Assembly (NCBI GenBank): GCA_026387915.1 | Contig: JAPLKS010000005.1 | Location: forward strand, 186,001 to 250,000 | Direction: 5' to 3' | DNA length: 64,000 bases | Source of the DNA: Gemmatimonadota bacterium | GTDB lineage: Bacteria; Gemmatimonadota; Gemmatimonadetes; Gemmatimonadales; Gemmatimonadaceae | In this document: piece after piece, positions 1-64,000 of the stretch | Layout: the number at the start of each line of letters is the position of its first letter | Position numbering within the stretch: position 1 is the first letter of the stretch | Notes under the pieces: model-generated | Told to the model about the DNA's origin: nothing | The model's input: the letters and a program-made list of their open reading frames with translations, nothing else | Databases searched by the model: none | Made by a program: the position numbers and the translations under genes

Positions 1-4024
<4,024 letters not shown>

Positions 4025-4027
4025 CGG

Positions 4028-7000
4028 TTATTCCTCACCAGCGCTAAAGGGCAACCCACTGTAACCACCCTCTGCATTGGCATCCATGGTGACGTGGATC
4101 CCGAGGGCCTGCAGTTCCTTCACCAACACGTTGAACGACTCCGGCGTACCCGGCTCGGGCATGTTCTGCCCCTTCACGATCGCTTCGTACACGCGCGACC
4201 GGCCGTTCACGTCGTCCGACTTCACCGTGAGGATTTCCTGCAGCGTGTGCGCGGCGCCGTACGCCTCGAGCGCCCACACTTCCATTTCGCCGAAACGCTG
4301 GCCGCCGAACTGCGCCTTGCCGGCGAGCGGCTGCTGCGTGACGAGCGAATACGGTCCAATGGACCGGGCGTGAATCTTGTCGTCGACCAAGTGGCTCAGC
4401 TTGAGCATGTACACGGTGCCGACCGTGACCGCCGACGAGAACCCTTCGCCGGTGCGACCGTCGCGCAGGCGAATCTTACCGGCCGGCGTCAGGCCGGCGG
4501 CGGTAATCATTTCCAACGACGCCGCATTGGCATCGCTCTCGCCCTTCGGACCGAGCATGCCGGCCATCGCCGGTAGCCCGTTGGACACGAGCAGCTCCGC
4601 GGGCGACAGCGCCGCGCGCTTCTCGAGTTCCTTGAGCGCCTTCTTGGCATCGGCCTTCTGCGTCGCCGACGCCGTCTCGTCCTCCGCCACCGACCCGTGG
4701 AACGCGATGGCGTGCTTGAGGTTCGTCAGTTCCTGCTCGGCCAGATCCTTCGCCGCATTCGTGATGTAGTCGCGCACGCGATGGAACACATCCTTCGCTT
4801 CCGCCGACATCCCACGCGCATTGAGTTCGTTCAGGTTCGCATCACGCAGCAACTCGACCTTCTCCTCGCCCACCGGCGGGCGAAGTTCCGTGAGGAAGCC
4901 GAGGATTTCCGTATCGTTGATGTCGAGCACCGGCGTGCGCAGGTCGAGCGCGTCGTGCGACCAGCGCAGTGACGCGAGACGCATGAGCAACCCGATTTCT
5001 TTTTCGTTCGCGCCGCTGAATACCGGCGTCTTGGCGTAGAAGCCGAGGATCTTCGCGGCCCACCCGAGGTGGGTTTCGAGGATCTGCCCGACGTTCATTC
5101 GGGACGGCACGCCGAGCGGATTGAGGACGATGTCCACCGGACGTCCATCCGGGAGGAACGGCATGTCTTCTTCCGGCACGATGCGCGCCACGATGCCCTT
5201 GTTGCCGTGACGGCCGGCCATCTTGTCGCCCACCGAGATCTTACGCTTCTCGGCGAGGTAGACCTTCACGAGCTGAATCACGCCCGGCGGCAATTCGTCG
5301 GGCTGGAGAATACGGTCAATGCGCTCTTCCGCCTTCTCTTCGAGCTTCGCCTTGACGTGATTGGCGGCCTCGATGATCTCGCGGATGTCGTCGTTGACCT
5401 TCTTGCTCTCAACGCGGAACGTCTTGAGGTCGAGCGTCGCGAGACGGATGCCGTCGAGCACTTCGGTGGTCAGCTTTGTGCCCGCCGGAATGGCCTCTTC
5501 GACCGTGCCCGACTTGAGCGCCAACGCGACCGTCTGTCCTTCGAGCATCACCTTGAGTTCGGCATCGCGCACGTCGTTCACGCGCACCTTCTCCTCGCCC
5601 TCGAGCCGGCGCACGTCACCAATGCGCTCGCCGCGATCCTTTTCGACCACCTGGTCTTCAATACGCGAGAAGATCTTGCAGTCGATGACGACGCCTTCCA
5701 TACCCGGCGGCACCTTGAGCGACGAATCCTTCACGTCCTTGGCCTTTTCGCCGAAGATGGCCGTGAGGAGTTTTTCTTCCGGCGACAGTTCCGTCTCGCC
5801 CTTCGGCGTGATCTTGCCGACGAGGATGTCGCCCGGGCGCACATGCGCGCCAATACGCACAATGCCGCGCTCGTCCAGATCCACCAGCGACTCTTCCGAC
5901 ACGTTCGGAATTTCGCGCGTGATTTCTTCCTGACCGCGCTTGGTGTCGCGGACGTGGAGTTCGAGTTCCTGAATGTGGATCGACGAATAGACGTCGTCCT
6001 TCACCAGGCGCTCGCTCAAAATGATGGCGTCTTCGAAGTTGTGGCCGTACCAGCTCATGAACGCGACGAGCACGTTGGAGCCGAGGGCCAACTGGCCGTG
6101 CTCGGTCGCGGCGCCGTCGGCGAGGACTTCGCCGGCCTTCACTTTCTGACCGAGCTTGACGATCGGCCGCTGGTTGATGGCGGTGTCCTGGTTGGTACGC
6201 ACGTACTTCTTGACGTGATATCGGTCGAGCTGCGTAAGGCGAGCGAGCGGGGCGTCCGCGCCCTTCTTGCCCTTCTCCACGGCGCCGGCATCAACGAGAA
6301 TCTCGTCGGCCGTGACGCGGGTGACGATGCCCGCGCGACGCGCGATTACCGTCGCGCCGGAATGGCGAGCCACGGTCTCTTCGAGCCCCGTGCCGACCAC
6401 CGGCGTCTGCGGATTGAGGAGCGGCACCGCCTGACGTTGCATGTTCGAGCCCATCAACGCGCGGTTGGCGTCGTCGTGCTCGAGGAACGGAATGAGCGCC
6501 GCGGCGATCGAGACGAGCTGCTCGGGCGCGACGTCCATGTAATCGATACGGCTCGGCGTCACGAGCGGGAAGTCGCCCTGCTGACGGCAGAGCACCAGCG
6601 ACTCGAGGAACGTGTGGTCGGGATTCAGCAGCGCCGACGCCTGCGCGATCGTCGCTTCCTCTTCACGATTGGCGTCGAGCCACGCGAGTTCGTTGGTCAC
6701 CTTGCCGTTCTTGACGATGCGGTACGGCGTCTCAATGAAGCCGAGGTCGTTGACGCGCGCGAAGCACGCCAGCGACGTGATGAGTCCGATGTTCGGACCT
6801 TCCGGCGTTTCGATGGGGCACATGCGGCCGTACTGCGAATAGTGCACGTCACGGACTTCAAAGCCGGCGCGCTCGCGCGTCAGGCCGCCCGGTCCAAGCG
6901 CCGACAGACGACGCTTGTGCGTCAACTCGGCGAGCGGATTGGTCTGGTCCATGAACTGCGACAGCTGTGACGATCCGAAGAACGCCTGAATGACCGCCGA

Positions 7001-8605
7001 CACCGTACGGGCGTTGACGAGGTCGTCGAGGGCAATCTTCTCGCTGTCCTGATTGATGCTCATGCGCTCCTTGACCAAGCGCGCCATACGCGACAGGCCC
7101 ACGGAGAACTGGTTGGCGATGAGTTCGCCCACTGAGCGGATACGACGGTTGCCCAAGTGATCGATGTCGTCCACATGGCCGCGGCCTTCGTGGAGTTCCA
7201 CGAGGTAACGGATGATGGCAACGAAATCTTCCTTCGTGAGCACGGTCTGATTGGCCGGCGTGTTGAGGCCGAGCCGCTGATTGATTTTGTAGCGGCCGAC
7301 ACGACCGAGGTCGTAGCGCTTGGGGCTGAAGAACAGCCGCTCAAGGGCCTGCTTGGCCGTTTCCTTGTTGGGCGCATCGCCCGGACGCAGCAGCGAATAG
7401 ATCTGCTTGAGCGCTTCGTCTTCAGCGCGCGTCGGATCCTTGGCGAGCGTGTTCTTGATGAGCGTGCTTTCGGCGCGGCCACTCACGACAAAGCAGCGGG
7501 CCTTGATGATCCCGTGCTTCCGCAGGCGCTTGGCCAGCGTTTCCTTGAGCGCCTGACCGGCTTCGGCGACGACTTCACCCGTTTCCGGGTCCACTTCGTC
7601 CACCGCGATGATGCGCGGGGTGGGACGGTCGCCGCGTTCGATCGCGTCGAGCTCGTCGCGTACGTCGACGGTCGTGTAGCTGGCGAACACCTTTACGGTG
7701 TCGACCTTCTGGCGGCGGAGGCGGTTGAACACCTCTTCCGTGAGTTCGTCGCCCTGACGCACGAGCAGTGCGTTCTCGGAACGCTCGCGCTCGGCGCGGG
7801 CCTTCTTGGTCTTGGCCTTGGGGGCGTCGTCGGCTGTGGCTTCGCCCGGCAACTCGATGTCCTCGGCGACGATCGCGCCCAGGACTTCGCGGTTTTCGGC
7901 GCGCCCTTCACGCTTGCGCGTGAGGTCGAGGTCGCGCACGGCGAAGAAGAGGCGGAGGATGTCCGCGTTGTTCCCGAAGCCGAACGCGCGGAGGAGCGCG
8001 GTGGCCGGGAACTTCTTCTTCTTGTCGATGTGGACGTAGATGATGTCGTGGATGTCGACGGTAAACTCAACCCACGAGCCGCGGAACGGGATAATGCGCG
8101 ACGAGATCAGGCGCTGCCCGTTCGGGTGCGTCGACTCTTCGAACACCACACCCGGCGAGCGGTGCAGCTGACTCACGATCACGCGTTCGGCGCCGTTGAT
8201 GACGAACGTGCCGAGGCCCGTGAGGAGGGGGAGTTCCCCGAGATAGACTTCCTTCTCGATCTGATTCTTGACGCGCTTCTTGCCGTCGGCCGCATTTTCC
8301 TCAAACACCGTGAGGGCGAGCGTGGCCTTGAGCGGCGCGGAGTACGTCATGTCGCGCTCGATGCACTCTTCAACAGAGTACTTCGGCTCGCCAAGCGTAT
8401 AGCGCTTGAAGTCGAGTGAGAAATTCTCATGGACGTCGGTGATCGGGAACAGGTCTTTAAAGACCCGTTCGAGGCCGACGTCTTCGCGATCGTGCGCGGC
8501 GGCGTCGAGCTGGAGCAACGACTCGAACGCGCGTGTCTGGATGTCGAGCAAGTGGGGCATTTCCATGCCGTGCTCGAGCTTTCCGAAGGAAATCTGTTTG
8601 ATCAT
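4028..8605 (-). CDS. rpoB: RNA polymerase subunit beta
   Basis: This is the beta subunit of RNA polymerase, 1525 aa against about 1340 in E. coli. The rifampicin pocket reads [18 protein letters not shown]...[12 protein letters not shown], with Asp, His and Ser at the usual resistance positions, so a sensitive genotype is expected. Residues about 253-280 are a charged Lys/Glu/Ala linker. A helix-rich insertion of roughly 155 residues (about 1207-1365) separates the [15 protein letters not shown] segment from [18 protein letters not shown], which are nearly adjacent in E. coli. The C-terminal clamp-anchoring region ([22 protein letters not shown]) is standard. The gene follows rplL after a 195-bp spacer containing a strong hairpin. 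Confidence 0.98.
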
Positions 8606-8754
8606 ATCAACCCGGGTTCACCCTGTGACAGGCGAAAACCGCCCCGCCCCGTCGCCGCGGGAAATCGCGGCGCGGAGTGGAGCGCAAGGAACTTCAGTTG
8701 TTGCGAGGAACGAATGCCGTCATGTCGGAGACCAAGTGAGAGAAGGGGAGCGTA

Positions 8755-8784
8755 CCGGGGGCCGGGATCGAATCCCGGCCCCGG
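8755..8784 (-). terminator. Strong hairpin in the rplL-rpoB spacer (attenuator-like)
   Basis: An 11-bp perfect GC stem (8758-8768 with 8772-8782) has a 3-nt loop and extends by 3 bp past one bulge. No U-tract follows on the minus strand, so it is not a classical terminator. A second, weaker stem (8653-8659 with 8666-8672) lies closer to rpoB. In E. coli the same spacer holds an attenuator and an RNase III site that set the ratio of L7/L12 to beta. The same role here is inferred from position. Confidence 0.55.
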
Positions 8785-8800
8785 CACGAACCACTTGCCC

Positions 8801-9190
8801 TTACTTGATCTCGACGACGGCGCCCTGCTCTTCCAGCTTCGCCTTCATTGCCGCGGCTTCGTCCTTCGTCGCGCTCGGACGCACCACCTGCGGTGCACCG
8901 TCCACCATGTCCTTGGCTTCCTTCAGGCCAAGACCGGTGAGTTCGCGGACAACCTTGATGACCTGAATCTTCTTGGCGCCGGCTTCCTTGAGGATGACCG
9001 AGAACTCGGTCTGCTCTTCGACGGCAGCCGCACCGCCAGCCGCACCTGCACCGCCCGGCGCCGCAGCGACGGCCGAGATGGTCACATTGAACTTCGTCTT
9101 GAAAGCGTCGATGAGCTCGGCGAGATCGATGACCGACATAGTGCCGATCGCCTCGAGAATCTCGTCCTTGCCGATGGTCGCGTTAGCCAT
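8801..9190 (-). CDS. rplL: 50S ribosomal protein L7/L12
   Basis: This is the multi-copy stalk protein that recruits translation GTPases, 129 aa. The N-terminal dimerisation helices (residues about 1-35) are followed by an Ala/Gly-rich hinge ([15 protein letters not shown]). The conserved C-terminal factor-binding domain contains [21 protein letters not shown] and [15 protein letters not shown]-type segments. A GGAG ribosome site lies upstream of the ATG. The gene follows rplJ and precedes rpoB, the standard L10-L12-beta order. Confidence 0.98.
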
Positions 9191-9211
9191 TGTTGCAATC
9201 TCCGTGGAATC

Positions 9212-9257
9212 CCCCAGGCATTCCTGGGGCGTTTGTGTGTCAGGCAGACGCCTGGGG
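9212..9257 (-). promoter_or_regulatory. Overlapping, mutually exclusive hairpins between rplJ and rplL
   Basis: On the minus strand the transcript leaving rplJ reads CCCCAGGC, then a small CAGGC-GTCT-GCCTG hairpin, then a CCCCAGG-AATG-CCTGGGG hairpin (9212-9229), and then the rplL ribosome site. The first CCCCAGGC (9250-9257) can also pair perfectly with the last GCCTGGGG (9212-9219), giving an alternative long-range fold. The arrangement is seen directly. A role in processing or in boosting L12 translation is inferred. Confidence 0.45.
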
Positions 9258-9259
9258 AA

Positions 9260-9751
9260 TCAGTTGGCGGAAGCTTCTTCGAGCTGGGTCTTTCTCGCTT
9301 CGAGCGCGAGGGCGAACATGGCGAGGACGCTGTTGAAGCAGCCCAAGAGCTGCCCAAGTGCCTCGTCGCGGGTCGGGAGGGCGGCGAGCTTCTTCACCAA
9401 CGCCGCATCCACCACCGCACCTTCGTAGAGCCCACCCTTCACCGTCGGACGCGCGTCGTTCTCTTTCGCGAAGTCGGTGAGGAGCTTGGCTGCGGCCACC
9501 GCATCCTTCGCGACGACAACACCCGTGGGTCCCTTCAGTCGCACGCCCGCCAAGCCGCTTTCGTTCACGGCCTTCAGCGCGAGAGTGTTCTTGATGACCA
9601 CGTACTCCACGCCGGCCTTACGGAACCGGCGGCGGAGTTCGGTCATCCGCTTCACGTTCAGCCCCGTGAAGTCGGTGTAATAGAGCGCCGAGGCGCCCTT
9701 CATTTTTTCTTTGAGCTCAATGACGAGCTGTTCCTTTTCGGTGCGCTTCAT
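9260..9751 (-). CDS. rplJ: 50S ribosomal protein L10
   Basis: This is the stalk base protein that holds L7/L12 dimers on 23S rRNA, 163 aa. It has the family N-terminus (MKRTEKEQLVIELKEKM), the ALYYTDFTGLNVKRMTELRRRFR rRNA-binding segment, and the C-terminal helix that carries the L12 dimers. It lies 6 bp after rplA and 69 bp before rplL. In other bacteria the L10-L12 complex autoregulates this operon through its leader. No such leader was identified here with confidence. Confidence 0.97.
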   Translation of the reverse strand: MKRTEKEQLVIELKEKMKGASALYYTDFTGLNVKRMTELRRRFRKAGVEYVVIKNTLALKAVNESGLAGVRLKGPTGVVVAKDAVAAAKLLTDFAKENDARPTVKGGLYEGAVVDAALVKKLAALPTRDEALGQLLGCFNSVLAMFALALEARKTQLEEASAN

Positions 9752-9757
9752 CGCGGG

Positions 9758-10447
9758 TTACCGGTAGGGGGTGGTGTCGACCCGCACGCCCGGGCCCATC
9801 GTGCTGCTCACGGCGACCGTCTTCACGTACACGCCCTTTGCCGCTGCCGGCTTGGAGCGAATGATCGTGTCCATGAGGGCCTGAAAGTTCGACTCGAGCG
9901 ACTCGAGTTCGAACGAAACCTTGCCAATCGCAGCGTGCACATTGCCACCCTTGTCGACACGGAATTCGATCTTGCCGGCCTTGGTCTCCTTCACCGCCTG
10001 GCCAACGTTGAACGTCACCGTACCGGCCTTCGGGTTCGGCATCAAACCGCGGGGACCGAGCACGCGACCGAGTGCGCCGATCTGCCCCATCTGGTCCGGG
10101 GTCGCGATCATGATGTCAAAGTCGAGCCAGCCTTCCTTGATCTTGGCGATGTACTCGGAGCCGACAAAATCGGCACCGGCCGCCTCCGCTTCCTTCGCCT
10201 TGTCGCCAACGGCGATGACGAGGACGCGCACCGTCTTACCCGTACCGGCCGGCAGCACCACCGTGCCGCGGACGACCTGGTCCGCGTGACGCGGATCCAC
10301 GCCGAGGCGAATCGCAACGTCGACGGTCTCGTCGAACTTTGCAAACGCCGCCTTCTTGACGAGCTCGAGCGCCGTCTTCGGCTGGTACTGCGACTCCAGC
10401 TGACGCGACTCCGCCGCCTTGAGGAACTTCTTTCCGTGAGTACGCAT
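9758..10447 (-). CDS. rplA: 50S ribosomal protein L1
   Basis: This is the L1-stalk protein that moves deacylated tRNA out of the E site, 229 aa, the usual length. It has the characteristic [23 protein letters not shown] and [19 protein letters not shown] segments. Its ATG overlaps the rplK stop by one base (TGATG), indicating translational coupling. L1 is the translational repressor of rplK-rplA in E. coli, and a repressor role here follows from that precedent only. Confidence 0.98.
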
Positions 10448-10869
10448 CAGCCGATGACCTCCACGCCCATCGAACGCGCCGCGCCGGCGATCATCGCCAT
10501 AGCGGACTCGACCGACTCCGTGTTCAGATCGGGCATCTTGAGCTCGGCAATCACCTTGATCTGCGCCTTGGTGATCTTGCCGACCTTGTTACGGTTGGGC
10601 TGACCTGACCCCTTCTCCAGTCCAATCGCCTTCTTGATGAGGATCGCCGCAGGCGGCGTCTTCAGAATGAAGGTGAAAGACTTGTCGGTATAAATCGTGA
10701 TCTCGACCGGGAGAATCGTATCCTGGCCCTGCGTCCGAGCGTTAAACTCTTTGCAGAACGCCATGATGTTGATTCCCTGCGGGCCGAGCGCGGTACCGAC
10801 CGGCGGGGCCGGGTTCGCCTTACCTGCAGGAATCTGCAGTTTGACGAAACCAGCGACCTTCTTTGCCAT
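10447..10869 (-). CDS. rplK: 50S ribosomal protein L11
   Basis: This is the GTPase-associated-centre protein and thiopeptide-sensitive site, 140 aa. The N-terminal domain carries the Pro-rich [19 protein letters not shown] helix, and the C-terminal RNA-binding domain carries [22 protein letters not shown] ribosome site precedes the ATG. The gene is followed by rplA with a one-base overlap. Confidence 0.98.
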
Positions 10870-11112
10870 GGGACTCCCCTAGACACGTGAAGCGGACCAC
10901 GGCCGATGCGCGAGAACCGCGATCGGAGAGTGGTGCCGCTGACTGCCACGGTGTGTTTAACGTCGTTGTGGTAGCCGACGGTGCGCTTCTCGCTGTGTTG
11001 CAGCTGCCCCGCGCAAGGGCACGATCTCTTCTATTGAACTGCGACTGCTACTGCTGTTTACGTAGACCGTTATCGGTACATCGTTCACCGAAAACGACCG
11101 AACAATACGAAG
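10870..11112 (-). other. 243-bp nusG-rplK spacer (mRNA leader of rplK)
   Basis: No gene is supported in this spacer. It is less GC-rich near nusG and holds the rplK ribosome site at its 3' end. By position it could contain an internal promoter or the L1-binding leader that controls rplK-rplA in other bacteria. I could not find a convincing -35/-10 pair or a clear match to the L1 site by eye. Confidence 0.4.
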
Positions 11113-11655
11113 TTAGTGCGCCTTCAACTGCAGGTAATCGAGCTCCACCGACGTCGGCCGGCCGAACAACGACACCGACACGCGAACCTTCCCCTTGTCC
11201 GGCATCACTTCTTCAACCGTTCCATTGAAATCCGTGAACGGTCCTTCCGTGATCGCCACGGCCTGACCCACGAGGAACGGAATCTCTTCCTTTGGTACTT
11301 CTTCCACGGCTTCGTCGGCAATGCCGAGGAGGCGGTTCACTTCATCCGTGCGCAACGCCTGCGGCTCGCGATCCTTGCCGATGAACTTGATCACACCCTG
11401 GATCCCGTTCACCTGGTGCAACGTCTCCTGGTTCACGACCATTTCGACGAGCACGTAGCCCGGATACACCTTCCGCTCGACCGTCACCTTCTTGCCATTC
11501 TTGATCTCGACCACCTGCTCTGTCGGGACCAACGCCTGCCGCACAAGACGATGTTCCGCAGGCGTGAGATCAGCTTCGATCTTGCGCAGGAGCAGCGTCT
11601 TCACCTTGTTCTCGTGCCCAGACGTGGTCTGGACCGCGTACCACCGATGCGTCAC
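11113..11655 (-). CDS. nusG: Transcription termination/antitermination factor NusG
   Basis: This is the NusG/Spt5 elongation factor that bridges the RNA polymerase clamp and, through its KOW domain, Rho or ribosomal S10. It is 180 aa. The NGN domain spans residues about 4-110 (WYAVQTTSGHENKVKTLL; KVYPGYVLVEM) and the KOW domain is C-terminal (GPFTDFNGTVEEVMPDKGKVRV). It starts 1 bp after secE, in the conserved secE-nusG pair. Confidence 0.98.
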   Translation of the reverse strand: MTHRWYAVQTTSGHENKVKTLLLRKIEADLTPAEHRLVRQALVPTEQVVEIKNGKKVTVERKVYPGYVLVEMVVNQETLHQVNGIQGVIKFIGKDREPQALRTDEVNRLLGIADEAVEEVPKEEIPFLVGQAVAITEGPFTDFNGTVEEVMPDKGKVRVSVSLFGRPTSVELDYLQLKAH

Positions 11656-11656
11656 C

Positions 11657-11890
11657 TCAGCCCCCGAAGAGCGCTGGGATCCATCGAACCAGCACGCTCT
11701 GCAGCAACAGATCCATCAGCCAGATCACGCCGCCAATCAACAGCGACAGCGAAATGACGCCAATGGACAACTGGCGCACCTGCGGCATGTCGGGCCACGT
11801 CACTTTGCGCATTTCGGCCATGACGTCGTGATAAAACGTCACGACGCGCTGCACCGGGCTCAGCTGAGGAGCGGCAACAGGTACGGCCAT
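11657..11890 (-). CDS. secE: Preprotein translocase subunit SecE
   Basis: This is the small SecYEG subunit, 77 aa. The amphipathic helix with the conserved KVTWP motif (MAEMRKVTWPDM) is followed by one transmembrane segment (residues about 40-65). This is the single-span short form found in most bacteria. Its ATG overlaps the rpmG stop by one base (TAATG). Confidence 0.95.
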   Translation of the reverse strand: MAVPVAAPQLSPVQRVVTFYHDVMAEMRKVTWPDMPQVRQLSIGVISLSLLIGGVIWLMDLLLQSVLVRWIPALFGG

Positions 11891-12042
11891 TACTTGGTTT
11901 CCTTATGCACGACGTGCTTGTTGCACCGCGGGCAATACTTCTTCCACTCGACGCGCTCCGGATGGGTGCGCTTGTTCTTCATCGTGAAGTAGTTGCGGTT
12001 CTTGCAGTCGCCACAGGCGAGGATAATCTTTTCGCGAGCCAT
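11890..12042 (-). CDS. rpmG: 50S ribosomal protein L33
   Basis: This is a 50-aa protein from the ATG at 12042 to the TAA that overlaps the secE start. It has two CxxC pairs (CGDC near residue 10 and CPRC near residue 37), the zinc-ribbon form of L33. The sequence [17 protein letters not shown] is typical. The rpmG-secE-nusG order is common in bacteria that lack tuf at this site. Confidence 0.95.
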
Positions 12043-12120
12043 AGCCCGTTATCTCTTTGGTTGCGCCTTCGTGTATTGACGGTTCACGGTTGACCGTCCC
12101 CGTGGCACATTCGCGCCATG

Positions 12121-12152
12121 AACAACACCTGCAACAACACCTGCAACAACAC
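12121..12152. repeat. 12-bp tandem repeat between rpmG and tRNA-Thr(GGT)
   Basis: Two perfect copies of AACAACACCTGC (12121-12132 and 12133-12144) are followed by a partial third. They lie about 80 bp upstream of rpmG in the transcribed spacer. This is one of three different short tandem repeats in successive spacers of this tRNA array. Confidence 0.85.
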
Positions 12153-12197
12153 CCTCACAAACACGTGCACCAACGCTGTCACCTGCCGTCCTGCGAG

Positions 12198-12270
12198 AGC
12201 ACGCAATCGGGATCGAACCGATGACCTCATCCTTACCAAGGATGTGCTCTACCGACTGAGCTATGCGTGC
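12198..12270 (-). tRNA. tRNA-Thr (anticodon GGT)
   Basis: This is a 73-nt cloverleaf. The 7-bp acceptor stem is GCACGCA/TGCGTGC with a T discriminator. The anticodon loop is TTGGTAA on a CATCC/GGATG stem, and the T-loop is GGTTCGATCC-type. CCA is not encoded. It corresponds in position to E. coli thrT. Confidence 0.97.
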
Positions 12271-12302
12271 AACGCGACTGCCTTCCACATCCCGCAGCAA
12301 CG

Positions 12303-12352
12303 CCCCGCTGTCCCGCTTGTCCCGCTTGTCCCGCTTGTTCAGCTTGTTCAGC
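12303..12352. repeat. 9-bp tandem repeat between tRNA-Thr(GGT) and tRNA-Gly
   Basis: Three perfect copies of TCCCGCTTG (12311-12337) are flanked by a shortened copy before them and a diverged TTCAGCTTG copy plus a partial copy after them. The tract lies in the transcribed spacer that RNase processing should remove. Confidence 0.85.
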
Positions 12353-12421
12353 CGACCTTAGCCGCCCATCGCGTCGTCGGCCCCCTCGTCAGTCCGTGCT
12401 GCAACGACCTACGCACTGCAG

Positions 12422-12494
12422 AGCGGGAGACGGGGCTCGAACCCGCGACATCAAGCTTGGAAGGCTTGCGCTCTACCAGCTGAGCTACTCCCGC
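12422..12494 (-). tRNA. tRNA-Gly (anticodon TCC)
   Basis: This is a 73-nt cloverleaf. The acceptor stem is GCGGGAG/CTCCCGC with a T discriminator. The anticodon loop is CTTCCAA on a CAAGC/GCTTG stem, and the T-arm is intact (GGGTTCGAGCCC). No CCA is encoded. It corresponds in position to E. coli glyT. Confidence 0.97.
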
Positions 12495-12515
12495 AAACCT
12501 CAATCGTACCTGCCG

Positions 12516-12548
12516 TACACTTCACTTACACTTCACTTACACTTCACT
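12516..12548. repeat. 11-bp tandem repeat, three perfect copies, between tRNA-Gly and tRNA-Tyr
   Basis: The unit TACACTTCACT occurs three times without mismatch (12516-12526, 12527-12537, 12538-12548). It differs in sequence and unit length from the repeats in the two neighbouring spacers. Confidence 0.9.
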
Positions 12549-12589
12549 GCTGGCGCGCCGACCTTCACCGCACCAACCACACATATCAA

Positions 12590-12672
12590 TGGTGGGGGAA
12601 GGATTCGAACCTTCGAAGGCTTGCGCCGGCAGATTTACAGTCTGCTCCCGTTGGCCACTTAGGTACCCCACC
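12590..12672 (-). tRNA. tRNA-Tyr (anticodon GTA)
   Basis: This is an 83-nt class II tRNA with a long variable arm. The acceptor stem is GGTGGGG/CCCCACC with an A discriminator, and the anticodon loop is CTGTAAA on a GCAGA/TCTGC stem. The GTA anticodon and long variable arm are characteristic of bacterial tRNA-Tyr. It corresponds to E. coli tyrU. Confidence 0.97.
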
Positions 12673-12728
12673 GCAGCGTGACCGTTCTGCCACGCCTATG
12701 GCCCAAGTCCGACTTACATCGACAGCAG

Positions 12729-12801
12729 AGCTGACGGCGAGAATCGAACTCGCAACCGCCTGATTACAAATCAGGTGCTCTGCCAATTGAGCTACGTCAG
12801 C
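12729..12801 (-). tRNA. tRNA-Thr (anticodon TGT)
   Basis: This is a 73-nt cloverleaf and the first gene of the array. The acceptor stem is GCTGACG/CGTCAGC with a T discriminator, and the anticodon loop is TTTGTAA on a CCTGA/TCAGG stem. It corresponds to E. coli thrU. It begins about 19 nt after the predicted transcription start. Confidence 0.97.
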
Positions 12802-12826
12802 GGCAGGCCATTTGCGCGAGACTCTT

Positions 12827-12855
12827 AGAATACCTTGCTGGCTGCCTCTAGTCAA
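12827..12855 (-). promoter_or_regulatory. sigma70-type promoter of the tRNA-rpmG-secE-nusG operon
   Basis: On the minus strand, TTGACT (12850-12855) and TATTCT (12827-12832) are separated by exactly 17 bp. The predicted start is near 12820. It sits directly upstream of tRNA-Thr(TGT) and downstream of the cysS end. It is the best promoter match in this half of the window. Confidence 0.8.
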
Positions 12856-12905
12856 GCCGTTGAGGCGCACAGCGTTAGGACTCGCCGGCAGGCCGTTCTC
12901 GCCCC

Positions 12906-14318
12906 TCAGCGAACCTTCTTCCAGCGCGTCCCGGCCGTACCGTCTTCAATCGCTATCCCCTTGTCTTCCAACATCTTGCGGATGCGATCGGCCTCAGCAA
13001 AATCCCGCCGCTGGCGGGCGGCCACCCGGTCGCGCAACAACGACTCTACCCACGACACGAGTTCGGCGTCGTCCACGACCCGGTCTGGCACGATGTCGAA
13101 CACGGCGTTGACCTGACGGAATGCCTCGCGGGCCCGCCCCAGCGCCTCGACGCTCTCACCACCGCTATCAAACTCGCGATTCGCCGCCGTGATGAACTCA
13201 AACAGCGCGGCCATGCCGCGCGGCGCGTTGAGGTCATCAGCAAAGGCCGTCGTCGCCTCGACGAGCAGCGTTTCCGCCGCTTCCGCAAGCGCGGTCGTTC
13301 CGGCCGACTCACGCTGCAAGCGCTCCACGAAATCGCCCACGCGACGCACCGCTTCAATCGATCCTTCCAGCGCCTCGCCCGAGAGATTCAGCTGCTTGCG
13401 ATAGTGCGTCGAGAACATAAAGTGCCGCACCGCCGCCGCACTTACACCATTCGCCTTGAGGTCCGCGACCGTCGTCACATTGCCAACGCGCTTGGCCATC
13501 TTGGCGCCGTCAATGTTCAGGAATTCGCCGTGTGACCAGAAACGGCTGAACGTCTTTCCGGTGGCGGCTTCGCTCTGCGCGATTTCGTCTTCGTGATGCG
13601 GGAACTGCAAATCCACCGCACCGCAATGCAGGTCAATCGTCTCGCCCAGAATGGCCATGGCCATCGCCGAGCATTCGAGATGCCAGCCGGGACGCCCGCG
13701 TCCCCACGGCGATTCCCACGCGGCGTCGCACGCTTCGTCCTCGGGCTTCGCCGCTTTCCAGAGCGCAAAGTCCTGTGCGTTTTCCTTGGCGTATTCGTCC
13801 TGTGACACGCGCGCACCGGCGCGGATTTCTCGCGTGTCGAGGCGCGAAAGTCGTCCGTAGCCGGGGAACTTGTCAATCGCGAAGTACACCGTGCCGTCTT
13901 CCGCCTTGTACGCGATCCCCTTCTGCTCGAGCCGCTGCACGAGCTCGATCATTTGCGGAATGAAATCCGTGGCCCGCGGATAATGTTCGGCGCGCTGAAT
14001 GCGCAGGAACTCACGATCCTCGTGAAAAGTCACGACGACGGGATCGGTGACCTGACGAATCGTGCGGCCCTGCTCGGTGGCGCGCTTGATGATTTTGTCG
14101 TCGACGTCGGTGAGGTTCATCACCTGCTCGACGTTCCATCCGCGCTGGCGCAGCACGCGCCGCATCAGATCCTCAAAGAGGAAGGTGCGGAAGTTACCGA
14201 TGTGCGCCGGGTTGTAGACCGTAGGGCCGCACGTATACAACCGCACGGTATGACCGTCGGCGGGAGCGAACAGCTCCACCTGGCGGGAGAGCGTATTGTA
14301 GAGGCGGAAGTCTGGCAC
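12906..14318 (-). CDS. cysS: Cysteinyl-tRNA synthetase
   Basis: This class I synthetase charges tRNA-Cys, 470 aa, the usual length. Zinc ligands are visible: Cys30 in TCGPTVYN, Cys216 in GWHLECSAM, and the His/Glu of FPHHEDEIAQ (about 240-245). The signature motifs are variants: HIGN (39-42) instead of HIGH and KMAKR (273-277) instead of KMSKS. The DALR-type C-terminal helical region follows. The gene lies 9 bp after the degenerate ABC ATPase gene and is probably co-transcribed with it. Confidence 0.96.
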   Translation of the reverse strand: MPDFRLYNTLSRQVELFAPADGHTVRLYTCGPTVYNPAHIGNFRTFLFEDLMRRVLRQRGWNVEQVMNLTDVDDKIIKRATEQGRTIRQVTDPVVVTFHEDREFLRIQRAEHYPRATDFIPQMIELVQRLEQKGIAYKAEDGTVYFAIDKFPGYGRLSRLDTREIRAGARVSQDEYAKENAQDFALWKAAKPEDEACDAAWESPWGRGRPGWHLECSAMAMAILGETIDLHCGAVDLQFPHHEDEIAQSEAATGKTFSRFWSHGEFLNIDGAKMAKRVGNVTTVADLKANGVSAAAVRHFMFSTHYRKQLNLSGEALEGSIEAVRRVGDFVERLQRESAGTTALAEAAETLLVEATTAFADDLNAPRGMAALFEFITAANREFDSGGESVEALGRAREAFRQVNAVFDIVPDRVVDDAELVSWVESLLRDRVAARQRRDFAEADRIRKMLEDKGIAIEDGTAGTRWKKVR

Positions 14319-14327
14319 GGCATAAAG

Positions 14328-15233
14328 CTAAGGCCGGACGGGCGAACGGTGGAGTGCAGGTGGCAAAATTCGGCCATGCAGGGGCGCTTCTTCGGCGACG
14401 ACCTTTGAACCGCGTACGGTGATCCCGAGTGCCAAACAGGCACTGAGAATCTCCTCGGCCGAGGCACGGCCAAGCGGTACGCGGAGCCTTCTCCCGCGCC
14501 GCTCGACGCCAAGCCCGTGCAGGGCGAGCAGGCCAGCCGCTGCTTCGGGCGTCCGTACCTGCAGTTCAAGTGCGTGCGGGTCGCTCGTCATCGGCGTGAG
14601 ACGGCCCGCACGCATCGTGAGCATCCGATGGGCCACCGTTCCCAATGGTTCCGGCTGACGGGCGGTGACGACGCAGGCGAGCCGATCGCGCGCGCCCAGC
14701 CGCCCGACGAACTCGGCAAAGCCTCGGCGCTCGTCGAGATCGTGTAGCGCGCTGAACGGATCGTCGAGGAGCAGCACCTCCGGTGCGCCGACCAGTGCGA
14801 TGGCCACGCGCACCCGCGCTCTCGTGCCGGCGGCAAGTTGTGCGATCCGCACCGTGGCGAACTCGGTGAGGGCGCACCGTTCGAGGATTGCGTCGAAGTC
14901 GTCGTCGCTGCTGTCGGAGCCGGCGAGGTCGAGCCGCGCCAGCGCGTACTCGAGTGCCGCGCGCACGCCGAGGAATCCGAACTCCGATCCGTGCGCGGCA
15001 ACTAGGGCTGATGGCGCGCGCCAGACGAAACCGCGATCGGGTGCGAGCAGCCCCGCGGCCAGATGCAACAACGTGCGCTTGCCAGACGCTGGGCCGCCGA
15101 CGATTTCCACACACTCGCCGCGCTCCACGCGGAGGCTCGCACCGTCCACGGCGGTGACCTCCGCCGAGCATCCGTCGATGCCGATGGCGAATCGGCGGTG
15201 GACGTGACGGAGGTCGAGAACGGTGGCGGACAT
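14328..15233 (-). CDS. ABC-type ATPase homologue with degenerate catalytic motifs
   Basis: This is a 301-aa protein with a single ABC nucleotide-binding domain fold (residues about 5-205) and a C-terminal extension of about 95 residues. The motifs occur in the right order but are altered. Walker A is GGPASGKRT (46-54), with Arg after the Lys where Ser/Thr binds Mg. The signature is LAAGT (133-137) instead of LSGGQ. Walker B ends in Asp-Asp (LLLDDP, 153-158) instead of Asp-Glu. The switch region reads VVTARQ, with no His, and no Q-loop Gln is obvious. No permease is adjacent. Weak or absent ATP hydrolysis is inferred. The partner and substrate are unknown. Confidence 0.7.
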   Translation of the reverse strand: MSATVLDLRHVHRRFAIGIDGCSAEVTAVDGASLRVERGECVEIVGGPASGKRTLLHLAAGLLAPDRGFVWRAPSALVAAHGSEFGFLGVRAALEYALARLDLAGSDSSDDDFDAILERCALTEFATVRIAQLAAGTRARVRVAIALVGAPEVLLLDDPFSALHDLDERRGFAEFVGRLGARDRLACVVTARQPEPLGTVAHRMLTMRAGRLTPMTSDPHALELQVRTPEAAAGLLALHGLGVERRGRRLRVPLGRASAEEILSACLALGITVRGSKVVAEEAPLHGRILPPALHRSPVRP

Positions 15234-15305
15234 GGCGCCACAGTACGCGGGCGCACGCGGGCCAGCGTCACCGCATTACCGCACGCACACCCCAAACGTT
15301 TCCGC

Positions 15306-16463
15306 TCAGCCGGCGTCTGGCTCTGCGGGGTCGGTGTGCGCGTCCGCGGCGTGTGCGTGCGCGGCGTGTGCGTGCGCGGCATGCTTCGGCGACGGGTCGT
15401 GATAGATCCCTTCAATAAGAATCTTCCGCACGAGCACCATCAGCACGGCGAGCATCGGCACGGCCACGAGCAATCCGGTGGGGCCTAGGAGACGACCCAC
15501 CACGAGGACCGCCAGAATGGAAAACACCGGCGGGAGATGCACGCCCTTTTGCATAATGAGCGGCGCCACGATGTTCGCTTCGATGATGTGCACCACAACG
15601 CCGATGAGCAGTACGAGCAACGCGCCGCTCGCGCCACCAGGGCCGCCGAGCACGAAGAGCGCCGGCGCGACGGTGGAAGCCAAGGTTCCAAAGAACGGCA
15701 CAATCGCCGCGAGGCCAGCAAACAAACCGAACGTGAGCCAGTACGGGACGCTGATGATTTTGAACAACACCGCCGTCAGCACGCCGAGGACCGTCATGGC
15801 GATGAACTGCGAGATGATCCAGGCGCGCAGGGTGCGCGCGAGCGCAGCGAGCACCTCGCGGGACTGGTCGCGATAGCGCGGCGGCGTGACGGCGATCACC
15901 ATGTTCTCGTACGTACGCGGATGCAGCGCGAGGTAGAGCGCCATCACCAGCACGGACACGATGTTGATGAAGCCGTGCACGAGATCGAACACGTGCGGAA
16001 TGATGCCTGAGGCGAACGCTTCGGCTTCGCCGACGGCGGACTTGATCATGTCGGCTTGGCGATCGGCGCCGACATACGGCTCAAGCGCCGGAAAACGATC
16101 GACGGCTCGCTGAATCCACTGCTGCCACGCCACGGCAAACTCAGGAAGCCGTTCAATGAGCTGCCGCGTCTGTTCGACCACGGGTGGCACGAGTAGCGCC
16201 CACACGCCCCAGACGCCGGCGAAGGTCAGGGCGACGGCAACGGACATCGCCACCACTGGCTTGAAGCGCAGCTTGGTGGCGAGCAGTTCCTTCAGGGCGT
16301 TGAGATAGACGCCGAGGAGAATGGCGAGAAAAAAGAGCAGCAGCACGGGCGCAACAGAGCGCGCAAACCAGAGTAGCGCGACGAGCGCGACGACTCCAGC
16401 AAGGCCCGGCGTCAGTTGGACGAGCCGGACTCTCGCAGTGGAGTCGCCGTGTGAATCAGCCAA
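15306..16463 (-). CDS. AI-2E family transporter (YdiK/PerM-like permease)
   Basis: This is a 385-aa polytopic membrane protein of the AI-2E transporter family. It has paired N-terminal helices, a soluble segment (about 95-150), and a bundle of C-terminal helices including the conserved FGLFAGLAAIVPFFGTLAS and PLIMQKGVHLPPVFSILAVLVVG regions. The substrate is not predictable. The start is TTG at 16463 with an AAGG ribosome site. The C-terminus is His/Ala-rich, encoded by 15-bp tandem DNA repeats (15346-15384). It follows pspA by 2 bp, forming a YbjN-PspA-permease operon. Confidence 0.85.
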   Translation of the reverse strand: MADSHGDSTARVRLVQLTPGLAGVVALVALLWFARSVAPVLLLFFLAILLGVYLNALKELLATKLRFKPVVAMSVAVALTFAGVWGVWALLVPPVVEQTRQLIERLPEFAVAWQQWIQRAVDRFPALEPYVGADRQADMIKSAVGEAEAFASGIIPHVFDLVHGFINIVSVLVMALYLALHPRTYENMVIAVTPPRYRDQSREVLAALARTLRAWIISQFIAMTVLGVLTAVLFKIISVPYWLTFGLFAGLAAIVPFFGTLASTVAPALFVLGGPGGASGALLVLLIGVVVHIIEANIVAPLIMQKGVHLPPVFSILAVLVVGRLLGPTGLLVAVPMLAVLMVLVRKILIEGIYHDPSPKHAAHAHAAHAHAADAHTDPAEPDAG

Positions 16464-16465
16464 GC

Positions 16466-17239
16466 TCAGCCTTTCTTGCCACGAACATCCTCAACCTCGG
16501 CCTGCACGGTTTCCTCACCGGCACCAATGCGACGTGGCGCGGCCGATTCACCTGCAGGGAGGAGCCCCATCTTCTGCTTGAGCGCGAGCAACTGCTGGTC
16601 GGCGCTGGCACTGCCGGCCACTTTCTCGAGCTTCTTGAAATCGCCCACGAGGCGGTCGCCCGAAAACTCTTCGTCGATTTCCGTGGACGCTTTGATCATG
16701 CGTTCGTTTTGATCGATTTTTTCTTCCATGCGGGCGAACGCCTCAAAGGCGCTCTTCTCGGACATGGAGGACATCGTCTCGGAAATGCGCTGCTGGGCCT
16801 GCGCGCGACGCTGGCGCGCGAGCAAGAGATTCTTCTTGCGCTTGGCCTCTTCGATTTTGTCGTTGAGGTCGCGCAGGGAGTTCTTGAGTTTCTCGGTTTC
16901 GGCCGCGTGCGACTGCCACGTCGTCTGCAGTTGCTGCGCGTGCTCGCCGTGCTCGCCTTGACGGACGAGCGCCTGCTTGGCCAAGTCATCTCGCCCTTCC
17001 TTGATGGCGAGCATGGCCTTGGCTTCCCAGTCCTGCGACGCCTTGTACTCGGCTTCGGCCTGGTCCTTGAGGCGCTTTTCGTCGGCAATGGCGCTGGCCA
17101 CCTGCTGTTTGGCCTTTGCGAGCTGATTGCGCATGTCGACAACGATCTGGTCGAGCATCTTTTCCGGATCTTCCGCCTTGGAGATCAGGTCGTTGATGTT
17201 CGACTTGAAGAGCGTGGCAATGCGATCAAAAATGCCCAT
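16466..17239 (-). CDS. pspA: PspA/IM30 family envelope-stress protein
   Basis: This is a 257-aa, almost wholly helical ESCRT-III-like protein that binds and stabilises the inner membrane under stress. The amphipathic N-terminal helix (MGIFDRIATLFKSNINDLI) and the following AEDPEKMLDQIVVDM are diagnostic. Long coiled coils run through about residue 190. The C-terminal tail is polar. No pspF, pspB or pspC is nearby. It is co-directional with YbjN upstream (2-bp gap) and an AI-2E permease downstream (2-bp gap). Confidence 0.92.
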   Translation of the reverse strand: MGIFDRIATLFKSNINDLISKAEDPEKMLDQIVVDMRNQLAKAKQQVASAIADEKRLKDQAEAEYKASQDWEAKAMLAIKEGRDDLAKQALVRQGEHGEHAQQLQTTWQSHAAETEKLKNSLRDLNDKIEEAKRKKNLLLARQRRAQAQQRISETMSSMSEKSAFEAFARMEEKIDQNERMIKASTEIDEEFSGDRLVGDFKKLEKVAGSASADQQLLALKQKMGLLPAGESAAPRRIGAGEETVQAEVEDVRGKKG

Positions 17240-17241
17240 CG

Positions 17242-17646
17242 TCAGCGAGCCTCTCGGAACGACGCCAGCTCGCGGATGTGCGAGGCCAGCGCCAAGGTGA
17301 TGCTCTCGTACGCAGCAAGAAACTCCTCAAAATCGAGGTGCGCGAGCTCGAGGGCTTCGGTGAGTACGACCGTGTTGTGCTGAATGCCGTACGACCCGTG
17401 AAGCAGGTCGGTGGCGTTCAGTTCGAGCAGGCGATGGGCGAGCCCATAGCGTTGTTCGTCGTTGGCAGGGAGGTCCATGACCTTTACCCGCAGGACGACG
17501 ACCGGGGGCGAGTAGTGCACGACGACGCCGAAATCGAGCTGTCCGGTCGGTTTCACCGTCCAGAGCCCGTCGTTCACTTCTTCGTAGGTGACGCCGTCGG
17601 CCGACAAGCGGTCGAGGAACGTCTCGATTTCTTCTTTATTAACCAT
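17242..17646 (-). CDS. YbjN-domain protein (chaperone-like fold)
   Basis: This is a 134-aa protein with the YbjN/CesT-like alpha-beta fold of type III secretion chaperones. It starts with a short helix (EEIETFLDRLSADG), followed by strands (YEEVNDGLWTVKP; VVVHYSPPVVVLRVKVMDLP) and a long C-terminal helix. It shows no catalytic motif. As the first gene of the pspA operon it probably acts with PspA or the permease, but that is inferred from position only. Confidence 0.7.
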   Translation of the reverse strand: MVNKEEIETFLDRLSADGVTYEEVNDGLWTVKPTGQLDFGVVVHYSPPVVVLRVKVMDLPANDEQRYGLAHRLLELNATDLLHGSYGIQHNTVVLTEALELAHLDFEEFLAAYESITLALASHIRELASFREAR

Positions 17647-17734
17647 TCAGGTCTCTCGCTGCTGTGGCTGTCGGGGAAACCTACGGGAGAGCCTCTAGTA
17701 GAAGTTTCACTCCGACACGGGGTTTGTGCCAGCG

Positions 17735-18619
17735 TCAGCCGCCAGAACGCTTGATTTGCACCAATCGTTCGCGGGCGAGCCGGCGCCCCGTTGGGGTGGC
17801 CGCGAGGCCTCCGCCGGCGGTTTCCCGGTACCGAACGTCCATTTCGCTGCCGATCTCCCCCATGACGTCGATCACCTCATCCACCGGAATGGCAAAGGTG
17901 ACGCCGGCCAGGGCCATTTCGACGGCGGCGAGGGCTATGGCGGCGCCCGTCGCATTGCGGAATACGCACGGGAGCTCCACGAGCCCGCCGAGGGGATCGC
18001 AGACAAGTCCGAGGGTGCCCTGTTGGGCGAGGGCCACAGCGTGCCCCACCTGCGTCGGGGTGCCACCCAGCATTTCGACGGCCGCGCCGGCGGCCATTCC
18101 TGCGGCGGCGCCCGTTTCGGCTTGGCAGCCACCTTCGGCTCCGGAGAGCGAGGCTCGTTCGGCAACAACGGCGCCAATCAATCCGGCCGTCGCGAGGGCG
18201 CTCACGATGTCATCTTCGGAAATCCCGCGGGCCTTCGCGAGCCCGGTGAGCACGGCGGGGAGTACGCCCGCGCCACCGGCTGTGGGGGCCGCGACGATGA
18301 CGCCCATTGCCGCATTCACTTCCTGCACGGCCAAGGCGCGGGCAATCACGTCGGCAAATGGAGAGCCGGTGAACGGACCCTTGGTGCTCTGTGCGACCTT
18401 GGCCGCGTCGCCGCCGACTAGGCCGCTCTCGCTGTACAGGTCGCCCACGAGCCCCTGTTCAATCGCGCTTCTCATCACGACGAGTGCGCGTCGGAGCGCG
18501 TCGCGAATCTCTGCGACGGGACGCCCCTGGTCTTTGGCTTCGGTGTCGAGCGCGAGCTGCGAGAGGGAGCGGTGCGACGCTTCAGCGTCGGCGATCGCGG
18601 CGAGCAGTGACGAATACAC
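17735..18619 (-). CDS. sdaAA: L-serine dehydratase, alpha subunit
   Basis: This is the iron-sulfur L-serine deaminase subunit (serine to pyruvate and ammonia), 294 aa, with a GTG start. Candidate [4Fe-4S] cysteines are in GGCQAE, LVCDPLGG and LPCVFRN, the three conserved positions of the family. The motif APTAGGAGVLPAVL is also characteristic. The beta subunit is encoded 75 bp upstream, giving the two-subunit Bacillus-type enzyme rather than the fused E. coli form. Confidence 0.94.
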   Translation of the reverse strand: MYSSLLAAIADAEASHRSLSQLALDTEAKDQGRPVAEIRDALRRALVVMRSAIEQGLVGDLYSESGLVGGDAAKVAQSTKGPFTGSPFADVIARALAVQEVNAAMGVIVAAPTAGGAGVLPAVLTGLAKARGISEDDIVSALATAGLIGAVVAERASLSGAEGGCQAETGAAAGMAAGAAVEMLGGTPTQVGHAVALAQQGTLGLVCDPLGGLVELPCVFRNATGAAIALAAVEMALAGVTFAIPVDEVIDVMGEIGSEMDVRYRETAGGGLAATPTGRRLARERLVQIKRSGG

Positions 18620-18694
18620 GGTGACTGGGAGAGAGACTCGAACGGACGAGGCGAGACAATAACAATCCGACGGGGTGGCGTGACCGAGCGGTGA

Positions 18695-19363
18695 TCAGCC
18701 GCTGACTTTATCGAGGCGGTGCGACCATCGCACCCACGAGAGGGCGCGAATCGCGTCGCGCACCTGTTCGTCGGGGCGATCATCTACTTCAATCACCATG
18801 AATGCGTCGCCGCCTTTTTCTTTTCGCGTGAGTCGCAGCGTCGCAATGTTGATACTGGCATCGGCGAGAAGCTGCGCGATGCGGGCGACGGAGCCTTTCA
18901 CATCTTCGGCAACGAGTACGATGGTGTGATGATTGCCATGCACTTCGACGGGGAACCCATCCACTTCCGTGATATGGATGCGGCCGGCGCCCAGCGACTC
19001 GCCGGTCATGACATGCGTGCGATCGCCGCGCTCGAGCGTGATGCGCACCGTGTTGGGATGCGCGGTATCGGAGAGCGTGGTTTTTTCGAACACGTACGCG
19101 AGTCCTTCGCGTTCGGCGATGTTCAGCGCGTCGCGAATGCGATCGTCGTCGGGGCGGAAACCCATCAGACCGCCGGCGATCGCTTTGTCGGTGCCATGCC
19201 CTTCGCCGGTGCGCGCGAAGGAGCCGTGGAGTTCCATGTGTGCGCGCTCGGGCGTGCCGCCCACGAGTCCGCGGGCCAGCAAGCCAATGCGACAGGCGCC
19301 GGCGGTGTGACTGCTACTCGGCCCCACCATCACGGGGCCGATGATATCGAGAAGCGATACCAT
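18695..19363 (-). CDS. sdaAB: L-serine dehydratase, beta subunit (ACT domain)
   Basis: This is a 222-aa beta subunit. The GPSSSHTAG substrate-binding motif is at residues about 14-22, and an ACT regulatory domain is C-terminal (HHTIVLVAEDVKGSVARIAQLLADASINI onward). An upstream in-frame start at 19474 would add 37 Arg-rich residues with no family counterpart. The ATG at 19363 is preferred because it overlaps the uvrA stop (TGATG) and begins with the conserved SLLDIIGPVMVGPS. Confidence 0.93.
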   Translation of the reverse strand: MVSLLDIIGPVMVGPSSSHTAGACRIGLLARGLVGGTPERAHMELHGSFARTGEGHGTDKAIAGGLMGFRPDDDRIRDALNIAEREGLAYVFEKTTLSDTAHPNTVRITLERGDRTHVMTGESLGAGRIHITEVDGFPVEVHGNHHTIVLVAEDVKGSVARIAQLLADASINIATLRLTRKEKGGDAFMVIEVDDRPDEQVRDAIRALSWVRWSHRLDKVSG

Positions 19364-22197
19364 CAGCGTTTGCGCGGAGCGGCGGCGGTGCGCAACACCG
19401 CGCCGAGGTAATGACCGGTGTGACTCCCCGGCGCTTCGGCGACGGTCTCTGGCGAACCCGCCGCCACAATGCAACCGCCGCGCGATCCGCCGTCGGGGCC
19501 GAGGTCCACGACCCAGTCCGCGGTTTTGATGACGTCGAGATTGTGCTCAATCACCAGCACCGTATTCCCGCGCTCCACCAAACGGTGCAACACATCGAGC
19601 AGCATGCGAACGTCCTCGAAGTGCAGACCGGTGGTCGGTTCGTCGAGGATGTACAGCGTGCGGCCGGTGTCGCGCTTGCTCAGCTCCGTAGCGAGCTTGA
19701 CGCGTTGCGCCTCGCCACCGGAGAGGGTCGTGGCGCTCTGGCCAAGATGGATATAGCCGAGTCCAACGTCGTTGAGCACGCGCAGCTTGTCGCCGATTCG
19801 CGGCTGGTTTTCAAAAAGCGCCAAGGCATCTTCGACGGTGAGATCGAGCACTTCGCTAATGCTGAGCCCGCGGAAGCGCACTTCAAGTGTTTCGCGATTG
19901 TAGCGTTTGCCCTTGCACGTCTCGCAAGTGACGTAGACGTCTGGGAGAAAGTGCATTTCGATTTTGACCAGTCCGTCGCCCTGACAGGCTTCGCAACGTC
20001 CGCCCTTCACATTGAACGAGAAGCGGCCGGGGCCGTAGCCGCGCAGCTTGGCTTCGGGCATTTCGGCGAACAAGTCGCGGATCGGCGTGAAGAGTCCGGT
20101 GTACGTCGCGGGATTCGAGCGCGGCGTACGACCGATGGGGCTCTGGTCGATGTCGATGACTTTATCGAGGTGCTCAATGCCCGTAATGCGCTTGTGCTCA
20201 CCCGGCACGACACGCGCACGATAGAAGTGGCGAGCGAGCGCGCGGTGCAGGATGTCTTCGATGAGCGTACTTTTGCCCGAGCCACTGACGCCCGTGATGG
20301 CGACGAACAACCCGAGCGGAATCTCAAGATCGACGTTCTGCAGGTTGTGCTCGGTGGCACCTTCCACGCGCAGCAAGCGCTTGGGGTCGCGCGGGCGCCG
20401 AGCACCGGGCGCCTCGATGCGCTTGGTGCCATTCAGGTACTGCGCGGTGAGTGACGCCGGATTAGCGAGCACCTCGGCGACCGTGCCAGCCGCGATCACT
20501 TCGCCGCCGTGTTTGCCGGCGCCTGGCCCGAGATCAATGAGGTAATCCGCTTCGCGAATCGTTTCTTCGTCGTGCTCCACGACGAGCACGGTGTTCCCGA
20601 GGTCGCGCAGTTGCTTGAGCGTGGCGAGGAGGCGCGCGTTGTCGCGTTGGTGCAGGCCGATGCTCGGTTCGTCGAGAATATAGAGCACGCCAACGAGGCG
20701 CGAACCGATTTGCGTGGCAAGGCGAATGCGTTGCGCTTCACCACCCGACAGCGACTCAGCGCTGCGGTTGAGCGTGAGATAGTCGAGGCCCACGTCCATG
20801 AGAAAACGGAGTCGCTCGCGCACTTCCTTGAGGATGGGGCCACCGATGTCCGGATCAATGCCCACGCGCCCTGGCGCGCGCAGCGCAATGGAGTCGATGA
20901 ACGCGAGGGCGTCGCTGACCGAGAACTCGCCAAACGCGCCGATGTTGCGTTTGGCGATCGTCACGGCGAGCGACTCGGGCTTGAGACGCAGCCCCGTGCA
21001 TTCGGGACAGACGGCGACGACCATGTAGTCTTCGAGATCGGAGCGAATAGAATCGCTCGTCGTCTCGTTGTAGCGCCGCTGCACGTTGGAGAGGATGCCT
21101 TCCCAGCGCGTTTCGTTTTCTTCGCCGCGCTTGCGCGGTTGGCCGAACAACAACGTCTCACGTGCCTTGGCGGGGATTTTTCCCCAGGGCGCGTTGAGTT
21201 CAAAGTTCAGCTGCTTCGCCAACCCAGGAAGAATGACGCGCCGCAGATAGCCGTCCGGCTCGCCCCAGGGCAGGATGACGCCTTCCAGCATCGAAATACT
21301 GGGGTCACCCAACACGAGATCGGCGCTGGCGGTGCGACGTGTGCCGAGCCCGCTGCAGGCTGGGCAGGCGCCAAAGGGCGAGTTGAACGAGAAGTGGCGC
21401 GGCTCAAGTTCGGGCATGGACAGCCCGCAACTCGGGCAGCCGTATTTCTCACTGAAGAGTTGCGTTTCGCGTTTGGTGCCGTGCTTGACGATTTCGACCA
21501 GGCCGTCGGCGAGGCGGAGCGCCGTTTCGATCGAATCGACCAGACGTCCACGGTCTTCGACTTTGACGGAGAGGCGATCCACCACGACGGACACGTCGTG
21601 ATTCAACCGGCGATTGAGCTTGGGCGGGTCGGCGAGCTCAATGAGTTCGCCATCGACCATCGCGCGCACAAAGCCCTGTTTGCGCGCGGACTCAAAGAGT
21701 TCGCGGAACTCGCCTTTGCGGCCGCGCACGAGCGGCGCGAGCACTTCGATGCGCAGGTCGGCGGGCCAGCCGAGGATGGTGTCGGCAATCTGACCTGCAC
21801 TCTGACGCTCGACGGGATTGCCGCACTCTGGGCAGTGCGGCGTACCGGCGCGCGCGTAGAGCAGGCGGAGGTAGTCGTGAATTTCGGTGACGGTGCCGAC
21901 GGTGGAGCGCGGATTGTGTCCGGCGGTCTTCTGCTCAATCGAGATGGCGGGCGACAGCCCCTCGATGGCGTCCACATCGGGCTTTTCCATTAGCCCGAGG
22001 AACTGGCGGGCGTAGGCGGAGAGCGACTCCACATAGCGCCGCTGCCCCTCGGCAAAAATCGTGTCAAAGGCGAGCGACGATTTGCCCGAGCCCGACAACC
22101 CCGTGATCACCGTGAGGCGGTCGCGGGGGATGGTGACATCAATATTCTTGAGATTGTGTTCGCGGGCTCCGCGAACAATCAGGGCATCTTCTGGCAT
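19363..22197 (-). CDS. uvrA: Excinuclease ABC subunit A
   Basis: This is the damage-recognition ATPase of nucleotide excision repair, 944 aa from the ATG at 22197 (E. coli about 940). It has two ABC modules, with Walker [10 protein letters not shown] near the N-terminus and GVSGSGKST in the second half. The zinc-finger cysteines are visible: CPECG and the CPSCG...CPACSG pair in the first half, and CEACQGDG...[10 protein letters not shown] in the C-terminal module. A TTG start 60 bp upstream is open but adds 20 residues absent from the family. The stop overlaps sdaAB. Confidence 0.97.
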
Positions 22198-22323
22198 AGC
22201 CTGTGTAAGCTGGAGGCCATCAAGGGCGGAAACAAGCGGCGGCGTGAGATGGTTCAATATCCGAAGGCCCCCGGAGGCTGGGGCCGGCCGGCCGATTCGA
22301 GCCGGATGACCGGCTGGTTTCGC

Positions 22324-22352
22324 TTGGACACAGCCCCTTCCCTATCTATAGA
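22324..22352 (+). promoter_or_regulatory. sigma70-type promoter for the TPR-transglutaminase-ABC operon
   Basis: TTGGAC (22324-22329) and TATAGA (22347-22352) are separated by 17 bp. The predicted start is near 22359, leaving a leader of about 150 nt before the TPR start codon. It is divergent from uvrA. Confidence 0.65.
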
Positions 22353-22509
22353 TTTCACAGTTCATGTCCCCCTATCCGCGCTTTCGTCCTCGTCTTGGCG
22401 GTTGCCTTTGCCGCTGCTGCGAAGTTCGCGCCCTCCTCTCTGGAGCGGCGAGCGCTCGACCGTGGAGGGTGTGCGGCCGGATGAGCGTTTTCCCAGACGG
22501 CGGCCTGCG

Positions 22510-23574
22510 ATGAACCAGTCGGCCTACAATCCTTGGAACGACAACCGCTCCGGTGATGCCGAGCAGTTGCCGCTCGGCGCTTTTGAAGGAACGTCGTTGT
22601 TGCCGCAGGTCGCGCCGGCGTCGCGGGACGATGGGGAGTCGGACGCGCCGGCGGCGTATCGCGAACTTCCGGTGTGCGGCGAATGGTCGTATGAAGTGCA
22701 CGACGACGCGGAGTCCCGCGGCGCGGCACTCGTGGCCGACGCCATCAGCGCGACGGCCACCGCACAGCGAGCGGCAGCCACCGCAGCGCGTCTGGCAGCC
22801 ACTCTGCAGTCCCCCGCGCGCGGGATGACGGCGGGCACGACTCCGCTAGACGCCGCGCACACCGCGTCGGCCGGAGCTGCACCGAAGACTGCCGCTGGGT
22901 CGGTCGGGATCAGCGGGTCGGCGACGCAGCGGCCGAGCCCAGAGGCACGACGGCCGGAACGTGCGCCGATGACGCCGCGCATCGTAGCGCGGGTGCCGGC
23001 CACGCCGACGGCGTTGCCGGCGCTGGACGAACTGCGGAGCCAGCACGAAGCACATCCGGGAGACGCGAAGACGGCCATCGCGTTGTCGGCGGCGTTCGAC
23101 AAGCGCGGCAACATTGCAGCCGCACTCGGTGCGCTCCAGCGCGCCATCGACTCTGGCGCGGATGCGGTGCCGTTGCGATGCGCGCGCGCGGCAATCCTCA
23201 GCGGTCGTTTGCGGTACGACGACGCCGAAGCCGAGTTGAAGAAGGCCGCGAAGGTACACGCGGACGATCCCGACGTGCTGTTGCAGCTTGGCATTCTCGC
23301 CTGCCGCCGCGCCAAGTGGCGCGATGCCGTCGAGCCGCTGACGCGCCTGATTAAGCTCGACGCGGCCTCGGCGCAGGGGCTGTTTTACCTCGGCGAGACG
23401 TTGAATAAACTCGACAAACTCCCCGACGCGCTCGTGGCGTACGAGCGGGCGAGCGAGCTCGAGCCCGACAACTGGCGCGCGCTCAAGGGCGTGGGGATCG
23501 TACTCGACCGTATGGGGCGACCGACGGAAGCGGCCGCGTTTTACCGTCGCGCACGCGACGCGCAGCAGGGCTAG
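22510..23574 (+). CDS. TPR-repeat protein with disordered N-terminal half
   Basis: This is a 354-aa protein. Residues 1 to about 170 are low-complexity and Ala/Pro/Ser-rich with no recognisable domain. Residues about 175-350 form at least four tetratricopeptide repeats (for example NIAAALGALQRAIDSGADAV; LPDALVAYERASELEPDNW). The ATG at 22510 was chosen because it lies downstream of the predicted promoter. The frame is open further upstream, but that part would precede the transcription start. It heads an operon with a transglutaminase (3-bp gap). An adaptor role is inferred. Confidence 0.75.
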   Translation: MNQSAYNPWNDNRSGDAEQLPLGAFEGTSLLPQVAPASRDDGESDAPAAYRELPVCGEWSYEVHDDAESRGAALVADAISATATAQRAAATAARLAATLQSPARGMTAGTTPLDAAHTASAGAAPKTAAGSVGISGSATQRPSPEARRPERAPMTPRIVARVPATPTALPALDELRSQHEAHPGDAKTAIALSAAFDKRGNIAAALGALQRAIDSGADAVPLRCARAAILSGRLRYDDAEAELKKAAKVHADDPDVLLQLGILACRRAKWRDAVEPLTRLIKLDAASAQGLFYLGETLNKLDKLPDALVAYERASELEPDNWRALKGVGIVLDRMGRPTEAAAFYRRARDAQQG

Positions 23575-23577
23575 CCC

Positions 23578-25176
23578 GTGCATCCGATTCTCGTGGTTCG
23601 CGAGCGAAAGCGCGCGCTGATCGCTGTCGGTATTCTGGCCGCGTGGGGAGCCGGGCTCTTCGCCCTCGCGCGTCGCGAGTTCTCCGTGAGTGCACCGCAG
23701 CGTCTCGCAGAGATGGCGCAGCGCATTGCGCCGGGTTCGACGTTTTTTGTTGTCGAGCAGGGCGGTCAGCAAATCGGCTTCGCGTCGAACACGATCGACA
23801 CGACGGGCGCCGGCATTGATGTCGTGGATTACTTCGTAGCCGATTTGCCGATTGCCGGTGCCGCGCATCGTACGTCGGCGCGCAGCGTGGTGAAACTGTC
23901 GCGCGCCCTCGCGTTACGCACCTTCGACGTACAGGTGGAATCGGCCGACGCCCCAATGCGCATTGGTGGCCGCGCCGACGGCGACTCGGCGATCGTGTTT
24001 GCGGCAGCCGGGGCGGTGCTTGGCGCTCGGGTCGAGAAATCCGACAGTCAGCGCGTCGCGGTGCGGGGGCCGGTGTACCTCCCGACGCTCGTGCCGCTGC
24101 TGGTGGCGCTCGGTGAGACGCCGAAGGTTGGGCGTTCGTATGCGCTGCCGACGTTTAATCCAACGACGATGTCGTCGGCGACGATGCGGCTGAACATTCG
24201 AGCCGAATCGGTATTTACACTCGTTGACAGCGCGCGGTTCGATGAGACTCGGGGCGAATGGGTGAGCGCGCTGACCGACACGGTGCGCGCATGGCGCGTG
24301 GAACCGGAGGCAGCGCAGGGCGGATTCACCGGCTGGGTCGATGCGCAGGGACGCGTAGTGCAGAGCACGCAGCCCGGCGGCATTACGCTCCGACGGATGG
24401 CGTATGAAATGGCGTTTGAGAACTGGCGCATTGGTCGTGATCGCGCCGCCGCCACGGCGACGGGCGGCCGCAAGAATGACATTCTCGAGCGCACGGCGAT
24501 CGCGGCCGGCGCGCTACTGGGGCGCACCAAACTGATGCTGCTGCGCGCCGAATTGAACGGCGCCGAGTTGCGAGGCTTTGATCTCGACGGCGGACGTCAG
24601 TCGCTGGCAGGCCGCACGGTGACGATCACGCGTGAAGATGCGCGCGCGCTGGCCCCGGGATGGTCGCTCCTGACGAGTGACACGGCGTTCAAAACGCGGT
24701 TTCGCGCGGAGCTTTCGCCGGAGCCGTTCTTGCAGTCGAACGAACTGCGCATCGTGCAACTTGCCGTACGCATTGCCGGGAATGATCGTGACCCGCGCGT
24801 GATTGCGGAGAAGATCAATACGTGGGTGCACGACTCGCTGCGCAAGGAAATCGTGTTCAGTATTCCGAATGCGCTCGAGGTGTTACGGACGCGACGTGGC
24901 GACTGTAACGAGCACACACAGTTGTTCACGGCGCTCACGCGCGCGCTTGGCATTCCGACGCGCATTGCCACCGGACTCGCGTATGTGAACGGCAAGTTTT
25001 ACTACCACGCGTGGCCGGAAGTGTGGCTGTCCGACTGGGTGGCGGTGGACCCGACGTTCGGCCAGTTCCCTGCCGACGCCGCGCACGTCCGATTTGTGGT
25101 CGGCGGACTTAACCGTCAGGTGGAACTGTTGCGCCTGATTGGCAATCTCAAGATTCGCGTGACGGACGCTCGCTGA
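23578..25176 (+). CDS. Membrane-anchored transglutaminase-like protein
   Basis: This is a 532-aa protein with a GTG start 3 bp after the TPR stop. One N-terminal membrane segment (about residues 13-31) is followed by a long extracytoplasmic region and a C-terminal transglutaminase-core domain. The triad is complete: Cys443 (RRGDCNEHT), His477 (FYYHAWPE) and Asp491 (AVDPTFGQ). Proteins of this family act as peptidases or cross-linkers in the envelope. The true substrate is unknown. It is co-directional with the ABC exporter that follows. Confidence 0.85.
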   Translation: MHPILVVRERKRALIAVGILAAWGAGLFALARREFSVSAPQRLAEMAQRIAPGSTFFVVEQGGQQIGFASNTIDTTGAGIDVVDYFVADLPIAGAAHRTSARSVVKLSRALALRTFDVQVESADAPMRIGGRADGDSAIVFAAAGAVLGARVEKSDSQRVAVRGPVYLPTLVPLLVALGETPKVGRSYALPTFNPTTMSSATMRLNIRAESVFTLVDSARFDETRGEWVSALTDTVRAWRVEPEAAQGGFTGWVDAQGRVVQSTQPGGITLRRMAYEMAFENWRIGRDRAAATATGGRKNDILERTAIAAGALLGRTKLMLLRAELNGAELRGFDLDGGRQSLAGRTVTITREDARALAPGWSLLTSDTAFKTRFRAELSPEPFLQSNELRIVQLAVRIAGNDRDPRVIAEKINTWVHDSLRKEIVFSIPNALEVLRTRRGDCNEHTQLFTALTRALGIPTRIATGLAYVNGKFYYHAWPEVWLSDWVAVDPTFGQFPADAAHVRFVVGGLNRQVELLRLIGNLKIRVTDAR

Positions 25177-25234
25177 TGCGCGCCAACAGTCTGTTCCTTT
25201 GCTTGTTCCGGCGTACCCGCCGTATGGAGCCGCA

Positions 25235-25993
25235 ATGATCCAGTTGCAATCACTGACCAAACGCTACGGTAAGTTCACCGCAGTGGACGCCATTGACCTC
25301 ACGGTACCACAGGGCGAGCTGTTCGGCTTTGTGGGGCCGAACGGCGCAGGTAAAACAACGACGTTGCGGATGATCGCCGGCATCTTGCAGCCGACGTCGG
25401 GCTCAGTGCGCATCGGGGGCATCGACATCGTTGCCGACCCCGTCGCCGCAAAATCGAAGCTCGGCTTCATCCCAGACCGGCCGTTCATTTACGAGAAGTT
25501 GACCGGCGCGGAGTTTTTGCGTTTTGTGGCCGGTCTCTACGGCCAGGAAGGCGCCGAGGTGGAGCATCGGGCGCGCGAGTTGATGGCGCTGTTTGACCTC
25601 GACGAATGGCGCGACGAACTCGTGGAGAGCTACAGCCACGGGATGCGGCAGAAATTGATCGTGAGTAGCGCGTTTGTGCACCGTCCGGACGTGATCGTGG
25701 TGGACGAGCCGCACGTGGGGCTCGATCCAAAGTCGATCAAGATTCTGCGTGACCTGTTCAAGGAATACACGCGGCGCGGCCACACCATCATGATGAGCAC
25801 GCACACGCTCGACGCGGCGGAGTCGCTGTGCGACCGCATTGCGATCATTCACGCCGGCCGTATTGCGGCGTGTGGCACCATGGACGATCTGCGCGCTGGC
25901 GCGGCGAGCGGCGGCACCGGGCTTGAGGAGATTTTCTTGAAACTCACCGGCCAGAACGCCGCACGCGACCTGATGGACGTTCTCGATGCCTGA
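25235..25993 (+). CDS. ABC transporter ATP-binding protein
   Basis: This is a 252-aa exporter-type nucleotide-binding subunit with intact motifs: Walker A GPNGAGKTT (34-42), a variant signature SHGMRQ, Walker B VIVVDEPHVGLD, and a switch His in MSTHTLDAAE. The ATG at 25235 was chosen for its GGAG ribosome site. An upstream start would add 12 residues. It overlaps the permease gene by 8 bp, so the two form one transporter of unknown substrate. Confidence 0.93.
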   Translation: MIQLQSLTKRYGKFTAVDAIDLTVPQGELFGFVGPNGAGKTTTLRMIAGILQPTSGSVRIGGIDIVADPVAAKSKLGFIPDRPFIYEKLTGAEFLRFVAGLYGQEGAEVEHRARELMALFDLDEWRDELVESYSHGMRQKLIVSSAFVHRPDVIVVDEPHVGLDPKSIKILRDLFKEYTRRGHTIMMSTHTLDAAESLCDRIAIIHAGRIAACGTMDDLRAGAASGGTGLEEIFLKLTGQNAARDLMDVLDA

Positions 25994-27719
25994 GGCCGCC
26001 GGACGCGGTGCGGCGCCCACCGCCGCTGGCGGTGTGCTCCCCGATGCCCCGCTCCTGCATCTGCTCGCGCCCAAGTGGCTCACGGCCCGCGCGCGCGCGA
26101 TGGCCAACGAACGCGGCCGTGGCGCGCGCTTCACGCTGCTTGCGATTGTCGGCGTGTTGTTTTGGGGCTTCATCTTTGGCGTGCTGTATCGCCTGCTGAG
26201 CTATTTCCGTGGCGTGCAGGAAATCGGGCCGCTGCTCGCCGGGAAATTGCTCGGCCTGATGCTCGTGAGCTTCTTCTCCATTTTGTTGCTCTCGAACGTC
26301 ATCACGGCGCTCTCCAGTTTCTTTTTGGCGCGCGATCTCGACTTACTCGTGAGCGGTCCCGTGGACTGGCTGCGCCTCTACGGCGCCAAGTTGCTCGAGA
26401 CGGTCATCGCGAGTAGTTGGATGGTGGCGTTAATGGCTGTCCCAGTGTTCGCGGCGTACGGCGTGGTGTACCACGGCGGGTGGCTCTTTGCGCCGTTTGC
26501 CATTGCAGTCTTCGTGCCCTTCCTACTTGTGCCGTCGGTGATCGGCAGCGCGGTGACGTTGATTCTTGTCAACGTGTTTCCGGCTCGGCGCACGCGCGAC
26601 ATTCTCAGCGTGATCGCCGTCGCATCGGCGGCGGCGATTGTGCTGTTGCTGCGACTGGTGCGCCCGGAGCGTCTGGCGCGCCCCGAGGGTTTCCGCTCGC
26701 TGGTCGATTTTGTTTCGGTGCTCCGCACCCCCACCTCGCCGTTTCTCCCGAGCGAATGGGTCCAGCGTTCCATCATGAGCATGCTGGGCGGCGCCACGGA
26801 CTGGCTGGCCGTCTATCTCATCTGGTCCACGGCGGCGGCGTTCCTCGTGATGGGCGCCTTACTCCATCGGCAGCTCTATTTGCATGGGTTTAGCAAGGCG
26901 CAGGAAAGCGCGGAACGCTGGGCGCGTTCCGGACGCATGACGCGGATCGCGATGCGTGTGCTTCGCCCCCTTGGCGTGCTCCGGCGCGAGTTGGTGCTCA
27001 AAGAGTTGCGAGTGTTTTTCCGTGACACCACGCAGTGGTCACAACTCATTCTGCTAGCCGTGCTCGTGATCGTGTACGTGTTCAATATCAAGTTCCTCCC
27101 GCTGCGCGGCGAGGGCGTCACGTGGTTGCTGCAGCAGATTGTCCCATTTCTCAATCTCGTGCTGGCCGGCTTCGTGCTCGCGTCCATTGCCGCGCGATTT
27201 ATTTTCCCTGGCGTGTCGCTCGAGGGACGCACACTGTGGCTGTTGCGTTCGAGCCCGATGCGCATGCAGGATTTACTGTGGGCCAAGTTCTGGGTTGGGA
27301 CCACGCCGTTGTTGGTGCTGGCCCTGCTCATTGTGGGCGTGACCGACCTGCTCCTGCAGGTGACCCCCTTCTTGTTTGTCGTGTCGATCTGCACCATTAC
27401 CCTGATGACCTTTGCCGTCGCGGGCCTCGCGATTGGATTTGGGACGCTCTTCCCGCAGTTTGAGACGGAGAACGCCGCACAGATTCCGACGAGTTTTGGC
27501 GGCCTGCTCTTTATGATGTCGTCGGTGGGCGTCATTGGCGGGGTCGTGATTCTGGAGGCACGCCCGGTGTATGGATACTTGTCGGCCATCGCATTCAAGC
27601 AGCCGACGAGCCCGCTCGAAATGATCGTTGGGTTCGGCGCCGCCGCCCTGCTCTGCATTGCGGCAACGGTCATCCCCGTACGTGTGGCGCTGCGGCGCCT
27701 CGAAGCCGTGGAGCGTTAA
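25986..27719 (+). CDS. ABC exporter permease, large multi-span
   Basis: This is a 577-aa integral membrane protein with about a dozen hydrophobic segments in two halves (residues about 50-300 and 340-570), separated by a charged loop (RWARSGRMTRIAMRVLR). It resembles putative ABC exporters with a duplicated ABC-2-like permease. Its start lies inside the end of the ATPase gene and its stop overlaps the next start (TAATG). The substrate cannot be inferred. The company of a transglutaminase suggests an envelope role. Confidence 0.82.
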   Translation: MPEAAGRGAAPTAAGGVLPDAPLLHLLAPKWLTARARAMANERGRGARFTLLAIVGVLFWGFIFGVLYRLLSYFRGVQEIGPLLAGKLLGLMLVSFFSILLLSNVITALSSFFLARDLDLLVSGPVDWLRLYGAKLLETVIASSWMVALMAVPVFAAYGVVYHGGWLFAPFAIAVFVPFLLVPSVIGSAVTLILVNVFPARRTRDILSVIAVASAAAIVLLLRLVRPERLARPEGFRSLVDFVSVLRTPTSPFLPSEWVQRSIMSMLGGATDWLAVYLIWSTAAAFLVMGALLHRQLYLHGFSKAQESAERWARSGRMTRIAMRVLRPLGVLRRELVLKELRVFFRDTTQWSQLILLAVLVIVYVFNIKFLPLRGEGVTWLLQQIVPFLNLVLAGFVLASIAARFIFPGVSLEGRTLWLLRSSPMRMQDLLWAKFWVGTTPLLVLALLIVGVTDLLLQVTPFLFVVSICTITLMTFAVAGLAIGFGTLFPQFETENAAQIPTSFGGLLFMMSSVGVIGGVVILEARPVYGYLSAIAFKQPTSPLEMIVGFGAAALLCIAATVIPVRVALRRLEAVER

Positions 27720-28207
27720 TGCGAATCGAACATGCGAATGAGCCGGACATTCCCTCGCTCGTTGCCCTCAACAACCGTTATGCGCCGCAGGGACTGACGC
27801 TCGCACGCTCGGAGGGCTTCGCCTATGCTCACCTCGCCGACTATCGCGTGATTCGCGACGCCGATGGATCGGCCGTGGGGTGTGTGGCGCTCGACGAGTA
27901 TTCACCGTCGATTGTTGAAATCATCTCGCTCGCGGTCACGCCGGCCGCACAGGGGCTCGGCTACGGCAAACGACTCATCGCGGCGGCGGAACAACTCGCG
28001 CGACGACGCGGATACCAAGAAGTGTTTGCCGTCTCGTTCTCCGACGAACTCTTTCTCTCGTGCGGATTCGAGCACGCGGCGCTCTCGCACTTCCCTGAAA
28101 AAATTGCGCGTTATGCGACGGTGGATGCGAGCGAAATTCTCGTCGGCGAGAAGCACTGCTTCACCAAGCGCATCACCGTCGGTTCTCCTGCCCCGTTGCC
28201 AGCGTAG
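27719..28207 (+). CDS. GNAT N-acetyltransferase
   Basis: This is a 162-aa single-domain acetyltransferase. The acetyl-CoA-binding motif A is visible as LAVTPAAQGLGYGKRLIAAAEQLARRRG (residues about 72-100), followed by FLSCGFEHAAL. The overall pattern, including IPSLVALNNRYAPQGLTLARS near the N-terminus, resembles the N-acetylglutamate synthase-like GNAT branch. No arginine genes are adjacent, so the substrate stays open. It is the last gene of the operon before a strong terminator. Confidence 0.82.
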   Translation: MRIEHANEPDIPSLVALNNRYAPQGLTLARSEGFAYAHLADYRVIRDADGSAVGCVALDEYSPSIVEIISLAVTPAAQGLGYGKRLIAAAEQLARRRGYQEVFAVSFSDELFLSCGFEHAALSHFPEKIARYATVDASEILVGEKHCFTKRITVGSPAPLPA

Positions 28208-28270
28208 CGCGCCACGGCGAGGTTCGCGAATCACCGAGCGCAGGCCCGCCGAACATCGGCTGCACAGCAA

Positions 28271-28308
28271 AACAGGCGGGGCGACGCATCAGCGTCGTCC
28301 CGCCTGTT
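28271..28308. terminator. Bidirectional terminator between convergent genes
   Basis: A 17-bp stem (28271-28287 with 28292-28308, one G-T mismatch) closes a 4-nt loop. It lies between the plus-strand acetyltransferase and the minus-strand Ig-like lipoprotein, which converge here. Short A/T-containing flanks are present but there is no long U-tract. Confidence 0.8.
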
Positions 28309-28323
28309 CAGCGTCCGGCCCAC

Positions 28324-29007
28324 CTATGGCGCGCCAGTCGCAACAATCACGGCGTTGGATGCCGTCGAGGCCACGATGTTTGCCAGATTGACTCCCGGGG
28401 CAGCGCCGAGCGTCCACTTGGCCGTGACTTCGCCGAGTGCGCTGGTGATGGCGCTGGCTGGCGAGATGGCGCCGCCGCCCGAGATGATCTGAAATGCGAC
28501 GGTGATGCCCTGCATCGGCACGTTATTCGGTCCCACGACACGCACGACGATCGAGTTGGTGAGCGAGGTTCCGACTTTGGCGGTTTGGTTGTTGCCCTGC
28601 GCGACGATGATATCCGTCGGCAGAATCGCCGTGGCGGTCAGGCGCACCGACGCGACGCCTGGCGCGGATGCGGTGAGTTCTTGTTCGGTCTGCGTGTTGC
28701 CCACCGTCCACTTCGCTTTCACTTCGCCTTTCGCATCGCTCATCGCGGAGGCGGGATCAACCGCACCACCGCCAGCGGTGACGGCCAGCGCAATCTGCTG
28801 GCCGATGATGCCGGCGCCGCTCTTGTCGGTGACGCGCAGGATAACGGCCTGCGGAAGGTCTTTGCCACCCTGCACGGCCTGCAGATTGCCCTGCACCACG
28901 GTAAGTGCGGCGGGCGTAGCTGTGGCCGTCGCGGTGGCCTTGGCGCAACCAGCGATGGTCAGGACGGCGATGCCGCCGAGGGCCGGGATAAGATTGAGTA
29001 TTCGCAT
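28324..29007 (-). CDS. Lipoprotein with two Ig-like (Big) domains
   Basis: This is a 227-aa protein with a signal peptide ending in a lipobox (TIAGC, Cys at about residue 21) and a short Ala/Thr tract. Two tandem Ig-like repeats follow (about 35-130 and 130-227), each with a GGGA...P.SA..dAkGEVkAKWTvG core typical of invasin/Big_1-type domains. It is probably exported and lipid-anchored. The function is unknown. It is one of two Ig-like lipoproteins in the window. Confidence 0.78.
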   Translation of the reverse strand: MRILNLIPALGGIAVLTIAGCAKATATATATPAALTVVQGNLQAVQGGKDLPQAVILRVTDKSGAGIIGQQIALAVTAGGGAVDPASAMSDAKGEVKAKWTVGNTQTEQELTASAPGVASVRLTATAILPTDIIVAQGNNQTAKVGTSLTNSIVVRVVGPNNVPMQGITVAFQIISGGGAISPASAITSALGEVTAKWTLGAAPGVNLANIVASTASNAVIVATGAP

Positions 29008-29052
29008 AGGTTCTGCTTGAAGTGTCGGCAGAACCCAGCAAAGCTGAAGCCG

Positions 29053-30636
29053 TTACTCGGGTACGGCGGCTTCCGTTTGAGCCGCGTCCGGAACACCCGC
29101 TGGGCCCACCCTGCCGGCGCGAGCGGCCTCTGCACAGGCGGCCGGCAACCCGGCGAGGGCGGAGAGCACCAGAAGCCCTGCCCCCATCCATAGAAGGCTC
29201 GCCAGCGGCTGGAACCGGATGCGCACCAACGAACCCACCGATTCCGCTCGCGATACCTGCACCTGCACATCCTGAAGCACGCCAAAGAGAATGCCGGCCC
29301 GAAGCACGGGTTCGCCAATGTCATCTTCGTCGGCGTCGATGAACTGCCGTTCTTCCGCAACCACGAGTCCCTGCCGACGCCCAGCCCGCGCGAGTACGAA
29401 TGGGACCGACACCACGAACATGTTGCTGCGGACGTAGCGACTCTCGCCTTGGCTGGTGAGCGTCCACTCGCGGCCGAGCACATCCTTTGCCGCATACCGC
29501 TCGCCAGCATTCAGCGACGTTACATATTCGCGCCGGAACGGAAGCGCGATGCTCCCCACGACAAAGAGCACGACGCCCACCTGCGACAACCGTGCCGCGA
29601 TACCTGGCGCCGCAACTGGGGACGCATCGACACTGAGCGCGAACAACCATCGGCGACGCATGACGATCAGTGCGACGCCCAAGACGACGCTCGCGGAGGC
29701 GATGAATCCGAACAGCATCGCGTTTGGCGTTTGCGCGAAGCCGTGCAGCGTGCGGAGCGTGTCACCACGCGCCACCCACGCCCCAATGAGCGTGGCCGGG
29801 AACGCCGCGAGTGCGAGGATCGCGCGCTCGGCGGGATGCGTGCCACGGCGCGTCGAGACGTGCAGCAACACCGCCAAAATGGCGAGTGGAATCGCGCCCG
29901 CGACTTCGACGGGATCCCACGCCCAATAGCCGCCCCATCCTGGCTCCGTATACGCCCAGCGCATGCCCGACGCGACGCCCGCGAGCAACAGCGTCCACGC
30001 GATCAGCGCCCACGCGCGTGCAGCAGACCGCCACGCGTCGTCGAGGCGACGCACGCCGAGCGCGGCCACGGTCAGCGCGAACAATGGAAGGGTGGCCGCC
30101 GTGCCCGCGAGCAACAGGGGCGGATGCACGAGCATCCATCGGTTCTGCAACACGCCGTCGAGTCCGCGCCCTTCGCGAATCGCCATGTCGAGCGACGCCA
30201 ATGGATCCGCAGCGAACGCGGTAACGGCGGCCATCACCGCCACCACGCCGCCCATCGCCGGTACAAACCAGACGAGTCGATCGGCCATCGAGCGACGGTG
30301 CGCGAGCAACGCGGCCGACGTCACGACCGCGAGTGCCAGCGTCCACACCAGCAGCGAGCCCGGCGCTCCACCCCAAAGTCCGCCGAGGCGATACGCGCGC
30401 GGGACGATGAGACTCGAAAACGTGGCCACGAACCGCATCGTGAAGTCGCTGGTCATCAAACCGCTGGCGAGCACGACGGTGGCGACCACCAAGCCGAACG
30501 TTGCGAGGTGCAGCGCCCGCACGCCATTACGAACCAGCCCGCGACGACGCATCGCGCCGCCTGCGACCGCGGCCCAGCTACCGACCACCGATGCCACGAG
30601 CGCGAGCCAGAGCGCCCACTGTCCGAATGCTCTCAC
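29053..30636 (-). CDS. CcmF-like cytochrome c haem lyase subunit
   Basis: This is a 527-aa polytopic membrane protein of the CcmF/CcsA family, which attaches haem to apocytochrome c. The tryptophan-rich haem-handling motif is present as WGGYWAWDPVEVAG. CcmF proteins usually read WDPVEN, so the Asn is Val here. Candidate haem ligands include His in LVHPPLLL and LHGFAQT. It is shorter than typical CcmF (about 640 aa). It starts with GTG, 7 bp after the YfiM-like gene. No ccmE, ccmG or ccmH is in the window. Confidence 0.85.
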   Translation of the reverse strand: MRAFGQWALWLALVASVVGSWAAVAGGAMRRRGLVRNGVRALHLATFGLVVATVVLASGLMTSDFTMRFVATFSSLIVPRAYRLGGLWGGAPGSLLVWTLALAVVTSAALLAHRRSMADRLVWFVPAMGGVVAVMAAVTAFAADPLASLDMAIREGRGLDGVLQNRWMLVHPPLLLAGTAATLPLFALTVAALGVRRLDDAWRSAARAWALIAWTLLLAGVASGMRWAYTEPGWGGYWAWDPVEVAGAIPLAILAVLLHVSTRRGTHPAERAILALAAFPATLIGAWVARGDTLRTLHGFAQTPNAMLFGFIASASVVLGVALIVMRRRWLFALSVDASPVAAPGIAARLSQVGVVLFVVGSIALPFRREYVTSLNAGERYAAKDVLGREWTLTSQGESRYVRSNMFVVSVPFVLARAGRRQGLVVAEERQFIDADEDDIGEPVLRAGILFGVLQDVQVQVSRAESVGSLVRIRFQPLASLLWMGAGLLVLSALAGLPAACAEAARAGRVGPAGVPDAAQTEAAVPE

Positions 30637-30643
30637 GCGCGCC

Positions 30644-30970
30644 TCAACGATCGACCTGCCGCACGAGCACCGCCGCCGTCGCGCCGCCGATGCCGTCCCA
30701 GGTGAGGTCGCGCAAACTGAAATCGCGATGATGCGTGAGATCCCACCACTCCTTGCCGACGCCGACCGCCGCGGTCACGCCCGCGGCGCTCCAACTCGCT
30801 CGCCCATAGTCCACACCGCGACTTCGCAATGCCGCATGAGTGCCGCTTTGAATGAGAGCGGACACGGCAAAATGCGCGGCTTTGTCGCGCCCGAACCACG
30901 GATCAGGATCGTTGACGCGCGGCGGTCCGCCGAACGTCGCAGAAAAAACGAGGACGAGCGGTGGAATCAC
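30644..30970 (-). CDS. Small YfiM/DUF2279-like protein
   Basis: This is a 108-aa protein starting at a GTG that overlaps the glpK stop (GTGA). The sequence DPWFGRDKAAHFAVSALIQSG, followed by GVGKEWWDLTHHRDFSLRDLTWDGIGG, matches the pattern of YfiM/DUF2279 lipoproteins (DKxxHF...KExxD...D...D..GG). The N-terminal hydrophobic stretch is short and lacks a lipobox. A longer reading starting at 31405 would be Arg-rich and buried in glpK, and is rejected. Confidence 0.6.
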   Translation of the reverse strand: MIPPLVLVFSATFGGPPRVNDPDPWFGRDKAAHFAVSALIQSGTHAALRSRGVDYGRASWSAAGVTAAVGVGKEWWDLTHHRDFSLRDLTWDGIGGATAAVLVRQVDR

Positions 30971-32442
30971 TGTGTGTCCCGCGCCCACGACACCGCGGCG
31001 CGCACCGCACGATGCCAGCCGCCAATGCCTGCCTTGGCGCTCGCACTGCCCTCGCCGGGCAAAAACTTGTGATATTTGCGCGACGCGAGGAACGCGTCTG
31101 CCGTGGGCCACACGCCGGCCGCGATACCGGCGAGCGCACCGGCGCCCATCGCCGTTGTCTCGATGACATCGGGGCGCTCCACCGGCACACCCAAGACATC
31201 GGCCTGATACTGCATCAGCCACGAATTCTCGGTGGCGCCGCCATCGACGCGCAGCACGTCCAGCGACGCGCCGCTCGCCGCGCGCATCGCGTGGAGCACA
31301 TCCGACGTGCCATAGCACATGGCCTCGAGCGCCGCACGGACGAGGTGCTCGCGCGTCGTACCGCGCGTCAGTCCGACAATCGTACCGCGAGCGTTGGCTT
31401 CCCACTCTGGCGCGCCAAGTCCGGTGAGTGCGGGCACAAAGTAGACGCCGTCGGTCGAGGTCAGCGAGCGCGCCATCGCTTCTGATTCGGACGCGCGCGA
31501 TACAATTCCGAGACCGTCACGCAACCATTGCACGGCCGCGCCAGCAATGAAGATGCTCGCTTCCAACGCAAAGTGCGGCTCACCGCGTGGGCCGCAGGCG
31601 ATCGTGGTGAGCATCCCGTTGCCGCCGGTGGGGCGCGTGGTGCCGGTGTTCAGCAACAGAAACGCGCCCGTGCCGTACGTGTTCTTACTCATGCCGGCGT
31701 TCCAACACCCCTGCCCAAAGAGCGCCGCCTGTTGATCGCCGGCGACACCGAGAATCGGAATTTCGCGACCGAAGTATTCGGCGTGCGTCACACCAAACGA
31801 TCCCGACGACGGCCGCACCTCGGGCAGAATGGACTCCGGCACTCCGAAGAGCGCGCAGAGCGGCGCACTCCACCGGCCGGCCGAGATATCGTAGAGCATC
31901 GTGCGCGACGCATTCGTGGGGTCGGTGGCGTGCACCGCACCGTTGGTGAGCTTCCAGATGAGCCAGCTGTCGATCGTGCCAGCGGCGATGTGCTCGAGTC
32001 CGCCGTGCGACGCATTCAGGCGATGCTCAATCATCCATTCGATTTTCGACGCCGAGAAGTACGGATCCGTGACGAGCCCGGTCGCGGCGTAGATGGCCTC
32101 GCGCTGCGGCGCGAGTGCGGCACAGCGCGCGGCCGTGCGGCGATCTTGCCACACGATGGCGCGTCCGATCGGCACGCCGGTGGCGCGATCCCACAGCAGA
32201 ACGGTTTCGCGTTGGTTGGTGATACCAATCGCCTCTGGCTGTAGCCCACTCTGCGCGAGCGCCTCACGCGCCGCTTCGATGGTGCGCGAAAATATTTCTT
32301 CGGCGTCGTGCTCGACCTGTCCTGGCTCCGGAAAGTGCTGCGTAATCTCACGATAACCGCGACCCGCAATGCGGCCATCTTCGGTGATGACGAGGCAGGT
32401 GGAGCCGGTGGTGCCCTGATCAATCGCTAGAACGGAGCGCAT
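30967..32442 (-). CDS. glpK: Glycerol kinase
   Basis: This is an FGGY-family kinase converting glycerol to glycerol-3-phosphate, 491 aa. The N-terminal nucleotide motif AIDQGTTGSTCLV, the family signature with QRETVLLWDRATG and WQDRRTA, and the C-terminal DGGATENSWLMQYQADVLG are intact. No glpF or glpD is adjacent. It is followed by the YfiM-like and CcmF-like genes at overlapping or 7-bp spacing, a functionally mixed operon. Confidence 0.95.
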   Translation of the reverse strand: MRSVLAIDQGTTGSTCLVITEDGRIAGRGYREITQHFPEPGQVEHDAEEIFSRTIEAAREALAQSGLQPEAIGITNQRETVLLWDRATGVPIGRAIVWQDRRTAARCAALAPQREAIYAATGLVTDPYFSASKIEWMIEHRLNASHGGLEHIAAGTIDSWLIWKLTNGAVHATDPTNASRTMLYDISAGRWSAPLCALFGVPESILPEVRPSSGSFGVTHAEYFGREIPILGVAGDQQAALFGQGCWNAGMSKNTYGTGAFLLLNTGTTRPTGGNGMLTTIACGPRGEPHFALEASIFIAGAAVQWLRDGLGIVSRASESEAMARSLTSTDGVYFVPALTGLGAPEWEANARGTIVGLTRGTTREHLVRAALEAMCYGTSDVLHAMRAASGASLDVLRVDGGATENSWLMQYQADVLGVPVERPDVIETTAMGAGALAGIAAGVWPTADAFLASRKYHKFLPGEGSASAKAGIGGWHRAVRAAVSWARDTQ

Positions 32443-32492
32443 CGGGACGGTAGCGGTGAGCGGTGAGGGAGGAACTGCGACGGGAGTCGCCG

Positions 32493-33584
32493 TTAATACG
32501 TAAAGGAATATGGCGCGCGATACAGCCCTTTGTCGGTCACGACGGCCGTGACGAGCGCATGCGGCGTCACATCAAATGCTGGATTACGCACGGCGACATC
32601 CGGCGGCGTCACCAGGGTGCCGCCCAGCATGCGCACCTCTGCGGGGTCTCGCTCTTCAATAATTATCGCGTCACCGTGGGGCGTGGCGCGATCCACAGTG
32701 GACCATGGGGCGCAGACGTACATCGGTATACCGTGGAAGTGCGCGGCAACGGCCACCGCATAGGTGCCGATCTTGTTCGCCACGTCGCCGTTGGCGGCGA
32801 TGCGATCGGCGCCCACGAGCACAAGGTCGATTTCACCAGCGCGCATGAGGCTCGCCGCCATGCCGTCCGTGAGCACCGTCACCGGCACTCCGGCGCGCTG
32901 CAGCTCCCACGCCGTGAGTCGCGCACCCTGCAACAGGGGGCGCGTTTCGTCGGCAAAGACATGAATGCGGCGCCCTGCGGCGTGCGCCGCATAGACGGGC
33001 GCGAGCGCGGTACCAATGCCGGCCGTCGCGAGTGCGCCGGCGTTGCAATGCGTGAGCACCCGCGCACCGTCCGGCAGGAGCACCGCCCCGTGCGCGCCAA
33101 TCGCGGCGCACATCGCGCGGTCTTCCTCAAGAATGGCCGTCGCCTCCGCGCGGAGCACCTCAAGGATGCGGGCGGCGGAGTCGTGCCACATCGTGGCAAC
33201 GCGCGCGACCATCCGTTGCATTGCCCACGGCAAGTTCACGGCGGTCGGGCGCGTGGCGGTGAGTTGCGAGGCATACGCCTCCGTCCGAGCGCGAAAGGTG
33301 GCTGGGTCCTCTGCCCCGTGCGGGGCGAGCGCCACGACCAGTCCGAGCGCGGCCGCCACGCCGATGGCCGGCGCCCCGCGCACCGCGAGCGTACGGATGG
33401 CATCGCACACGTCGTCCAGCGCGGCGAGGTCACGCTCCACATAGGTAGAGGGGAGCCGCCGCTGGTCGATGATGCGCACTGCGGCGCCGCCCGGCGCCCA
33501 CTGTACCGCTCGGATGGGTTCCACACCCCAAACGTATCGCCGGTGCGGTGCTGCCGGAATTCCGGCGGCGACGGACGCCCGCAT
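32493..33584 (-). CDS. mtnA: S-methyl-5-thioribose-1-phosphate isomerase
   Basis: This methionine-salvage enzyme interconverts MTR-1-P and MTRu-1-P, 363 aa. The catalytic Cys is in VLTHCNAGALAT and the Asp in VLVGADRIAANGDVANKIGT. RTLAVRGAPAIGVAAA is also characteristic. The start at 33584 is uncertain. A GTG about 60 bp further in (giving VEPIRAVQW) matches family N-termini as well. It is divergent from the crotonase gene. Other mtn genes are not in the window. Confidence 0.94.
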   Translation of the reverse strand: MRASVAAGIPAAPHRRYVWGVEPIRAVQWAPGGAAVRIIDQRRLPSTYVERDLAALDDVCDAIRTLAVRGAPAIGVAAALGLVVALAPHGAEDPATFRARTEAYASQLTATRPTAVNLPWAMQRMVARVATMWHDSAARILEVLRAEATAILEEDRAMCAAIGAHGAVLLPDGARVLTHCNAGALATAGIGTALAPVYAAHAAGRRIHVFADETRPLLQGARLTAWELQRAGVPVTVLTDGMAASLMRAGEIDLVLVGADRIAANGDVANKIGTYAVAVAAHFHGIPMYVCAPWSTVDRATPHGDAIIIEERDPAEVRMLGGTLVTPPDVAVRNPAFDVTPHALVTAVVTDKGLYRAPYSFTY

Positions 33585-33621
33585 CCCCTAGATTTCCACG
33601 GTCTCCACCACCGACCCGACC

Positions 33622-34401
33622 ATGGCCTACGACTTTCTGCTCCTCGACGTCACCGACCGCATTGCGACGGTCACCGTCAACCGCCCAGACAAACTCAACG
33701 CGCTCAACGATCAGGTGATGGGCGAGCTGGGGCTGGTCTTTGCCGAGCTCGCCACGCGTGATGACGTCGGCGCCATCATTCTCACGGGCGCGGGCCGAGC
33801 GTTCGTGGCCGGCGCCGATATCGCCGCCCTGGCCCAAGCCAACCCGACGGAGCTCCAAGCGCGCTCGCGTCGCGGACAGACGGTGTTTCGGTCCATCGAG
33901 CGCTCGTCGAAGCCAGTGATCGCGGCCGTCAACGGCTTTGCATTCGGCGGCGGCTGCGAACTCGCCCTCGCCTGCCACATTCGCATCGCGAGTGAGAGCG
34001 CAAAGTTCGCGCTCCCCGAAGTGAAGCTCGGACTCATTCCGGGCTACGGCGGCACCCAACGCCTCCCCCGCCTCATTGGTCGCGGGCCGGCACTCCAGTT
34101 GATGCTCACCGGCGACGCCATTGATGGCGCCGAGGCATACCGATTGGGAATCGCGAACGCCGTCACCGCGCCAGACGCACTGCTCGCTGCGGCACGCACG
34201 ATGGCCAGCACGATGCTCAAGAATGGTCCGGTGGCGATGGCGCGCGCCATCGAAGTGGTAGACCGCGGACTCGACGGCACCCTCGACGACGGCATCGCCC
34301 TCGAGTCGCAGTTCTTCGGTGCACTCGCCGACACCGCCGATATGCGCGAAGGTACCTCGGCGTTTCTCGCCAAACGCCCCGCCGTATTCGAGGGCAAATA
34401 G
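33622..34401 (+). CDS. Enoyl-CoA hydratase/isomerase (crotonase family)
   Basis: This is a 259-aa crotonase-fold enzyme. The oxyanion-hole segments GRAFVAGADIAAL and FAFGGGCELALACH are present, along with both catalytic Glu positions (GGGCE and LPEVKLGLIPGYGGTQRL). This favours a true enoyl-CoA hydratase over an isomerase. The gene lies 3 bp before recF, an unusual neighbour. A paaF-like or echA-like role cannot be distinguished by eye. Confidence 0.9.
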   Translation: MAYDFLLLDVTDRIATVTVNRPDKLNALNDQVMGELGLVFAELATRDDVGAIILTGAGRAFVAGADIAALAQANPTELQARSRRGQTVFRSIERSSKPVIAAVNGFAFGGGCELALACHIRIASESAKFALPEVKLGLIPGYGGTQRLPRLIGRGPALQLMLTGDAIDGAEAYRLGIANAVTAPDALLAAARTMASTMLKNGPVAMARAIEVVDRGLDGTLDDGIALESQFFGALADTADMREGTSAFLAKRPAVFEGK

Positions 34402-34404
34402 CGC

Positions 34405-35526
34405 GTGACCGATCGCGTGGCCATTGAGACGCTTGAGCTACGCGACTTTCGGAACATCGCGCACGCCACATTGCCGCTCCCACCGGACGGCATCGCGATT
34501 GTTGGTGATAACGGCCACGGCAAAACGAATTTGCTCGAAGCCATCGCGTATCTGGAACTCCTGCGTTCCATTCGCGGGGTGCGGGACCGCGACCTCGTGC
34601 GATTCGGCGCGGGCGCGTTCTTTATTTCGGCCACGGCCACCGGTACGGCGGCGCATCAGTGCACCGTGGGCGTCGATCGCGCGGGACGAAAGAAGGTCAC
34701 CCTCGATGGCGTCGAGACGCCGCGCCTTACCGAAGCGCTTGGCGCAGTGCCCTCCGTAGGATTTTCGCCAGCCGATGTGGCGCTCATTGCCAGCGCGCCA
34801 GCGGAACGTCGTCGATTCATCGACATTGCGCTCGCGCTCACCTCGGCGCCTTATCTGCAAGCGTTGCGGTTGTATCGCGCAGCACTCGCACGCCGCAACG
34901 CCGCGCTGCGCGAGGCAGGGCGCCCCGGTGCCCGCCACTCCTCGGTGGCCGCGTGGGAGCCGGCGCTCGCGCAGCACGGCACCGTGCTCGTGCACGAGCG
35001 GCGCGACTGGGTGCGCACGCACGCCAGCGATTTTGCGCGCTTGTGCGACGCAATCGGCGAACGCGCGCCCATGGCCATCACGTATGCCTCAACCCTCGCC
35101 GAGAGTGGTGACGTGGCTGCCACGCTCACCGCGCAACTCGCCAAAGGACGCGAGCACGACATTCGGCGCGGTGTCACGCACACCGGACCGCACCGCGATG
35201 ATCTTGCCGTGACACTCGGCGGGCGTGACTTGCGACTCGTCGGTTCGGCGGGACAGCAGCGCACGGCCGCGATTGCGCTGCGACTCCTCGAGGCCGCCAC
35301 CTTTCGCGCGCGCCGCGGCGTGCAGCCGGTGCTCCTGCTCGACGATCCCTTTGCCGAACTCGACAAAGATCGTGCGCGCCGTGTGCTCGCGCTGTTGGAG
35401 CACGACGCCGACGCGGCGCGCGGCCAGACCGTGTTGTGTGTGCCGCGCGAAGATGAAATTCCCGCCGAGTTCACGCGGCTGGAGCGGTGGCACGTGCGTG
35501 ACGGTGTGTTTGCGAGGGCCACGTGA
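34405..35526 (+). CDS. recF: DNA replication and repair protein RecF
   Basis: This is the SMC-like ATPase of the RecFOR gap-repair pathway, 373 aa, with a GTG start. Walker A is GDNGHGKTN (34-42). The signature region is GSAGQQRTAAIALRLLEA and Walker B is VLLLDDPFAELD. ELRDFRNIAHATL at the N-terminus is typical. Its stop overlaps the next start (GTGA). dnaA and dnaN, the usual upstream neighbours, are not present here. Confidence 0.95.
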   Translation: MTDRVAIETLELRDFRNIAHATLPLPPDGIAIVGDNGHGKTNLLEAIAYLELLRSIRGVRDRDLVRFGAGAFFISATATGTAAHQCTVGVDRAGRKKVTLDGVETPRLTEALGAVPSVGFSPADVALIASAPAERRRFIDIALALTSAPYLQALRLYRAALARRNAALREAGRPGARHSSVAAWEPALAQHGTVLVHERRDWVRTHASDFARLCDAIGERAPMAITYASTLAESGDVAATLTAQLAKGREHDIRRGVTHTGPHRDDLAVTLGGRDLRLVGSAGQQRTAAIALRLLEAATFRARRGVQPVLLLDDPFAELDKDRARRVLALLEHDADAARGQTVLCVPREDEIPAEFTRLERWHVRDGVFARAT

Positions 35527-35834
35527 GCCAGGACAAAAAGAGCAAACCCACACTCATCGCCGACGCGCTGAAAAGTTTTCTGCGCTCGCGTGGACTCGAC
35601 GTGAAGATTGAGCGCGCACAGGTGCTCGTGCATTGGGCGCAGCTCGTGGGTCCGCAGATTGCCGAGGTCACGGCACCGAGAACAGTTACCGAAGATGGGA
35701 CGCTGTTCGTTGGTGTTCGCACCCACGGATGGATGCAGGAACTGTCGATGCGCGAACGCGAACTTCTTGCTCGCATCAACGCGGATCCCGAGCGCCCCCC
35801 CATCCGGCGCATCCGCTGGGAACTGCTCCGCTAA
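35523..35834 (+). CDS. DUF721/DciA-like protein
   Basis: This is a 103-aa protein with a GTG start inside the recF stop. It has the DUF721 core: LIADALKSFLRSRGLDVKIERAQVLVHWAQLVG, then strands that include GTLFVGVRTHGWMQELSMRERELLARIN. In other bacteria this family includes DciA, the loader of replicative helicase DnaB. The recF-DUF721-gyrB order is a known bacterial arrangement. A helicase-loading role here is inferred. Confidence 0.8.
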   Translation: MSQDKKSKPTLIADALKSFLRSRGLDVKIERAQVLVHWAQLVGPQIAEVTAPRTVTEDGTLFVGVRTHGWMQELSMRERELLARINADPERPPIRRIRWELLR

Positions 35835-35872
35835 GTCGTTGTATGACAGCGCGTTACGGAGCCGCCTCCCCG

Positions 35873-35901
35873 TTGCGCAATTGGCAGACAATCATTATTA
35901 T
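35873..35901 (+). promoter_or_regulatory. Candidate gyrB promoter
   Basis: TTGCGC (35873-35878), a 17-bp spacer and TATTAT (35896-35901) lie in the 151-bp gap before gyrB. The -35 match is weak (3 of 6). A second candidate closer to the gene is TTGTTC (35935-35940), a 16-bp spacer and TAGTCT (35957-35962). Either would give gyrB its own transcription start. Confidence 0.4.
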
Positions 35902-35904
35902 TAG

Positions 35905-37932
<2,028 letters not shown>

Positions 37933-37953
37933 GCGAGTCAACGAAGCCGCAAC

Positions 37954-37998
37954 GAAACGCAAACGGGGCGCTCCAGTGGAGCGCCCCGTTTGCGTTTC
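37954..37998. terminator. Strong bidirectional terminator after gyrB
   Basis: This is a perfect 22-bp inverted repeat (37954-37975 with 37977-37998) around a single central base, so the folded loop is 3-5 nt. The outer arm is A-rich on one side and T-rich on the other, giving a U-containing tail in both directions. It separates gyrB (plus) from the convergent serine hydrolase (minus). Confidence 0.92.
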
Positions 37999-38023
37999 GC
38001 CCAACTCTTGCACACGCGACGTG

Positions 38024-39436
38024 CTATGGCAGTCGTTTGGCGGTTTGATCGCGACCGTTCTGCCGCATCACCAACGACGTGGCGCGGCCAGATGCGTCTG
38101 CGGAGAAGATGAGCTGCACATCGGCGACCTTGAAAAAGAACTCCGTGGTGGATTCCGCCCACAGTTGGTTCTTTTCCTGTGCCGTGGGCTGCACCCACAA
38201 CGCATTGCCCTCGCGTGTGACGGTGAGGCGAAACGCGGGCGTGATTTCGTAGGTGCCAACGTAGCGGTCGAGAACGTCCGCACTGAGGGTGATGGACTTG
38301 CGAAGCCGCGGTGGCGTGACGACTGGGCTTTGCGCGTCGAGCAGGTGCAATCCGATGTCGTCGACGCCAGTCGAGGTGTTCGATAGCACCACGACGCCAA
38401 TGTGCCGCGCAGCGTCGAATCCGGCGAAGGTACGATAGCCCCCCGTTCCGCCATTGTGCCAAACAATCGCGTGGCTATGCGACGCCGTCACATGCCAGTT
38501 GAGACCGATCTGGGTTGCACCGCCAGCGAGCCGCAGCGGGCGGTGGGCATCATGCATCGCCGCGCCGAGCGGACGGCTGGTGGAGTCGAGATTCGCAGCG
38601 AGGTAGCTGAGCATATCGTCCACGGTCGAGCGAATGGCGCCGGCGCCTGCCAGGGCATCGAGATCCCAGTTCGCAACAACGGCACCGTACGGCTCGTGCC
38701 CCGGCGCGAGACGCCGCCGCATGCCGTCGGTAAGTGTGATCCGCGTGTCGCGCATGCCCAGTGGATCGAGGATGCGCGTGGTCAGCAACGCTTCATATGA
38801 CTGACCCGCCTTGAGGGCGAGCGCGTATCCCAGCAGGCCGACGGCAAGGTTGGAATACTCGTACTGTGCACCGATGTCGCGCGGGAGTTCGTAGCCGGAG
38901 AGAAAGGCGTACATGCGCGTCGCATCGTAGTCGGCAAAGGGATTCGCGGGGTCACGCGGCGCAAAGTTTCCAGGCATGCGCGGCAACCCCGACGTATGCG
39001 TCGCAAGGTCGACCAGCGTAATGCGTTTTCCACCGCGCTCGGGGATCTTGGCCGATGCGGGTAACAGGCTCGCCACTGGCTGATCGAGCGTTACTTCACC
39101 ACGCCGCACCATATCGGCGAGCAACGTGCTCGTGAACGTCTTGGTGATGGAGCCGATTTCGAAGACAGATTTGCCGTCGAGCTGTTTGCCGCCGGGGCCG
39201 TAGCCGATCACGCGCCGGTGACCGTCTGCGTCAATCACGCCCACGACGATGCCGGCATTCCATCCACCATCCACGCGAGCGCGAATGATGGCGCGAATCG
39301 CTGAGTCCGCCGCGACCGATGCCTGCGTCCAACCGATGGTCGGCGCGAGAGCGGTTGCCGCGAGCACCAGAGCCGCGCGCACCAGTGCAGCGCGCACCAG
39401 TGCAGCGCGCAGGGAAGAAAACCGTGGCACCCGCAT
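38024..39436 (-). CDS. Secreted serine hydrolase (class C beta-lactamase/PBP-like)
   Basis: This is a 470-aa exported protein. The signal peptide contains a repeated RAALV unit. The catalytic motifs are SITK (IGSITKTFT, with Ser and Lys of SxxK), YSN (QYEYSNLAVG) and a HNGGTGG-type third motif. The C-terminal 90 residues form a lipocalin-like beta domain (YVGTYEITPAFRLTVTREGNAL). The ATG at 39436 overlaps the stop of the preceding small gene (TAATG). It could be a D-aminopeptidase or esterase rather than an antibiotic-degrading enzyme. Confidence 0.88.
   Translation of the reverse strand: MRVPRFSSLRAALVRAALVRAALVLAATALAPTIGWTQASVAADSAIRAIIRARVDGGWNAGIVVGVIDADGHRRVIGYGPGGKQLDGKSVFEIGSITKTFTSTLLADMVRRGEVTLDQPVASLLPASAKIPERGGKRITLVDLATHTSGLPRMPGNFAPRDPANPFADYDATRMYAFLSGYELPRDIGAQYEYSNLAVGLLGYALALKAGQSYEALLTTRILDPLGMRDTRITLTDGMRRRLAPGHEPYGAVVANWDLDALAGAGAIRSTVDDMLSYLAANLDSTSRPLGAAMHDAHRPLRLAGGATQIGLNWHVTASHSHAIVWHNGGTGGYRTFAGFDAARHIGVVVLSNTSTGVDDIGLHLLDAQSPVVTPPRLRKSITLSADVLDRYVGTYEITPAFRLTVTREGNALWVQPTAQEKNQLWAESTTEFFFKVADVQLIFSADASGRATSLVMRQNGRDQTAKRLP
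39361..39410. repeat. 15-bp tandem repeat inside the signal-peptide code
   Basis: Two perfect 15-bp units (39376-39390 and 39391-39405) are flanked by a diverged copy before them and a partial copy after them. They encode the repeated RAALV of the serine hydrolase signal peptide. The unit length keeps the frame, so copy-number change would lengthen or shorten the signal peptide by 5 residues. Confidence 0.8.
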
Positions 39437-39666
39437 TAGTTCGCCCCGCCCGTTCCCTGTTTCAGCTGACGACCGAGGGCGACATGCACGCCTACCAAAA
39501 TCGCGGCGGGAACGAACATCGCAAGTGAGAGGACCTGCCATCCGAGGGTATCCATGCCGCCTCCCGGAACTTTCCGGAAGAGGACAACGAGTGCGACGTA
39601 CAGCGCTGCGATACCGCCTGCTGCTGCCATGGCGCCCATCGACGCCATTTTGCTGAACTTCTCCAT
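39436..39666 (-). CDS. Small two-span membrane protein
   Basis: This is a 76-aa protein with two hydrophobic segments (residues about 8-31 and 40-65) joined by a short RKVPGGGMDTLG loop. It belongs to no family I recognise. It is translationally coupled to the serine hydrolase downstream by a one-base overlap, so the two are probably made together. Confidence 0.6.
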   Translation of the reverse strand: MEKFSKMASMGAMAAAGGIAALYVALVVLFRKVPGGGMDTLGWQVLSLAMFVPAAILVGVHVALGRQLKQGTGGAN

Positions 39667-39772
39667 AAGATTGCCTCCGCGATGGCCGGAAGATGGCCGC
39701 TAACGGAGGTGCGGCGCAAGCGGCCATCTCGCCGCGTGCGCCGCACGAACAGCTACCCAGTATGCTGGTGCC

Positions 39773-41197
39773 TCAGGCGGCGACGGCCACCATTTCCTGC
39801 GCCATGACAGCGGCCTGAAGCCCTTGTACCACTTGATCGCCAATGGTGGCCACGCTGAATCCTGCGGCGGGGCCGATCAAGCGCATCGGAATCCCCGCAT
39901 TGAGCGCGTGCGTGCGTGCGCCAAGCGTTCTCGACTGATTGGAGAACGACGGCACCGTCAATCCTTCCTCGACGCGGGCCACCGCGTGCAGGCGCACCAC
40001 AGAGGGATCGCTGATGAACCCGAGCGTCATGAGCGACTCGGCGACCTTCCGCAACGCCTGGTCCGGCGCGACGGGAACACCGCCCCACGCGTATTCGAGC
40101 GTCAGGCGCATGCGTGATGTGTCTTCTCCGCCGTTGCGGCTTTGATTGGTCACGCAGTACGGGAGCGCCACGCCTGCGGGCACGATCAGCGTGCCCGTGT
40201 CGGGTCGGCGACAGGCGCGCGCATCAATTGTCACGCACGCCACATCGCGTCGCTCACGATCCAGCTTCTCTGGCGGACGGAGTCCTGCGGCGCGGTGGAA
40301 GTTCGCGAGCCCGCCGCCCCACAGGAGCTCGCGCCCCTCGTACACCGTATCGCCCTGGGTCACGGCCACGCCCATCGCGGTCGGCGCGACATTCGTAATG
40401 GTCCCCGTGCGCCACGACACCTGTGGCGACCGTTCGAGTCGCTCGCGGAGTTGCGCGACCATCTGGCCCATGGAGAGCCCTGCCACCACATGGAATGGCG
40501 TTGCCGGCATCGCCGAACGATCACCCGCAATGCCACGGCGCACGGTCTCGGGCCAATAGAGCGGCATGCCGATGGAACGCGAGTATCGCGCGAGGCTGCG
40601 CGGCGCTCCGTTGGGGCCAATCATCTTTCGCAGGAAAGGCGCGAGAAAACGGTCGTGCAGCGTGCGCCCGTGATTGGCGAGCGAGGCGACCTCGAGGTCG
40701 AGTGTATCCCACAGGCCGTCGGCGTGTTTGTTGCGCGCGTGCATCAACGATTCGCGGTCGGCAGGCAAACTCACGACGTCGGCGAAGATGCGTTCGCGGA
40801 GCGCGCCCGGCAGCATCGACAAGCCGTGAATGTTGGTGTCGCACACAAAATCCGGAACGACGGTCCCGTCATACCAGAGTTCCATCGCCGGCATGCGCAC
40901 GAGGGGCAGTTGCAGTTCGTCTTCCACCCATTGGCGCACGATTCCAGCAAAGCGTCCCCAGTCGTTGCGTACATCGGGGTCGTACGTTCGCGGATCATGC
41001 GCCGCACACAGGTCATCGTGTCCGAACTCGAAGGCCGTGAGCCCGAGGTCGAACGCCAGTCCGTCGGCGCGGATGCCGGCGTGCCGTCCACCCACATGTG
41101 AGCCAGACGTCAGCAACGTGACGGGACGGCCCTGCGACGCAAGCGCGTCAGCCGCGACGAGCGACGCAAGTGCGCCGCCGGCGATGATGGTGTTCAT
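39773..41197 (-). CDS. FAD/NAD(P)-binding amine-oxidase-like protein
   Basis: This is a 474-aa protein with an N-terminal dinucleotide fold (NTIIAGGALASLVAADALASQGRPVTLL) followed by a GGRHAG segment, as in phytoene desaturase and protoporphyrinogen oxidase relatives. The glycine-rich loop is atypical, with Ala and Ser at two of the usual Gly positions. The C-terminal end (IGPAAGFSVATIGDQVVQGLQAA) matches the second FAD-contact region. The substrate is unknown, and no carotenoid or haem genes are adjacent. Confidence 0.72.
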   Translation of the reverse strand: MNTIIAGGALASLVAADALASQGRPVTLLTSGSHVGGRHAGIRADGLAFDLGLTAFEFGHDDLCAAHDPRTYDPDVRNDWGRFAGIVRQWVEDELQLPLVRMPAMELWYDGTVVPDFVCDTNIHGLSMLPGALRERIFADVVSLPADRESLMHARNKHADGLWDTLDLEVASLANHGRTLHDRFLAPFLRKMIGPNGAPRSLARYSRSIGMPLYWPETVRRGIAGDRSAMPATPFHVVAGLSMGQMVAQLRERLERSPQVSWRTGTITNVAPTAMGVAVTQGDTVYEGRELLWGGGLANFHRAAGLRPPEKLDRERRDVACVTIDARACRRPDTGTLIVPAGVALPYCVTNQSRNGGEDTSRMRLTLEYAWGGVPVAPDQALRKVAESLMTLGFISDPSVVRLHAVARVEEGLTVPSFSNQSRTLGARTHALNAGIPMRLIGPAAGFSVATIGDQVVQGLQAAVMAQEMVAVAA

Positions 41198-41631
41198 GAC
41201 TTCTCCGTGAAACGTCCGACAGCGAACGACCTGCGGGTGAACGATTTCAAGCGAGGCGAATCAGACGGGCGCCCCCTGCGGACCAACGTGCAACACACCG
41301 GTCACGCGCCAACGCGGCACGTGTGAGAACGGCGACAAAAATGATCGATATTCATTGAGATGCATTCAGGGCAGAGATTACCCAGTCACCTGCAGCTTTT
41401 GCCGATCTGAGACGACCGGTGGGCGATGACTCAGCCCCGGTGCGCCGATCCACTTGGCGCGGGCGCGGAACGACCGCAGCACCGCTCGCCCACGCGACGC
41501 CCACGACCTGTACGGCCGGAGGCCAACAACGCTCGCGTGAAAACAGGGATTCGCGCATAGGGCTGGTTTGTGAGAGAGTACACAGACCGTATGCGCAGAA
41601 ACCGTGCCACTGAACTGCTCAGTAACCGGTC
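41198..41631. other. 434-bp intergenic region
   Basis: This is the longest gene-free stretch apart from the tRNA array. It lies between the end of the nucleoside phosphorylase gene and the start of the FAD oxidoreductase gene, both on the minus strand. Base composition drops near 41335-41395, which could hold a promoter, but no convincing -35/-10 pair was found. A 68-codon minus ORF at 41352-41558 has no recognisable features and is not called. Confidence 0.5.
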
Positions 41632-42966
41632 TTATTGCCCGATTTCTTCAACCCCAGCAGCGCTGACTCGGTGAGAGACCAGAGGGCGCACCTGGGCGGC
41701 TCCGTCGCCGATGCGAATCGCGAGAGCTAAGGCGGCACGACCGGCCGCCACCCCGGCGCTATCGCGGGCTTCAATGACGGCGAGTGAATCGCCGGCTCGC
41801 ACGGCCTGCCCTGGGCGCGCGGTGATGCGGAAACCGACCGAACCGTCTACCGCATCTTCCATAGAACTGCGGCCGCCGCCAAGCGCCGTGATCCCGCGCC
41901 CGACCGCGCGCGGCTCCACGGCGGTCACCACACCATCACGGGTGGCGAGGTACGGCTCGCGGCACGTTGGCTGCGGGAGCACGAGGTGCGGGGTGTCGCA
42001 CACGCGGGGATCACCGCCCTGCGCGATGACGATCTCGCGGAACTTCTCGAGTGCTGCACCGCTGGCGAGCGCGGACTCGAGGCGCGCCCTTGCCTCCGCC
42101 AATCCGCTGGCCACGCCGCCCAGCACGAGCATTTCCGCGCCGAGGCGCAGCGTGAGTTCGCGCAGATCGGCGGGGCCGCCGTTGCGGAGCGCCGCGATGG
42201 ATTCCTCCACCTCATTCGCATTGCCGCACGCTTCGCCGAGTGGCGCGTCCATGTTGGTGAGGAGCGCCACCACCGGGCATGCGTGGCGCTCGCCCAGCGC
42301 AATCATCGTCTGCGCGAGGCGAATGCTGTCGCTGATATTCGGAAGAAAAGCACCCGCACCGGTTTTGACATCGAGCACGAGCCCCGTGAGCGACTCCGCG
42401 AGTTTTTTGCTCATGATGCTCGCGGCGATCAGCGGAATCGCTTCGACCGTCGCGGTGGCATCGCGCATGGCGTAGAGCTTTTTGTCGGCCGGGGCGATTT
42501 CGCCGGTCTGCCCAATCAGGGCGCAGCCGAGCCGCGCGACTTGCGCGGCGGCTCGATCGAGGGTGAGCCGTGTGTCGAAACCGGGGATCGTCTCGAGCTT
42601 GTCGAGCGTGCCGCCCGTGTGCCCGAGTCCGCGGCCAGACATCATCGGCACCGCCACGCCGCAGGCGGCGACGAGCGGGGCGAGCACAATCGAGACTTTG
42701 TCGCCCACACCGCCCGTGGAATGCTTGTCGACCCGCCCCATCGGGAGGTGGCTCAAGTCGAGCGATCGTCCGCTGCGGAGCATCCCCTCCATGAGCGCGA
42801 CGGTTTCGTCGTCGTCGAGCCCGCGAAAGAAAATGGCCATCAAGAGCGCGGAAATTTGATAGTCCGGTGCCTGGCCGGTGGCAATATCGCGGGTGAGCGC
42901 GCGCCATTCCTCGCCGGAAATGCGCCCGCCGTCGCGTTTGCGTTCAATAAGATCGCGCAGCGTCAT
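41632..42966 (-). CDS. Thymidine/pyrimidine-nucleoside phosphorylase
   Basis: This nucleoside-salvage enzyme cleaves thymidine or uridine with phosphate, 444 aa. The family signature SGRGLGHTGGTLDKLE and the phosphate-binding KHSTGGVGDKVS are intact. The C-terminal PYNP domain is present. The N-terminus (MTLRDLIERKRDGGRISGEEW) supports the ATG at 42966. Whether it is DeoA (thymidine-specific) or Pdp cannot be decided by eye, so no symbol is given. Confidence 0.94.
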   Translation of the reverse strand: MTLRDLIERKRDGGRISGEEWRALTRDIATGQAPDYQISALLMAIFFRGLDDDETVALMEGMLRSGRSLDLSHLPMGRVDKHSTGGVGDKVSIVLAPLVAACGVAVPMMSGRGLGHTGGTLDKLETIPGFDTRLTLDRAAAQVARLGCALIGQTGEIAPADKKLYAMRDATATVEAIPLIAASIMSKKLAESLTGLVLDVKTGAGAFLPNISDSIRLAQTMIALGERHACPVVALLTNMDAPLGEACGNANEVEESIAALRNGGPADLRELTLRLGAEMLVLGGVASGLAEARARLESALASGAALEKFREIVIAQGGDPRVCDTPHLVLPQPTCREPYLATRDGVVTAVEPRAVGRGITALGGGRSSMEDAVDGSVGFRITARPGQAVRAGDSLAVIEARDSAGVAAGRAALALAIRIGDGAAQVRPLVSHRVSAAGVEEIGQ

Positions 42967-43032
42967 TGACCCGACCGGATGGCGGGCTCTACGTTTTGAC
43001 TATAGATGCCGTCCCACTTCTCAAGATTCTGC

Positions 43033-43790
43033 ATGCGGTACCGGATACTCGCGGTGATGTCGGCGTTGCTGACGGCGGCCCTGCCGCTCCTAGCGCAGTC
43101 GGCCCGGGAGCAGATTGCGCTGGGCGACCGAGCCTATGCCGATCGTCGGATTGACGCCGCGATTACCGCGTACGTCACCGCGCTCCGGGCGGAACCTAAA
43201 AACTACGAAGCCCTCTGGAAAGCCGCACGCTCCACCATGGACCATGGGGTGAGCCTTCCCAAGGGGGAACAGCAGGACTCCGCTTTTACGCTCGCCGAGC
43301 GATATGCGACGGCGGCCGTGCGGGCGAATCCGCGGGACCCTCAGGGGCATTATCTTTTGGCGCGCGTCATGGGCGTGCGGTCCATGGGCACCAGCGTCAT
43401 GACGCGCATCCGGTACGGCAAAGTCGTGCGCTCCGAGGCGCTCGAGGCGATGCGCTATGATTCACTCCATCCGGGTGCGTTGCACGTCATGGGGATGTGG
43501 AACGCCGAGGTCATGCGGTTGAACGGGGCGTCGCGCGCCTTTGCGCGGTCGTTCTTGGGCGCCGATGTCTTTGCGCTCGCCAGCTGGGCCGAAGCCACGC
43601 GCTATCTGGAGCGCGCGGTGGCGGTGGATGGCGACCGGATTGTGCATCACCTCGACCTCGCCGCCGTGTATCAAGATCAGGGTTTGACTGCGAAAGCGCG
43701 GGAGCAGTATTTGTGGATCACCCGCGCACCCGAGCGCGAACCAAACGATGCCGTGTTCAAGCGGCGGGCCGCCGACCGACTGAGGAAACC

Positions 43791-43794
<4 letters not shown>
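43033..43794 (+). CDS. Exported TPR protein
   Basis: This is a 253-aa protein from the ATG at 43033, with a cleavable signal peptide (RILAVMSALLTAALPLLAQSA). TPR-like helices follow across most of the mature part (for example ALGDRAYADRRIDAAITAYVTALRAEPKNY). An upstream ATG at 43006 would add 9 residues before the signal peptide. The stop overlaps the GAF gene start (GTGA). The function is unknown. Confidence 0.75.
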
Positions 43795-46561
<2,767 letters not shown>

Positions 46562-46585
46562 CCGACCCTGACCCCGACCGCCCCC

Positions 46586-47134
46586 GTGGATCTCGCATCT
46601 TCGCAACTCGTCGCCTTTCCCCGTCAATCACTCGCGGCGCTCCGCGCGGCGCTGATGCGGGACGTTGGCGGCAACTTTGCTACGTACCTTCAGGAATCCG
46701 GCTTTGCCGGCGGCTCCGCCGTGTACTTGGCCTTTACGGCGTGGCTGGCGGCCAAGCAGGCTCCCGCGCCCGACACACTCGGCGTGGAGGCGTTCCAAGA
46801 ACAGGCCACTCTCTTTTTCCGCGAAATGGGATGGGGCGGCATGTCCGTGGGCTCGCTTGAGGGGGTGGTCGCGACCATCGACGCAGCCGACTGGGCCGAG
46901 GCCGATCCGGCATCGGCCATGCCCTACCCCTCCTGCTACTACAGCATGGGGCTACTAAGCGATTTCTTTGGCCGCACCGCCGACGCGCCGCTTGCGGTGC
47001 TCGAAGTGGAGTGCCGCTCGAGCGGCCAGCCGCGGTGTCGTTTTCTCGTGGGCTCGTCGGATGTGATGCTCAAACTCTACGAGCGCATGGCGGACGGCGT
47101 CGGCTATGTAGAGGCGGTGCGCGAACTGGCGTAG
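46586..47134 (+). CDS. V4R-domain protein
   Basis: This is a 182-aa protein with a GTG start. The C-terminal half carries the vinyl-4-reductase-type (V4R) small-molecule-binding pattern, including PYPSCYYSMGLLSDFFGR and VLEVECRSSGQPRCRFLVGS with conserved Cys residues. V4R domains bind hydrocarbons or tetrapyrroles and are often sensory. No output domain is fused. It lies 24 bp after ligA and ends before a terminator. Confidence 0.75.
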   Translation: MDLASSQLVAFPRQSLAALRAALMRDVGGNFATYLQESGFAGGSAVYLAFTAWLAAKQAPAPDTLGVEAFQEQATLFFREMGWGGMSVGSLEGVVATIDAADWAEADPASAMPYPSCYYSMGLLSDFFGRTADAPLAVLEVECRSSGQPRCRFLVGSSDVMLKLYERMADGVGYVEAVRELA

Positions 47135-47160
47135 CGATCCGCGAAGCCGCACGTGGTATT

Positions 47161-47191
47161 GAGGGCGCGGTGCCGATGGCGCCGCGCCCTC
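47161..47191. terminator. Terminator between V4R gene and phosphoribosyltransferase
   Basis: A 14-bp stem (47161-47174 with 47178-47191, one G-T mismatch) has a 3-nt loop and is followed on the plus strand by TGTCGTT. It serves two convergent genes. Confidence 0.75.
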
Positions 47192-47223
47192 TGTCGTTCC
47201 GCTAATACGGCCGGTGTCCGCTG

Positions 47224-47736
47224 TTACCGCTTGTACTTGGGATTCGGCGAGAGCGCGCCGTCGATCAAGATTTCGCGGTCCCAAGGCAGGACGATCTCGC
47301 TCTCGGTTTCGAGCGCGAAGTAGTCTGGCAGGAAGTCCCCGGTTTTGAAGCTCACGGCGGTGCGAACGTCGGCGGCACCGGCGTTCACGATCGCGGCGAT
47401 CGCGAGGCGGAGGGTGTCGCCCGAATCGCAGGTCTCGTCCACGATCAGCACTTTCTTTCCGCGCACGTCCGGGGGAGCGGACCCAAAGACGGCAGGGGTT
47501 TCGCGCACGGTTTCGGCGCGGTACCGGCGGCTGACGATGATCGAGTGGAACGGCAAGTCGAGCATCGCCGAAATGACGGCGGCAGGCACCACGCCGGCGG
47601 TGGCCACCCCGACCACGAGTTCGGGATCGAACTCGCGTGAGACGCGTAGGGCGAGGGCTCGCGACAGTTCGCCGAAGAGCGGCCAATCCACCTCAAATAC
47701 GTCCTTCGCCGGGCGCGCGGGCGATTTCTTAGGCAT
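47224..47736 (-). CDS. Phosphoribosyltransferase family protein
   Basis: This is a 170-aa type I phosphoribosyltransferase. The PRPP-binding loop is VLIVDETCDSGDTLRLA (residues about 99-115), a variant of VDDvxdTG. An N-terminal VVGVATAGVVPAAVISAML segment completes the fold. The long upstream extension to 47892 is rejected because it lacks family similarity. The substrate (purine, xanthine or other) is not clear. It is divergent from the TPR-ParA operon. Confidence 0.85.
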   Translation of the reverse strand: MPKKSPARPAKDVFEVDWPLFGELSRALALRVSREFDPELVVGVATAGVVPAAVISAMLDLPFHSIIVSRRYRAETVRETPAVFGSAPPDVRGKKVLIVDETCDSGDTLRLAIAAIVNAGAADVRTAVSFKTGDFLPDYFALETESEIVLPWDREILIDGALSPNPKYKR

Positions 47737-47797
47737 CGGAAGGCCGGGTTGGAGTAGCCAAGTCCTGCCTTCGGAAGCTATGTATTGGACGCTGGCG

Positions 47798-47891
47798 GGG
47801 GAACCTTCGGTTCCCCCCTGTCTGGTTGGTGCATAGCTTGTGCCTTCGAGGGGGCGCGGTGCGTCCTTGTGTGGGGGAAAACACCCCCACA
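47798..47891 (+). promoter_or_regulatory. Two hairpins in the leader of the TPR-ParA operon
   Basis: The first hairpin is GGGGGAAC (47798-47805) with GTTCCCCC (47811-47818) around a CTTCG loop. The second is TGTGGGGG (47871-47878) with CCCCCACA (47884-47891), followed by AAAGCCTTATTTT. Both are 8-bp perfect stems between divergent genes. The second resembles a terminator 35 bp before the TPR start, so it may act as an attenuator. That role is inferred. Confidence 0.5.
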
Positions 47892-47925
47892 AAGCCTTAT
47901 TTTCTCCAATCTGCCAAACACCCCG

Positions 47926-48381
47926 ATGTCCTGGTTGAGCCGCCTGCTCGGCGGCTGGTCTGAGAGCGACGTCAAGCCGCAGCGCCTCGACTATCTCAAC
48001 GAGGCGCTGGTGCTCGAGCGTCAGGGTGACTACGACGCCGCGTTGACGTCGTACCGTCTTGCCCTGCGCGACAAGCCCGACGACTTGCGTGTGCTCCAGA
48101 ACATGGCCATCGCGTTTTCCCGCACGGGCCGACTCGAAGAAGCGGTGCGCGCGTACCGCCGGTCACTCGAAATCGACCCGACGCTCTCGGGCGCGCATTA
48201 CGGGCTGGCCTTTCTGCTGATCAAGCGCGGCGATCCCGCCGGCGCCGAGAAGCACTTGCGCGCCTTCCTCGCGCAGCCGCCGGCTGGCGAAGAATCTGAA
48301 CGCTGGATCCGCCACGCCCAGGCCACGCTTGAACAGTTGCAACACCCCGCTGGCGGCGAGCCGTCAGCGCACGAGGGATAG
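47926..48381 (+). CDS. Small TPR protein
   Basis: This is a 151-aa protein with about three tetratricopeptide repeats (EALVLERQGDYDAALTSYRLALRDKPDD; AFSRTGRLEEAVRAYRRSLEIDP). The N-terminus MSWLSRLLGGW may be amphipathic. The ATG at 47926 excludes a 47-residue upstream extension that would cross both leader hairpins. It is followed after 1 bp by parA and is presumably co-translated with it. Confidence 0.8.
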   Translation: MSWLSRLLGGWSESDVKPQRLDYLNEALVLERQGDYDAALTSYRLALRDKPDDLRVLQNMAIAFSRTGRLEEAVRAYRRSLEIDPTLSGAHYGLAFLLIKRGDPAGAEKHLRAFLAQPPAGEESERWIRHAQATLEQLQHPAGGEPSAHEG

Positions 48382-48382
48382 C

Positions 48383-49153
48383 GTGGGCAAGATCTTGGCA
48401 GTGGTAAGTCAGAAGGGGGGAGTGGGCAAAACCACGACGGCGGTGAATCTCGGTGCCGCCTTTGCGCGACGCGGCCTCAAGTCGCTGATCGTGGACGTGG
48501 ACCCCCAGGGCTCCGTGAAGTACGGCGCCGGACTCCGCAAAGGGCACACCCCATATGGCTTTGCCGATTTTCTTCGTGGCGAGCGTTCGCTCCGCGAGGT
48601 GATTCTCCCCACGGCTCTTCCGTGGTTGCGCGTGATGCTCGCTGGCAGTGTCTCAGAAGACGCCGATCACACGAAGTACGCGCAGGAAATCGCCGAGGGG
48701 GACCTCCTCCCCCGCATGCTCGCCACGGCCGCGGAGCGGTGCGATATCGTGGTGGTGGACACGCCACCCGGACTGGGCGCCATCACCCGTCGTGTACTCG
48801 CCTCGAGCGACCGTGTGCTGGTGCCGCTCCAATGTGAACCGTTGGCGCTCCAGACAACCCCGCAGATCCTACGGGGTATTCAGGATGTGGTGACACATCA
48901 TCCCGCGCTAATCTTTGACGGTATCCTCCTGACGATGTACGAGGCGGGGAATCCTGCGTGCGAGCGAACGGCGGAGTACATTCGTAGCCATGTGCCGCCC
49001 AATCTCGTGTTTGATCTCGTGATTCCGCGGAGTGCCGCGTTGAGCGATGCCTTTGCCGCCGGGCAGCCCGCCGTCTTGCGGGCGCCGTCTGATGTCGCGT
49101 CGCAGGCGTACGTGAACCTCGCGACGCGCCTCGCGGAGCGATTCGCGAAATGA
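48383..49153 (+). CDS. ParA/MinD-family ATPase (orphan)
   Basis: This is a 256-aa deviant-Walker ATPase: KGGVGKTT (residues 11-18), VDVDPQGS for switch I, and DIVVVDTPPGLG for Walker B. The GTG start is 1 bp after the TPR stop. No parB gene or parS-like palindrome is in the neighbourhood, so it is probably a positioning ATPase for something other than the chromosome. The stop overlaps the next lipoprotein gene (ATGA). Confidence 0.88.
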   Translation: MGKILAVVSQKGGVGKTTTAVNLGAAFARRGLKSLIVDVDPQGSVKYGAGLRKGHTPYGFADFLRGERSLREVILPTALPWLRVMLAGSVSEDADHTKYAQEIAEGDLLPRMLATAAERCDIVVVDTPPGLGAITRRVLASSDRVLVPLQCEPLALQTTPQILRGIQDVVTHHPALIFDGILLTMYEAGNPACERTAEYIRSHVPPNLVFDLVIPRSAALSDAFAAGQPAVLRAPSDVASQAYVNLATRLAERFAK

Positions 49154-49938
49154 ACCGCCGGTCACTCTGGCGTGCGCCGCTCGCCGTGGTGGCGGCCGCG
49201 TGGTTCGGTGCCTGCACCACGGTGAGCACGAGTCCCACGACCATCGCGGCGATGGAGTTTGACTCGCTCGCCTATCCGTCAATCGTCACGGGCGACACGC
49301 TCCGCGATTCGCTTGGGAAAGCCGCTCCGCTGCACGCCGTGGCGTTCAACGGCAACGGCGCGGTCATTGCCAATCCGTCTATTCGCTATCTGCTACTCGA
49401 CAGCGGCGTCACGATCGGTGCAGGTGGCATCGTCACGGCGCAGGCGCGTAGCGGTACTGCCAACATCGTGGCGTCGGCCAACGGCATTCAGACCAAGGCT
49501 CGGCCGCTGATCATCACGCGTCGGCCAGATTCGGTGGTGGTCACCGGCAAGCTGGTTGACACGTTGCGCTACGTATTGCCTGACGAAGCTGGGCTGAACG
49601 TGACCGCCGAGTTGGGGGTGCGCGTGGCGACCTTCGACACGACCGGGGGCGTCAAGAACACGCAGGGCTGGCTGGTGAGCTACCAGCTGCTGTTCGCCGG
49701 CAAAGTGGTGGCCAAGACGGATACGACCGTCGCCTCGCTCTGGACCACGGGGTCACAGAACGGATCGCTAGTGGACACCACGGACGCCAACGGGCTCGCG
49801 TCGCGCCGCGTGCGGATTCGCGCGCTGGGGCTCCCGTCGGCGGCGGAATCGGTGGTGGTGATTGCCACGGTCCGTTACAAAGGCGCGGCAGTTCGCGGAA
49901 GTCCGGTCCGTTTCGTAATTCATACGAGACCCAAGTAA
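49150..49938 (+). CDS. Lipoprotein with Ig-like domains
   Basis: This is a 262-aa protein. A signal peptide with a lipobox ends at AWFGAC (Cys near residue 24). Ser/Thr-rich beta segments follow, and a C-terminal Ig-like region contains DTTDANGLASRRVRIRALG, the DAnG motif of Big_1-type domains. It is probably surface-exposed and lipid-anchored. It is translationally coupled to the ParA-like ATPase. Confidence 0.72.
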   Translation: MNRRSLWRAPLAVVAAAWFGACTTVSTSPTTIAAMEFDSLAYPSIVTGDTLRDSLGKAAPLHAVAFNGNGAVIANPSIRYLLLDSGVTIGAGGIVTAQARSGTANIVASANGIQTKARPLIITRRPDSVVVTGKLVDTLRYVLPDEAGLNVTAELGVRVATFDTTGGVKNTQGWLVSYQLLFAGKVVAKTDTTVASLWTTGSQNGSLVDTTDANGLASRRVRIRALGLPSAAESVVVIATVRYKGAAVRGSPVRFVIHTRPK

Positions 49939-49954
49939 CGCGGAGAGTGTCCCG

Positions 49955-51778
49955 ATGATCGTTCGCGGCGAAGCCCGGCCAGCGCCTGGCACCCTGACGC
50001 AACTGTTTTTCGACACCATCGACCAGCACAGCCGCCCCGACGCGTATCAGGTGAAGCGCAACGGACGCTATGTGGCCATTTCACACGCCGAGATGCTGGA
50101 GCATGTGCGCCGCATTTCGTTCGGCCTGCGCACGATCGGCATCAACCGCGGCGACAAAGTCGCGATTCTCTCGGAGAACCGCCCGGAATGGGCGTTCGCC
50201 GACTGGGCCTGTCTCACGGGATGCTGCGCCGACGTACCGGTGTACCCAACGCTGCCCGCCGAACAGATCACGCACGTGCTCGCGAACTCGGAATCGGTGG
50301 CGCTCTTTGTGTCATCCAAGATGCAGGCCGCGAAGATCGCGCAGATTCGCGCCAATCTTCCGCTGCTCAAGCACGTCGTGATCTTTGACGACGAGAAGCC
50401 AGAAGGCGTAGACATGACGCTCGCCGAGCTCGAAGCACGCGGTGCGGCAGTCGACACCGCCGAGCGGGCGGTGGCGTGGCGCGCAGAGGCGCTGACGGTG
50501 AAGCCAAACGACTTGGCCACGATTATCTACACGTCGGGCACCACGGGGCTCCCCAAGGGCGTGATGCTCTCGCACGACAACCTGTACTCGAACGTCATCG
50601 GCTGCACGCAGAAGATTCCGTTCACCGGTCAGGACACGGCACTCTCGTTCCTGCCGCTCTCGCACAGCTTTGAGCGGATGGGTGACTACCTGTTTTTTGC
50701 CACTGGGACGTCGATTGCGTACGCGGAGTCGATGGACACGGTGCCGTTTAATCTGCAGGAAGTGCGGCCGACATTTGCGATGAGCGTGCCGCGTCTGTAT
50801 GAAAAGATGTATGCCCGGGTGTTGGAGAATGCGCTCTCCGGCGGAGCGCTCAAGAAGCGTATCTTTTTCTGGGCGCGCGCGGTGGCGGAACGCTGGGCTG
50901 ACGTCAAACTCGCCGGCGGGACACCAGGCGGACTACTGGCGTGGCAGTATGCTATGGCGCAGAAACTCGTCTTCAGCAAGCTGCAGGAGCGTACCGGCGG
51001 TCGGTTGCGCTACTTCGTGAGCGGTGGTGGACCTCTTGCCCCTGAAATCAACAAGTTCTTCTACGCCGCCGGCTTGACGATTCTCGAAGGCTACGGCCTG
51101 AGTGAAACGTCGCCCGTGATGACGGTGAACACGCCGAAGGATTTTCGCATCGGCGCCGTCGGCAAACCGATTGCGGGGGTAGAAATCACGATCGCTGCTG
51201 ACGGCGAGATTCTCACCCGCGGCCCGAATATTATGCAGGGCTACTACGGCAACGCGCAGGCCACCGCCGAAGCCATTGATGCCGACGGGTGGTTGCACAC
51301 GGGCGACATTGGGGTGATCGAGGACGAGTTCATCCGGATCACGGACCGCAAAAAGGACATTATTGTGACCGCCGGCGGCAAGAACGTCGCGCCGCAGCCG
51401 ATCGAGAACGCGGTCAAGACGAACAAGTATGTGTCGCAGGCCGTCATGATCGGCGACAAGCGCAAATACTGCATCATGCTCGTGGTGCCCAATTGGGATT
51501 CACTCGAGAAATGGGCGGGCCGCAAGAACATCATCTGGACGGAGCGCGCGCAACTGCTGGAGATGCCGACGATTCAGGCCAAGATGGATAAGGAAGTGCG
51601 CAAGCAGTTTGTCGGCCTCGCGAATTACGAGACGCCAAAAAAAATCGCGCTCCTAGAGCACGATTTCTCGGTGGAGCGCGGCGAGTTGACGCCGACGCTC
51701 AAGGTGAAGCGGCGCGTGATTGACAAAGACTACAAAGCGTTAATCGACACCCTATTCGTTGAGGGTGCGGCGCACTAG
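49955..51778 (+). CDS. Long-chain fatty-acid-CoA ligase
   Basis: This is a 607-aa AMP-forming acyl-CoA synthetase. The adenylation P-loop is IIYTSGTTGLPKGVML. Other core motifs are GYGLSETSPVMTVN, GWLHTGDIG and the catalytic-Lys region RKKDIIVTAGGKNVAPQPIE. A GGAGAG ribosome site precedes the ATG. The last codons and stop overlap the convergent zinc-ribbon gene. It resembles FadD15-type enzymes, but the chain-length preference is unknown. Confidence 0.92.
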   Translation: MIVRGEARPAPGTLTQLFFDTIDQHSRPDAYQVKRNGRYVAISHAEMLEHVRRISFGLRTIGINRGDKVAILSENRPEWAFADWACLTGCCADVPVYPTLPAEQITHVLANSESVALFVSSKMQAAKIAQIRANLPLLKHVVIFDDEKPEGVDMTLAELEARGAAVDTAERAVAWRAEALTVKPNDLATIIYTSGTTGLPKGVMLSHDNLYSNVIGCTQKIPFTGQDTALSFLPLSHSFERMGDYLFFATGTSIAYAESMDTVPFNLQEVRPTFAMSVPRLYEKMYARVLENALSGGALKKRIFFWARAVAERWADVKLAGGTPGGLLAWQYAMAQKLVFSKLQERTGGRLRYFVSGGGPLAPEINKFFYAAGLTILEGYGLSETSPVMTVNTPKDFRIGAVGKPIAGVEITIAADGEILTRGPNIMQGYYGNAQATAEAIDADGWLHTGDIGVIEDEFIRITDRKKDIIVTAGGKNVAPQPIENAVKTNKYVSQAVMIGDKRKYCIMLVVPNWDSLEKWAGRKNIIWTERAQLLEMPTIQAKMDKEVRKQFVGLANYETPKKIALLEHDFSVERGELTPTLKVKRRVIDKDYKALIDTLFVEGAAH

Positions 51779-52395
51779 CGTCGGCGGAGTTCCACCGGCG
51801 CCGACACCGTTCCATCGCGCTCGCCCACCCACTGCCGCTCGTCGCGCGCCAGCACCGTGATGCCATTCGGTACGGGCGTTTCGGCAGGCGCCACGAGCCG
51901 GCCCTTGGGGAGGAGCGCGTCGGCCGCTTCCTGCGCCAGCGCGCCCGACGCGCGGCTCAGCGCTGCGCCACGTAGCGACTGGGCCGTCACCGGCACCGCG
52001 TCGCCTGCCCCGCGGAGCACGGCGTGCCCCTGACAGTTCAGCGGCGGGCCGTGCAGCACAAAGCGTGCAGGTGCGACGTCCGCGAGCGCATCAGCAAACA
52101 CGCACAGCGGCCCCTCGAGCAGATACGTGCCGCCGCGTTCGTCAAAGGCGAGAAAGGCCGCAATCCGCGTGATCTCATCCTCGTCGCCGCTAATGCCGCC
52201 GGCCACGTGCGCCGCGTTGTCATGTTGGCCAAACCAGGCGGCGCCGTCACGAATGACATATTCTGCCGAGCACACCGGACAGCCGAGCACACCTTCGATG
52301 ATGTGCCGCCCTTCACTCCGCGACGCCGACGCGACGAGCCACGACGACGCATGGTCGCCTGGGCACCGCAGCGTTTGCAGGAGGTCAACGTGCAC
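51775..52395 (-). CDS. Protein with N-terminal Trm112-like zinc ribbon
   Basis: This is a 206-aa protein with a GTG start. The first 55 residues resemble a Trm112/UPF0434-like ribbon, with Cys in LRCPGDH and in LGCPVCSAEY, followed by VIRDGAAWF. The remainder (residues about 60-206) is Ala-rich with no recognised domain. Its TAG stop shares the CTAG palindrome with the convergent ligase gene. It precedes no obvious methyltransferase. Confidence 0.5.
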   Translation of the reverse strand: MHVDLLQTLRCPGDHASSWLVASASRSEGRHIIEGVLGCPVCSAEYVIRDGAAWFGQHDNAAHVAGGISGDEDEITRIAAFLAFDERGGTYLLEGPLCVFADALADVAPARFVLHGPPLNCQGHAVLRGAGDAVPVTAQSLRGAALSRASGALAQEAADALLPKGRLVAPAETPVPNGITVLARDERQWVGERDGTVSAPVELRRR

Positions 52396-52409
52396 GAAAC
52401 GCTGGCCGC

Positions 52410-53153
52410 TCAGCTGCGCGAGAGGCGCAGTTCGTCGATGGTCACGTGCGCGGGCTGGCTCACCACAAAGAGCACCGCGCGCGCCACATCTTCGGCGCGC
52501 AACATCTGATCGCTCGTCGGGAGCCCAGCCGGCGCTCCGGCCCGCGCGGCGCCCCAGATCTCCGTGTCAGTCGCCGCCGGCGACACAAGCGAGGCCCGCA
52601 CGCCGGTGCCCTGCGTCTCGGCGCGCAACACTTCGTGCACGGCGCGCATCCCAAACTTGGACGCGGCATAGGCCGCGTTGAGCGGAAACGTGTGTCGGTC
52701 CGCGATGGAGCCGATGGTCACGAGGTGACCGCGCCCCGCCGCGAGCATCGCGGGCAGAAAGGCGCGGGCCATTCGGAACGGCGCCACGAGATTCAGGTTG
52801 AGCGTGGCGGCAAAGGCATCGGCAGATTCCTCCGCGGCACGCGCCAAGTGAAAACTCCCTGCGTTGTTTACGACGATGCGCGGCGACTCACCCAGCACGG
52901 CGCCAATCTGTTCGACGGCACGCGCAACAGCCGCGGCGTCGGTGAGATCGCACGGCACCACGTGCGCGCGCGCGCCGAGTTCCGACGCCAGCTCCTCGAG
53001 CGCCGGCCGACCGCGCGAAACGAGCGCCACGGTGGCACCGGCGCCCGCCAACGACCGCGCAATGGCCTCACCGATACCGCGCGAGGCCCCCGTGACGACG
53101 GCGGTGACCCCGTCGAGTGACGACGGAAGGGTGGCGCCCGGAGTGGTAATCAC
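52410..53153 (-). CDS. Short-chain dehydrogenase/reductase (possible sepiapterin-reductase-like)
   Basis: This is a 247-aa classical SDR with a cofactor loop TGASRGIG (21-28), NNAG near residue 95, and a catalytic Ser-Tyr-Lys set in IGSIAD...YAASKFG. The GTG start overlaps the folE stop (GTGA). Sepiapterin reductase, the last step of tetrahydrobiopterin synthesis, is an SDR, and the two preceding genes encode the first two steps. A pterin substrate is inferred from context. The sequence alone also fits a general ketoreductase. Confidence 0.85.
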
Positions 53154-53824
53154 CGCATGGGCGACGAAGGCGCGTATGCCAAGCGCAGGAACTCGTCGCG
53201 CGTCTTGGCGTCGTCGCGGAACGCACCCTTGAGCGAGGAGGTGAGCGTTTTGGAATTCTGCTTCTCAACACCGCGCATCATCATGCAGAGGTGGTACGCT
53301 TCAATGACCACGCCAACGCCAACCGGTTGCAGCACCTCTTCGATGGCCTGCGCGATCTGCTCGGTGAGGCGTTCCTGTACCTGAAGCCGGCGGGCGAACA
53401 CTTCGACAATGCGCGGCAATTTTGACAACCCCACAATGCGCCCATTCGGGATGTAGGCGATGTGCGCCTTCCCAAAGAACGGCAGCATATGGTGTTCGCA
53501 CATCGAATAGAGTTCGATGTCGCGCACCATGACCATCGAGTGATGCGATTCTTCGAACACCGCATCGCCGACGACATCCTGCACGTTCATCTGATACCCG
53601 CGCGTCAGCCAGGTCATGGACTTGGCCACACGACTCGGCGTCTTGGCGAGCCCGTCGCGCTGGGTGTCCTCGCCGAGGAGTTCGAGCTCTCGGCGGATGA
53701 GATTTTCGAACTCGAGTTCGCGACCGATGCTCAGTTCGCCACCCGATTCAAAGGGATCATCGGCGGCATCAATACGCCCCGTGCTCCTCAGACGCGTCGC
53801 GTCACTGCCCTTCATATTCGACAT
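53150..53824 (-). CDS. folE: GTP cyclohydrolase I
   Basis: This enzyme converts GTP to 7,8-dihydroneopterin triphosphate, 224 aa. The zinc ligands Cys109 and His112 ([10 protein letters not shown]) and Cys180 ([10 protein letters not shown]) are intact. The first 35 residues are a family-variable extension. The ATG at 53824 lies inside the end of the PTPS gene (23-bp overlap). It sits between a PTPS-family enzyme and an SDR, in one operon. Confidence 0.96.
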
Positions 53825-54215
53825 AGTTGTTCTCCGTTTCCCAGAGACGGAGCCGCGAGAGGCGGCCCGGGCGCAGCGCAGGTTCGAGCACGCGCCAGCA
53901 CGCAAGAATAATGTTCTCGCTCGTGGGATTTGTTCCCGACAGGAACGGCACGTCGAGATTGAGGTTCTTGTGGTCGACGTGCTGGACAAATTCGGACTCG
54001 ACAATGCGTTTGACGAGTCCAAGGTCAATCACGTACCCCGTGGCCGAGTCTGGCTCCCCCGTGACTGAGACTTCGAGGACGTAGTTGTGCCCATGCCAGT
54101 TCGGGTGGTTGCACTTGCCGAAGATGCGTGTGTTTTCGGCGTCGCTCAGGGCCGGGTTGTGGACCCGGTGGGCGGCGTTGAAGGTGAGACGGCGGGTGAC
54201 GGTGAGGAGAGGCAT
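53802..54215 (-). CDS. 6-pyruvoyltetrahydropterin synthase family enzyme
   Basis: This is a 137-aa pterin enzyme of the PTPS/QueD family. The zinc ligands are His16 and His41/His43, and the catalytic Cys is Cys35. The motif is Cys-x5-His-Gly-His (CNHPNWHGH). The x5 spacing is that of true PTPS (tetrahydrobiopterin branch), while QueD usually has x3. It is the first gene of the PTPS-folE-SDR operon, just downstream of the 6S RNA terminator. Confidence 0.9.
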
Positions 54216-54236
54216 AGGGGACCACGAGAGAAGAAA

Positions 54237-54273
54237 CAGAGAGCCCCGCCCCGAGTGGGACGGAGCTCTCTAT
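54237..54273 (-). terminator. Terminator-like hairpin after the 6S RNA
   Basis: AGAGAGCTCCGTCCC pairs with GGGCGGGGCTCTCT (imperfect, about 13 bp) around CACTCG. On the minus strand it is followed by GTTTCTTCTC, a pyrimidine-rich tail. It separates the 6S RNA from the PTPS gene. Leaky read-through could serve the pterin operon. Confidence 0.6.
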
Positions 54274-54274
54274 A

Positions 54275-54431
54275 GGGGGAAACGAAGAGGTTTTTTGAAG
54301 CCCTGTCGAATGTATGAGGCCCTCACCCAGCTTTCCGCCTTCCCGCCGTGCGGGCATGACGTCAACCGAGATATCGAACCCACCCGGAAGGACTTATCGG
54401 CTCAAAAGATAGGCCTCTTCGCTCCTGCTCT
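54275..54431 (-). ncRNA. ssrS: Probable 6S RNA
   Basis: A transcript starting near 54431 would fold into one long imperfect hairpin. The 5' CGAAGAGG (54421-54414) pairs with 3' CCTCTTCG (54290-54283). Next, TTTTGAGCC (54407-54399) pairs with GGCTTCAAAA (from 54302) with one bulge. An apical CCCGC/GCGGG stem sits at 54342-54354. The segment TGAGCCGATA (54404-54395) matches E. coli 6S RNA as I recall it, as does the GGTTG...CATGC.CG apical strand. Its length (about 160 nt, or about 195 nt with the terminator), dedicated promoter and flanking position all fit. 6S RNA binds and inhibits sigma70 RNA polymerase. Confidence 0.72.
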
Positions 54432-54436
54432 GTTCG

Positions 54437-54465
54437 AATGTAGGTTTCGGCATCAGGCGAGTCAA
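54437..54465 (-). promoter_or_regulatory. sigma70-type promoter of the 6S RNA
   Basis: On the minus strand, TTGACT (54460-54465) and TACATT (54437-54442) are 17 bp apart. The predicted start is at 54430-54431, where the 6S-like fold begins. Confidence 0.7.
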
Positions 54466-54494
54466 TCAGTAGTTCACCCCTTTACGAGCGCCCC

Positions 54495-54686
54495 ATGGAT
54501 CTCGGACTTGTTGCGGCAGTGGCGATGCTCGTGGTATGGGCGGCCGGCACCTTCTTTTTTGACGCACCGGGCTGGATTCATGCGCTCCTAACGGTCGGCG
54601 TGTTCCTGATTGTGCAGCGCGTGGTGGCGCTCTCCTCCGCGCCGGCCAAAGGCGGAAAGATCGGGAAGCACGGCAAGGGCAAATAG
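54495..54686 (+). CDS. Small membrane protein, lmo0937/DUF5670-like
   Basis: This is a 63-aa protein with two hydrophobic helices (residues about 4-22 and 28-45) joined by a FFDAPGWIHALL stretch, and a basic C-terminal tail (KGGKIGKHGKGK). The GWIHxLLxxxxxxxxxR pattern resembles lmo0937/DUF5670 proteins. No strong ribosome site is visible. It is divergent from the 6S RNA gene. The function is unknown. Confidence 0.65.
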   Translation: MDLGLVAAVAMLVVWAAGTFFFDAPGWIHALLTVGVFLIVQRVVALSSAPAKGGKIGKHGKGK

Positions 54687-54759
54687 GACTCGCGCACCGC
54701 GGCGCGTAGGGCGTGTCGCCCCGCCGCACACGGCGATGGCCACACGCACCGCGCGTGGC

Positions 54760-55740
54760 TCAGATTTCCCAGTTCGAGAGCACCACGCCGCCGTTTGCTG
54801 GCGGACGCTCTTCAAAGTCCGCGAGGGCCATGCGCAGGTCGGTCCAGCGCACCCGCGCACCCATCGCCATAAAGCGGCGAAACACCCCGCGGTATGCACC
54901 CTGCACACGCACCGCGGCGCGCGCCGTCGACGCCCGCTGCGCGAGCGTGGCCAGCTGAGGCACCAGGCGGTCGAGGAGTAGCTCACTGCGCGCCACCAGC
55001 TTCAACACGCGCAACTCGTCTCGTGAGCGCCCCTCGACGAGTGGCGCCCAATGGCAGAGCGCAAACCCCACGAGCACGTCACCCTCAAGCACCAAGAGCG
55101 TGTCGCCAAGGCGGAGTGATTCGGTGAGTTCGATTTCGCGCGTAAAGTCGTAGCCGCCGCAGATCGACCCAGCCAGCGCGGCACATTCCCGCAACATGGA
55201 ATCGTGGCTCGCCGCGCCAAGGCTGCTCAGGAGCAACACGGGCGCCAGCTCCGCGGCGGCTTCGACGGTGAGCGTTGTCGTCAGGGCACCGGGCACAAAG
55301 CCGAGCGTCGCGTAGAAGCCGATATTGTCCATGGTGCGCGGCATCGTCTCGAGTCCAATCACCGTGCATCGCTGTTGCTGGAGATGACGAACACCGGCGA
55401 GCACAATCGTCTTGCCGTTGCCATCGCCCTGCAGGTCGTCGCGGACCGCGAGGGGACCCATCCACCCTTCGACGCCCGAGGTGTGCGCAATATTGAACGC
55501 CGCCATATCACCGTTGACATCGCGCCAGCACATAGCGCCAGTGCCAGCGTCCTCAATAGCGTAGCGCCAGATCAATGGATTGAGTGGCGGAACGCGCACG
55601 CCAACGAGTCCGTCGCGGCGATAGCGATCGGTAAACGCATCGCTGAACAGGATATTGAGCGGCCCCACATCGCGCGCTTCAATCGGGAACGGCCCCTGCA
55701 TGGCCCGCGGCACGGGGTGCGCATCGCGACTGAACATCAC
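54760..55740 (-). CDS. GNAT-fold protein, two-domain
   Basis: This is a 326-aa protein. Residues about 20-165 form a GNAT domain (MGPLAVRDDLQGDGNGKTIVLAG, then NIGFYATLGFVPG). The second half looks like a diverged GNAT copy (TLLVLEGDVLVGFALCHWAP). The start is GTG at 55740 or ATG at 55737, both overlapping the stop of the SbcC gene. It is the last gene of the DNA-end-processing operon. Its target is unknown. Confidence 0.7.
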   Translation of the reverse strand: MMFSRDAHPVPRAMQGPFPIEARDVGPLNILFSDAFTDRYRRDGLVGVRVPPLNPLIWRYAIEDAGTGAMCWRDVNGDMAAFNIAHTSGVEGWMGPLAVRDDLQGDGNGKTIVLAGVRHLQQQRCTVIGLETMPRTMDNIGFYATLGFVPGALTTTLTVEAAAELAPVLLLSSLGAASHDSMLRECAALAGSICGGYDFTREIELTESLRLGDTLLVLEGDVLVGFALCHWAPLVEGRSRDELRVLKLVARSELLLDRLVPQLATLAQRASTARAAVRVQGAYRGVFRRFMAMGARVRWTDLRMALADFEERPPANGGVVLSNWEI

Positions 55741-58184
55741 GCGCCGCCGTCCGATGCCATGAGCGTCAACGCCGGCGCTTCGGTCGCCGCGCCGCGCCGC
55801 ACAACGGCCGCACCGGTCCGTTCGTCGAGCCCGACTTCGATCACCTGATCGAGCCCGTCCCGCACCCCTTCGATGTGCGTAATTAAAATCACCTGCTCAA
55901 ACCGGTCCTGCAGCCCGCGTAGCAGCTCCACCACATTGTGGCGGCGCGTCTCGTCCAACGATCCAAAAATTTCATCGAGCACCAGTAGCGAGAACGCCTG
56001 CCCCGCCCGTTCCGCAATCATCTGCGAAATCGCGAGGCGGAGCACGAGATTCGCGAGATCTTCCTCGCCGCCGGAAATCACGGGCTTCGGCACGCCATCC
56101 TCGAGGACGACAATGCGATACTTGTCGTCGAGCTCGAGTTCCGTGTACCGCGCATCGGTGAGTTCGGTGAGAAACGCACTTGCCAGCTCCGAGAGTTCCG
56201 GTCGCATAGCAAAATTGAGGTCGGTGCGCAGGTCGCCGTACGCGCGGTGCAGTTCGTCATGCATCCGCTTGTCGCGCTCGAGCCGCTCGAGTTGTTGCTC
56301 CACGCGAGCGAGATCCTCACGCTGCCGCAGCGAACGGTCGAGCGCCGCACGGGCGAGTGCGGCCTCCGTCTGGTGCGCCATCGCGCTCAGGGTGGCCGTC
56401 TGTAACTGCTCAATGAGCGCCGCATGCTGATCGCGGAGCGACCCATATTCTTCTTCCGTGACCGCGAGCACCGTGCGCCGCTGCAACACCGTGTCACGCT
56501 TGGCAGTGAGCGCGACGAGTTCTCGCGCGGCACTCTCTTGCTCGCGCCGCATCGTGGGCTCGCGCTCCACCTGCATGTTGAGCCGGTTGGTCTGCGTACT
56601 CACCGCCGCCAACTCCTCAAACTGCTTCTCGATCTGCTTGTGCCGGGCGAAATCGTAGCCGCCGGGAATACTGGCCAGCTCGGCCGTGAGTGATGCGGCG
56701 CGCTGCTCTTTGGCCGAGAGATCACGGCTGAAATGCGCCAGCTGTCCCACAGCCAGCTTCACCCGCTCCAGCTTTCGCTCGAGCGCCACAACATCGGCCT
56801 GTAGCTTGCGCCGCTCTTCGTCCAGCGCCGCCACATCCTCAGGCATCAGGTCGAGTTGCTCAAGGCGCGAACGGAAGTACGAGCCGTCGGCCGACACGGT
56901 CTCGATCTGACCGTCGAGCAAGTCGAGCACTTGCCGATAATGGTCGCCCAGCGGTCGCTGGCAGGTCGGGCACATACCGGCATCACCAAGATTCACGAGC
57001 TTGTCGCGTTGCTCCTTGAGCTCCGAATATTGCGTGCGCAACGCGTTGCGCCGCGTCTCGGCTTCTTGCCGGTCGCGCACCCACTCCGTGCGTCGCACCT
57101 CGAGCGCACCCTGTGCGGCCTCCACGGCGCGCCGCTTGGCTTCGAGCTCGAGCGTGATCTGCTCTTCGTGGACGGGCGCCGTCTGCACGCGGTCGCGCTG
57201 GTCGCGCAGCGCCCCCACTTCCGCCTGCAACTCCCGCTCCTGCTTCACCTGCTCCTGCCGTCGTCCGTCGTGTATCGCCAGTTCGCGGAGCTTGTTGAGC
57301 TCCACACCCACGTCGTGAAAGGGCACCAACTGCGCGGTCAGCGGCAACAATGCTTCACGCGCGGCGGCGATCTGCCGAAACTCCACGAGCACGCGCTCCG
57401 CATTGCGCTGCTGCGCGCCCAGTTCCATGTCGAGCACGCGGAGATCGGCGTCGAGAATCTGCAGTTCGTCACGCTGGCGTTGCGCGTCGAGCCAGCGTGG
57501 GGCGAATCCATCGAGCTGCAACTGCAGCACCGCGCGCAACGACTCGGACTCCGCCAGCCGCGCCGACGCCTCGCGCAACCGGGCGTCCGCCAAGAGAATC
57601 TCGGCGTTCACCAACGCAGCGTCCGGCATGCCGGTCATCATCCCCGAAATCTCGGCGCGAAGCTCGCGCCGCCGTAGCTCGGCGAGTTCTTGCGCCGTCC
57701 GCAGTTTTTCGTAGCCGAGGACGCGCGACAGAAAGTGCGCACGCTCGCTTGGGGATTTGGACGCCATCACGGTGAGCTCTTTCTGCCCCGTGAAGTACGT
57801 ATTGAAGAACTCCGCGCGCGTCATCCCGAGGCGGCGTTGCAAGAGATCGCCAACGGCCGTTGCGGAGTTCGCAATCGGTTGGTCGGCACCGTCGAGGTAT
57901 ACCTCGGCCATCGTCAGGCCGCGCACCACCACGTAGCGATGTCCGGCTAACTCAAAGTCGAGCTCGACTTTGACCTGTGCGCGCGGCGGAGCGCCCGTGA
58001 AGCGAATGGATTCCTTGCCGCCGCGCGCCGTGTCACCGCCGTACAGCGCCCACGCCACCGCCTCGAGAATCGTCGACTTGCCCACACCGTTGGGCCCGAT
58101 GATTCCCGTGAGCCCCGTCTCAAAGCCGATGTCGGTGTCGGCGTGTTGACGGAAGTTCGTGAGGCGGAGGCGGTTGAGTTTCAC
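55737..58184 (-). CDS. sbcC: SbcC/Rad50-family exonuclease ATPase subunit
   Basis: This is an 815-aa SMC-like ATPase. Walker A is GPNGVGKST (30-38), long coiled coils surround a zinc hook CPTC (Cys405 and Cys408), the signature is ISGGEEDLA, and Walker B is LLVLDEIFGSLDE. Its length is closer to archaeal Rad50 (about 880 aa) than E. coli SbcC (1048 aa). It overlaps the SbcD/Mre11 gene by 4 bp (ATGA) and is the fourth enzyme of a NurA-HerA-Mre11-Rad50 operon. Confidence 0.93.
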   Translation of the reverse strand: MKLNRLRLTNFRQHADTDIGFETGLTGIIGPNGVGKSTILEAVAWALYGGDTARGGKESIRFTGAPPRAQVKVELDFELAGHRYVVVRGLTMAEVYLDGADQPIANSATAVGDLLQRRLGMTRAEFFNTYFTGQKELTVMASKSPSERAHFLSRVLGYEKLRTAQELAELRRRELRAEISGMMTGMPDAALVNAEILLADARLREASARLAESESLRAVLQLQLDGFAPRWLDAQRQRDELQILDADLRVLDMELGAQQRNAERVLVEFRQIAAAREALLPLTAQLVPFHDVGVELNKLRELAIHDGRRQEQVKQERELQAEVGALRDQRDRVQTAPVHEEQITLELEAKRRAVEAAQGALEVRRTEWVRDRQEAETRRNALRTQYSELKEQRDKLVNLGDAGMCPTCQRPLGDHYRQVLDLLDGQIETVSADGSYFRSRLEQLDLMPEDVAALDEERRKLQADVVALERKLERVKLAVGQLAHFSRDLSAKEQRAASLTAELASIPGGYDFARHKQIEKQFEELAAVSTQTNRLNMQVEREPTMRREQESAARELVALTAKRDTVLQRRTVLAVTEEEYGSLRDQHAALIEQLQTATLSAMAHQTEAALARAALDRSLRQREDLARVEQQLERLERDKRMHDELHRAYGDLRTDLNFAMRPELSELASAFLTELTDARYTELELDDKYRIVVLEDGVPKPVISGGEEDLANLVLRLAISQMIAERAGQAFSLLVLDEIFGSLDETRRHNVVELLRGLQDRFEQVILITHIEGVRDGLDQVIEVGLDERTGAAVVRRGAATEAPALTLMASDGGA

Positions 58185-59377
58185 GCGTCTTCCGCCGCCG
58201 CTGCGGAGTCGCGGATCGCGCCCATGGACTCGGCCTCGCGCAGGTAGTGGAGCCCGAGCTCCACCAGCGCGTCACGATCGATGTCGGACGTCAGCGTGCG
58301 ACTGCGCAGCGATTCGCGCAGTGTGTCCGCGAGCGAGGCACGCCGGCCCGGTGCGCCGCTCGTCGCGGGGCGGACCATCTCCGGACGGCGCGTATCGAGA
58401 TGAAAATGCAGCGCACGGCGTTGCAGATCGCGCAACGCCTTGTGGTCGACTTCGCGCAACACGTGGCGGGGCACGTCACGTGCGACGAGGCGCACCACCT
58501 TGCCGTCGATGCCACCAGGCGCCTTGTCGACGGCGGCCGCGATGGCCGCGTCGAGATCCGGCGCCGACATGCCACGCCCAGCAATCGGCGTGAGATCGAC
58601 CAAGGGGCGCGCCACTGTCAGCGGGTGGAACGTCTGCTTCCCGGTGACGAGATCACGCTCGATCATCCCCTTGCCGGGAAGCTTCTGCTCGCGCTCTTCC
58701 TCGATTTCGCCCCACGGATTGGAACTGGTGTAGTCGAGCGCGCCGCTGTAGTACGCGTTCGGCCCCACCCGCTTGTAGACGTGATAATGCCCGAGCGCGA
58801 CGTAGTTCCACCCCGGCGACGACACATCGGCCGCAGGGATTTGGAGCGACGCGCGATCGGTATGCTCCAGATGTTGTGGAATGGCGCCGGCCACTTCGCC
58901 GTGCAGCACCAACACATTCGTCGTCGCGTCAGGATCAGGCTCGAGCGCGACGCTCCCTGGCGGCATGTCGGGCACCGCGAGAATCGAGAGCCCATGCTCC
59001 GGAAAGCGTAGGCGACGCGGCTCGCTGTCCACCACATGAATCCCGAGCGGCGCAAAGAGCCGGAGAATGCACGTGGTCTCGCTCGAGCGTGGCATATCGT
59101 GATTGCCCGCCACCATCACGACGATCGCGTCGGGCAACTCGCGCATCAATCGCGAGAACTGCGCGAATGCATGCAGAATGGCGGGATTGGTGGGGCGGAC
59201 GGTGTGAAAGACGTCGCCGCCAATCAGCACGAGCTCCGGTCGCAGTTCAATGACGCGATCGATCGCCCGCGTGAACGAGAGCGCAACGTCGGCCTCGCGC
59301 TGATTGATGCCGGCGGGCGTCGTTCGCTGGAACTGGCGGAAGCCGAGATGCAGGTCTGAGAGGTGAACCAGTCGCAC
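58181..59377 (-). CDS. sbcD: SbcD/Mre11-family nuclease
   Basis: This is a 398-aa metallophosphoesterase nuclease, the partner of SbcC/Rad50. The metal-binding motifs are complete: DLH (8-10), GGDVFH, GNHDMPRS, LHGEV and GHYHVY. The GTG at 59377 gives VRLVHLSDLHLGF at the N-terminus. The open frame extends 85 codons further upstream into Arg/Pro-rich sequence, which is rejected. It lies 53 bp after herA. Confidence 0.93.
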   Translation of the reverse strand: MRLVHLSDLHLGFRQFQRTTPAGINQREADVALSFTRAIDRVIELRPELVLIGGDVFHTVRPTNPAILHAFAQFSRLMRELPDAIVVMVAGNHDMPRSSETTCILRLFAPLGIHVVDSEPRRLRFPEHGLSILAVPDMPPGSVALEPDPDATTNVLVLHGEVAGAIPQHLEHTDRASLQIPAADVSSPGWNYVALGHYHVYKRVGPNAYYSGALDYTSSNPWGEIEEEREQKLPGKGMIERDLVTGKQTFHPLTVARPLVDLTPIAGRGMSAPDLDAAIAAAVDKAPGGIDGKVVRLVARDVPRHVLREVDHKALRDLQRRALHFHLDTRRPEMVRPATSGAPGRRASLADTLRESLRSRTLTSDIDRDALVELGLHYLREAESMGAIRDSAAAAEDA

Positions 59378-59430
59378 GACTCTAATGTACGCGAGGAGCG
59401 CGAAACCCGCAGGTCGTTTTTCGGCCTCGG

Positions 59431-61386
59431 CTAGAACCCGTAGGGGTCGTCCCCAGGGTTGGTCCGGAGGGCCGGCCGCGGTGCGGCGGGGGGCACCCGC
59501 TCCCCTGCCACCCGCCGCTTGAGCTGGGCACGGAAATAGCTCTTGGGGTCCTCTGGGCGCGCCTGGAGCGTGCGATTGCGGGCGCGCAGCACTTCGTCCT
59601 CTTCGGCCAGCGCGATCGTCTCCTTGACCCACTCCAGCGTCACGCTGGCATCAAGGGCGCGGAGCGATCGCGTAATGGCCGACTCTAACGTGGGTTCCTC
59701 GGCCTGCGGGAACCGTTCAACCCCCTCGCGCCCAGACAACACGGCGGGGCGCGGAAAGCGCACGAACACCGGCTGCGCGAAGTGCGGGTGACGCACCATC
59801 AACTGGCCTTTTTCGAGCGTCGAGAGCTTGGTGCGCGTGGCGGGCGACAGCGTCGCGTAGCCGGGCGTCGCCAACTCGTCGGCGTCCATGCGGCCAAAGA
59901 GTGCGGTGCCACAGTTCCCCACCACACGACGGTGCACCTGCGACCGGAACTGCTGCGCGGCAAACAATACGAGCCCGAGGTAGCGCCCCCGTTCGGCAAT
60001 ATCCAACAGCATCGCCCGCACATAGGTCTCAGGCCCGTCGCTCGGCGCGTACTTATTGAGCTCGTCTACAAAGACGATCACGTGCTCCACGCCGAGTGTG
60101 CGCTTTTCGAGATGCTCGCGCAGCTGCGACACCACGCGCGCAAAAATCAAATCCTGCGCGTCTTCCTCAAGATTGGCCACATCCACCACGTACACACCGC
60201 GGTCGCGGAACGCACCAAAGGGGAGGTCGCTCACCGTGCCGTCGTCGGTCACGAGCCCGCGGCACCGCGTGGAAATATTCGTGAGGCGGTTTCGCACTTT
60301 GCGAATCGTGGCCACGTGGTGCGTGCGCCACGATTCGTGATTCTTGGCTTCCATACCGCGCAGCAAATCGCGGAACCAGCCTTCCAGATCCGTGAACGAC
60401 TGCACACGGTGTTCCACCGAAAGCACGCCGTCGGCAGCAAAGGGCTGATCAACCACGCGCTCCTTGATGAAGTCGATCAGTGCGTCGGCTTTGGCGTCGA
60501 TGTCGTCCTTGTTGAGCAACACTTCGGCGTACTGCAACACTTCGCGAAGCCCCCAGCTCAGCGGACGCACATTGTGCGCAAGCGCTTCGTTGGAACGCAG
60601 GGTGTTGAGCGCGTAGCCGCGCGCTGAATAGGGCGCAAAGTATTCAACGTGCTGGAACGGTTCTGCCGGCACACCCATCGCGTCATAGAGGGCGCGGTCA
60701 GACTCGTCGAGTCGCGTGGCGGGCTGGTCGAGAAAGCAAAGGTCCGGCCCCTTCACGTTGAAACAGACGGCCGCCACGCGTCCTTTCTTTTCGGGAAAGT
60801 GCGCGAAGATCGACGAGAGCAACCATTCCACAGCGCTCGTTTTCGTCGCCAGTCCGGACACACCACTGATGTTGAGGTGCGCCGCTTCGGGCCCCAACAA
60901 AAAATCGGCGTCGAGAAATACCGGTGACTGCGTCCCCCCCGCGCGGTACATCCCCACGGGGATCCCCGTGTTTTCGCCTTCCTTGAGGTACCCGTCCATG
61001 CGCAACGCGACGGCGACGTCATTGTCCGTAGCCAGATGCACGGTGCCGCTTCCCACCGGCTGGAGCGGCTCTTCGGGGATGTGTCGCAACACCGCCGCGG
61101 AGTAGAGCCGGACTTCCGTGCGCCGAGTGGGCGCAGCGCCAGCGGACGACGGCGAGCCGTCGTGCCCAAGGACGTCGTGCAGTGGTGTTTCGAGATCGGT
61201 GTAGGCGAACCCTTCGGTGACCACACCATACGTCCGCGGGAGCGCGCCATTCACCGGCTGCTCCCCTTCCACGCGCACAATGGTGCCGATCCCCACGGGC
61301 GAGTCGAGGGCGGTCCAGAAGTGGAACTCGTGCGGAGTATTCGGGCGTCGCTCAGTGGCGACGATGCGGCCAAGGACGGTGTTCAT
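59431..61386 (-). CDS. herA: HerA-type hexameric DNA translocase ATPase
   Basis: This is a 651-aa DUF87/HerA-family protein with an N-terminal beta-barrel-like HAS region (VGIGTIVRV...YGVVTEGF). The P-loop is a variant, GVSGLATKT (175-183), with Thr where the usual Gly precedes Lys. Walker B is VIVFVDELNKY. A C-terminal RRVVGNCGTALFGRMD segment carries likely arginine-finger residues. HerA works with NurA and Mre11-Rad50 to resect DNA ends in archaea. It lies between nurA and sbcD. Confidence 0.88.
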   Translation of the reverse strand: MNTVLGRIVATERRPNTPHEFHFWTALDSPVGIGTIVRVEGEQPVNGALPRTYGVVTEGFAYTDLETPLHDVLGHDGSPSSAGAAPTRRTEVRLYSAAVLRHIPEEPLQPVGSGTVHLATDNDVAVALRMDGYLKEGENTGIPVGMYRAGGTQSPVFLDADFLLGPEAAHLNISGVSGLATKTSAVEWLLSSIFAHFPEKKGRVAAVCFNVKGPDLCFLDQPATRLDESDRALYDAMGVPAEPFQHVEYFAPYSARGYALNTLRSNEALAHNVRPLSWGLREVLQYAEVLLNKDDIDAKADALIDFIKERVVDQPFAADGVLSVEHRVQSFTDLEGWFRDLLRGMEAKNHESWRTHHVATIRKVRNRLTNISTRCRGLVTDDGTVSDLPFGAFRDRGVYVVDVANLEEDAQDLIFARVVSQLREHLEKRTLGVEHVIVFVDELNKYAPSDGPETYVRAMLLDIAERGRYLGLVLFAAQQFRSQVHRRVVGNCGTALFGRMDADELATPGYATLSPATRTKLSTLEKGQLMVRHPHFAQPVFVRFPRPAVLSGREGVERFPQAEEPTLESAITRSLRALDASVTLEWVKETIALAEEDEVLRARNRTLQARPEDPKSYFRAQLKRRVAGERVPPAAPRPALRTNPGDDPYGF

Positions 61387-61459
61387 CGTACGGCGAAAGG
61401 TAGCAGGGCGCGGCCTCGTCGGTCACGGTCGGCCGAGGGGCCGACGACGGCGGCCACTG

Positions 61460-62479
61460 CTACGCGGTGACCGCCCGCAGGTACTCTTCGCAACTGCGGA
61501 TTCCGTACGCCATCGTGCTCCATCGCCGGTCCGGAAGCGACACCGGCGCCCGTTCGGCGAGCACCCACCGACTCACGAGATCCGCGCGCTCAGTAGAGAA
61601 ATGCGATCGGGCAATCTCCACGCGCACGAGGCCAAAGAATGGGTCGCGCCCGCGCGCGTCGCGGAGCCGCAGATACCAACTTGCCACCCCTGTCCGGCGC
61701 GGGGAGCGAATTTCGAAACCCGTGGTGCGCGCGCCTTCGGGTAGAGCGAGCACGGTGTCCACGGCATCGCCTTCGGCGTAGAGCGTCCGGTGCGACTTCA
61801 CCACGCCCACGGCGTGCTCGTGCTGCGCCGCCGCGCCACTCGCGGCGATGCCACCGTCCACGTACAGCGGTCCGTCGCCCTCGAGGCACCACTGTTCGGC
61901 GAGCGCGATTTCCAGCGATTCGCGTTTGCGTTGCACCGCCGTGCGTGCGAGCGCGATCAACTCCGCGGGGTGCCGCACCGGAGCACCGACCGCACCGTCA
62001 ATGGTGTCTACGACATCGAGCCCCGCCGCGCGCATCGCGTCGACACTACCGTCCGCCACGAGCGACACGGGGAGATAGAGAGCCCGCGCAATCAGCGGCG
62101 CTTCACGCCACGTGGATAATTCGCGCTCCACACGCACGCGCACCACCGCGGCCACGGTGCCGTGCACCACCGGCATGCCGGTGGACCACCGTTCCACGAC
62201 GCGGCTGTTCTGCACGCCGTCGAGAAAGGCGTGAAAGCCTGCGATGGGTGGTTCGGCGAGTTCGCGCACCGCGAGGCGATCGCCTTCGATGGGGGTGGCC
62301 GCTTGGAGGCGCGGCGGGTCGCCGTCGAGTGCAGAGAACTCGAGTGGCGTGTCATCATCGGCGCGGGTGGCCGCCGGTGTGGCGCCGTGCGCGCGCAACT
62401 CGCGCAGCACTCGTAGCGCCTCGCGGGCCGTCAGCCCACCGGCCGTGTCGAGTGAAATCAGGTGACCCCGATGTCCCAC
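61460..62479 (-). CDS. nurA: NurA-domain nuclease
   Basis: This is a 339-aa RNase H-fold 5'-3' nuclease. The catalytic Asp candidates are Asp87 (HAFLDGVQNSRVV) and Asp208 (PLYVDGGI). A GVVKSHRTLY segment and a C-terminal RRWSTMAYGIRSCEEYLRA helix match the NurA layout. The only plausible start is GTG at 62479, overlapping the RAM-domain gene by 22 bp. It is the conserved partner of HerA, whose gene follows 73 bp later. Confidence 0.85.
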   Translation of the reverse strand: MGHRGHLISLDTAGGLTAREALRVLRELRAHGATPAATRADDDTPLEFSALDGDPPRLQAATPIEGDRLAVRELAEPPIAGFHAFLDGVQNSRVVERWSTGMPVVHGTVAAVVRVRVERELSTWREAPLIARALYLPVSLVADGSVDAMRAAGLDVVDTIDGAVGAPVRHPAELIALARTAVQRKRESLEIALAEQWCLEGDGPLYVDGGIAASGAAAQHEHAVGVVKSHRTLYAEGDAVDTVLALPEGARTTGFEIRSPRRTGVASWYLRLRDARGRDPFFGLVRVEIARSHFSTERADLVSRWVLAERAPVSLPDRRWSTMAYGIRSCEEYLRAVTA

Positions 62480-62736
62480 GCCTGCTCGAGATCCGCCTTG
62501 GAGTACGCGCGGAACGCGGTGAGCGTGGTGGTGCGCACGAGCCCGGGCACGTCAGGAAACTCCTCGGTGACGATGCGCGCGATGTCTTCATACTGTGGCA
62601 CCTTCACCATTACGACGAGATCCCATTCGCCACTCACCGAATAGACCTCTGCCACGCCCTCAATGCCCGCCAGCTTGCGCGCGCATTGCGGGATGAGCCG
62701 CGGCTCCGCTTTCACAAGCACGATGGTGGTAATCAT
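62458..62736 (-). CDS. Stand-alone Lrp/AsnC ligand-binding (RAM) domain protein
   Basis: This is a 92-aa protein matching only the C-terminal RAM domain of Lrp/AsnC regulators (TTIVLVKAEPRLIPQCARKLAGIEGVAEVYSVSGEWDLVVMVKV). There is no helix-turn-helix. Such short forms bind amino acids and modulate full-length Lrp. The ATG at 62736 overlaps the stop of the upstream gene (ATGA), and its own end overlaps nurA, so it is embedded in the repair operon. Confidence 0.85.
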   Translation of the reverse strand: MITTIVLVKAEPRLIPQCARKLAGIEGVAEVYSVSGEWDLVVMVKVPQYEDIARIVTEEFPDVPGLVRTTTLTAFRAYSKADLEQAWDIGVT

Positions 62737-63236
62737 GACTCCGCCGGAAACGGGGGAACGTTCAACAACCACACGCCGGCGACGCGTTCGCGTTCGTCGA
62801 CATCTAATGCCAGATCCCGCGCAATCAACACATGCCGCACCGGCCGCACCGCACCAATACGAAAATGAATCGTGCGTTCGGCGACATCGGCGTCCGCCGA
62901 GAGCTCGGTCTCGACTTCGAGCGCCGCAATGCCAGGCTGGGAACGACGCGCTGGAATGCTCACGCGCGACGGCGCGGCGTCAGCAGGAGGCGCGAGCGTT
63001 GCCACTTTGCGCACGTCGGGCCACACCGCCACCTCGACACCGGCAATGCGCCCGGCACTCACATCAAAAATGAGCCACGAACCGTCGCCCCCCTCCACCT
63101 CAACCGACCCCGACATCCCTTCCCCGACGGCAGGCGCGTGCATGCTCGCGGTGAGAATATCGGTATCCGCATCCCATCGGTATGCCACCGCTGGGAGCGG
63201 CACGTCTGTTGGTTCGACTCGAACGGCAAGTTCCAC
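62733..63236 (-). CDS. Conserved hypothetical, DUF2283-like
   Basis: This is a 167-aa protein with a GTG start. It has a YRWDADTDILTASMHA segment and an IFDVSAGRIAGVEVAVW segment, a pattern like DUF2283 (short beta-strand pairs with Asp-rich turns). The C-terminal half is beta-rich (RTIHFRIGAVRPVRHVLIARDLALDVD). No catalytic motif is seen. It is the first gene of the operon leading into RAM-nurA-herA-sbcDC. Confidence 0.5.
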   Translation of the reverse strand: MELAVRVEPTDVPLPAVAYRWDADTDILTASMHAPAVGEGMSGSVEVEGGDGSWLIFDVSAGRIAGVEVAVWPDVRKVATLAPPADAAPSRVSIPARRSQPGIAALEVETELSADADVAERTIHFRIGAVRPVRHVLIARDLALDVDERERVAGVWLLNVPPFPAES

Positions 63237-63329
63237 GCATTCACTCCGATTCCGGTGACCTAATCTGCACGCCGCGCGGCCGCGAATCGAGCGCCAATCC
63301 GCGCGCGGACCATCGAAATCGCTCGCGCC

Positions 63330-64000
63330 CTATGTCGCCGACGCGTACGCCGCGACAATGCGACGCATCGCTTCATCCACCTGCGACTGTTCGGCTGCGT
63401 ACGACGCGCGAATCCAGTCCGGCGTGAGAAACGCTGAACCCGGCACCACGGCGACGCCACCCTGATCGAGCAACTGCGCAGCAAACGCAGAGCCCGCATC
63501 GTCCCCGGAGGCCGTCTTGGGCGCGCGAATGAAGAGATAGAAAGCCCCGTCAGGCGCCACCACCTCGATGCGCGGATCCTGCCGCAGAATGGCCATCGCA
63601 GAATCGCGCCGCGCCCGGAACTGCGACACCATCGCGGCGATGGCCGCATCGGCCTCGGCGGTGCGCGTCATCGCCGCGAGCGCAGCGTGCTGACTCACCG
63701 CTGCCGGGTTGGACGTGGTGTGCGACTGAAACGCCGTCATCGCCTTGGCCACGGCCGGTTGCGAAATCGTCCAGCCGATGCGCCATCCCGTCATAGCGTA
63801 CGCCTTGGCGACGCCATTGATGACGATCAGGTTATCACGCGTCGTTGCCACATCGAAGGCGCCAGGTGCCGACGCCGAGGTATACGCAATGCGTTGATAA
63901 ATTTCGTCGCACAACACCCACCAGCCGCGTTCCGCCGCCAGGTCGAGAATAGAGCGCAACTCGGCCTCATCGTACACCGAACCGGTGGGATTCACGGGCG
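63330..64000 (-). CDS. Class I aminotransferase (aspartate-type), 5' end cut by window
   Basis: This is the C-terminal 223 or so codons of a PLP enzyme. The NPTG motif, the PLP-contact Asp in VLCDEIYQRIAY, the Schiff-base Lys in VINGVAKAYAMTGWRIGW, and the C-terminal Arg region are visible. The Lys is preceded by Ala where Ser is usual in this family. The N-terminus lies beyond 64000. Aspartate aminotransferase is likely, though other class I substrates are possible. Confidence 0.9.
   Translation of the reverse strand, partial: PVNPTGSVYDEAELRSILDLAAERGWWVLCDEIYQRIAYTSASAPGAFDVATTRDNLIVINGVAKAYAMTGWRIGWTISQPAVAKAMTAFQSHTTSNPAAVSQHAALAAMTRTAEADAAIAAMVSQFRARRDSAMAILRQDPRIEVVAPDGAFYLFIRAPKTASGDDAGSAFAAQLLDQGGVAVVPGSAFLTPDWIRASYAAEQSQVDEAMRRIVAAYASAT

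Follow-up and report, generated by a model that had tools for sequence, protein, structure and literature searches.

A NurA-HerA-SbcD-SbcC gene cluster in Gemmatimonadales: a bacterial arrangement with a probable role in DNA-end processing

Overview

The window (the whole stretch of 64,000 nucleotides analysed here) carries genes for NurA, HerA, SbcD/Mre11 and SbcC/Rad50 in this order, in a single minus-strand run (62479-55737), and their catalytic motifs are present. In our opinion the set is most likely a DNA-end-processing module, and we would put the probability of this reading at about 70%; its biochemistry is extrapolated from enzymes of D. radiodurans and archaea. Clusters that join the four genes are widespread in bacteria, and they escaped notice because neither HerA nor NurA of this kind is recognised by Pfam.

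The locus and its gene products

The features, in the direction of transcription, are as follows.

63330..63998, minus strand: aspartate aminotransferase, 3' part inside the window (Aminotran_1_2, 8.2e-46)
62733..63236, minus strand: DUF2283-like protein, neighbour (DUF2283, 0.0074, below cut-off)
62458..62736, minus strand: stand-alone RAM (Lrp/AsnC effector) domain protein, neighbour (AsnC_trans_reg, 8.2e-14)
61460..62479, minus strand: NurA nuclease, bacterial type, 339 aa; start codon uncertain, conservation from about residue 13
59431..61386, minus strand: HerA hexameric ATPase/translocase, D. radiodurans type, 651 aa
58181..59377, minus strand: SbcD/Mre11 phosphoesterase, 398 aa counted from GTG 59377
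55737..58184, minus strand: SbcC/Rad50 ATPase with CPTC zinc hook, 815 aa
54760..55740, minus strand: two-domain GNAT acetyltransferase, neighbour (Acetyltransf_1, 3.8e-7)

All the genes are found, and in the order that the preliminary description had, in one minus-strand run that, judged from the gene layout, is a probable operon. The 4-bp SbcD/SbcC overlap (GTGA) can be read directly in the sequence, as can those of the DUF2283-like and RAM genes (ATGA) and of SbcC and GNAT (GTGA), while NurA and HerA are separated by 73 bp and HerA and SbcD by 53 bp. The SbcD start is most likely GTG 59377, 53 bp past HerA, rather than that of a longer ORF of 483 aa, and the RAM protein (92 aa) starts at ATG 62736. 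The interval first given for the locus, 55737-63236, does hold the four core genes, RAM and the DUF2283-like gene, but omits the GNAT gene at 55740-54760.

HerA belongs to the subtype known from D. radiodurans NurA-HerA (PDB 7F6D, 7WRW, 7WRX): against drHerA (7f6d/7wrw) phmmer gives 1.2e-46 and the profile E=4e-127. The ATPase motifs of drHerA are found, including the Walker A variant GxSGxATKTS (here GVSGLATKTS, with K182/T183 corresponding to drHerA K175/T176), FNVKGPD, the Walker B DELNKY, and AERGR with the trans Arg (= R513). The drHerA pore residues R495/R552 align to Ser/Thr, in variable loops where both the alignment and the place of the residues are unsure. Concern that this HerA might be of a subtype tied to an unrelated function did not hold up: the subtype has been studied in DNA-end resection and is no known defence subtype.

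For NurA, profile A2 finds the D. radiodurans protein in the PDB (7f6d_H, 9.5e-16) as well as 1zup (1.5e-9). The AF2 model (pLDDT 92.6) is nearest to TM1739 and drNurA, with VIA Z 19.0 against 1zup (rmsd 3.6, 251 aligned), 18.7 against 7f6d_G (rmsd 3.7, 265 aligned) and 14.1 against 2ygk (rmsd 3.7, 210 aligned). Residues D87/E190/D208/K228/R319 are conserved. It is known that mutating D53, K201 or R309 abolishes drNurA activity; these correspond to D87, K228 and R319 and are kept in nearly all bacterial relatives. Model and alignments together give window NurA the RNase H-like fold with catalytic Asp, Lys and Arg of its D. radiodurans counterpart, and a loss of catalytic residues, raised beforehand as a possible objection, is not what we find. 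The Pfam NurA profile (PF09376) has zero matches over the window's genome; we rejected the absence of NurA that this would imply, as the profile has a blind spot here.

SbcD matches Mre11_Sulfo (1.4e-17), TIGR00619 (9e-17) and M. jannaschii Mre11 (2.2e-14), carries all of the motifs DLHLG, GDVFH, GNHD and GHYH, and is the one clear SbcD of the genome. Its 57-62 bits lie below the curated NCBIfam SbcD cut-off of 77.65 bits, and we file it as a divergent, archaeal-like Mre11, within the Mre11/SbcD superfamily and outside the TIGR00619 subfamily. SbcC matches PRK03918 Rad50 (1e-53) and M. jannaschii Rad50 (2.5e-31), with Walker A GPNGVGKST, the SGGE signature, Walker B LLVLDE and the zinc hook.

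Relation to the archaeal operon

To call the locus archaeal-style is right as to the gene set and wrong as to origin and order. The operons of Sulfolobus and Pyrococcus unite the same four families, and window SbcC and SbcD score best against archaeal Rad50/Mre11, ahead of the E. coli or Bacillus type models. HerA and NurA, by contrast, are of the bacterial Deinococcus/Thermotoga type, other subtypes than the archaeal ones, and NurA comes first in the window and last in archaea, whose exact gene order is herA-mre11-rad50-nurA. The four archaeal genes are also named in this sequence in PMC4351679.

The shared gene set and the archaeal leaning of SbcC and SbcD are what one would expect had this bacterium recently received an archaeal operon. 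We nevertheless regard such a transfer as very improbable: apart from the differing gene order, profile searches of the PDB returned no archaeal HerA under E 0.01 and no archaeal NurA reaching E 1, in trees of bacterial sequences the relatives form clades that track host families, and full-length SbcC relatives occur in Armatimonadota and Melainabacteria.

Distribution and inheritance

The cluster is the rule in the two main families of Gemmatimonadales. Among 116 HerA loci the order NurA-HerA-SbcD-SbcC is seen in 83, spanning two families, and many of the others stop at contig ends; so chance adjacency does not account for it. The trees, with inheritance along host families, say the same. Within Gemmatimonadales the cluster is inherited vertically at a fixed chromosomal place, in housekeeping surroundings (aminotransferase, GTP cyclohydrolase), with the aspartate aminotransferase marking the locus across relatives.

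Outside this order the same arrangement is found in Armatimonadota, and the cluster recurs on replicons of Actinomycetota, Chloroflexota and Cyanobacteriota; all four genes are present in 6/6 plasmid or replicon records bearing this HerA type. The order herA-mre11-rad50-nurA itself is seen in a further family of the same class (f5) and in Actinomycetota. With at least five bacterial phyla, and a published case besides, the supposed rarity of the set in bacteria has to be given up. That case is the hepA-sbcD-sbcC cluster of Oceanithermus profundus (PMC5448004, 2017, on Thermales), which, going by the published description, likewise has SbcD and SbcC downstream of HerA. It concerns a single thermophile and was read there as a later recruitment of SbcCD, whereas clusters of the window type extend across an entire order and into other phyla, and their parts show signs of co-inheritance. 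D. radiodurans has its NurA-HerA genes apart from those for SbcCD (PMC8708640), unlike the window, where SbcD-SbcC follow directly. A literature search for Gemmatimonadota HerA-NurA found nothing relevant.

Trees of HerA and SbcC, made from bacterial sequences, agree in their deep split even where the genes are unlinked, and the parts therefore travelled together within bacteria. In the HerA tree, window HerA falls in the deep clade opposite to that of D. radiodurans HerA. It could be argued that NurA-HerA and SbcCD are merely co-expressed from one operon and serve two independent functions. Some Armatimonadota do have NurA-HerA with no SbcCD nearby, Melainabacteria and one cyanobacterium have SbcC without an adjoining HerA, and SbcC with GNAT persists where NurA-HerA is lost. 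We consider this unlikely, though not negligibly so, given the linkage in two gene orders and several phyla, the deep split common to both trees, and the behaviour of HerA in family f2, described next.

Loss patterns

Partial losses in relatives give hints of the dependence between parts, and the patterns in families f1 and f2 are a new finding of the present analysis. In f1, NurA and HerA are both present or both absent in 103/103 genomes; the same 17 lack the two, and nearly all of these retain SbcC (16/17) and GNAT. Some f2 genomes have no NurA at all or have one in which the catalytic Asp is replaced, and one genome keeps a 41-residue C-terminal NurA relic directly before herA. At these f2 loci herA-sbcD-sbcC are still together, HerA remaining with SbcD-SbcC after NurA loss, and the ATPase motifs of HerA are intact. 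We tentatively suggest, as the less probable side of the question, that HerA acts together with SbcCD and does not need NurA for this; if so, bacterial HerA would be a DNA pump serving SbcCD, and NurA an optional nuclease.

Possible function

A role in DNA-end processing, proposed earlier on the basis of families, agrees with the intact catalytic residues and the layout. A Deinococcus-type NurA-HerA machine would be set beside a short archaeal-like SbcCD. Recognition and opening of blocked ends would fall to SbcC-SbcD. HerA, loaded on the end as a hexamer, would drive duplex DNA into a NurA dimer, and this dimer would cut the 5' strand, leaving a 3' tail for RecA. By family, window NurA and HerA would form the 2:6 complex with ATP-dependent 5' resection of the Deinococcus type. 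The two pairs may be in physical contact. In vitro, 5' strands are resected by drNurA-HerA (PMC9960219); the in vivo role of characterised HerA-NurA is disputed, deletions in Deinococcus and Thermus being modest or even protective in effect.

Whether RecBCD or AddAB occurs elsewhere in the genome was a question of the preliminary description, and a family-by-family search of the genome found an AddAB-like pair; Deinococcus-Thermus, in contrast, is said to be without RecBCD/AddAB (PMC12977600). With this pair present, and SbcC kept in most f1 genomes that lack NurA-HerA, the set is therefore not the sole resection route, and the module would act beside the AddAB-like enzyme, not as its substitute.

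NurA-HerA might instead be mainly an enzyme degrading foreign DNA, like the defence systems TdpAB, HerA-Sir2 or HerA-DUF4297, with SbcCD sharing the ends of invader DNA. TdpAB too has a HerA-like partner. The NurA model does match the NurA-like TdpAB subunit (8wfd_G, Z 13.1; PDB 8WET/8WFD), both strands are degraded by HerA-NurA of T. kodakarensis, for which the authors of that study propose an antiviral role (PMC12977600), a Chlorohelix plasmid copy of the cluster has TIR, HEPN and kinase genes in its vicinity, and NurA-HerA is repeatedly lost as a pair, as accessory functions are. Yet the fold match to drNurA is the better one and TdpA gave no sequence match; TdpAB adjoins modification genes, none of which was recognised in the window run, where the pair adjoins SbcCD; and the Gemmatimonadales genes keep one housekeeping place and follow host families. 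A PADLOC scan of the run against HerA-based systems (TdpAB, HerA-Sir2, HerA-DUF4297, MADS) gave cross-matches only, the HerA ones weak (mad8 35 bits, HerA 16 bits), and recognised no further defence gene; matches to MADS, Lamassu and PtuA were rejected as generic ATPase cross-matches. A literature search on TdpAB with HerA/NurA found nothing relevant. Altogether we think a primary defence function improbable and prefer DNA-end processing.

Cooperation between HerA-NurA and Mre11-Rad50 is unsettled even in archaea. Bacterial and plasmid-borne versions, together with a natural 'deletion series' (pair lost, NurA alone lost, catalytic Asp lost), make the dependence between the parts testable. Plasmids carry the cluster too, with two of its proteins unrecognised there.

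Neighbouring genes

The three additional genes had been thought coupled to the operon by start/stop overlaps and possibly new accessory parts. Overlaps are indeed present (DUF2283-like with RAM, SbcC with GNAT), but the accessory idea was dropped because none of the three accompanies the module outside Gemmatimonadales; they are neighbours of this order, outside the four-gene module. GNAT follows SbcC in 68/69 Gemmatimonadales loci, stays beside it even in loci without NurA-HerA, and does not occur in the Armatimonadota or plasmid clusters. The RAM protein is restricted to f1 loci, and the DUF2283-like gene is present in 23/40 loci. A match of protein P0003 to an imine reductase was dismissed as chance. 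In 49 loci HerA and SbcD are separated by a gene for a secreted-looking protein, which is absent from the window.

Organization of the locus

In our opinion, the best-supported reading of the module (NurA, HerA, SbcD/Mre11, SbcC/Rad50) is a bacterial end-processing operon, whose function, complex formation and regulation we infer: SbcCD would open DNA ends, and HerA-NurA would resect them. This reading has two main rivals: a defence role, and a shared operon whose products do not act together. The window covers positions 186001-250000 of contig C5; by its named relatives it belongs to the Gemmatimonadaceae, phylum Gemmatimonadota. The minus strand of the window carries, in order, aspartate aminotransferase, DUF2283-like, RAM, NurA, HerA, SbcD, SbcC and two-domain GNAT genes; the module order and the SbcD/SbcC overlap (GTGA) are thus as the preliminary description had them. 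GTGA/ATGA overlaps couple DUF2283-like to RAM, SbcD to SbcC and SbcC to GNAT, and the intergenic gaps are 73 bp (NurA-HerA) and 53 bp (HerA-SbcD, assuming that SbcD starts at GTG 59377).

Downstream of the run, at 53150-54215, lie GTP cyclohydrolase I and 6-pyruvoyl-tetrahydropterin synthase; a GTP-cyclohydrolase-like gene is downstream in 33 related loci as well. An extra gene, whose product has a signal-peptide-like start, separates HerA from SbcD in 49 related loci (e.g. L087:11838-12815) and is absent from the window.

Identity of the proteins

Neither HerA nor NurA of the window has a match in Pfam. The single HerA sequence hits D. radiodurans HerA (drHerA; PDB 7f6d/7wrw) at 1.2e-46, and a HerA profile does so at 4e-127. 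The window HerA shares the unusual drHerA P-loop, GVSGLATKTS, in which K175 and T176 of drHerA are nucleotide- and Mg-binding residues. Also retained are FNVKGPD (K217, D220), DELNKY (D487, E488) and AERGR (R513). Run against the PDB, a profile of NurA relatives recovered D. radiodurans NurA (drNurA) at 9.5e-16 and T. maritima TM1739 at 1.5e-9; archaeal NurA was not among its sequence matches. The AlphaFold model of NurA (pLDDT 92.6) is nearest to 1zup (TM1739; Z 19.0) and 7f6d_G (Z 18.7), which are tied; archaeal 2ygk (Z 14.1) and then TdpAB (Z 13.1) are more distant. The nuclease activity of drNurA requires D53, K201 and R309, to which D87, K228 and R319 of the window NurA correspond.

SbcD and SbcC have all their motifs, and archaeal Mre11/Rad50 gives them higher scores than standard bacterial SbcCD does. 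Genome-wide, the operon SbcD is the sole clear one. Looking for RecBCD/AddAB elsewhere in the same genome, we found an adjacent pair on another contig, C1:
C1:11852-18111 (pair), AddB-like gene, PDDEXK (6.5e-39)
C1:11852-18111 (pair), AddA-like gene, UvrD helicase and PDDEXK (addA 1.6e-68)
Hence this genome also has an AddAB-type enzyme, unlike the Deinococcus-Thermus phylum, which is said to be without AddAB (PMC12977600).

Loss of module parts

In f1, one of the two main families of Gemmatimonadales, 86 genomes carry NurA as well as HerA, and the 17 without NurA are the very ones without HerA (hand count from tables), which shows that in this family the two are gained or lost as one unit. 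Sixteen of these 17 have retained a close SbcC, and the GNAT gene also persists in 16; the run aminotransferase-(RAM/DUF2283-like)-SbcD-SbcC-GNAT without NurA-HerA was read in 11 f1 loci and one locus (G013) of f2, the other main family. SbcCD in f1 therefore has no need of NurA-HerA. The GNAT gene, a possible new accessory part in the preliminary description, follows SbcC in 68/69 Gemmatimonadales loci and not outside this order, and is therefore a neighbourhood gene.

Ten f2 genomes were HerA-positive and NurA-negative in a first search. Profile searches of whole genomes found no NurA in eight of the ten and a single marginal match in G012; G271, with no intact NurA, keeps a 41-residue relic of its C-terminus immediately before herA (L244:6282-6425, plus strand). 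HerA-SbcD-SbcC is still in place at the NurA-less loci, with HerA motifs retained. The f2 pattern suggests that HerA can act with SbcCD alone. The catalytic Asp (window D87) is N, G or A in six other NurA proteins (L051, L054, L063, L115, L119, L147), three of them from f2 genomes, and judging from this substitution they are likely nuclease-impaired.

In the 1.8-Mb genome G028 (locus L240), SbcC is broken across frames, by decay or assembly error. At three loci of a further family, f9 (L048, L049, L050), NurA stands on its own; the HerA of G157 is hundreds of kilobases distant.

Phylogeny and distribution

The HerA and SbcC trees, quick builds with archaea left out, each have two clades. Clade A holds Gemmatimonadales, Armatimonadota and Cyanobacteria/Melainabacteria; clade B holds f5 (another family of the same class), Actinomycetota, the Chlorohelix and cyanobacterial plasmids and, in the HerA tree, also Deinococcus, its inner order being unsure because of long branches. 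This common split indicates that the module parts were inherited together. One starred group is f1 and another is f2 plus the NurA-less loci, so both track taxonomy. By its place in the trees, the f5 set comes from another line.

HerA occurs in 188 of 298 Gemmatimonadota genomes, and 83 of 116 HerA loci read (some genomes counted twice, many loci at contig ends) have the order NurA-HerA-SbcD-SbcC. Our literature search found no earlier description of the cluster in this phylum. Among Armatimonadota, 29/121 genomes have HerA of the window type; eight of 20 loci read show all four genes in order, and others show NurA-HerA without SbcCD. In D. radiodurans NurA-HerA and SbcCD are unclustered (PMC8708640), and Oceanithermus has hepA with SbcD and SbcC downstream (PMC5448004).

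Only six of 72,556 plasmid records (one being an 11.85-Mb Nonomuraea replicon) have HerA of the window type, and all six carry the four genes, with HerA and NurA labelled ATP-binding or hypothetical proteins or left unannotated. The order is NurA-HerA-SbcD-SbcC in Chlorohelix, Sphaerospermopsis, Aulosira and Nostoc, and HerA-SbcD-SbcC-NurA in Streptomyces and Nonomuraea, as also in f5. A Marinitoga phage has nurA-herA and lacks SbcCD.

Upstream of the Chlorohelix plasmid copy (L213:4838-6829) lie a sigma factor, an unknown gene and an IrrE-type metalloprotease, and on the Aulosira plasmid this position is taken by three unnamed genes that are similar in size (L217:4723-6838); these copies are possibly a regulated variant.
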